NCBI GenBank assembly: GCA_013821605.1
Contig: JACDGP010000055.1
Span: 1 to 34,040, forward strand
Direction of reading: 5' to 3'
DNA length: 34,040 nucleotides
DNA from: Herpetosiphonaceae bacterium
Lineage (GTDB): Bacteria > Chloroflexota > Chloroflexia > Chloroflexales > Kallotenuaceae
Part shown: in pieces, positions 1-34,040 of the stretch
Layout: every line of letters starts with the position of its first letter
How positions within the stretch are numbered: position 1 is the stretch's first letter
The notes under the pieces: model-generated
Told to the model about the DNA's origin: nothing
Database searches by the model: none
Seen by the model: the letters and a program-made list of their open reading frames with translations, nothing else
Translations under genes and position numbers: made by a program

Positions 1-301
1 GGCCGATCTTGCTTCGGCACTACTCGTCTTTGGGTTAGGTGCACTTTATGTCCATCTTCGGATTGTGCGCTGGCCCTTGCTGCCAACCCTTGGGCGCCTG
101 ACCTTCGCGGCCCTGCCGTTCATCGGCAGCTTGGTTGGGCTGCGCGCACTCGGCGTTAACTGGCTCGTGGCGGTCGTGGTGAGTTGGAGCGTGTATGCCA
201 TCAGTTTGCGCATTTGCGGCATTATCACCGAGGATGAGATTCTGTGGGTACAACAGTTCCTCGAACAGCGTAACCTAGCAAAGCGCGGCATGCCGCAGTA
301 G
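1..301 (+). CDS. C-terminal end of a flippase-like membrane protein (partial)
   Basis: The frame is open from the first bases of the window to a TAG stop at 299-301, so only about the last 99 residues are present and the start lies upstream. The piece is mostly hydrophobic, with two or three membrane helices separated by short basic loops. It ends in a short charged tail (EDEILWVQQFLEQR). That layout fits the C-terminus of a Wzx/MATE-type polysaccharide flippase, which would move lipid-linked sugars across the inner membrane. The assignment leans on the FkbM methyltransferase that starts 17 bases downstream. Other polytopic membrane proteins could look the same in so short a piece. Confidence 0.5.
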   Translation, partial: ADLASALLVFGLGALYVHLRIVRWPLLPTLGRLTFAALPFIGSLVGLRALGVNWLVAVVVSWSVYAISLRICGIITEDEILWVQQFLEQRNLAKRGMPQ

Positions 302-318
302 GGCTTGAGGTTCGTGCT

Positions 319-1149
319 ATGCTCATGACACCAGTGATCAAAGAGCCTCTGCGCCACATCCGCAAGCTGATTACCGAGCCTGGCTACCGTCGTTTTCGCT
401 GGCTTTTGTCTAAGTATAGCCGCGCGGAACGGTTCACAGAGCACGTCATTCAGGTCAACGGCTGGCACTTACGTGTGCCGGACCTGCATTCTTTCCTTTA
501 TACCTACAAGTCGATCTTTGTCGATGAGATCTATGCCTTCAACGCACCTAGTGAAGCACCCTATATTATTGATTGCGGTGCAAATATTGGTTTGAGCGTA
601 TTGTATTTTAAACGGCGTTTCCCACAAGCTACAATTTTGGCCTTCGAGCCCGATCCTCTACTGGCAGCAGTGCTCGAAGCGAATCTACAAGCTAATGGCG
701 TGCGCGACGTTACGGTTGTCCAAAAAGCGCTGTGGTCCTCTGAAACAGTGGTTCGCTTTCGCGCGGACGGGGCCGATGGGGGGCGCATCGATCTGGGGCA
801 GGAACCGAACTTGTTAGCGGTACCGACCGTACGGCTGTCCTCCTATCTCAATAACCAACCGGTTGACTGTTTGAAAATCGATATCGAAGGAGCAGAGGGT
901 GAGGTCTTACACGAATGCGCAGCTGGGCTCGCCCATGTTCGGTACGTCTTCGTGGAGTTTCATTCGTTCGCAGGCCGACCACAAGAGCTAGGCAGCTTGA
1001 TTAAGCTCTTCGAGACGCGCGGATTTAGGTCGCATATTCATCCGCACTTTAGCTCACCAACACCTTTCTTGTATATTGCGCAAAATGATTATGCCATGGA
1101 TATGCAGCTCAATTTGTTTTTTATTCGTGATAATCAACCCAAAGAATGA
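319..1149 (+). CDS. FkbM family SAM-dependent methyltransferase
   Basis: This 276-residue protein carries the class I methyltransferase motif I (IIDCGANIGLSVLYF, residues 83-97), an acidic motif II ending in EPDP (110-113) and the FkbM-type KIDIEGAEGEVL segment (about 186-197). FkbM enzymes O-methylate sugars or polyketide groups; here a sugar acceptor on a surface glycan is likely. The start is supported by GAGG eight bases before the ATG. The gene lies between a flippase-like gene and a phosphodiesterase gene with gaps of 17 and 9 bases, so the three probably share one transcript. The family is secure, the acceptor is not. Confidence 0.88.
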   Translation: MLMTPVIKEPLRHIRKLITEPGYRRFRWLLSKYSRAERFTEHVIQVNGWHLRVPDLHSFLYTYKSIFVDEIYAFNAPSEAPYIIDCGANIGLSVLYFKRRFPQATILAFEPDPLLAAVLEANLQANGVRDVTVVQKALWSSETVVRFRADGADGGRIDLGQEPNLLAVPTVRLSSYLNNQPVDCLKIDIEGAEGEVLHECAAGLAHVRYVFVEFHSFAGRPQELGSLIKLFETRGFRSHIHPHFSSPTPFLYIAQNDYAMDMQLNLFFIRDNQPKE

Positions 1150-1158
1150 GGATTAGCG

Positions 1159-2817
1159 ATGCGACAGGTCCTGGTTTTTGGAATTGACGCAGCGACACTG
1201 GATCTCGTAGAGCCATGGGTCGCCGCAGGTCAGCTGCCGACATTGCAACGGCTCATGCAGGGCGGAAGCTATGCACCGTTGCGATCGACGGTACCTGCAC
1301 TTTCGCCGCCGGCTTGGACCTCCATGATCACAGGTCAGAACCCAGGCAAGCATGGTATTTATGATTTTGTCCATCTCCTCCCCGGTAGCTATCGTTTGAC
1401 GAGCACGCGTCGTGATCAAACCCACTTCCGCACCATCTTCGACCTTGCCAGCGAACAAGGCCAATCGGTTTTGGCCATGAATATCCCGCTTACCTACCCA
1501 CCACCGACGGTCAACGGAAGCATGGTCGCGGGGTTGGGAGCGCCATCGCAAGGTCGTTTTGCTTATCCTCCGAAGCTACGAGATGAGCTACTCGGGTGGG
1601 GCTACCGGATTGATCCTGTGCACGAATACGTTCCCGGTCGTGATGCTGAGTACATTGCTGAGCTAGAACAGCTTACCCGCATTCAAGCTGACTGTTTCAT
1701 GCGTTTGCTGCAACGTGAGCCCTGGGATCTGGCGATGATGGTCTTTCGCATCGTTGACGAGTTTCAGAGTTTTTTATGGCACCACATGGATCCAAGCCAC
1801 CCACTACACGAACCACGACAGCCCTTCGATTCAGCTATCCTTGATGCCTACCAGCTGATGGATCGCATCCTTGCAGAGTGTTTGGCCGCCGTGCCGAAAG
1901 ATACAACCGTCTTGGTGGTATCAGATCATGGTGGGGGACCGTTGTACAAGGAAGTTTTTCTGAACGTGTGGCTTGAGCAGCACGGCTGGCTGCAACGTAA
2001 ACAAACCCCCACGCTGACTGCATCGAGCACTGCGCTCATGCGACGTTTAGGCCTAACGCGTGAAAAGCTTGCGCCGAAATTAGATTGGCCGCTAGCACAC
2101 GCACTCCGGCGGCGTATTCCACAACACCTTCAGCATGCTTTGGTTCCAGAACAAGGAATGACGATTGCTAACAGCATTGATTGGTCGCATACTCGAGCCT
2201 TCAGTTTCGGAAATATTGGTCAAATCTTCGTTAACTTGAAGGGTCGTGAGCCACAGGGCAGCGTTGAACCGGGCGCTGAGTATGAGCAATTGATCGATGA
2301 CATGACGGCAGCCCTCTATGAACTACAGGACGATGGCAAGCCGGTTGTGGACCGCGTCTTTCGTGCCAACGAGCTTTACCATGGTCCATATGCCGACACT
2401 GGTGCCGATCTTAACCTCATTATGCGTGATATGAGCTATATTGCTCATGGGTGGCGCGAACTGGCAGGCGATACTATGTTTGCCATGCCGGGCACAAATG
2501 AGAGTGGTACCCATCGGCCCACTGGCCTGCTGATAGCCTACGGTCCCAATATTGTCGCCCACGAACGCTACCCTGAAGTCAATATTACCGATGTCGCACC
2601 AACAATTTTGTGGCTGCTTGGTCTGCCCCTGCCCCAAGATTTGGATGGTCGACTCATGACAGAATTGATACATGCCACAGCACTATCCGGCCAACCACCT
2701 GAGGCAATCGTGACTGCCGCCTTACCTATAACCGTACCGCCTGATGTAGGATGGGAAAATGCCGACGAAGAGACGGAGGTCTTGGAGCGGCTTAAGAATT
2801 TAGGATACGTAGATTAA
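1159..2817 (+). CDS. Alkaline phosphatase superfamily protein (type I phosphodiesterase/nucleotide pyrophosphatase-like)
   Basis: The protein has 552 residues. The N-terminus VFGIDAAT supplies the first metal-binding Asp. PPAWTSMITGQNPGKHGIYD (about residues 51-70) holds the Thr/Ser nucleophile region, and VSDHGGG (about 254-260) gives the second Asp-His metal site. Near the C-terminus NITDVAPTILWLLGLPLP is the usual closing segment of this superfamily. There is no signal peptide, so it probably acts in the cytoplasm. Proteins of this kind are common in polysaccharide loci, where substrates such as nucleotide or lipid-linked phosphodiesters have been proposed. AGGA lies seven bases before the ATG. 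The substrate cannot be read from sequence. Confidence 0.85.
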   Translation: MRQVLVFGIDAATLDLVEPWVAAGQLPTLQRLMQGGSYAPLRSTVPALSPPAWTSMITGQNPGKHGIYDFVHLLPGSYRLTSTRRDQTHFRTIFDLASEQGQSVLAMNIPLTYPPPTVNGSMVAGLGAPSQGRFAYPPKLRDELLGWGYRIDPVHEYVPGRDAEYIAELEQLTRIQADCFMRLLQREPWDLAMMVFRIVDEFQSFLWHHMDPSHPLHEPRQPFDSAILDAYQLMDRILAECLAAVPKDTTVLVVSDHGGGPLYKEVFLNVWLEQHGWLQRKQTPTLTASSTALMRRLGLTREKLAPKLDWPLAHALRRRIPQHLQHALVPEQGMTIANSIDWSHTRAFSFGNIGQIFVNLKGREPQGSVEPGAEYEQLIDDMTAALYELQDDGKPVVDRVFRANELYHGPYADTGADLNLIMRDMSYIAHGWRELAGDTMFAMPGTNESGTHRPTGLLIAYGPNIVAHERYPEVNITDVAPTILWLLGLPLPQDLDGRLMTELIHATALSGQPPEAIVTAALPITVPPDVGWENADEETEVLERLKNLGYVD

Positions 2818-2951
2818 GGAGTTGTGAACGATAATTTCGATTAACCCGAAAGTAGTACTTGCCATTCACGCTTAGAGTACTAGCCAAAAATACTACGGAC
2901 AGAGCAGATAAATAATCTATCTGGGTTGTGGCACAGAGAGACGCAATCTGT

Positions 2952-2957
2952 TACAAT
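2952..2957 (+). promoter_or_regulatory. Candidate -10 box upstream of the secreted repeat protein
   Basis: TACAAT sits 89 bases before the preferred start at 3047, in the 229-base gap after the phosphodiesterase gene. The sequence about 18-20 bases upstream (TTGTGG/GTGGCA) is only a weak -35. No other clear signal was seen in this gap. Confidence 0.25.
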
Positions 2958-3046
2958 CCGGTCCATCAACCAAGTGAGCAAAGCATAGACCCTGGTCTGC
3001 GCCTCACAAATGTTCGATCCACTGTTTCATGAAGAAGGACACAACC

Positions 3047-4543
3047 ATGCGGAAAAAGATGGTGAAAACAGCTACCGGGCTTGCCGGTCTGTTTCTGGGG
3101 GTGACATTGGCAAGTGCCGCAGCCTTGCCGGGCAGCGGTTGGTTCACGAGTGCAAGTATCCAAAATATCGATCCGTCGGCGGCCACAAATGTTAGCCTCA
3201 CAGCTTATGGTGGCAGCACTACCTACAACAGCGCGACGTTCTCGCTCCCAGCCGGTAAATCTGTTGTGTTTTTCCCAGGACATGGCAGCCAAACCAATGA
3301 TATTTCGAGCGGTTTCGTAGATACATCTCCTACGCTCCCCGGTGGCTTCACGGGCGGCATGGTCGTTTCCTCGGCACCGGCAGCAGTTGCTGCGATCGCG
3401 CAGGTAGCCAATAACCAAGTCTACCCAGATGTTGGTACGCCGGGTGGCGAAGCAGCTGAGCAGTATCGTGGCTCGGGTGCCACGACCTCCACAATCTTGT
3501 ACCCTACCGTTAAGAACGACTATTCAGGTAAGACAACGCTATTAGCTGTGCAGGCAGCCTCGAATAATGTGAACTACACTGCAACCATTACGGATAATGC
3601 AGGTGGCACGCATACCAAGACCGGCGCGATCACTGCCGACAATTCGATCCTGCTCGGCCCAAGCGACTTCTCCCCGGCGATGGCGGCAAGTTGCAGTGGT
3701 GATGCTAACACTGTTGCGTGTATTGGTTCGGTGAACATTACAGCTACTGGTGGGAATATTGCTGGCGCGATTATGGAATACCAGACCGGCGTAACCCCCG
3801 CTATATTGGTGCAATCGACCGCGATGTTCACAACCAGCGATGCTGGGAGTACGGTCAACTGCCCCAGCTTCAAGAATGCTTTCAACAGCACTCAGCAGCG
3901 CACGACGGGTATCACGGTGCAAAACACCGGTAGTGCTACAGCAACGGTTAACTTGACGTTGACCGGTGCGCAAGGCCCTGCTACTGGCCACACCTATACG
4001 TCAAGCATCTCGATCCCAGCCGGTGCTTCGCGGACCTTCTCACCCTTCTCGAACAATATTGGTAACTTCCCGGCTGCTTCCCAGGGTTCTGCACAACTTA
4101 CTGCGAGCGGCGGCTCACTGATCGCCAACGTCAACGAGCAAAACTTTGGGACAACACCCGTCAAGGCAACGACCTACTCCTGCTCCAGCGCAGCAGTGGC
4201 GACCAACAAAATCGCCTTCCCACAGGTAAAGAAGAACTATGGCGATCCTTCGGTGGGCACACAGGCAACGACCGGCTTGTCAATCCAGAACGTCGACACT
4301 TCGGCAGCCAACTTATCAGCAGTGTACGCGTGCAACACCGGTACATTCACGGTGCCCTTCAACTTACCCGTCGGCCAGTCCTACACCTTCTTCCAGCCAT
4401 CACAAGTGCCGGACAATTCACTCTGCGCCGCGACCGTCACAAGCACAGGGGGCAAGATCATTGGTGTGGCCCAGGAAACAACGGACTTCTCGCCCGGAAT
4501 TAAATTACTGAACACCAAGAATTACGAAGGGATCAACGAGTAA
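3047..4543 (+). CDS. Secreted protein built from four related beta-type modules
   Basis: From the ATG at 3047 the protein has 498 residues. This start is preferred over 3029 because AAGGA lies seven bases upstream and because it gives a normal signal peptide (basic MRKKMVK, a hydrophobic core, a likely cut after ASAAA). The rest is rich in Thr, Ser, Gly, Ala and Asn with few charges. It consists of four related modules at about 35-122, 144-256, 270-379 and 384-484. Three of them begin with a P-x-[VF]-K-[NK] motif. All have a [VI]QN-like strand, most have an LPAG/IPAG turn, and each ends with a GG-hydrophobic strand. The few Cys are in the later modules. The family was not recognised; a surface-layer, matrix or adhesion role is inferred. 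A strong hairpin follows the gene. Confidence 0.75.
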   Translation: MRKKMVKTATGLAGLFLGVTLASAAALPGSGWFTSASIQNIDPSAATNVSLTAYGGSTTYNSATFSLPAGKSVVFFPGHGSQTNDISSGFVDTSPTLPGGFTGGMVVSSAPAAVAAIAQVANNQVYPDVGTPGGEAAEQYRGSGATTSTILYPTVKNDYSGKTTLLAVQAASNNVNYTATITDNAGGTHTKTGAITADNSILLGPSDFSPAMAASCSGDANTVACIGSVNITATGGNIAGAIMEYQTGVTPAILVQSTAMFTTSDAGSTVNCPSFKNAFNSTQQRTTGITVQNTGSATATVNLTLTGAQGPATGHTYTSSISIPAGASRTFSPFSNNIGNFPAASQGSAQLTASGGSLIANVNEQNFGTTPVKATTYSCSSAAVATNKIAFPQVKKNYGDPSVGTQATTGLSIQNVDTSAANLSAVYACNTGTFTVPFNLPVGQSYTFFQPSQVPDNSLCAATVTSTGGKIIGVAQETTDFSPGIKLLNTKNYEGINE

Positions 4544-4603
4544 GTTCGCCCAAGCCGTAGGACGGTCAAACTTGTTTCATTAATTGACCGCCTCATCCAA
4601 TCG

Positions 4604-4641
4604 CATCACAGAGGTATCTTGCACAAGATACCTCTGTGATG
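4604..4641. terminator. Perfect 17-bp hairpin, likely terminator
   Basis: CATCACAGAGGTATCTT (4604-4620) is matched exactly by its reverse complement at 4625-4641 around a GCAC loop. A T-rich stretch (TTGTATTGTT) follows on the plus strand. It lies between the secreted repeat protein and the lipoprotein gene and probably ends transcription of the former. Confidence 0.7.
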
Positions 4642-4672
4642 TTGTATTGTTAATCCCAGCAAGGAATGATTA

Positions 4673-5161
4673 ATGAAATACGTATACCTATTGGCGCTCG
4701 CGGGCCTTTTAGGAGGGTGCAGCGCAGTCAGTATGACCCCAGCACCCTCAGCCGGCGGCAGGCACCAAAACGGGGGCCGGGCCTACCCCATACCAAATAA
4801 TCAAGCCTATCCAGCCGCTCAAGCTACGACATACCCACCCCCACGTCCCACACCGTGTCAAGGACCCAAGTTCGCAATTAATACGCCGCTTCACAAAGGT
4901 GGTACGACGGTGAGCGGCACTGGCCCTGCCACTGCGACGATTGAGATCGTCGACATTACGCAGAAAGGGGCTGTGTTGGGGACTACGAAGATCGGACCCG
5001 ATGGCAGTTTCAAAGTCACGCTTGGGACCGGATTACCTGCGGACGATCAGATTGGGCTGATGGGTGGCGGTGCCGATCGTCAACGATTTTTATGCGGTCC
5101 TGGGTACCAGGACCTGCCGACGGTCGGGATTATTTTTACCCGTGAGCGGGTTGGTCAATAA
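4673..5161 (+). CDS. Small secreted lipoprotein of unknown function
   Basis: The 162-residue protein starts with a type II signal sequence: MKYVYLLALAG, then lipobox LLGGC with the lipidated Cys at residue 16. A low-complexity Pro/Tyr/Gln/Ala-rich linker (about 20-62) leads into a small domain with alternating hydrophobic residues, VSGTGPATATIEIVDITQ and GPDGSFKVTLG. That pattern resembles the Ig-like beta-sandwich modules (Big or carboxypeptidase-regulatory type) seen in many surface proteins. AAGGA lies seven bases before the ATG. It is probably anchored outside the membrane. No specific function can be assigned. Confidence 0.7.
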   Translation: MKYVYLLALAGLLGGCSAVSMTPAPSAGGRHQNGGRAYPIPNNQAYPAAQATTYPPPRPTPCQGPKFAINTPLHKGGTTVSGTGPATATIEIVDITQKGAVLGTTKIGPDGSFKVTLGTGLPADDQIGLMGGGADRQRFLCGPGYQDLPTVGIIFTRERVGQ

Positions 5162-5180
5162 TGTGAGCCCAGTTGCATCG

Positions 5181-6557
5181 TTAGTTAGCGGTCAGTGGCA
5201 GGAATGTGCTGCTCAAGATATGATACTCACTGACGATGCCGGGATGAGGATCGGTCGGCAGACCAAAGATATACAGGTTTGTCCCGAGTAGTATGCTTCG
5301 GCTAGACAGCGGCGTATCCTGCGGAATAGCAATAGCACTCCACTTCTCGGTAGTGGGGGTAAATTGCAGGGCAAGGTGGCGAGATGGATCGAAGACGATC
5401 AATTCATTCACCAAGGCCACTAGTGCGGGCGTACTAATTGCTGCCGGTAGCGGTGCAGCACTCGTCCAAGGTTGGCTGTTACCATCATTCGTGGGATCAT
5501 AGCGCTCATGGGTGCGCAATGGCCCCTGTGCACTCTCGCCGCCCACAATGTACACGAGCCCATCAATGACCGCCGCACCAGCATTGCGCCGCGGAGTCGG
5601 TAAAGAAGTGTGCTTCTCCCAAAGGCCGGAGGCTGGATCATAGCTCCAAACATCGGCAGCATCTTGCCTTCCGTCCCAGCCCCCAAAGAGATAGAGCTTG
5701 CCTTCGACCTTTGCCAAAGCATAGTGACTACGCGGAGCAGGCAGATCCTCCAGTTTTTGCCAATGTTCGTTGCGCGGATCATATACCTCAAAGGCCGCAC
5801 TAACCGCCCCATTAGCTTGTTCACCACCAGGCACATAGATGCGCCCACCCAGGACCACTGCCTGAACACCGGTGACAGGCGTCGGCTTGTTGCTCATACT
5901 TAAAGGTACCCACGTATTTGTCACTGGATCATAGCGTTCAACAGAGTCACTGACACCACTAGATGTTGTACCACCGATGACATAGAGCCGGTTGTCATAG
6001 TCTACGACGGCAAAATCTTTGCGTGGCGACGTCAGCGGCGCGCGCCTTTTCCACTTCTCAACTTCAGGCATTGCAACGCTCGTGCCGAACGTAGGTACAT
6101 ACCACTTCCACAGACCTAATGCAACCGCTCCTAGGCAGATAATGAGACCGAGCGACGTCAAAAAACGAGGTGTGCGTAACCATGAGCGCCACATCAGGTT
6201 TACATTGGGTAGTACGAGCACTTGTTCCACAAACGGCGACGCGGTATCTGCGCTTTCCTCAGCATCAGCAGACGGTTCCGCAGGTACTGCGGACTCACAT
6301 ATATCCGGTAATGCAGCTAGCCGCCCGCGGTCCATTTCGACTAGCCCGTTCCGCACTGCATACATCGTGGCTTCCGTCCGCGATGTAACTTCGATCTTCT
6401 CGAATATATTCCGCAGGTGAACTTTGACGGTGTTGATACTGATATTGAGTGTATTAGCAATTTGCTGGTTGGTTGCACCAGTTGCTACGAGACGCAGAAC
6501 TTCTTGTTCACGATCACTTAGCTGCGCCGTTACTTCAGCCATAGAATGCGATACCAT
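5181..6557 (-). CDS. Membrane-anchored LuxR-type regulator with C-terminal Kelch beta-propeller
   Basis: This 458-residue fusion begins with a LuxR/FixJ-type helix-turn-helix (residues 12-72: LSDREQEVLRLVATGATNQQ, then the INTVKVHLRNIFEKI recognition region). An acidic linker and one membrane helix follow (about 132-150). About 300 residues of Kelch repeats come next, with repeated YVIGG, YVPGG, YLFGG and YIVGG strands paired with YDP-x-W motifs; five to six blades are visible. The DNA-binding head should face the cytoplasm and the propeller should lie outside, which suggests direct sensing of an external ligand. ATGs at 6557 and 6542 are both possible and neither has a strong ribosome site. 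The gene converges on the lipoprotein gene, 19 bases apart. Confidence 0.85.
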   Translation of the reverse strand: MVSHSMAEVTAQLSDREQEVLRLVATGATNQQIANTLNISINTVKVHLRNIFEKIEVTSRTEATMYAVRNGLVEMDRGRLAALPDICESAVPAEPSADAEESADTASPFVEQVLVLPNVNLMWRSWLRTPRFLTSLGLIICLGAVALGLWKWYVPTFGTSVAMPEVEKWKRRAPLTSPRKDFAVVDYDNRLYVIGGTTSSGVSDSVERYDPVTNTWVPLSMSNKPTPVTGVQAVVLGGRIYVPGGEQANGAVSAAFEVYDPRNEHWQKLEDLPAPRSHYALAKVEGKLYLFGGWDGRQDAADVWSYDPASGLWEKHTSLPTPRRNAGAAVIDGLVYIVGGESAQGPLRTHERYDPTNDGNSQPWTSAAPLPAAISTPALVALVNELIVFDPSRHLALQFTPTTEKWSAIAIPQDTPLSSRSILLGTNLYIFGLPTDPHPGIVSEYHILSSTFLPLTAN

Positions 6558-6617
6558 CCGCTCATATCGTAAAGAAACATAAACAGTAGCGACCTGTATT
6601 ATACCAGTGTGCTCAGC

Positions 6618-8615
6618 TCAAAACTCCCGTCGGAAGATGCTAACGGCGGCATTGCGATAGACCTCCTGAAACAAGGGTGAGCCACGCAACCGGTCACGAT
6701 CAAAGATCCGTCCACCAGTGGTCGCATACGCATAGCCGAAATGGCCGCGATCCATCCAGGCAGCCAGTTGCTCAGGTGATGCACCGGCGGCATCACGCAG
6801 TTCGGCGGTTAGCTGTTTAACGGATGTGACATAGGCGGCATCCCCGTAGGTAAAAATGACTGGCGGGGTGCTTACGTGGCGACCGGCCAGCGGCAGCAGC
6901 CACCAACCACCATCACTGCCACGATTAATATCATACAGCCAGTCTTCGGTGTTGATAGCGAAGCGCGCGTCCGGCGGTGTATGCTCCGCAGCCCAGGTAA
7001 TAGCATCCAAGTCAGCAGGATGGGCAAAGACCAAGCCTTGGTTGAGGACGAGGTCGCGTGGCAGCAGGTAGCGCGCACTCCACAGGAGACCACCGGCGAC
7101 CAGTAGTGTGCATAGGAGCGGACAGATCGGCCGGAGCCGTTCAACGACTGGCTTTCGTCGCTCGGTGCGACTTTCTTCGCCCACAGCTAACAACTGCTCG
7201 GCCCGCACTATGTAGCGCTCTAGCCAATGGCCGATCCCGTCGTCGAGCATAGCGACCCCTGCTCCGAGCAGCAGGCTAGCAGGCAGAAAGAGTGCCAGCA
7301 CGACGATGCGGTTGTTGAAAAACGACAGGTAGGGCAAACCAAACCAGACCGGATTGGCACAGCACAGCACCAGCAACGTCCACAGCACCAGTGCGAGCGT
7401 TGCACGCGAACGCCGCCGCAAACCCAGATATGCGGCTACAAGTGCGCTGATCACCAGCATGTGGTTACCCGGTAGCCAGAGCAACTCCGGCGGCATGCTG
7501 TTATAATCACCGCCCGCGATGCTAAGGGGACTGCTTGCGCTGCTGACGGTCATAGTTTGCCGGATCAGGAGCACGATCCAAGGGGCCGTGAGTAGCACCG
7601 TCAGCACACCCACCAGCACGAACTGACGCAAGGTGCGTCGCATCTGCCGCAAGCCATCGAACTGCGTAAGCCATACCGCAGCGCACCACAGCAGGGCCAT
7701 GCAAAAGGCTACGAAGTGAATCAAACTAAGCCCTGCCAGCAGAAGTGTTAAAATCGCCAGTGAGCGCCAACCACCATCGCGCAGCATTTCGAGACTCGCA
7801 AGCATCACGGCCGGCACAAGCAGTAACCCGGCCAATAAGGTATAGCGCCCCCAGCTTAAATAATAGGCCGGCAACAGCGAGACGAGGCTCGCAACACCGC
7901 CTGCTACCACGGCAGCCCGGGGTCGTTGCCACAGCGTGTAGGTTGCACCAGCGATTACGCCAGCATAGGCGATCGCGAGCAACTGTCCGAGCCACAGCAT
8001 CAGGGCAGGCAGCGAGAGATCCGTTAACTGCAGCAGCGTGGCGGCAACGGCATGATAGCCCCAATGGTAGGCAAATGCGTCGATCGGCAGATAGGGCTGC
8101 AGTGAGAAGGGCGCTCGGCCCGTTTCTGCTACCACTCGGATCATCAGCGCATGATGGACGGCATCGACCCACGGTGGGAAAGCAAGACCAGCGATCTCAC
8201 GCACACGTTTCCAGGCGGTTAGCAGAACGAGCTCGACCAGCAACAGCGGCATCATCCACTCAGTGGGACGGGATGGCCAGCGAGCGAGCGCCAGATCCCG
8301 CCAGCCGTAAGGCACTGTGCCCAGGGCTAAGAGAGCTGTAGCAATCAGGAGCGCAGGACCACGGAGCGCCAAGCCCAATGTCGTCGTCCACAGGTAGACC
8401 AGGGGTATGAGCGCCAGGCTTAAAGCTAACCAGAGTGTGAGGCGCACGATCAGTGGTCGAGGTCCAGATCGCGACCGGAGGTAGCGCTCAGCCAGGTAGC
8501 CGGGTCCGAGCAGCCAAAGTGAGGCGACAACAAAGAACAAACCATGTGCTAACTGACTGGCAAGATAGGCGCTGATCAGGACGCCGAGCACCACGCACGG
8601 CCGCACGGATTTCAT
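6618..8615 (-). CDS. Polytopic membrane protein, GT-C glycosyltransferase-like
   Basis: From the ATG at 8615 this is a 665-residue protein. The longer frame reaching 8735 would run into the 3' end of the next gene, so the shorter start is preferred, although its AGGAG lies unusually close. About eleven to thirteen membrane helices fill the first two thirds. An early loop holds DAVHHALMIRVVAETG, resembling the acidic first-loop motif of GT-C enzymes, followed by a conserved-looking DAFAYHWGYHAVAA. The C-terminal quarter is soluble and Trp-rich (EDWLYDINRGSDGGWW). GT-C proteins transfer sugars from lipid carriers outside the membrane. The acceptor is unknown and the GT-C call is by architecture only. 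Confidence 0.6.
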   Translation of the reverse strand: MKSVRPCVVLGVLISAYLASQLAHGLFFVVASLWLLGPGYLAERYLRSRSGPRPLIVRLTLWLALSLALIPLVYLWTTTLGLALRGPALLIATALLALGTVPYGWRDLALARWPSRPTEWMMPLLLVELVLLTAWKRVREIAGLAFPPWVDAVHHALMIRVVAETGRAPFSLQPYLPIDAFAYHWGYHAVAATLLQLTDLSLPALMLWLGQLLAIAYAGVIAGATYTLWQRPRAAVVAGGVASLVSLLPAYYLSWGRYTLLAGLLLVPAVMLASLEMLRDGGWRSLAILTLLLAGLSLIHFVAFCMALLWCAAVWLTQFDGLRQMRRTLRQFVLVGVLTVLLTAPWIVLLIRQTMTVSSASSPLSIAGGDYNSMPPELLWLPGNHMLVISALVAAYLGLRRRSRATLALVLWTLLVLCCANPVWFGLPYLSFFNNRIVVLALFLPASLLLGAGVAMLDDGIGHWLERYIVRAEQLLAVGEESRTERRKPVVERLRPICPLLCTLLVAGGLLWSARYLLPRDLVLNQGLVFAHPADLDAITWAAEHTPPDARFAINTEDWLYDINRGSDGGWWLLPLAGRHVSTPPVIFTYGDAAYVTSVKQLTAELRDAAGASPEQLAAWMDRGHFGYAYATTGGRIFDRDRLRGSPLFQEVYRNAAVSIFRREF

Positions 8616-8658
8616 GCTCCTATTATCGCATTCTTTACGCGTTGAGATACAAGATAGA

Positions 8659-8687
8659 GCCCCTCGCCCGCCGAGACGAGGAGGGGC
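8659..8687 (-). terminator. Hairpin after the PD40 protein gene
   Basis: GCCCCTC (8659-8665) pairs with GAGGGGC (8681-8687). The hairpin lies just beyond the minus-strand stop at 8707 and is followed on that strand by TCTATCTTGTAT. It separates the beta-propeller gene from the membrane protein gene. Confidence 0.5.
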
Positions 8688-8706
8688 AGGAGTGAGCCGA
8701 TCGCCG

Positions 8707-10509
8707 TTATTGAGCCCAGATCGGCCACTGGTCATCTACGGAGTTGAAGGTCAACTGCGTGACACTCAAGCTCTTGTTATCTAGTTTGTAGATTTCGTAA
8801 TCGCCGTCACGGTTCGATTGGAAGGCGAGCTGTGTGCCATCTGGCGACCATGTCGGCGCGGCGTCATCGGCCAGGTCTGCCGTCAAGCGCCGCTCGCCTG
8901 TGCCATCGAGCTTCATGAGGTACACGTCGCCTGCGCCATTACGATCGGAGGTGAAGGCGATTTCTTTGCCGTCCGGCGACACGCGGGGGAAATAGTTATC
9001 GACATTGGGCGTGTTGGTTAGAGCACGAATATTAACGATGCTGGCTGCGATATAGCTATCACTTGGTGCATAGTTGTACTGCACGTCCGCACGATAAATC
9101 GCGAACTTACCATTGCAGTTGGCGGCGAAGACCAACCCCGTGCCATCAGGCAGCCAGGTGGGTGATTGATAATTGCAATTCTGCTGCTCAGGTGCTTGGG
9201 GCGGTGTATAGGCCCGGTCGGTGGCGAACGGCACGATGCTCATAGAGGTGATATTGCCACGCTGGACCGCTGCCGCGATTTGCGTCCCATCCGGCGAGAT
9301 GGCCGGATTGAATGCAAAGGTGCCGCCATATTGATCGGCGGTATGCTGGCGAACGTCGCTCGGGTTACTGAGGTCGATACTAAAGAGCTGGCGATGACCA
9401 CCATCACGCGTCGAATCGACAAGTAGGCGCTGGTCCGCCCCACCGGTAAAGGCGCGTCGCAGCGAGTAGGGAACCGTTTCGCTAGTGCCACTGGTCAACT
9501 GGCGCACATCCGAGCCGTCTGTGTTCATTGCAAAGCTTTCCCAGTGGTCGGACGAGGCGCGCTTGGAGGCAAAGGCGATTGGGGCATCCGGTTGTCCGGT
9601 CGTGAGCCAGGGCTGGCCCAAGTGGGGATAGCGCCACTGAAAGTAGTGCTGGCCCACATTGCCCATCTCGACACGGTAGGCGGCAGGATTCGAAGGTGTA
9701 TAGGTCACGACACGGCGCTCGTAGAGCTGGACAAAGATGGTCTTGCTCGCCCCGCCGACTTGGCCCTGTACCCAATAGGGATCAGTAATCGGATAGCCGA
9801 AGGCAAACAGGCCATCAACGGGCCCATTCTGAATGAAATCACGGAAGACTTGAGGCATATTATGACCGGTCACCGTGTTATAGGCGACGATTTTGGTCAG
9901 CTTGTCCGCGGCCAGTGCCGCATTTTGCGCCCGGTTGCCCAACTTATCGAGCGTTGTCCCGATCTGCTGGCCGGTCTTGTCGGGATCGCGATAGCTGTTG
10001 TCGACCGTAGCAACACCTTTAAATGAGGCGTAGGTCGGTGCGGCACCGTTTACATTGGCCGGATCGCCAGCGACCGGCACATCTGCCGGTTGGCGCTGGA
10101 GATTATCCTCGAAATCGATGCCATCACCGAGCTTGATACGGCCCGCTACCATTTCGACGGTCAATAGGCCGTTGGTGACAGCCCGTGGGCCGGTCAGAGA
10201 CGGGTTATTGATCTCCATACGGGCCTTGTCGAAATACTGGACCTGGCGCAGCCCGTTCGGCGCCTGGCGGTAATACTCTTTGTAATCGAACCAGGGGGCG
10301 GGACCCCAGGTATATGAGCGCGCGACCTGTCCGTTGGCGACGGCGCTGTCGCTGGCCTGCCATACGGTTTGAAAGGCAGGCATGGCGAAGCTAAAGCGAT
10401 CAGCCCAGGGAGCGGCGTGGGTGGGCATAGTACCCACCGTCATGACAATGCCGGCGAGTGCTGTCCCGAGCACGCGGCGCCAGCTTAGCCGTGAAACGAT
10501 TGGTTGCAT
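8707..10509 (-). CDS. Secreted protein with C-terminal PD40/TolB-like beta-propeller
   Basis: The start at 10509 has AAGGAGG eight bases upstream and gives a 600-residue protein with a signal peptide (MQPIVSRLSWRRVLG, then a hydrophobic stretch ending THAAPW). Upstream in-frame codons lack such a site. The N-terminal half contains VARSYTWGPAPWFDYKEYYR and VQYFDKARMEINNP, an arrangement seen in many secreted Chloroflexota proteins. The C-terminal half holds at least four PD40 repeats, such as SPDGKEIAFTSDRNGAGDVY, APTWSPDGTQLAFQSNRDGD and RVSPDG. These propellers usually bind peptides or proteins outside the membrane. It is not a classical TolB because there is no Tol-Pal context. Confidence 0.8.
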   Translation of the reverse strand: MQPIVSRLSWRRVLGTALAGIVMTVGTMPTHAAPWADRFSFAMPAFQTVWQASDSAVANGQVARSYTWGPAPWFDYKEYYRQAPNGLRQVQYFDKARMEINNPSLTGPRAVTNGLLTVEMVAGRIKLGDGIDFEDNLQRQPADVPVAGDPANVNGAAPTYASFKGVATVDNSYRDPDKTGQQIGTTLDKLGNRAQNAALAADKLTKIVAYNTVTGHNMPQVFRDFIQNGPVDGLFAFGYPITDPYWVQGQVGGASKTIFVQLYERRVVTYTPSNPAAYRVEMGNVGQHYFQWRYPHLGQPWLTTGQPDAPIAFASKRASSDHWESFAMNTDGSDVRQLTSGTSETVPYSLRRAFTGGADQRLLVDSTRDGGHRQLFSIDLSNPSDVRQHTADQYGGTFAFNPAISPDGTQIAAAVQRGNITSMSIVPFATDRAYTPPQAPEQQNCNYQSPTWLPDGTGLVFAANCNGKFAIYRADVQYNYAPSDSYIAASIVNIRALTNTPNVDNYFPRVSPDGKEIAFTSDRNGAGDVYLMKLDGTGERRLTADLADDAAPTWSPDGTQLAFQSNRDGDYEIYKLDNKSLSVTQLTFNSVDDQWPIWAQ

Positions 10510-10645
10510 ATCCGGTTCCTCCTTACGACTTTGTATGGGCTCAACTATACGCAGCCCGGAGCCGTTTGACGAGGATACCGGCGTGAAGATTGGGTTGGGA
10601 GCAGATGATAGCGTTATCAGGTTGCGTGCGAGTGGGCTTCGCCTC

Positions 10646-11854
10646 TTAAGCTTTACGAAAACGTGGATCGCTGGCGGGCAGCGCCGGTTCATGCAAACGC
10701 ATGGCATATACCCACGCCAGGACGACACAGCCCGCCCCAATGAGCAAAGGCGCCGGGGTACCAAGATATTGCAGCGCCGGGCCACAGACCAAGGGTCCGG
10801 CCACTCTGGCTAGCGCAGCGGCAGACTGCGAAAGCCCGATGATCCAGCCAAAATCGCGCTGTGGACTTTCACGCGAGATCAAGCTGTTAAGGGTTGGCGT
10901 CAGCACACTAGCACCGATCCCTAAGGGCAATACGGTCAAGAGCAGCAATGGCCAGCGCGTCACGAATGCTGTCATGGCGAGTCCAGCGCCAACAAGCAGC
11001 AGACAGCTCTGGACTAACCGGCGCTCGCCGAAACGACGAACTAGTGGCCCGATGGCACCGCCTTGTACCAGCACTGCCAGCACGCCCACATATGCGAGCA
11101 AGAGGCCGTTCTGTTTGGGGCCCCAACCAAAGCGCCGCTCACCAAACAACGAGAAAATGCTTTGGAAGCCCGCCTGAGAAAAGGTGAAGACAAAAAAGAC
11201 GATCAGCAGCAAGCCAAGCTGCTCGATGCCGAATGCTTGTTTAACGCCGGCCATATCGATCAAGCGGGGCTGGCGCACCTGCTTGCGTAGTTCAGCGGTA
11301 CGGGACTCGGGCAACAAAAAGATCGTGAGCAGCAACGATAGCAATGAGAGCGCAGCCGCCGCGAAAGCCGCACGACCATAATGGCCACCCTGACTTAGCA
11401 GGCCACCAATCGCAGGTCCAAGAATAAAGCCTAGCCCAAAGGCCGCACCGATCAGCCCGAAGGCCTTCGCACGGTCTTTTTCTTCGGTCACATCACTGAT
11501 GTAGGCTTGCGCTGTCGAAATATTGCCACCCGAAATGCCATCCAGCAAGCGGGCAATGAACAAGACTGGCAACGAGCCTGCAACACCCAGCAACAAGTAG
11601 GAAAGCACCGTACCGACCTGGCTGATAATCAAAATAGGACGGCGCCCATAGCGGTCGGACAACGCACCAAAATAGGGTGTTACGAGGAACTGGGCCAAGG
11701 AGTACGAGCCGGCCAGGATACCGATCGTTGCAGGCTTGGCGCGGAAGACTTCGGCATACAAGGGCAAGAGTGGAAGGATAATACCGAAGCCCATCAAACC
11801 AACAAAAATAATCAGGAAGATGGGCAGCAGCGGTGAGCGTAACCCCTTTTGCAT
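10646..11854 (-). CDS. Major facilitator superfamily transporter (drug-exporter type)
   Basis: This 402-residue protein has twelve predicted membrane helices in two halves. The MFS signature GALSDRYGRRPILI lies in the loop between helices 2 and 3, and helix 5 carries a motif-C-like segment (LGFILGPAIGGLL). That motif is typical of proton-driven drug exporters of the TetA/DHA1 type, so export of a small molecule is likely. The start at 11854 (MQKGLRS) is preferred because AAAGG lies six bases before it. Upstream codons in the same frame have no ribosome site. The substrate cannot be judged from the sequence. Confidence 0.85.
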   Translation of the reverse strand: MQKGLRSPLLPIFLIIFVGLMGFGIILPLLPLYAEVFRAKPATIGILAGSYSLAQFLVTPYFGALSDRYGRRPILIISQVGTVLSYLLLGVAGSLPVLFIARLLDGISGGNISTAQAYISDVTEEKDRAKAFGLIGAAFGLGFILGPAIGGLLSQGGHYGRAAFAAAALSLLSLLLTIFLLPESRTAELRKQVRQPRLIDMAGVKQAFGIEQLGLLLIVFFVFTFSQAGFQSIFSLFGERRFGWGPKQNGLLLAYVGVLAVLVQGGAIGPLVRRFGERRLVQSCLLLVGAGLAMTAFVTRWPLLLLTVLPLGIGASVLTPTLNSLISRESPQRDFGWIIGLSQSAAALARVAGPLVCGPALQYLGTPAPLLIGAGCVVLAWVYAMRLHEPALPASDPRFRKA

Positions 11855-11905
11855 ACACGACCTTTGTGATATTCTTAACAAAGATCAGTGTACCACGGCT
11901 TCGAA

Positions 11906-11927
11906 GGAGCGCTTCGAGTAGCGCTCC
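11906..11927 (-). terminator. Hairpin after the YflT-like gene
   Basis: GGAGCGCT (11906-11913) and AGCGCTCC (11920-11927) form an 8-bp stem with a six-base loop. It lies between the stop of the YflT-like gene and the start of the MFS gene, both on the minus strand. Confidence 0.45.
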
Positions 11928-11951
11928 CAACTTGAGCTATGCTGTGCTCGC

Positions 11952-12878
11952 CTAGACGCCTTCCAACGCCTGGTAGATCGGTTTTTCTGCCTCGGCCTCC
12001 TCGTCCGGGTTTTCCATCGCTCCACCAAACTGCTCACCGACCGTCAAATCACGCTCACGGGGTGGCGGGTTGGCCCCGGTCTCCGTGCTGGCGATGGTGC
12101 TAACGGGCATGCCTATCAGTGGTTCTGTAATTTCTTGGAGATCGGGTGTTGGATAACCATCACCACTGCGTTGGTAGCTGCTGCCATGGGTCGTATAGGT
12201 CCGTACACGTGGTCGCGGGCCGGTAGCAACCCCTTGCTCCTGCTGCACGCCCTCCACTGCGATGCTGGTAGTTGCACCCGCCTGTGGCGTGGTAGCTCCG
12301 GTGTCATCATCACCCGGTCGTAGCGTCGCGATCCCGGTGGGCTTGGTCGCCGCAACTTCAGCCGAACTCGCCAAGGGCACATTTGTCGCAGGAGATGGTA
12401 CGTCCTCGGATGTACTCTCTGCCGGGTGTTGCGTGAGTTCACGAGATACAGCAGCGGTCGCAGGCTTATCAACCGCATCTGCCTCCTGCACCGCGGCCTC
12501 GGTTGGATCAATCGTTTGGCTTGGCTGTCGGGCAGCCAGATCGAGCGCGCCATAGCGTTGCAGCAAGGCCTGGAGTTGGCCAACCTGGGACTCTTCGGCT
12601 TGCACGGTGACCACCACACCGCTATAATTTAACTGGCTAGCATACTCCTCCGCATTCCAGCCGCTGGTCGCACCTTGATCAAGCATCTGCCGCACACCAC
12701 TCCCATCCGTCCCTATATCGATCAGCAAAGGATCATTTGAGCTAGCGCTGGCCGCACGGATTTCGCCGCGCAGTGCCACGCCAATCTGGGCGTTGCTATA
12801 GCCAAGCGGAATCAAGGCATTCACTGCTGCTTCCGCCGCCTCTTGCGTTTCGAATAAGCCCACCACTGTTTTGGTCAT
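11952..12878 (-). CDS. YflT-like general stress protein with long acidic tail
   Basis: The first 125 or so residues of this 308-residue protein match the small alpha-beta fold of heat-induced YflT-type proteins: MTKTVVGLFETQEAAEAAV, a GYSNAQIGVAL strand, then VVVTVQAEESQVGQLQALLQ before a closing YGALDLA. The rest is low complexity, rich in Ala, Thr, Pro and Glu, with a conserved-looking end that includes DLTVGEQFGGAMENPDEEAE. GGAGG lies five bases before the ATG. It sits downstream of a receiver-kinase gene on the same strand with a 55-base gap. The molecular function of this family is not established. Confidence 0.65.
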   Translation of the reverse strand: MTKTVVGLFETQEAAEAAVNALIPLGYSNAQIGVALRGEIRAASASSNDPLLIDIGTDGSGVRQMLDQGATSGWNAEEYASQLNYSGVVVTVQAEESQVGQLQALLQRYGALDLAARQPSQTIDPTEAAVQEADAVDKPATAAVSRELTQHPAESTSEDVPSPATNVPLASSAEVAATKPTGIATLRPGDDDTGATTPQAGATTSIAVEGVQQEQGVATGPRPRVRTYTTHGSSYQRSGDGYPTPDLQEITEPLIGMPVSTIASTETGANPPPRERDLTVGEQFGGAMENPDEEAEAEKPIYQALEGV

Positions 12879-12933
12879 GCTTGCCTCCGCTATCTACAGC
12901 TCCTGCGTAGCAATGCACATGCCGACACTGTCG

Positions 12934-14022
12934 CTACGCGGATGGCACAGCAACGGGCACCTGTACCGCTACACTTGTGCCCGCGTCATCGCTTTGCCAA
13001 GTTACACTGCCACCCAGATTCTGTACTAGCTCGGTGACCGTGATGCGACCACGCCCCACCGGTGCCTGGGCAACCATCCCGACCCCATCATCCGCAATTT
13101 GTAAGCGAAAGCCAGTGGGAGCAAGCGTATACTCAATCGTAATCTTGCCAAAACGCTGGTTCGGAAAGGCGTGTTTGAAGCAATTAGTGACTAATTCGTT
13201 GATGACCATCGCCAAGGGCGAAGCATAGACCAGGGGCAGCTCAACCGGGCCCCCCCCAAGTGTCACTGGCAAGCGTTTGCGCGGGCTATAAATGCTCTTG
13301 ACGGCGCTCGCAATCGTTTCGATTAGCACATCGACGCGGACTGGGTCATTTTGGAGTGCTTCAGATACTTCATAGACCAGTGCTGCACCACGCACGCGAC
13401 CGAGGATGCGCTGGACGACCTCGCGACTTGCTCCCGGCGGTGTGCGGCGGAACTCGGACTCGATCACGCCACATAGGGCTTGCAGATGAGTCGTCACATT
13501 ATGTAAAAGCTCCCGTCGCAACAAGCCTTCGTTGCTGGAGACCGTTTGCGCCACGCCGAGATCATGCTGGGTCAGCTGCAGCATACGGTGCAGTCCTTCA
13601 TTCTCGTCAACCAGTGCGCGCCTTTGCTCCCCACGTTGTAACAAACGACTCACACGGGCCAGCAGTTCAGCCGGGACGAATGGCTTTGTTAGGTAATCAT
13701 CGGCCCCATAGTTAAGCCCTTGCACCACACCTTGTTCTTGCTGGTTCGCAGTCAACATAATGACCGGTAGCTGTGAGCCGTCAACTTCCCGCAATTGCCG
13801 GCAAACTTCAAAACCATCGATACCTGGTAGGCGCAGGTCCAACAGCATTAAATCGACCGAATGGTCAGCCACGTAGCGTAGCGCCGCCTCACCTGATCCG
13901 ACAAGGATCGGCTGGTAGTCGGCGCGTGACAACAGATCCTCAAGCATCTGCTGGATATCGGCATCATCTTCCACGGTCAATATCAGCGGTCGCATATGGG
14001 AGGGCAATGCACGTTCGAGCAT
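12934..14022 (-). CDS. Receiver domain-histidine kinase hybrid (HisKA_2-type)
   Basis: From the ATG at 14022 the protein has 362 residues. It opens with a CheY-like receiver: acidic pair VEDDAD, phospho-acceptor Asp62 in LLDLRLPG, and Lys113 in YLTKPF. A short linker helix leads to a dimerisation segment (ELLHNVTTHLQAL) whose His174 is the likely phosphorylated residue, resembling HisKA_2. An HATPase domain with NELVTNCFKHAF and DDGVGM boxes completes it. There is no sensor domain or membrane helix, so it is a cytoplasmic relay protein. A GTG at 14046 and an ATG at 13995 are alternative starts. It probably shares a transcript with the YflT-like gene downstream. Confidence 0.85.
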   Translation of the reverse strand: MLERALPSHMRPLILTVEDDADIQQMLEDLLSRADYQPILVGSGEAALRYVADHSVDLMLLDLRLPGIDGFEVCRQLREVDGSQLPVIMLTANQQEQGVVQGLNYGADDYLTKPFVPAELLARVSRLLQRGEQRRALVDENEGLHRMLQLTQHDLGVAQTVSSNEGLLRRELLHNVTTHLQALCGVIESEFRRTPPGASREVVQRILGRVRGAALVYEVSEALQNDPVRVDVLIETIASAVKSIYSPRKRLPVTLGGGPVELPLVYASPLAMVINELVTNCFKHAFPNQRFGKITIEYTLAPTGFRLQIADDGVGMVAQAPVGRGRITVTELVQNLGGSVTWQSDDAGTSVAVQVPVAVPSA

Positions 14023-14314
14023 AAAAGTTCCATCAACGCGAATCACAAGAGCTCATCAGAAACATATACGTTCCACTAGAATCAAGCAATGCCTATGCCA
14101 GAAGAGTGTATATTGTGCGCAATGTCGTGAGCGGCATGATGGCATGATCAAGATCGCTTCGTAGGATGGCAACGGCGCGATCTTTCACAAGCGGTTGCCC
14201 CTCATGAACGAACGCGGTACACTCAATGATAGCATCCCTGCCAGGTGCCGCGCCGCTTGGCAGTCGAGGCTAGTGTCTGTCTGCACACGATTGCCGAAAA
14301 CGGGAGGGCCGCGC

Positions 14315-16408
14315 ATGGCTATGCGCCTAGCTGATCGCCTTCGGGCGGCACGTCAGCTCCATTTTGTAGGCCGTACTGCCGAACAATCACTCTTTCACTC
14401 CCTAGTCAAGGCGACGGATCTACCCTTTTGCATACTCTATATTTACGGTCCCGGTGGTGTGGGCAAAACAACGTTGCTACAGACCTTCGCCGGCATCTGC
14501 GCACAAGCAACGGTTCCCGTCACCTATCTTGATGCGCGCGACGTCGAACCGGCCCCAGCTGCCTTTCTGCGCGCCCTGAGCGTTGCGCGGGGACTCGAAC
14601 CGAGCAGTTCGGCACTCCCGCTCCTCGCCAGCCAAGGTGAGCGCGAGGTATTGCTGATCGATACCTATGAGGCATTGCACAGTCTCGAGGGCTGGCTGCG
14701 CGATCACTTCTTGCCCCAACTCTCTGAGCAGGTCCTGGTGGTGTTAGCGGGGCGCATGCCACCGACGACAGCCTGGCGTAGCGATCCCGGTTGGTGCAGC
14801 CAAATTCATCTCTTGCCCTTGCGCAATCTACGTCCCGACGAAGGTCGCACCTTTCTTGAACAGCGCGCGCTGCCACCAGATCAGCATGCCGCAATCCTGG
14901 ATTGGACGCATGGTCATCCCCTTGCCCTGTCACTGGTTGCCGATCTCTTTGCTCAGCGTGGGGTGCTGCACTTCCGGCCCGATGATGTTCCTGATGTCGT
15001 CAAAACGTTGCTCGAAGCACTGGTACAACAGGTGCCCGGCCCGGCCCATCGCGCGGCACTCGAGGCCTGTGCCTTGGTGCGTTTAATGACTGAGCCGCTG
15101 CTGGGCGAAATGCTGGCGCTGCCGGATGCGCATAGCTTATTCGAATGGCTACGCGGGCTTTCCTTTATTGAGGCCGGCGGGCGTGGCCTCTTTCCTCATG
15201 ATCTCACACGCGAAGCACTGGTCGCCGACGTGCGTTGGCGTAACCCCGATTGGTACCGCGAACTGCACCTCCGCGCCCGCGGCTACTATGCCCGGTCTGC
15301 GCGGGTGCGGAGTGGCTATGACCAACAACAGGTGCTCTTTGATTATGTCTTTCTGCACCGTGACAGCGCAGTCGTCCGTCCACTATTTGTGTGGCAAGAT
15401 AACGGCACGATCCGGCCCGGCGGCCTACAGCCCACCGACCTTCCCACCCTGCGGGTGGCGGTTGCGCGTCATGAAGGGGCTGCGTCGGCAGCCATTGCCG
15501 ATTACTGGCTCAACCGCCAACCACACAACGTAATCGTATTTCGGGATGACGCTCAAGCTATCGTCGGCCTGATCATCATGGTCGACCTTGACCAGACGAA
15601 CGACATCGATTGCACCTATGATCCTGGCGTCGCAGCTGCCGTTGCTTACCTAGCGCAACATGCGCCGTTGCGCGCGGGGGAGCGCGCCATCATGTTTCGC
15701 TTCTGGCTAGCGACCGAGAGCTACCAACAGGTCGGGCCGATTCAAAGTCTGATCTTTGTACGGATCGCTCAACAGTATTTAAACACCCCCGGGCTGGCCT
15801 TTTCCTGTGTACCGTGTGCCGTCCCAGACATATGGGCAGCTGGCTTTGCCTACGCCGACCTTCACCTTGTGCCGGCGGCCGGGTTCACCGTCGCACAACG
15901 GCAGTATGCGGTTTACGGCCACGATTGGCGCGTCTTGCCGATGACTGCTTGGCTTGATCGCCTCGCAGAGCGCGAGCTTTCGACTGCCCCACTGGTGCAA
16001 CCACCCCCGCAGAGTGCGCCACTGGTTGTCTTAAGTGAGCCTGAGTTTTTAGCGGCGGTCCGTGCCGCCTTACATGCGATCGCGAGTCCTGCCGGCTTGC
16101 GCACCAACCCCTTGCTCCACTCGCGCCTCGTCATGGAACACACCCTGACCCACAGCAGTGAAACCGCGCGCGTTACTCGCTTACAAGCCGTGATCGAGCA
16201 CGCAATCGCCAGTTTACAGTCTACGCCTCGCGATGCCAAATTGTATCGTGCTATCTATCACACCTACCTGCATCCAGCTACCACCCAGGAACGTGCCGCC
16301 GAGTTGGTCGATGTACCTTTTAGCAGCTACCGTCGCCATCTGAAAGCTGGCGTCGATCGTATCAGTACGCTCGTATGGCAATGGGAGCTGGATGGGCGCG
16401 AAACGTGA
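14315..16408 (+). CDS. STAND-type ATPase with acetyltransferase-like and winged-helix regions
   Basis: The start at 14315 has GGGAGG seven bases upstream and gives 697 residues. The in-frame codon at 14195 would add 40 residues that look non-coding. The order is: RLADRLRAARQLHFVGR leader, Walker A GPGGVGKTT (45-53), Walker B-like EVLLIDTYEAL (111-121) and a HPLALSLVADL segment typical of STAND NTPases (201-211). A region at about 369-545 starts with GLQPTDLPTLRVAVARHEGA and includes VGLIIMVDL, reading like a GNAT fold. The last 70 residues resemble a helix-turn-helix (ERAAELVDVPFSSYRRHLK). This points to an ATP-dependent signalling switch with DNA-binding output. The GNAT call is inference from pattern. 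Confidence 0.75.
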   Translation: MAMRLADRLRAARQLHFVGRTAEQSLFHSLVKATDLPFCILYIYGPGGVGKTTLLQTFAGICAQATVPVTYLDARDVEPAPAAFLRALSVARGLEPSSSALPLLASQGEREVLLIDTYEALHSLEGWLRDHFLPQLSEQVLVVLAGRMPPTTAWRSDPGWCSQIHLLPLRNLRPDEGRTFLEQRALPPDQHAAILDWTHGHPLALSLVADLFAQRGVLHFRPDDVPDVVKTLLEALVQQVPGPAHRAALEACALVRLMTEPLLGEMLALPDAHSLFEWLRGLSFIEAGGRGLFPHDLTREALVADVRWRNPDWYRELHLRARGYYARSARVRSGYDQQQVLFDYVFLHRDSAVVRPLFVWQDNGTIRPGGLQPTDLPTLRVAVARHEGAASAAIADYWLNRQPHNVIVFRDDAQAIVGLIIMVDLDQTNDIDCTYDPGVAAAVAYLAQHAPLRAGERAIMFRFWLATESYQQVGPIQSLIFVRIAQQYLNTPGLAFSCVPCAVPDIWAAGFAYADLHLVPAAGFTVAQRQYAVYGHDWRVLPMTAWLDRLAERELSTAPLVQPPPQSAPLVVLSEPEFLAAVRAALHAIASPAGLRTNPLLHSRLVMEHTLTHSSETARVTRLQAVIEHAIASLQSTPRDAKLYRAIYHTYLHPATTQERAAELVDVPFSSYRRHLKAGVDRISTLVWQWELDGRET

Positions 16409-16570
16409 GCAGAAAGTGAGCAGCTTTTGGGCTGGTAGCTGACCAACGGTTTCCGCCAAAGTACACTATACTACAGCTATCGTTCATGACGACCGTACTC
16501 CTTTCTGGCTCGCCCGGTGCGTGTGCCGCGCCGCGTCAAGGACGACGCTTCCAGCAGCTGTGATCTCGTT

Positions 16571-16591
16571 GAGGAGGTGCCTATGGATTAA
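16571..16591 (+). promoter_or_regulatory. Two-codon upstream ORF with strong ribosome site
   Basis: GAGGAGGT at 16571-16578 is followed by ATG GAT TAA at 16583-16591, which would encode only Met-Asp. It lies 44 bases ahead of the DUF4331 start. It may be a leader that holds ribosomes or protects the message, or it may be chance. Confidence 0.35.
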
Positions 16592-16635
16592 CCGTCCGCT
16601 GCCGGTCTCGTCCGTTCATGAAAGGAATCGGAACC

Positions 16636-18087
16636 ATGCGTAAGCTCACACTGGCAACGTTCACCTTGATGGCTTTGTTCGCCCTGGTCGTTGGTAGCGC
16701 ACCCCGTCAGGCGAAAGCATCCTCCCATCGCGAGGCACCATTCATTGCTACGGACCCTGAGGCGGACGCCTCCGATCTGTATGCGTTCGTTAGTCCCGAC
16801 AAGCCCGATACGGTTACCTTCGTCGCTGACTATGTCCCACTGCAAGATGCAGCGGGCGGTCCCAACTTTTATAAGTTCGGCGATGATGTGCTGTATGAGA
16901 TCAACATCGACAATGTCGGTGATGCGAAAGATCATATAAACTTCCAATGGCGCTTCAGCAGCCGGCTCAACCCCAAGAATCCGGCGGGCGGCAACACCTT
17001 CCTGTATAACACAGGGCCCATCAACAGCTTGGATGACCCCAACCTCAATCGCCAGGAGTTCTACTCGCTCTCAATGCTCAACTACCAGCAAACGAAGGAT
17101 CCTGATCGCAAGGGCACAGTGATCAAGGATAACTTGCGAGTGGCCCCCGCCAATGTTGGCCCTGTCTCATATCCCAACGGGTATGAGAAAGTCGCGAAGG
17201 AAGCGATCTATAATGTAGGTAACGGCATGAAGGCCTTCGCCGGCCCGCGTGACGATCCCTTCTTTGCTGATCTGGGCGGTGCCTTTGACCTGCTCAGCGG
17301 CATTCACGGCTCGGACTTCCTCAAGAATAAAAACGTGCATTCGCTGGTCCTGCAGGTGCCGATCAGCATGCTGAAAGGTCCCAACGACTCGATCATAGGT
17401 GTGCGCACCACCTCCTACCGCCACAGCTTCAGCGTCCTCCGGCCGATCCAGGGGAATCCCGGCACCATTAGCAACTTGGGCAGCGCCGCTCATATCTCCG
17501 AAGGACCGGTAACATCACCCCGCACGAGCACCGGACCCTGGGTCCAAATCTCGCGCCTCGACAACCCGCTCGTCAACGAGGTCGTGATCCCGCTGCAGGA
17601 TAAGAACCGCTTCAACGGCTCCCTGCCCATCAATGACACGCAGTTCCTTTCCTACGTCCTGAATCCGGAAATTGCTGGATTGGAGCACGCCATCCTCGGA
17701 CTGAACGTGCCGCCAAATCCGCGCAATGACCTCGTCACCATCTTCCTGACTGGCCTTCCCGGCCTCAATCAGCCTGCCAATGTAGTACCCTCGTCACAAC
17801 TGCGGCTGAACATGGACATTCCGCCTTCGGCCACCCCGAACCGGCTGGGTGTACTCGGTGGTGATAATGCCGGCTATCCCAACGGACGCCGCCTCACCGA
17901 CGACGCCATCGACATCTCGTTGCAAGCTGCCGCCGGTGCGACACCCTTGACCCCCGACTACAACGTACCACCCAACAACACGGTCGGGGATATGGTCGAC
18001 AACAACGACGTGTCGTTCCTGAACAGCTTCCCGTATGCGGCTATGCCGCATGACTACCGCATGACGGAGTTTCACCCCGCACCATAA
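16636..18087 (+). CDS. Secreted DUF4331 family protein
   Basis: From the ATG at 16636 (AAAGGA nine bases upstream) the protein has 483 residues. It starts with a signal peptide, a hydrophobic stretch and a likely cut after QAKA. The mature N-terminus SSHREAPFIATDPEADASDL is the hallmark of DUF4331. Later conserved features are FQWRF, the long Asn/Pro-rich middle and the closing LNSFPYAAMPHDYRM segment. Family members are exported and of unknown activity. The gene is followed in the same direction by a TPR gene and a NicO transporter gene, which suggests an envelope process involving metal transport. Confidence 0.9.
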   Translation: MRKLTLATFTLMALFALVVGSAPRQAKASSHREAPFIATDPEADASDLYAFVSPDKPDTVTFVADYVPLQDAAGGPNFYKFGDDVLYEINIDNVGDAKDHINFQWRFSSRLNPKNPAGGNTFLYNTGPINSLDDPNLNRQEFYSLSMLNYQQTKDPDRKGTVIKDNLRVAPANVGPVSYPNGYEKVAKEAIYNVGNGMKAFAGPRDDPFFADLGGAFDLLSGIHGSDFLKNKNVHSLVLQVPISMLKGPNDSIIGVRTTSYRHSFSVLRPIQGNPGTISNLGSAAHISEGPVTSPRTSTGPWVQISRLDNPLVNEVVIPLQDKNRFNGSLPINDTQFLSYVLNPEIAGLEHAILGLNVPPNPRNDLVTIFLTGLPGLNQPANVVPSSQLRLNMDIPPSATPNRLGVLGGDNAGYPNGRRLTDDAIDISLQAAAGATPLTPDYNVPPNNTVGDMVDNNDVSFLNSFPYAAMPHDYRMTEFHPAP

Positions 18088-18105
18088 AACTGACGGAACG
18101 ATCAC

Positions 18106-18127
18106 GGGGCGCACGCGTGTGCGCCCC
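18106..18127 (+). promoter_or_regulatory. Intercistronic 9-bp hairpin before the TPR gene
   Basis: GGGGCGCAC (18106-18114) pairs exactly with GTGCGCCCC (18119-18127) around a GCGT loop, 18 bases after the DUF4331 stop and just before the ribosome site of the TPR gene. No T-run follows, so a full terminator is unlikely. It may trim or stabilise the upstream message and lower expression of the downstream genes. Confidence 0.5.
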
Positions 18128-18150
18128 GCCAGCGAAGGAGGAGCACAACG

Positions 18151-19512
18151 ATGACTGCATTAGCGACCCGTCGCGTCCCCATGAAATGGCTTGTCGCGTT
18201 TGTGACCGTTGCGATGTTGGTGCTAGTACCGACCGTCATTGCCTACTGGCGGCGTCCGGTCGATCAGCTAGCCCGGCCCGCGCTGTTTCATCCGCCAGCC
18301 TGGAGCCGCCCCACGGCGAGCGATGCCACACTCCAAGCACTACAACAGCAGATTAAAGCCAAGCCGGGCGACATCGTCGCCTATATCACGCTCGCCAATG
18401 CCTACCTACAACGCGTACGCGAGACCGGCGATCCAGCCTTCTATGCCAAAACAGATGCACTGCTCAAGCAGGCAGCCAAGATCGACCCATTACAGCCCGA
18501 GCTCCTGACGACCGAAGGAATACTAGCACTGGCCCGCCATGACTTCGCCGGAGGTCTTGCAGTTGGCAAAAAGGCCCAGGCTATGGATGGCGAAAATCCG
18601 CGCGCTTATGGGGTGGTGGTGGATGGTGAAATCGAGATGGGCCAGTATGATGCGGCGATCAAGACCCTGCAAGCAATGATCGACCATCGCCCCGACTTCA
18701 GCTCCTACTCACGTGTCGCCTATGCCCGCGAACTGTATGGCGACCCCGAAGGTGCGATCGAAGCGATGCAGTACGCGATCGAGGCTGGCGGTCCCGTCCC
18801 CGAAAACAATGCCTGGGGCTATGTTCAACTCGGCAATCTCCAGTTTGGACTGGGACATGTCGACGAAGCCGGCAAGCAGTATGATCTGGCAATCCATGCC
18901 CTCGACCAGTACCCTGCGGCACTCGCCGGGCAAGCCCGCGTTGCGACGGCGAAAGGCCAACTGGAACAGGCGACGACGCTGTACGGACAGGCCTTTGATC
19001 GCATGCCGCTGCCCGAATATGCGATTGCACATGGTGACGTACTGGCGAAGCTTGCCCGGCAAACGGAGGCACACCAACAATATGATCTGGTGACGGTCGT
19101 TGATAAGCTGCTCACCGCCAACGGTGTGAACATCGATCTTGAGACCGCATTGTTCTATGCCGACCATGATCTGCAACTGCCGGAGTCGCTTGCTCGAGCA
19201 CGGGCCGCGTATACGGCACGACCGAGTGTGACAGCTGCGGACGGGCTGTCCTGGACGCTGTATAAAACTGGCAACCTCCAAGAGGCGGGGCGCTACGCAC
19301 ACGAGGCGCTCAAGCTGGGCACCCGCGATTCGCTGAAGCTCTTCCATGCCGGTATGATTGCTAAGGCGCTCGGCCAGACCGACGAGGCCCGCACCGATCT
19401 CCAAATGGCCCTTGACCTTAACCCGAACTTTTCGCTGCTGTACCAGGATCTCGCCCGCACCACGCTGCAAGGGCTCGGACCGGCGCCGACTAGCACCCCA
19501 AGGAGTAAATAA
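18151..19512 (+). CDS. Membrane-anchored tetratricopeptide repeat protein
   Basis: The 453-residue protein starts with a basic segment and one membrane helix (about residues 11-30), so most of it should lie outside the cytoplasm. The rest is helical and consists of roughly eight to ten TPR-like units. Examples are AYITLANAYLQRVRETGDPA, YVQLGNLQFGLGHVDEAGKQ and a final AKALGQTDEARTDLQMALDL. TPR arrays bind other proteins, so a scaffold role for its neighbours is likely. AAGGAGG lies ten bases before the ATG. The stop codon directly abuts the ATG of the NicO gene, so translation of the two is probably coupled. Confidence 0.85.
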   Translation: MTALATRRVPMKWLVAFVTVAMLVLVPTVIAYWRRPVDQLARPALFHPPAWSRPTASDATLQALQQQIKAKPGDIVAYITLANAYLQRVRETGDPAFYAKTDALLKQAAKIDPLQPELLTTEGILALARHDFAGGLAVGKKAQAMDGENPRAYGVVVDGEIEMGQYDAAIKTLQAMIDHRPDFSSYSRVAYARELYGDPEGAIEAMQYAIEAGGPVPENNAWGYVQLGNLQFGLGHVDEAGKQYDLAIHALDQYPAALAGQARVATAKGQLEQATTLYGQAFDRMPLPEYAIAHGDVLAKLARQTEAHQQYDLVTVVDKLLTANGVNIDLETALFYADHDLQLPESLARARAAYTARPSVTAADGLSWTLYKTGNLQEAGRYAHEALKLGTRDSLKLFHAGMIAKALGQTDEARTDLQMALDLNPNFSLLYQDLARTTLQGLGPAPTSTPRSK

Positions 19513-21015
19513 ATGGGGCGCTACGTGCGTTGCCTGCACCGCTGGCTGCTGCCGATCACTGGACTGCTCATGCTCTGGGGACTGATCCAACCTCCTACGG
19601 TTGGCGCTCATCCCCTGGGCAACTTCACCATTAATCTCTACAGCCGGCTGGAACCTGGTGCGGGGCGGATCACGATCGTCTACGTCGTGGATATGGCTGA
19701 AATCCCTACTTTCCAGGAGTTCGGCGCAGGGATACCGACCACTGCAACTCAGATGACGTATCTGTCCGGGAAAGCTGCGGCGCTGCTTGATGGCTTACAG
19801 CTGATGATCGATCAACGACCAGCAACCCTCACGATTACTGATCGCGCACTCCGTTTTCTACCTGGGCAGGGTGGCCTCCTTACGACCCGCGTTGAACTCC
19901 AGCTAGCAACCCTGACCGGTACCCTTACTGGCAACGGGCAACAGGCGCTCAGCTACAACGATCACAACTTCGCCGGACGGCTCGGCTGGCATGAGATCGT
20001 GCTACGACCACAACCCGGTCTACGGGTGCTGCGCTCCGATGCCTCAACGGTCGATCAAAGCAATGAACTGCGCACCTATCCCCAGGACATGCTCACGAGC
20101 CCACTCGACGTACGTGCAGCGCAGGCAGTGGTAGCGCCCGGCAGTGGCGTTATGCCACTCGCCGTGCCGGTCGCCAGCATAGGTGCTTTCCGGGCTTCGG
20201 ATCGTTTTGCGGCGTTGATCACCACCACCCAGTGGAGCCCTTCCGTACTGCTGCTTGCACTGCTCTTGTCGATGGGGCTAGGTGCTATGCACGCTCTTGC
20301 ACCGGGCCATGGCAAAACGATTGTGGGCGCCTATCTCGTCGGTGCTCGTGGTACCGCACGCCATGCCGTCTTTTTAGGCATCACCGTCACAACGACCCAT
20401 ACCCTCGGCGTCTTTGTTCTTGGGCTCCTCACCCTGTATGCCTCGCGCTACGTCCTGCCCGAGCAGCTTTACCCCTGGCTCAGCGTCCTGTCTGGTGCGC
20501 TGGTCGTTATCATGGGTCTATCACTGCTCCGCCAGCGGTTGGCAGCTGTATGGCCAGGCCGGACCGCTAGGGTAACACCCGACCACGAGCATGAGTCCAA
20601 CGATCTTCAGAGCTACGGTCATGTGCATGGCCCAAATACTCATACGCACCTACCGCCGCGTGCCAATAGTGGCAGCCTGACCTGGCGCAATCTCCTCGCG
20701 CTAGGCATCTCGGGCGGCCTGTTGCCATGTCCATCGGCCCTGGTCGTCATGCTGGGAGCGATTGCGCTCGGCCGCATCGGTCTAGGCTTGCTCCTCATCA
20801 TTGCCTTTAGTATTGGTCTGGCGGGTGTGCTGACCGGTATCGGCTTGCTCTTCGTACATGGTGGGCGCTGGCTTGGTCGACTGGCGGGGGGTAGCACACT
20901 CCTGCGCTGGCAGCTGGGGCTACGCCTGCTGCCGATCGGCAGTGCGCTCGTCGTCACAGCGGCCGGCGTCTTAATTACCCTAGAGGCCGTGTTCCAAGCG
21001 GGCGTCATACGTTGA
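19513..21015 (+). CDS. NicO-type nickel/cobalt transporter with extracytoplasmic N-terminal domain
   Basis: This 500-residue protein begins with a signal sequence, then about 190 residues of mostly beta-type extracytoplasmic domain starting HPLGNFTINLYSRLEPG. The membrane part has about six helices. The first carries MHALAPGHGKTIVGAYLVGA, the NicO/RcnA signature; a His-rich cytoplasmic loop follows (DHEHESND, GHVHGPNTHTH), and a later helix has GGLLPCPSALVVML. NicO members export or take up Ni and Co. The AAGGAG ribosome site lies inside the 3' end of the TPR gene. The fused outer domain is larger than in RcnA, so the substrate may differ. Confidence 0.85.
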   Translation: MGRYVRCLHRWLLPITGLLMLWGLIQPPTVGAHPLGNFTINLYSRLEPGAGRITIVYVVDMAEIPTFQEFGAGIPTTATQMTYLSGKAAALLDGLQLMIDQRPATLTITDRALRFLPGQGGLLTTRVELQLATLTGTLTGNGQQALSYNDHNFAGRLGWHEIVLRPQPGLRVLRSDASTVDQSNELRTYPQDMLTSPLDVRAAQAVVAPGSGVMPLAVPVASIGAFRASDRFAALITTTQWSPSVLLLALLLSMGLGAMHALAPGHGKTIVGAYLVGARGTARHAVFLGITVTTTHTLGVFVLGLLTLYASRYVLPEQLYPWLSVLSGALVVIMGLSLLRQRLAAVWPGRTARVTPDHEHESNDLQSYGHVHGPNTHTHLPPRANSGSLTWRNLLALGISGGLLPCPSALVVMLGAIALGRIGLGLLLIIAFSIGLAGVLTGIGLLFVHGGRWLGRLAGGSTLLRWQLGLRLLPIGSALVVTAAGVLITLEAVFQAGVIR

Positions 21016-21074
21016 GAACTGTAACGAGTACCCACCTCCCGGCACGAATGCGAGCTAACGAGAACGAGGATACC

Positions 21075-21491
21075 ATGCCCGATTCCAATGCCGAGGTAGC
21101 GGGGGCGTTATTGCAAGCCTGGAATGCTCACGACCTCCAGCGGGTCGCCAGCTTCTACGCGCCTGATTATCTCGGGGAGGACGTTGGTCAAGCTCAGTTG
21201 CAGCATGGACCCTGCGGCTGGACCGCAAACCTGGCGCGCTATCTAGAGGCCTTTCCAGATGTTCACTGGACCGGCGATTGTATCGCTGAGGGCAATGCTG
21301 TCGCCTTGATCTGGACGATGCGCGGCACCCATCGCGGCACACTGATGCACATTCCTCCGACCGGCAAACACGTTGAGGTACGCGGCGTCTCGATCCTGAC
21401 CATGCGTGACGGTAAAGTGGTTCACAGCCAAAACATCTGGGATACCGGCGGCCTGCTCCGCGCCCTTGGGCTCCTACCAGAGCTAACGTAG
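21075..21491 (+). CDS. SnoaL-like ester cyclase/polyketide cyclase family protein
   Basis: The start at 21075 follows GAGGA by four bases and gives 138 residues. The in-frame ATG at 21012 would overlap the NicO stop. The protein has the NTF2-like cone fold pattern: a helix with EVAGALLQAWNAHDLQRVA, then FYAPDY, a PDVHWTGDCIAEGNAVALIW strand pair, THRGTL, and GVSILTMRDGKVVHSQNIWD near the end. Members isomerise or cyclise small molecules, or have no known activity. It may be the last gene of the DUF4331 set, 59 bases downstream, though a link in function is not evident. Confidence 0.8.
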   Translation: MPDSNAEVAGALLQAWNAHDLQRVASFYAPDYLGEDVGQAQLQHGPCGWTANLARYLEAFPDVHWTGDCIAEGNAVALIWTMRGTHRGTLMHIPPTGKHVEVRGVSILTMRDGKVVHSQNIWDTGGLLRALGLLPELT

Positions 21492-21569
21492 CTGCCAAGC
21501 TATGCTATGCTGTACGTCACCATCCCGGCACGTACTGGAGCTCGTTGAAGAAGACGCTGTCGTCAGTAA

Positions 21570-21821
21570 CCGCCCCTAAAGGAGGCGGCTTGATCGAAGG
21601 GTCAAGCCTATACTGACCAGACTCAGTCAAGCACCTCGTGCCCTTTGGGCAGGTGCAGGACTACGTTTTTCGGGTCATGCTACCTACGAGTGCGTTGCCA
21701 GCTTGTAGCTCTAGCGTCTGTGATCATGACACCTGAGGTAAGGGTGAAAGGTTGCAGACCGCACAAGCCCGAAATACATTGTCGAGGCGAACATCACCCG
21801 CGTGAGCGGAGAGGAACTCTT
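21570..21821 (+). ncRNA. Omega-RNA-like structured leader of the iscB relic
   Basis: The 250 bases before iscB contain no convincing protein and several stem-loops: CCGCC/GGCGG (21570-21588), GGCTTGA/TCAAGCC (21587-21608) and GCACCT/AGGTGC with an inner GCCC/GGGC (21631-21656). In IscB systems the guide-carrying omega-RNA is encoded immediately upstream of the gene, in exactly this position. The call rests on position and folding potential and not on a covariance match. Confidence 0.5.
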
Positions 21822-22627
21822 GTGAACCAGGTTTTCGTTTTGGATACCAACAAGCACACGTGCGACCCGGTGCATCCGGCCTGCGCCCGGCGGTTGTTGA
21901 AGACCGGTGAGGCAGCCGTCTTTCGCCGCTTTCCCTTCACGATTATTTTGAAGGTGGCCGTTATTGAGGCGCAGACACAATCCTACCGCTTGAAAATCGA
22001 TCCGGGGAGTAAGACGACCGGGATTGCCATCCTGAGCGAAGAGACGGGCCAGGTCGTCTTTGCTGCTGAACTCGCTCACCGTGGGCAACGGATACGAGAC
22101 GCGCTTGCCAAGGATGCGGCAGCCTCAATGCGACCCGGTGGGCGTTATATGAGCGATTGTGTGCGCTTGGCGTTCCCGTCGAGGTTGGGAGCGGTGGGCT
22201 CACGAAGTACAATCGCACACGGCGGGGGCTGCCCAAACGACACTGGCTGGATGCGGCCTGTGTTGGAGTGAGTACGCCGCCGTCCATCTGGAATACCGGA
22301 GGACAGCCACTTATCATCAAGGCGTTCGGTCACGGGATGCGGCAGATGAGTTATCCTGATAGATACGGCTTCCCGAAACGCCAGCGTCAGCGCGTCAAAA
22401 CCTACGCCCATGAGGGCACCCGTTTTGCGACGGGGGACTTGATTCAAGCGAAGGTGGGTGCTGGCAAGGTGCAAGGCGTGCAGACGGGGCGGGTCACGAT
22501 ACGGCAACGTCCGAGCTTTCGCTTGCACGGGCTGGACGTGCACCCGAAGCAGTGTCGGATACTTCAACGGAATGACGGCTACGACTATTCGTTCGGAAAG
22601 GAGGCGGCGCATTCCCCCGCCACCTAA
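21822..22627 (+). pseudogene. iscB: iscB remnant: internal deletion plus frameshift
   Basis: A GTG at 21822 (AGAGGA six bases upstream) opens a clear IscB N-terminus: a PLMP-type domain (VFVLDTN, then HPACARRLLKTGEAAVFRRF) and RuvC-I (KIDPGSKTTGIAIL). After RGQRIRDAL at about 22106 the reading jumps to KDAAA, then shifts frame near 22125 and continues as NATRWALYERLCALGVPVEV and HWLDAACVG (RuvC-III region) to a stop at 22625-22627. Intact IscB has an Arg-rich bridge helix, RuvC-II and an HNH domain between these parts; all are missing. One base appears lost (a Val codon reduced to TC). The normal PLMP motif reads TCDP. The product cannot be an active nuclease. Confidence 0.85.
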
Positions 22628-22646
22628 AGGAGGCGGGGGAATGCGC
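22607..22646 (+). repeat. Right-end hairpin of the IS element (15-bp perfect stem)
   Basis: GCGCATTCCCCCGCC (22607-22621) pairs exactly with 22632-22646 around the loop ACCTAAAGGA, and TTTT follows. The iscB stop codon lies inside the loop. The structure is both the element end and a plausible rho-independent terminator. It ends seven bases before the ATG of the acyl-CoA dehydrogenase gene. Confidence 0.75.
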
Positions 22647-22653
22647 TTTTATT

Positions 22654-23814
22654 ATGGAACTATCCGAAGACCTCAAGTTGTTGCGCACCACGATCCGCAA
22701 TTTTGCAGTCAAAGAAATCAAGCCCATTGCTCGCGAGATCGACGAGCAAGAGCGCGTACCCATCGAAACGATCAAAAAAGCGGGTGAGCTTGGCCTCTTG
22801 GGTGTGCCCTTCCCCGAACAATATAGCGGTGTGGATGCCGGGATCGTTGGCTACTGTATCCTCATGGAAGAGATCAACCGTTATTGCGCCTCAACGGCCA
22901 CGATCATTGGCGCGCACGCCCAACTCTGTGCCATGTCGATCTTTCTGGCCGGCAACGCAACACAGCGCGATACCTGCCTCACCGCGCTTAACGAGGGCCG
23001 ACTGATCGGTGCCTGGGCCTTGACCGAACCCGGTGCCGGCTCGGATGCCGCCCATATTCGGACGGCGGCTCGGCGCGATGGCGACAGCTGGGTGCTCAAC
23101 GGCTCCAAGATGTGGATCACCAACGGCTCGTTCGCCGATGTCATCGTGGTCTTTGCCGTCACCGATGCCGAACGGGGCGCACGGGGTGGCATCACCGCCT
23201 TCATCGTCGAAAACAGCTTTCCCGGCTTCAAGGTCGGCCAAGTCGAAGCAAAAATGGGCTTGCGGGCCTCGCACACCGCCTCGCTCTTTTTTGAGGAGTG
23301 CCGCGTCCCCGCCGCGAATGTGCTGGGTGAGGTTGGCATGGGCTTTGTGGTCGCAATGCAAACGCTTGACATCGGTCGTTGCGGCCTGGGTGCAAGTTCG
23401 TTGGGAGCCGCCAAAGAAGCTTTTGAGCTAGCCCTGCACTATAGTGTCGAGCGCCAACAATTCGGCCGTCCTATCGCTGATTTCCAGGCGATTCAGATCA
23501 AGCTGGCTGAGATGCGCACCAAAATTTACGCTATGGAGCAGATGGTCTACCATTGCGCCGCACTGGTCGATGATCACCAGCCTGCAACGCTTGAGTCAGC
23601 GATGGTCAAGCTCTTCTGCACTGAAGCGGCCTCGCAGGTGATCGACGAGGCGATCCAGATACATGGTGGGATGGGCTTTAGTCGCGAGCTACCCCTGGAA
23701 CGCATGTACCGCGATGCCCGTGTGACACGCATCTTCGAGGGAACGAATGAGATCCAAAAACATGTAATCGCCGCCGAGGTCCTCAAAAGCGTCGGTCACA
23801 AGATCAAGATCTAG
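22654..23814 (+). CDS. Acyl-CoA dehydrogenase
   Basis: The 386 residues match the usual length. The FAD and substrate signature AWALTEPGAGSDAA (about 113-126) and the flavin-contacting MWITNGSFADV are present. So is the C-terminal YRDARVTRIFEGTNEIQ, where the Glu before GT is the catalytic base in short- and medium-chain enzymes. It oxidises acyl-CoA to enoyl-CoA, passing electrons to ETF. Chain length is not readable with certainty; a short or branched substrate is plausible. The N-terminus is intact, but no ribosome site lies next to the ATG because the iscB element ends seven bases before it. Transcription may be blocked or re-driven by the element. Confidence 0.92.
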   Translation: MELSEDLKLLRTTIRNFAVKEIKPIAREIDEQERVPIETIKKAGELGLLGVPFPEQYSGVDAGIVGYCILMEEINRYCASTATIIGAHAQLCAMSIFLAGNATQRDTCLTALNEGRLIGAWALTEPGAGSDAAHIRTAARRDGDSWVLNGSKMWITNGSFADVIVVFAVTDAERGARGGITAFIVENSFPGFKVGQVEAKMGLRASHTASLFFEECRVPAANVLGEVGMGFVVAMQTLDIGRCGLGASSLGAAKEAFELALHYSVERQQFGRPIADFQAIQIKLAEMRTKIYAMEQMVYHCAALVDDHQPATLESAMVKLFCTEAASQVIDEAIQIHGGMGFSRELPLERMYRDARVTRIFEGTNEIQKHVIAAEVLKSVGHKIKI

Positions 23815-23842
23815 CGACAGTTGGCACCCCAGAGGTCCAACA

Positions 23843-23866
23843 GGGTGGAAGTGCCTCCTTCCACCC
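23843..23866. terminator. Bidirectional hairpin between convergent genes
   Basis: GGGTGGAAG (23843-23851) and CTTCCACCC (23858-23866) form a 9-bp stem with a six-base loop, between the stops of the acyl-CoA dehydrogenase gene and glyA, which face each other. It could serve both. Confidence 0.6.
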
Positions 23867-23892
23867 CATCATCTCCAACAACGAACGCGCCT

Positions 23893-25236
23893 CTAGGATG
23901 GCGATGCTACCAGGCCCGGTTTACGCGCTTCAGCTTCGACGGGTAACGGCTCATGCTCTTCGCTTTGCAACAGTTCATGACCCGGCACAGGGAAGCCGGC
24001 GCACATCTCACGCACCTCTTCAGCGATCTGGGCAGCCTGCGCCGCATCCCCCACATTATGCAGGACACTCACGATCCACTCGGCGACGCGTTCCAGCTCG
24101 GTGGGACCGAAGCCGCGGGTTGTAACAGCGGGAGTACCAAGTCGAATACCGCTCGTCACCATCGGTGACCGGCTATCGAATGGAATGGTGTTCTTGTTAA
24201 CCGTAATGCCCGCCTCATCTAAAGCTTTTTCAGCCTTTTTGCCGCTGACCTCGCTCAGACCTGCCGAACGGCTCAAGTCGACTAGCATAAGGTGGTTATC
24301 GGTCCCATCGCTCACCAGCCGTAAGCCAGCCCGTTGCAAAGCCGTCGCCAGAGCCTGCGCATTAGCAATCACCTGCCGCTGGTAGTCGGCAAAAGACGGT
24401 CGGAGTGCTTCGCCAAAGGCTACGGCCTTAGCTGCGATCACATGCATCAGCGGGCCACCTTGCACCCCTGGAAACACCGTTCGATTAAGGTTATAGCGCT
24501 CGGCTATCTCATTGCTGGCCAAAATCAAGCCACCACGCGGGCCACGCAGCGTTTTATGAGTCGTCGTGGTCGTAAAGTGCGCGTGGGGAATGGGTGAGGG
24601 ATGCAAGCCGACTGCTACCAACCCGGCAATATGCGCGATATCGGCCCACAACAGCGCCCCGACCTCGTCAGCAATCGCACGCATCCGGGCGAAGTCGATG
24701 ATCCGCGGATAGGCTGACGCACCCGAGGTGATCAGCTTGGGCCGCACCTCACGTGCCACCCGCAGCAGTTCATCATAATCGATCCGCTCGGTCTCACGAT
24801 CAACACCATAGGTCGCAACTTTAAAATAGATCCCGGAAAAGTTAAGCGGATGACCATGCGTTAAGTGACCGCCCTGGTCAAGCTTCAGTCCCAGAATCTG
24901 GTCGTTAGGCTGTAGCGCGGCCATATAGATCGCCATATTCGCCTGGGCTCCCGAATGCGGTTGGACATTCGCCCATTCGGCCCCGAACAATTGTTTGGCG
25001 CGTTCAATGGCCAGCGTTTCGACGACATCAACGTACTGGCAGCCACCATAATAACGCTTGCCAGGTAAACCCTCAGCATACTTGTTCGTCAGGACCGAGC
25101 CTTGAGCTTCAAGCACAGCCCGGCTCGTGTAATTTTCCGAAGCAATCAGTTCAATCCCATCACGCTGGCGCGCACCCTCCTGGGCGAGCGCCGCAGCAAT
25201 CTCGGGATCAACACGGGCAAGATCAGGTAGCAACAT
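23893..25236 (-). CDS. glyA: Serine hydroxymethyltransferase
   Basis: The enzyme converts serine and tetrahydrofolate to glycine and methylene-tetrahydrofolate with PLP. The 447-residue frame has [19 protein letters not shown] near the N-terminus, [24 protein letters not shown] and the PLP-lysine segment [15 protein letters not shown]. It then runs through [19 protein letters not shown]. The start at 25236 ([10 protein letters not shown]) is favoured, with AGGAG eleven bases upstream. The C-terminus carries about 25 extra residues rich in Glu and Pro beyond the usual end. The gene faces the acyl-CoA dehydrogenase gene. Confidence 0.96.
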
Positions 25237-25287
25237 ATGTTTTAAAACTCCTGTGGCTTGGGGCAAGTGTACCATAGGCTGCGGTCG

Positions 25288-25665
25288 TCACACACCCGCG
25301 CCGGTCAAGCGCGCTCGGATCGTCACGCCAGCCAAAAACAAGGCCACCAACGCATAGATCAACATTTCGCCGCGCCCGGTTCGTCCTTTGGTATACGAAA
25401 AGGCACCCGGGATCGACAAGACCATCACAAAGCCATACAGGATATGGATCGTCGTCCGTGCCGGGCGATGGCCACTGGCAAATAAGGTCGCGCCTAGCAA
25501 CCCTTCCAGCAGTACCAGCGCCTCGGCAATCACCAGCGCACCCCAGTAGGAGCCGGTAATCCCTTCACCCCGAAAATAATTCAGCAGTCCCCATGCGCCC
25601 AAGGCTAACATGAATAACAAGGTAGTTACACTCAGCCGATCATGCACCAACGTCAAAACGCTCAT
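25288..25665 (-). CDS. Small four-helix membrane protein of unknown function
   Basis: From the ATG at 25665 (AAAGGA five bases upstream) this is a 125-residue protein with four membrane helices. The loops carry NYFRGEGITGSYWGALVIAE, SGHRPARTTIHILYGF and a YTKGRTGRGEMLIYALVALF segment. The pattern is shared by uncharacterised small membrane proteins in Chloroflexota; no enzyme motif is visible. It is on the same strand as sdpI upstream and glyA downstream, but whether it is transcribed with either is unclear. Confidence 0.7.
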   Translation of the reverse strand: MSVLTLVHDRLSVTTLLFMLALGAWGLLNYFRGEGITGSYWGALVIAEALVLLEGLLGATLFASGHRPARTTIHILYGFVMVLSIPGAFSYTKGRTGRGEMLIYALVALFLAGVTIRARLTGAGV

Positions 25666-25741
25666 CGCAATCCTTTGCACAGCCTCCGGCTTCCATTATA
25701 CGTGCGAATGTGCAACCTAATGAGCGATCATGACCTAGCAG

Positions 25742-26413
25742 TTACTGAGGCGAGAGTTGGCGCCACACCCAGTAGGAATAGAACACCGTCACCACCGCCC
25801 ACAGGAGCAGTCCGCCCAACATCACGACCATGCTTAGCTGAGGCGGCAACACAAAATTTGCCACGAAAATTGCCAGCCCCACCAGCACCAGCAGATACCC
25901 ACCGATGCGATGGGTACGCGTCCACACCTCGGGCGAGCTTAACGTCCAGGGTGTCCGAATCCCGGCGAACCAGTTCGGACGTAGTTTGCCCAAGATGTTG
26001 CCCAGTCCAACGAACAGCAAGGACACCAGCAGCGTGACCCAAAAGCCGATAGTATGGCTGAACGAGCCAAGGGCAGCTGTGGTTGTAAGCCCCTGTACAG
26101 CAACTAAAAACACTGCGAGTAGCAGCTGGATATAGCGGTAACTGCTAGCAAACGCGGGATAATTACGCCGCTGCGGATCGATCTTGGGCAACACCTGAAA
26201 CAGCAGCAGAAGCACCGTCAGCAGCACCGGTATGAACAGCAAGCCAGGCACTCGATTCATATATCCATTTGGTTGACCATCCAGACCCCAATGCGTGACG
26301 ATGCGCGCCGGAGCATAGGGGATGGCGATCAATCCTATCGCCCAGGAAATAATGACCAGACCAATCAAACACAACAGCGTCCCACGGGGCGCAGCAGAAT
26401 CTCGGTTATTCAT
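25742..26413 (-). CDS. sdpI: SdpI family membrane protein
   Basis: The 223-residue protein has six membrane helices. The N-terminal half is DUF1648-like (PARIVTHWGLDGQPNGY), and the C-terminal half holds the SdpI signature GKLRPNWFAGIRTPWTLSSP followed by EVWTRTHRIGG. In Bacillus subtilis SdpI gives immunity to the SdpC killing factor and holds the repressor SdpR at the membrane when the toxin is bound. The ATG at 26413 has AAAAGGA six bases upstream and overlaps the end of the ArsR-type gene by eight bases, so the two are coupled. No sdpABC toxin genes are seen here, so it may sense or resist a toxin from outside. Confidence 0.85.
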   Translation of the reverse strand: MNNRDSAAPRGTLLCLIGLVIISWAIGLIAIPYAPARIVTHWGLDGQPNGYMNRVPGLLFIPVLLTVLLLLFQVLPKIDPQRRNYPAFASSYRYIQLLLAVFLVAVQGLTTTAALGSFSHTIGFWVTLLVSLLFVGLGNILGKLRPNWFAGIRTPWTLSSPEVWTRTHRIGGYLLVLVGLAIFVANFVLPPQLSMVVMLGGLLLWAVVTVFYSYWVWRQLSPQ

Positions 26414-26720
26414 CGTCATTCCTTTTCGGCTCGCTATGTCCGTCTAGGCTTGCGCCGTTGTTTGATCCGACCAGTGACAGGAGCACGGCGACCGCATCTT
26501 CTACCACCGACATATTAATATGGTAAACCAACCGTTGGCCCTGCCGCTCCTGGACAACCAACCCCGCGTTCATCAGCACAGTAAAGTGACCTGAGATGGT
26601 CGAGGCCGATTGCGGAAACTGAGCGGCAATGTCGCCCGCCGTTAATGATCCCTTGCGCAACAAGTGCAAGATCGCCCGGCGCGTTGGATCCGCCAATGCG
26701 CGGAATACGTCATTATTCAT
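26406..26720 (-). CDS. sdpR: ArsR/SdpR-type autorepressor
   Basis: This 104-residue winged-helix protein has NDVFRALADPTRRAILHLLR at its start, the recognition helix QSASTISGHFTVLMNAGLV and the wing ERQGQRLVYHIN. It lacks the Cys metal site of ArsR proper, as SdpR does. It overlaps sdpI, matching the B. subtilis sdpRI order in which SdpR represses its own operon. A 30-base imperfect palindrome lies just upstream. No strong ribosome site precedes the ATG at 26720. Confidence 0.85.
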   Translation of the reverse strand: MNNDVFRALADPTRRAILHLLRKGSLTAGDIAAQFPQSASTISGHFTVLMNAGLVVQERQGQRLVYHINMSVVEDAVAVLLSLVGSNNGASLDGHSEPKRNDDE

Positions 26721-26730
26721 TCAGGCCCGT

Positions 26731-26760
26731 TATTTCGGTATTTAGCCATATAACGAAATA
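26731..26760 (-). promoter_or_regulatory. Palindromic operator candidate for SdpR
   Basis: TATTTCGGTA (26731-26740) and TAACGAAATA (26751-26760) are inverted with one mismatch around a ten-base spacer. The site starts ten bases upstream of the sdpR ATG and covers AT-rich sequence where the promoter must lie. Autoregulation by SdpR is the simplest reading. Confidence 0.55.
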
Positions 26761-26806
26761 TACACCCTGCCCGGCGCTTGTCAAGTGCCAGCGCATGAAG
26801 GCATAA

Positions 26807-27025
26807 CTGTATCCAGGATGGGGCATAGCGATTTGGCTGGACTGCGACCATGTTGATGAGTTGTATGCCGAAACGCAAGCAGAGGGCGTCACCATCATCA
26901 AGCAACCTTTCGATGGTCCGTTCGGGCGCACCGTCGTCTTTGCTGATCCTGATGGCTACCAGATTACGGCCAATCAAAATCCCTGGGAGCGGTTCCCATT
27001 GGGCGGTGGCCATCCGCGCTCGTAG
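26807..27025 (+). pseudogene. Glyoxalase/VOC-family relic, 5' part missing
   Basis: The frame to the stop at 27023-27025 encodes a VOC-type C-terminal half: IWLDCDHVDELYAETQAEGV, then PFDGPFGRTVVFADPDGYQI. VOC proteins are metal-dependent and include glyoxalases, dioxygenases and bleomycin-resistance proteins. A stop at 26804 and the absence of any N-terminal half upstream show that only about 70 codons survive. It is divergent from sdpR. Confidence 0.6.
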
Positions 27026-27060
27026 CTGCGCTCCTGTATCCCAGTTTTGCTTAAAAGAGC

Positions 27061-27089
27061 CCCACCCTTTGTTGGATGCAAAGGGTGGG
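27061..27089. terminator. Strong 11-bp hairpin
   Basis: CCCACCCTTTG (27061-27071) pairs exactly with CAAAGGGTGGG (27079-27089). It follows the VOC relic on the plus strand and lies about 100 bases beyond the stop of the CHAP gene on the minus strand, so it could end either transcript. Confidence 0.6.
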
Positions 27090-27189
27090 ACTTTATGGTC
27101 TAGGAGGTGAGAGGCAAATAGCGTTGCAACTTGAGTTTCAGCTTACGAGCGGATATGCTGAAAAGCGTATGAGGGCTGGCTTGCGGTGG

Positions 27190-27591
27190 TTACCACCTGC
27201 GATGGATGAATTGGACACCACGACCAGTATGGAACACAGTACGCGAGACCCAACAGCCTTCGCCACCGTTCATTTGGCGAACGGATACACGATTACCGGA
27301 GACGGCCGTAACATACGCGACGTGGCCATAGGTGCGGGATGCACCCTGAACGCCGGGCTGTAGGACCATGACATCACCGACACGCGGATTGCTGTCGACG
27401 CGGAAGCCGTTGGCACGTGCACGAACACCCCAGCTACGAGCATTGCCAAGCGTCATCGGGAGATCGGGGCGGCGAGAGTGAGCGTAGGCGGTACAGTTAC
27501 AGGAGGCGTAAGCATCAACTGCGGCAGGACGAGCACTTAAGAACATGCCAAGAACGGCAACCACGGCCAAAGCACCCTTGAACCACTGCAT
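27190..27591 (-). CDS. Secreted CHAP-domain amidase/peptidase
   Basis: From the ATG at 27591 (GAGGAG six bases upstream) the 133-residue protein has a signal peptide and a single CHAP domain. CNCTAYAH carries the catalytic Cys and YGHVAYV the catalytic His. GDVMVLQPG and the final VQFIHRRW complete the fold. CHAP enzymes cut peptidoglycan peptides or amides, or glutathionyl-spermidine. There is no separate wall-binding domain, so it is close to minimal. A hairpin in the leader lies just upstream of the ribosome site. Confidence 0.85.
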   Translation of the reverse strand: MQWFKGALAVVAVLGMFLSARPAAVDAYASCNCTAYAHSRRPDLPMTLGNARSWGVRARANGFRVDSNPRVGDVMVLQPGVQGASRTYGHVAYVTAVSGNRVSVRQMNGGEGCWVSRTVFHTGRGVQFIHRRW

Positions 27592-27603
27592 GGGGTTCTC
27601 CTC

Positions 27604-27623
27604 GCACATCTACTAGGATGTGC
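27604..27623 (-). promoter_or_regulatory. Leader hairpin next to the CHAP ribosome site
   Basis: GCACATC (27604-27610) and GATGTGC (27617-27623) form a 7-bp stem with a six-base loop directly before the GAGGAG site of the CHAP gene. It could act as an operator half-site pair or as an mRNA structure. Confidence 0.35.
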
Positions 27624-27789
27624 ACTAGATCAGCGCATCATGTGCAAGTACTACGCTGATATCCGAAACAATTGCAATCAACCAGGACTGCGGAATGTCA
27701 GCAGTCTATCATGCTTGCTTGTATTTTGCAACTCCGAAATCAGTCATTTCAATGGAAGCTTTCAGGAACTGCTCAGCTTCCTCTACGGT

Positions 27790-27795
27790 TATACT
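27790..27795 (+). promoter_or_regulatory. Candidate -10 box, possible leaderless start
   Basis: TATACT ends six bases before the ATG of the kinase gene at 27802, so transcription would begin at or next to the start codon. No ribosome site or good -35 is visible. Confidence 0.3.
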
Positions 27796-27801
27796 ATCAG
27801 A

Positions 27802-28311
27802 ATGACGAGACTCTACATTTTATGTGGGTACCCTTTTGCAGGAAAATCAACAGTTGCGAGACTGTTAATGCGTAAATATCGCATGGTGCGAATTGCTCTT
27901 GATGAGATTAATGCTGAGCGAGGTATTGGAAACAGCTTCGATAGAACGATGACGCCGAACGAATGGCAGGAAACGTATGATATATATCATGAGCGAATCG
28001 CGGCGAATCTACACCGGGGACATTCAGTAATTGTAGATACGGTGGGTCATACAAGAGAAGGCCGAGATGGGCTACGTGAGATAGCCCAAGAGCATAATGC
28101 AGAAGCGGTTGTGTTGTATCTTGCAACTCCATTAGCTATTGCGGAAGAACGATGGTTGAACAATCGGAAGACGAAAGAACGAGCAGATGTGCGCGATGAT
28201 GATTTTTACCGTGTTGTAAACAATTTTGAAATCCCTGGGGATGACGAACATGTAAAAATAATCACTCCAGATATGAACATCCAAGAGGTTTACGGATTAA
28301 TTGAACAATAA
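27802..28311 (+). CDS. P-loop kinase (AAA_33/COG0645-like)
   Basis: The 169-residue protein has Walker A GYPFAGKST at residues 8-16, an acidic LDEINAERGIG, a strand VIVDTVGHTREGRDGL resembling Walker B, and a lid-like Arg-rich WLNNRKTKERADVRDDD. Related P-loop proteins phosphorylate small molecules such as gluconate, chloramphenicol or UDP-sugars (zeta type); which applies is open. Codons before the ATG at 27802 back to 27640 look non-coding. The gene is visibly more AT-rich than its neighbours, which hints at transfer. It is followed 29 bases later by an ANT(6)-like gene and the two may act together. Confidence 0.7.
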   Translation: MTRLYILCGYPFAGKSTVARLLMRKYRMVRIALDEINAERGIGNSFDRTMTPNEWQETYDIYHERIAANLHRGHSVIVDTVGHTREGRDGLREIAQEHNAEAVVLYLATPLAIAEERWLNNRKTKERADVRDDDFYRVVNNFEIPGDDEHVKIITPDMNIQEVYGLIEQ

Positions 28312-28340
28312 AAAGCTTGACTTTTCGGGAGAAAGAGGCC

Positions 28341-29225
28341 ATGAATACGCCCCATGACCCACGTGATGTCATTCGCCGGTTGATCCAGTGGGCCGATCAG
28401 CAGAAGTTGGTTCGCGCGATGCTCCTAACCAGCACACGCGCAAATCCACATGTGCCAGTGGACGTCTTTTCCGACTATGATGTTGTGCTCGTGATGACGG
28501 ATATCCACCCATTCTTCACCGACCGGTCCTGGCTGGAGGACTTTGGTGAGGTACTCGTCATGTATTGGGACCCTATGGACCCCGAGCCTACGTATGGCAT
28601 CGAACAGACGGGCAATGTCATACAGTACGCCGATGGTCTAAAGATCGATTTCAGACTCTGGCTAGTCGCCTTGTTGCACCAGATGACGCAGGCTCCGACG
28701 CTACCGGCCGGACTGGACGCTGGATACGCCGTGCTGGTCGATAAAGACCACCTGACCGCTGGTATGCGCCCACCCACCTACCGCGCCTATATCCCGACCC
28801 GGCCCACCGATGAGATCTATCAAACGATGATTCGGGACTTCTTCAGTGATGCTCCCTATGTAGCGAAGTGCCTTTGGCGCGACGAGTTGTTACCGGCCAA
28901 GTGGTGCCTGGACTACGACATGAAACACAACTATCTGCGCCAAATGCTGGAATGGCGGATAGAACGCGATCACGGCTGGTCGATCCCGACCGGGGCCTTG
29001 GGAAAAGGATTGAAAAAGCGGCTACCCCCTGAACTCTGGCTCCAACTGGAGAGCACCTACGCGGGTGCCGGGATCGCGGATAACTGGGAAGCACTGTTTC
29101 GGCTGATGGCGCTGTTCCGGCAGGTGGCGATCGAGGTGGCTGACGATCTGGGCTACACCTACCCGCATGACCTTGATCAGCACGTGACAGCATATGTGCA
29201 GTCCATGAAGGATGTGAAGCTATGA
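28341..29225 (+). CDS. ANT(6)-like aminoglycoside 6-adenylyltransferase family protein
   Basis: The ATG at 28341 gives 294 residues. The nucleotidyltransferase active site is clear: LLTSTRANPHVPVDVFSDYD, where the two Asp of the final part bind metal, corresponds to the GSRTN-FQDYD pattern of AadK/AadE. A further acidic strand is LKIDFRLW. The C-terminal half has KWCLDYDMKHNYLRQMLEW, LGKGLKKRLPPELW and TYPHDLDQHV, as in the family. ANT(6) enzymes adenylylate streptomycin. Divergence means the substrate may be another aminoglycoside or cell metabolite. The base composition is GC-rich, unlike the kinase gene just upstream. Confidence 0.8.
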   Translation: MNTPHDPRDVIRRLIQWADQQKLVRAMLLTSTRANPHVPVDVFSDYDVVLVMTDIHPFFTDRSWLEDFGEVLVMYWDPMDPEPTYGIEQTGNVIQYADGLKIDFRLWLVALLHQMTQAPTLPAGLDAGYAVLVDKDHLTAGMRPPTYRAYIPTRPTDEIYQTMIRDFFSDAPYVAKCLWRDELLPAKWCLDYDMKHNYLRQMLEWRIERDHGWSIPTGALGKGLKKRLPPELWLQLESTYAGAGIADNWEALFRLMALFRQVAIEVADDLGYTYPHDLDQHVTAYVQSMKDVKL

Positions 29226-29235
29226 TCGAGAACGG

Positions 29236-29489
29236 CTAAGGGTTAGAGGTACGGCTGTGTACGCGTGCTAGTGTTGCGAGGTCAGCATCTAGGTCAGCTT
29301 CGCTATAATGGATTGGAAGCTGTCGACTCGCAAGTAAATGCTGAAACTGGATCTGAGTTAGACCTGCTATTTTTGCCGCTTTACCGAGGCTCACTGCCTG
29401 TCGTTGATACAGCACAATCGCGAGTTCACGTTGATCTCGTCAATCTCCTGCAAGGACAGATTGAGAGGTAACTCGATTGTAATACTCAT
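29236..29489 (-). pseudogene. UPF0175 antitoxin gene with a one-base frameshift
   Basis: Two minus-strand frames join into one UPF0175 protein. The first, from the ATG at 29489, reads MSITIELPLNLSLQEIDE. Near 29430-29445 the frame changes and continues as QRELAIVLYQRQAVSLGKAA, then IAGLTQIQFQHLLASRQLPI, to a stop at 29236. One lost base explains the break; restored, it would give 84 residues, the normal length. UPF0175 proteins are usually antitoxins paired with a PIN-type toxin gene. None follows here: the downstream DNA is the 3' end of the ANT(6)-like gene. Confidence 0.7.
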
Positions 29490-29565
29490 AAGCTCTACTT
29501 ATGCGTTTACGCAAACGCAGTTCGCCGGACTTGAAGCTAGCATGCGAGTAGTCGGCTACGAGGTA

Positions 29566-29604
29566 GCACTGTGATGCATAGATGAACCTTGCGCTTCACA
29601 GTGC
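29566..29604 (-). terminator. Inverted repeat after bcp
   Basis: GCACTGTGA (29566-29574) pairs with TCACAGTGC (29596-29604) across 21 bases, just beyond the bcp stop. The loop is long for a terminator, and no T-run follows. Confidence 0.35.
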
Positions 29605-29621
29605 CACTTGGTGTATAACTG

Positions 29622-30080
29622 CTACGCCTTGCCTAGATACCGCAGAATCTCCATGGCGTGCTCGTCAGGCTTGACGTCGGGGTAGACTTTCTCGATTGTT
29701 CCGTCGGTGCCGATGACGAAGGTCGAGCGTTGCACGCCCGTAAAAGACTTGCCCATAAACTTCTTCTCGCCCCACATACCGAGTGCGTCGGCGAGCCGGT
29801 GATCGGTGTCAGCGAGCAGAGGGAACGGCAAGTGGTACTTTTCCCGAAACTTCGTGTGGCTGGTGACCGAGTCGGGGCTGACACCATAAACCTGAACACC
29901 TGCCGCTTTAAATGCTCCATAGTTATCTCGGAAGGCACAGGCCTCCTTGGTACATCCAGGCGTATCGTCCTTAGGATAGAGATAGAGGACATACGGACCG
30001 GGCAGCGTCTGAAGTTTAATCTCCTGGCCTTGATCATCCGACAACGTGATATCGGGCAACTGGTCGCCGACGTTTGGCAT
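29622..30080 (-). CDS. bcp: Thioredoxin-dependent peroxiredoxin (Bcp/PrxQ)
   Basis: The 152 residues are full length for Bcp. The peroxidatic and resolving cysteines lie five apart in DDTPGCTKEACAFRD, the atypical 2-Cys arrangement of this family. GVSPDSVTSHTKFREKY and the RSTFVIGTDGTI strand also match. It reduces hydroperoxides in the cytoplasm using thioredoxin. AGAGGA lies eight bases before the ATG. It follows gnd on the same strand with a 30-base gap, and gnd supplies NADH or NADPH, so co-transcription would make sense. Confidence 0.95.
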   Translation of the reverse strand: MPNVGDQLPDITLSDDQGQEIKLQTLPGPYVLYLYPKDDTPGCTKEACAFRDNYGAFKAAGVQVYGVSPDSVTSHTKFREKYHLPFPLLADTDHRLADALGMWGEKKFMGKSFTGVQRSTFVIGTDGTIEKVYPDVKPDEHAMEILRYLGKA

Positions 30081-30110
30081 GATTATTTTCCTCTCCCAGG
30101 CACACGCCTG

Positions 30111-31124
30111 CTAGTGCGACTTCTCGACATGGCCGCCAAAGGCCTCACGCATCGCTGAGAGCAGCTTATCGGCATAGTCGTCTTCGCCACGTGAACTGAA
30201 GCGGGCATAGAGCGCCGCACTAATCACCGGTGCCGGTACCGACTCATCGATCGCCGCCGTGACGGTCCAGCGCCCTTCACCCGAGTCCGAGACGTGCCCG
30301 GCGAAGCGCGTTAATTCCTGGTCGTTCATCAGCGCCCCGGCCGTCAGGTCCAACAGCCAAGAGCTAATGACACTGCCGCGGCGCCAGAGTTCGGTGACAT
30401 CGCCAACGTTGATCGCATACTGGTAATACTCGGGATTTTGCAAGGGCGTCGTCTCGGCGTCCACGGTGCGGGGGCGCTTGCCAATGTCGGCATGCTTGAG
30501 GATGTTGATGCCCTCGGCATAGGCCGCCATGATGCCATATTCAATACCGTTATGTACCATCTTGACGAAGTGACCAGCACCGTTCGGCCCACAATGGAGG
30601 TAGCCGTGTTCGGCGGTGCCACCAATCGCATCGCGACCGGGGAGCCTTGGCGCACTCTCGATCCCAGGTGCCAGCGTGGCAAAGATCGGATCGAGGCGGG
30701 TGACAATGTCGTCCTCACCGCCGATCATGAGGCAGTAGCCACGTTCAAGACCGTAGACGCCGCCGCTAACACCGACATCGACATAGTGAATACCCAGGTT
30801 CTTCAGCATGCCGGCTCGCCGGATATCATCGTGGTAGTAGGAATTGCCGCCGTCGATGACGATATCACCGGGGGACAGGAGCGGTAGCAACTGGTTGAGC
30901 ATGCCATCGACGATGGCAGCTGGCAGCATGAGCCACACGGCACGTGGTGCCTCCAGCTTATGCACAAAGTCTGCCAGTGAGGTGGCTCCAACGGCTCCTT
31001 GACTCTGGAGCCGGTTCACAGATTCTGGATTGACGTCATACACGATGCAGTTGTGTTTTGCATTGTGCAGGCGCAAGACCATGTTGGCCCCCATCCGACC
31101 CAGTCCGATCATGCCAAGTTGCAT
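30111..31124 (-). CDS. gnd: 6-phosphogluconate dehydrogenase, decarboxylating (short form)
   Basis: The 337-residue length fits the short GndA/YqeC-type enzymes and not the 470-residue form. The N-terminal GMIGLGRMGANMV is the dinucleotide-binding loop, and VIDGGNSYYHDDIRR and VGVSGGVYGLERGYCLMIGG are the family segments. KMVHNGIEYGIMAAYAEG has the catalytic Lys. It turns 6-phosphogluconate into ribulose 5-phosphate and CO2; many short forms prefer NAD. AAGGAGG lies a few bases before the ATG. bcp follows on the same strand. Confidence 0.93.
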   Translation of the reverse strand: MQLGMIGLGRMGANMVLRLHNAKHNCIVYDVNPESVNRLQSQGAVGATSLADFVHKLEAPRAVWLMLPAAIVDGMLNQLLPLLSPGDIVIDGGNSYYHDDIRRAGMLKNLGIHYVDVGVSGGVYGLERGYCLMIGGEDDIVTRLDPIFATLAPGIESAPRLPGRDAIGGTAEHGYLHCGPNGAGHFVKMVHNGIEYGIMAAYAEGINILKHADIGKRPRTVDAETTPLQNPEYYQYAINVGDVTELWRRGSVISSWLLDLTAGALMNDQELTRFAGHVSDSGEGRWTVTAAIDESVPAPVISAALYARFSSRGEDDYADKLLSAMREAFGGHVEKSH

Positions 31125-31221
31125 CGTGATATCCTCCTTATGAGTACGCTATCCTTCTCGCCCCTATCTATTCTCTCAGCATGTCCTTGTCCACGAGTTT
31201 CTGCGAAGCAGCGATCTGAGC

Positions 31222-31764
31222 TTAGACGGGTTCAAGCGGGCGATGTGGTGCTGGTGGCAACGCGACGGAGATCACATCTTCCGGATGAACCACGCCACCA
31301 GTGACAACTACAGCCATGACGCCAGCCTTGCGGACGAGGTTGCCGCGCTCGTCATGGTCGAGCACGGCAGCTAGGAGGCCAGGCTGAATGCGCTCAAGCT
31401 GCGCACATGGATTGCGCAGACCAGTGATTTCGATGATCGCCTCGTCGCCAAGGTGTAGCCGCGTGCCGGTCGGTAGATCGAGCAAGTCAATTCCTTGGGT
31501 CGTGATATTCTCACCCATCTGCCCGGGCAAGATGTTGAAACCGGAGTTGCGGAGCTCCGCGTGGAGTTCGGCATGGATCAGGTGGACCTGGCGGAGATTC
31601 GGCTGATTCGGATCATGTGCCACACGCGAGCGGTGCTTGACAGTCGTCCCGGCATGCGCGTCACCTTCAACGCCAAGCCGGGCCAGCAAGCGAATTGCCT
31701 CGTGGTTGCCTTTGATCAACGAGTGGGTGGCGCTGCTGCTTACGGCTGCAACTCGTCCGGTCAT
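31222..31764 (-). CDS. MOSC domain protein
   Basis: The ATG at 31764 has GGGAGGA six bases upstream and gives 180 residues. An upstream in-frame extension lacks a site. The fold runs as GRVAAVSSS, GVEGDAHAG, QVHLIHAELHAELRNSG, LPGQMGENITTQGIDLLDLP, GTRLHLGDEAIIEITGLRNP, then the conserved Cys in NPCAQLE. MOSC proteins bind a sulfur-bearing molybdenum cofactor through this Cys and move sulfur or reduce N-hydroxylated compounds. The partner is unknown, since no molybdoenzyme gene is in the window. Confidence 0.9.
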   Translation of the reverse strand: MTGRVAAVSSSATHSLIKGNHEAIRLLARLGVEGDAHAGTTVKHRSRVAHDPNQPNLRQVHLIHAELHAELRNSGFNILPGQMGENITTQGIDLLDLPTGTRLHLGDEAIIEITGLRNPCAQLERIQPGLLAAVLDHDERGNLVRKAGVMAVVVTGGVVHPEDVISVALPPAPHRPLEPV

Positions 31765-31884
31765 GCTTTCCTCCCAGTACCTTCTTTCATCTGCGACCAC
31801 AGGACTCACTGCTAGAGCATGGTCCTCAATCGTAGATACTATCATGGATGGGCAACCGGTGAGCGGCTCAATAGTGAATCAGGG

Positions 31885-32100
31885 TCAGGGCCGGATAGAC
31901 TCTTCCTCAGGGGGTGTCCAGGACCAACCGCGGCGCTTTGCTGCCCGGACAATCAACTCAATGACAACGTGCGACCCCCGCTGCTGGCGCTGCGCCTCAA
32001 GAAAGTCTAGGGCCGCCTGCACCTCAGCAATCCGGTGAGCCGGCACCGAGATCAGCAAATGGCCACCCTTCCCTTTATCTGACCGGCGTGTGATCTTCAT
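31885..32100 (-). CDS. Small basic protein, possible ribbon-helix-helix regulator
   Basis: The 71-residue frame starts with a basic MKITRRSDKGKGG, then a short strand LLISVPAHRI, a helix AEVQAALDFLEAQRQQ and a second helix region VVIELIVRAAKRRG. This strand-helix-helix order resembles CopG/Arc proteins, although the loop is longer than usual. The ribosome site is weak. It points away from the pentapeptide-repeat gene, and the 140 bases between them hold direct repeats, a layout typical of a small regulator and its operator. The fold call is by pattern only. Confidence 0.45.
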   Translation of the reverse strand: MKITRRSDKGKGGHLLISVPAHRIAEVQAALDFLEAQRQQRGSHVVIELIVRAAKRRGWSWTPPEEESIRP

Positions 32101-32128
32101 CTACAATTATTCTCGCTAAATTACTTGG

Positions 32129-32234
32129 GTATATACATCATAGTATAGAATATCTTTTAGCAATCCGCAATACATCGGAGCTATTAGTCTACTTTTGTAT
32201 ATACGCTATGGTATGATATGTATATACGCTATGG
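32129..32234. repeat. Direct repeats in a divergent promoter region
   Basis: TGTATATACGCTATGG occurs exactly at 32196-32211 and 32219-32234, a 23-base period. A degenerate copy, GTATATACATCATAG, starts at 32129. The region is AT-rich and separates two divergent genes. The last copy overlaps the GGAGG ribosome site of the pentapeptide-repeat gene. Confidence 0.65.
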
Positions 32235-32241
32235 AGGTTGT

Positions 32242-32718
32242 ATGAACACACACGTAACCTACGAACAAGGACGCACAATCATCGCTGACGCGCAACGGCA
32301 CGGTGGGCCGGCGCAACTCGCGGGTGCCAACCTCCGTGGTGCCTCGCTCCAAGGCGAGCACTTAGCACATGCTGATCTACAGGATGCCTCCTTGGGCGAT
32401 GCCATGCTCCAGTACGCCGATCTACGCGGTGCCAACCTGCGCCATGCCGACCTGCAAGGGGCGAATTTGCAACATGCCAATTTGTCGAAGGCCGACCTGC
32501 AAGGGGCGAACCTGCAGGGAGCCCAGTTGGGCGGCGCGAACATGACAGATACCGATCTACAAGGGACGGACATGCGTGGGGCGTATCTGGGGATACGTGG
32601 CATCGACCGCGTTGACCTAAGCACCACGCACCGGTCAGGTCAGCAGGTGCACACCCAGATCTCTCGTCGCGCACAACCGGTCGTTGTGCGGGTGGTCGTA
32701 GCGGAGACAGTGCTATGA
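32242..32718 (+). CDS. Pentapeptide repeat protein
   Basis: From the ATG at 32242 (GGAGG four bases upstream) the protein has 158 residues. Residues 25-112 or so are a run of A[DN]LxG-type pentapeptides, for example LRGANLRHADLQGANLQHAN, which fold as a right-handed quadrilateral beta-helix. The C-terminal 45 residues lack repeats (TTHRSGQQVHTQISRR). Some family members mimic DNA and protect gyrase from quinolones; most have no known role. Its promoter carries the direct repeats. Its stop overlaps the start of the next small frame (ATGA). Confidence 0.85.
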   Translation: MNTHVTYEQGRTIIADAQRHGGPAQLAGANLRGASLQGEHLAHADLQDASLGDAMLQYADLRGANLRHADLQGANLQHANLSKADLQGANLQGAQLGGANMTDTDLQGTDMRGAYLGIRGIDRVDLSTTHRSGQQVHTQISRRAQPVVVRVVVAETVL

Positions 32719-32921
32719 GCGGGCCAGAAGAGCTAGGGAGCGCTCGTGAAAGCGGCATGACGAGCAGTTCGAACGCCGCTACATGGCGGTATGTGGGGGA
32801 ACGAGACGCGGCTGACCTGGCCTATTGTGTGCGCTTTGACGTGACCGAAGCTCCCGAGCCGACTATCGCGCTTGGCGGAGCATTCGCCTATGCCGTGCCG
32901 ACGATGGAACGGCATAGGTAG
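32715..32921 (+). CDS. Small hypothetical protein coupled to the pentapeptide gene
   Basis: The 68-residue frame begins in an ATGA overlap with the pentapeptide gene, which suggests translational coupling. It is mildly acidic, with no membrane segment or known motif; the most ordered part reads YCVRFDVTEAPEPTIALGGA. It may be a real short gene, the tail of a damaged one, or chance. The 250 bases after it hold a perfect TATAAT at 33039-33044 without a good -35 and no clear gene. Confidence 0.35.
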   Translation: MSGPEELGSARESGMTSSSNAATWRYVGERDAADLAYCVRFDVTEAPEPTIALGGAFAYAVPTMERHR

Positions 32922-33166
32922 CGGAGCGCGCCAAGTTGGCGATGCGTCCACCACGTACTGATTGGAGAAGATCATGAAAGTGGGAACGAACGCGCACCAT
33001 TTGCTGCGGCCTCGTGGTGTCTAGGTTGCGCTCCATCGTATAATCCCTCTACGCCACGGTTGGACCCGGCAGCATCTTCGCCCCCCTGATCCCAAGTGCC
33101 GCAAGGTACAACCTCACGAGCAGCAGGGATGCCTATGGAACCTACACGGTGGTTCGATCAATCTAA

Positions 33167-33916
33167 TGCCCCCTCACAGGGCACCACCAACCTGCCCATG
33201 CCCTTGACCACGCGACCGCGTTGTACCAGCAGTGTGGGTCGCTCTTCGCCAAGCTCGGTAGTATCGCGAACCGCGCCATGGTCGATGGCAACCTCGGCTC
33301 AATCGCGTTCGCGCAGGGGGATTTGGCCCGTGGCGCTGTGTTGTGCTTCCTGTGTCTCGACGTGTCGCTGCGGCTCCACGGCAATCAACGCTTCATTCTC
33401 GCAGGGCTAGCCGGGCTTGGTGGGATCGCGCGTGCACAGGGCGAGCTTGAGCTGGCAGCCCAGATGTTTGGCGCCACACAGAGCTACAGCACGCTCCTCG
33501 GCCTGCGGCTCAATCGGGCCGACGGCGTACAGTGGACCAAGGATATGGCCGCGCTTCGGCGCCAGTTGCCCACAGATCGATTGGAGCGGGCGTGGGCCGA
33601 GGGTCGCCTACTTGCGCCGGCTGCGGCCGTCGCACTCGCGGCGGACGGCCTAGCTCCGCTCTTGCAAAGCGCCGACCATTCGCAGCCGGCGTCCAGCGGG
33701 GGTTGGATTGCGCACGACGAGGCGGCGCTGACGTTGCGGGAGCGCGAGGTGCTTGGGCTCATTGCCCAGGGTCTGACAGACGCCCAGATCGCCGAGCAAC
33801 TGGTGATCAGCCCCCGTACCGTCAGTAAACACGTCCAGTCGATCTACGGGAAGCTCGGTCTCACCTCGCGGAGTGGCGCCACGCGCTTCGCGATTACGCA
33901 CGGCCTCGCCAGATAG
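33167..33916 (+). pseudogene. LuxR-family (LAL-type) regulator, 5' truncated
   Basis: The C-terminal third of a large ATP-binding LuxR regulator is present. It has TPR-like helices (GNLGSIAFAQGDLARGAVLC, GLGGIARAQGELELAAQMFG) and a LuxR helix-turn-helix (LTLREREVLGLIAQGLTDAQ, then PRTVSKHVQSIYGKLGL). An in-frame TAA at 33164 closes the frame upstream, and no ATPase part precedes it. Start codons at 33221 (TTG) or 33278 (ATG) could still give a short DNA-binding protein, so it may be expressed as a fragment. Confidence 0.7.
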
Positions 33917-33924
33917 CGCCGGCA

Positions 33925-33948
33925 GCACTACGCAGAAGTGCGTAGTGC
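33925..33948 (+). terminator. 10-bp hairpin after the truncated LuxR gene
   Basis: GCACTACGCA (33925-33934) pairs exactly with TGCGTAGTGC (33939-33948) around a GAAG loop, nine bases after the stop. The remaining 90 bases of the window hold nothing recognisable. Confidence 0.55.
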
Positions 33949-34040
33949 GCCCGCACCAAGGAATACGCAGCCAGGATACGCAGATCGCGTGATGTGTTAG
34001 CCACGCTGCCGCCGTAAACTGATGTCATCGACCGGCACAT

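Follow-up and report, generated by a model that had tools for sequence, protein, structure and literature searches.

The Locus and Its Features

The window, the whole stretch of 34,040 nucleotides analysed here, carries on its forward strand an iscB pseudogene that spans positions 21822 to 22627 and consists of two pieces in two frames. The pseudogene lies inside an insertion element that begins with an omegaRNA and ends directly before the start codon of an acyl-CoA dehydrogenase gene. The features of the locus, in order along the strand, are as follows.

21546 to 21561, + strand: predicted omegaRNA guide segment in the host flank, about 16 nt, placed from the element end and the IscB guide length
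21562 to 22653, + strand: entire IscB-type (HEARO) insertion element of 1,092 nt; both ends can be recognised by comparison with the ends of relatives
21562 to 21797, + strand: omegaRNA (HEARO, RF02033), full length, positions 1-211 of 211 (cmscan)
21822 to 22121, + strand: 5' iscB piece with the PLMP-like domain (TCDP) and RuvC-I (KIDPGSKTTG) (NF040563, alignment)
22106 to 22110, + strand: deletion junction RDALA/KDAAA (alignment with full-length relatives)
22122 to 22126, + strand: one-base deletion (frameshift) in the codons before NATRW (frame comparison with canonical KDAAAVNATRW)
22124 to 22627, + strand: 3' iscB piece with RuvC-III (HWLDAACVG) and the WED/TI region to the stop (NF040563)
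22412 to 22423, + strand: 12-nt in-frame insertion (EGTR) in the C-terminal region (alignment)
22607 to 22646, + strand: right-end palindrome (GCGCATTCCCCCGCC...GGCGGGGGAATGCGC) (inverted self-match)
22654 to 22657, + strand: target-flank motif ATGG on the expected TAM side (ATGG/ATGA flank in relatives)
22654 to 23814, + strand: acyl-CoA dehydrogenase gene, whose start codon is in the ATGG (Pfam Acyl-CoA_dh domains)

Two Pieces of iscB and Two Lesions

The 5' frame matches positions 1-96 of the 314-position NCBIfam IscB model NF040563 (E 4.7e-29, 101.5 bits) as well as Pfam PF14239 (RRXRR; E 6e-28), and the shifted frame matches positions 268-314 of the same IscB model (E 9.9e-13, 47.9 bits). 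The 3' piece is 52-57% identical to the C-termini of Ktedonobacter IscBs. Chance is excluded because both pieces are strong matches, stand in the right order and spacing, and lie directly downstream of a full HEARO RNA. The pseudogene starts with a GTG at 21822 and its last stop is at 22625-22627, as a first-pass annotation made from the letters had placed it; after the one-base loss, the 5' frame stops at 22269-22271 in the list of open reading frames.

Between the pieces about 165-170 codons are gone, which correspond to model positions 97-267 and encode the bridge helix, RuvC-II, and HNH. The split of the model thus bears out the first-pass reading of an iscB relic devoid of these three parts. 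The distance from the RuvC-I piece to NATRW is 17 nt in the window versus 450-600 nt in 118 N-to-C pairs and 507-525 nt in the close relatives. Where relatives read ...RGQQIRDAL-(bridge helix, RuvC-II, HNH)-APLKDAAAVNATRW, the window reads ...RGQRIRDALA joined to KDAAA; the left-hand frame runs on through KDAAA, and NATRWALYERL... then follows in the other frame. The protein alignment sets the two lesions about 15 nt apart, with the junction at 22106-22110 and the shift at 22122-22126, in agreement with the direct join at about 22106 and the one-base shift near 22125 that had been proposed. A single out-of-frame deletion in place of two lesions was rejected since the left-hand frame still extends through the right-side KDAAA ahead of the shift. 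The sequence of events put forward at the same time, deletion and then frameshift, is not established because a deletion keeps the frame by chance one time in three. The 12-nt insertion at 22412-22423, unique to the window and absent from the other 98 of the 99 aligned sequences, is a possible further lesion.

The RuvC catalytic residues of OgeuIscB are D61, E193, H340, and D343, and its bridge-helix arginines anchor the guide seed (PMC9640706). The window has the PLMP-like domain and RuvC-I of a functional IscB but lacks the equivalent of E193, the RuvC-II glutamate, together with the bridge helix and HNH. Where a functional IscB would be read in a single frame of about 400-450 aa, that of the window breaks at about 22122-22126, and both model scores fall far below the curated cut-off of 175 bits. 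With the guide-anchoring helix, the RuvC-II glutamate, and HNH missing and the frame broken, the nuclease encoded here cannot be functional.

The omegaRNA, the Element Ends, and the Insertion Site

The full-length omegaRNA scores 124.4 bits (E 1.3e-26, cmscan with RF02033) against a gathering score of 83, and ranks 33 among the 100 HEARO matches listed for 301 Chloroflexota genomes. The left end of the element is HEARO position 1, which is where identity among the copies of an ORF-less element starts. On the right, the palindrome at 22607-22646 agrees in position with the right-end hairpins of relatives and is followed by TTTTATT and then by ATGG. Intact copies from Ktedonobacter racemifer stop directly before ATGG, and those of Desulfobacter latus and of locus L090 stop before ATGA. 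HEARO elements are reported upstream of ATGA or GTGA. With the right end before ATGG and the left end at HEARO position 1, the element is 21562-22653, a total of 1,092 nt. An omegaRNA-start left end, a right-end palindrome, and an ATGG/ATGA flank are the marks of an ISC or IS200/IS605-like element, and all three are found here. No Y1 (TnpA) transposase gene lies inside the element; three Y1_Tnp genes are present elsewhere in the genome, and their products might act on the element.

The predicted pre-insertion site is ...GAAGACGCTGTC joined directly to ATGGAACTATCC, and an empty site of this kind was seen in no relative. The length of the predicted guide follows that of IscB guides, which is about 16-17 nt (PMC9640706). 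The search for a guide target elsewhere in the genome yielded only matches with three mismatches, as many as the reversed control. No spacer separates the element from the ATG of the acyl-CoA dehydrogenase gene, and the first Pfam match in that gene starts at residue 4. The original upstream signals of the gene would now lie about 1.1 kb away, and its expression may depend on element sequence. The complete omegaRNA, the intact element ends, the insertion at ATGG, and the 12-nt insertion in iscB were all absent from the first-pass annotation.

Conservation and Age of the Retained Sequence

None of the 35 invariant positions in the retained parts is changed in the window. At 95%-conserved positions 3 of 62 are changed (intact-copy mean 2.0%), and at 90%-conserved positions 8 of 84 (mean 3.4%), a level that 2 of 50 intact copies reach or exceed. 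The earlier argument that good conservation outside the scar suggests recent decay is only loosely supported: the invariant positions agree with it, but the 90% level weakens it. Measured against the divergence from the known relatives, at only about 60% identity, the changes are consistent with recent decay, but they give no date. Synonymous sites would be saturated for dN/dS dating, as the relatives are only about 55-60% identical. The description of the locus as a "dated" fossil is not established, there being no strain-level relative. Nor is the TCDP motif as unusual as had been claimed: it is one change away from PCDP, the motif of both full-length IscBs (L090 and L092) of one genome of the same family.

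The Rest of the Genome

The model search of the contigs gave no other iscB above the NF040563 cut-off in the genome, and the covariance model gave no second HEARO RNA. A full-length copy elsewhere in the genome, which the first-pass annotation proposed to look for and which might have been a donor, was found neither by DNA nor by the IscB or HEARO model. The weak matches on C127, C256, and C35 span no more than a part of the HNH-side profile and probably represent ordinary HNH proteins. The assembly consists of 259 contigs. In the neighbourhood of the element 20 ORFs run without a break, and the domains of those assigned to Pfam families are largely complete; the full-domain matches of the long ORFs among them argue against a generally indel-ridden assembly. 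A full-length Adenyl_transf gene (PF04439, streptomycin adenylyltransferase family) is located at 28317-29225 of the window, with an AAA_33 gene before it.

Deleted and Gene-Less Elements in Other Genomes

The survey covered 301 Chloroflexota genomes with up to seven candidates scored per genome, and the counts given here are sample counts. The first-pass annotation had taken the short form for decay and not for a form maintained in relatives, and neither this form nor its junction occurs among 80 GTDB loci and the matches listed for the 301 genomes. The exact junction had 0 matches in viral contigs, and plasmid records held only relatives below 60% identity.

Other internal deletions of iscB were found. 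In a Chloroflexota genome (L123:1559-2449, genome G269) an in-frame deletion of about 119 codons, HRGQ/VEHI(IP), leaves a 299-aa ORF beside an intact omegaRNA of 113 bits. Two cases come from Desulfobacter latus. In one of them (L080:3230-3912) a relic of iscB with two deletions and an intact omegaRNA is followed directly, head to tail, by an intact element; the first deletion in the relic brings together two copies of the 8-nt direct repeat ACAGTTCC, with loss of the middle of iscB. The other (L064:4413-5483) has a full omegaRNA and has lost in frame about 75 codons spanning HNH, and its bridge helix and RuvC-II remain within a single open frame of 357 aa (stop to stop). A further small loss follows RuvC-I in this copy; despite it, the copy would represent an IsrB-like architecture that arose de novo. 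No two of the junctions agree, which is consistent with independent decay.

Of the 100 listed HEARO matches, 40 without a listed IscB partner were inspected downstream. One has a shortened iscB, six run into a contig end, and in the remaining 33 the downstream DNA, at least 545 nt in each case, gives no IscB-like match. These 33 gene-less loci (among L173-L210), of which 29 are above the gathering score, correspond to roughly one third of the 100 omegaRNA loci listed for the 301 genomes. Four near-identical gene-less omegaRNA copies of about 430 nt in genome G304 (L190, L191, L192, and L193) begin at HEARO position 1, end in ...CCATTATAA, and have unrelated flanks, from which it follows that gene-less elements can multiply. 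ORF-less omegaRNAs are also present in K. racemifer.

Two further kinds of iscB variation were observed. In three loci of Ktedonobacteria and relatives (L124, L043, and L046), iscB is split by insertions of about 2.4 kb in which a group II intron is matched and an ORF of 563-689 aa carries a YADD motif; in two of the loci the insertion is at the same HNH position, after ...CAYC/CAMC. The IscBs of three Bacillota MAGs (L047, L053, and L072) have about 42 extra residues between RuvC-I and RuvC-III, with a spacing of 651 nt.

Interpretation of the Locus

The feature is very probably an internally deleted, non-autonomous insertion element of the IscB type (ISC/HEARO, IS200/IS605-like) with a dead nuclease. 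According to this model, a full-length element would have inserted immediately in front of the acyl-CoA dehydrogenase gene, 5' of the ATGG with its start codon. The bridge helix, RuvC-II, and HNH would then have been deleted in frame from the iscB of the element, probably through slippage or microhomology by analogy with the Desulfobacter latus relic, since no close intact copy gives the exact breakpoints. One base would also have been lost about 15 nt downstream of the junction, while the omegaRNA and both ends remain. The element could possibly be mobilised in trans by a Y1 transposase and may in future persist as a gene-less omegaRNA element.

It is very unlikely that the scar is a sequencing or assembly artefact, such that iscB is intact or only deleted in frame and the apparent loss of one base, or the entire scar, is erroneous. 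The closeness of the two lesions and the fragmented assembly would favour an error, but no homopolymer is present at the shift (GCAGCCTCAATG), there is no second genomic copy to cause a mis-join, and a loss of 500 nt is atypical of base-calling error; the unbroken neighbouring ORFs with their largely complete domains also speak against it. A functional miniature IscB derivative, in which joint expression of the pieces, by frameshifting for instance, would give a nuclease-inactive omegaRNA-binding protein, has hardly any probability. The unchanged invariant residues, the intact omegaRNA, and the two other deleted copies that remain open (299 aa in L123, and 357 aa stop to stop in L064) would suit such a protein. 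However, it would need a -1 shift, and programmed frameshifting was rejected for want of a slippery heptamer at 22119-22130; moreover, the bridge helix with its anchoring of the guide seed is gone, no relative has the junction, and deletion sites vary between short copies, as expected for decay.

The protein might instead be dead and the omegaRNA retained, either for use in trans by an outside IscB or for the mobility of the element. This is unlikely, even though omegaRNA elements without a gene are common in the phylum (33 of 100 sampled loci), with multiplication in some cases, and the score of the window omegaRNA is typical for the listed matches. Neither another IscB nor a second copy of the element occurs in the genome, other matches to the guide do not exceed chance, and selection on the RNA cannot be demonstrated from a single locus. 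The reading as a deleted, non-autonomous element with a dead nuclease is preferred.

As such, the locus is ordinary, since decayed or gene-less copies are common among relatives, and being a dead copy of a known element it changes little by itself. The wider pattern in the Chloroflexota may deserve study, with about one third of the sampled omegaRNA loci devoid of iscB, some of these multiplied, and repeated internal deletions of iscB. It is a rather doubtful, though conceivable, proposition that the locus is a snapshot of IscB elements shedding their nuclease and becoming gene-less guide-RNA miniature elements, which may multiply with the help of a Y1 transposase and supply guides in trans to intact IscB copies. 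If omegaRNAs without a nuclease of their own are used in trans, ORF-based surveys have undercounted the guide repertoires of IscB genomes.

Comparison with Known Systems

The closest known systems are the ISC/HEARO IscBs of K. racemifer, of other Ktedonobacteria, and of L090 and L092 from the same family, to which the retained protein parts of the window are about 55-65% identical. They share with the window the upstream omegaRNA, PLMP, RuvC-I, RuvC-III, the C-terminal region, the right-end hairpin, and the ATGG/ATGA flank; unlike them, the window has no bridge helix, RuvC-II, or HNH and is frameshifted. IsrB, the HNH-free OMEGA nickase, likewise has PLMP and RuvC-I/III and no HNH, but its bridge helix, REC linker, and RuvC-II are all retained within a single open frame of about 350 aa (PMC9581776). 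The window is without these and its frame is broken, so that IsrB identity was rejected, as the first-pass annotation had concluded. The shortened copies L080, L064, and L123 all resemble the window in having an intact upstream omegaRNA and an internal iscB deletion, but their breakpoints differ, and L123 and L064 keep an open frame. Gene-less HEARO elements (such as L190-L193, L196-L200, and L199/L201/L181) are like the window in their left-end omegaRNA, right-end palindrome, and defined ends; they carry no trace of iscB, whereas the window still has both ends of the gene.
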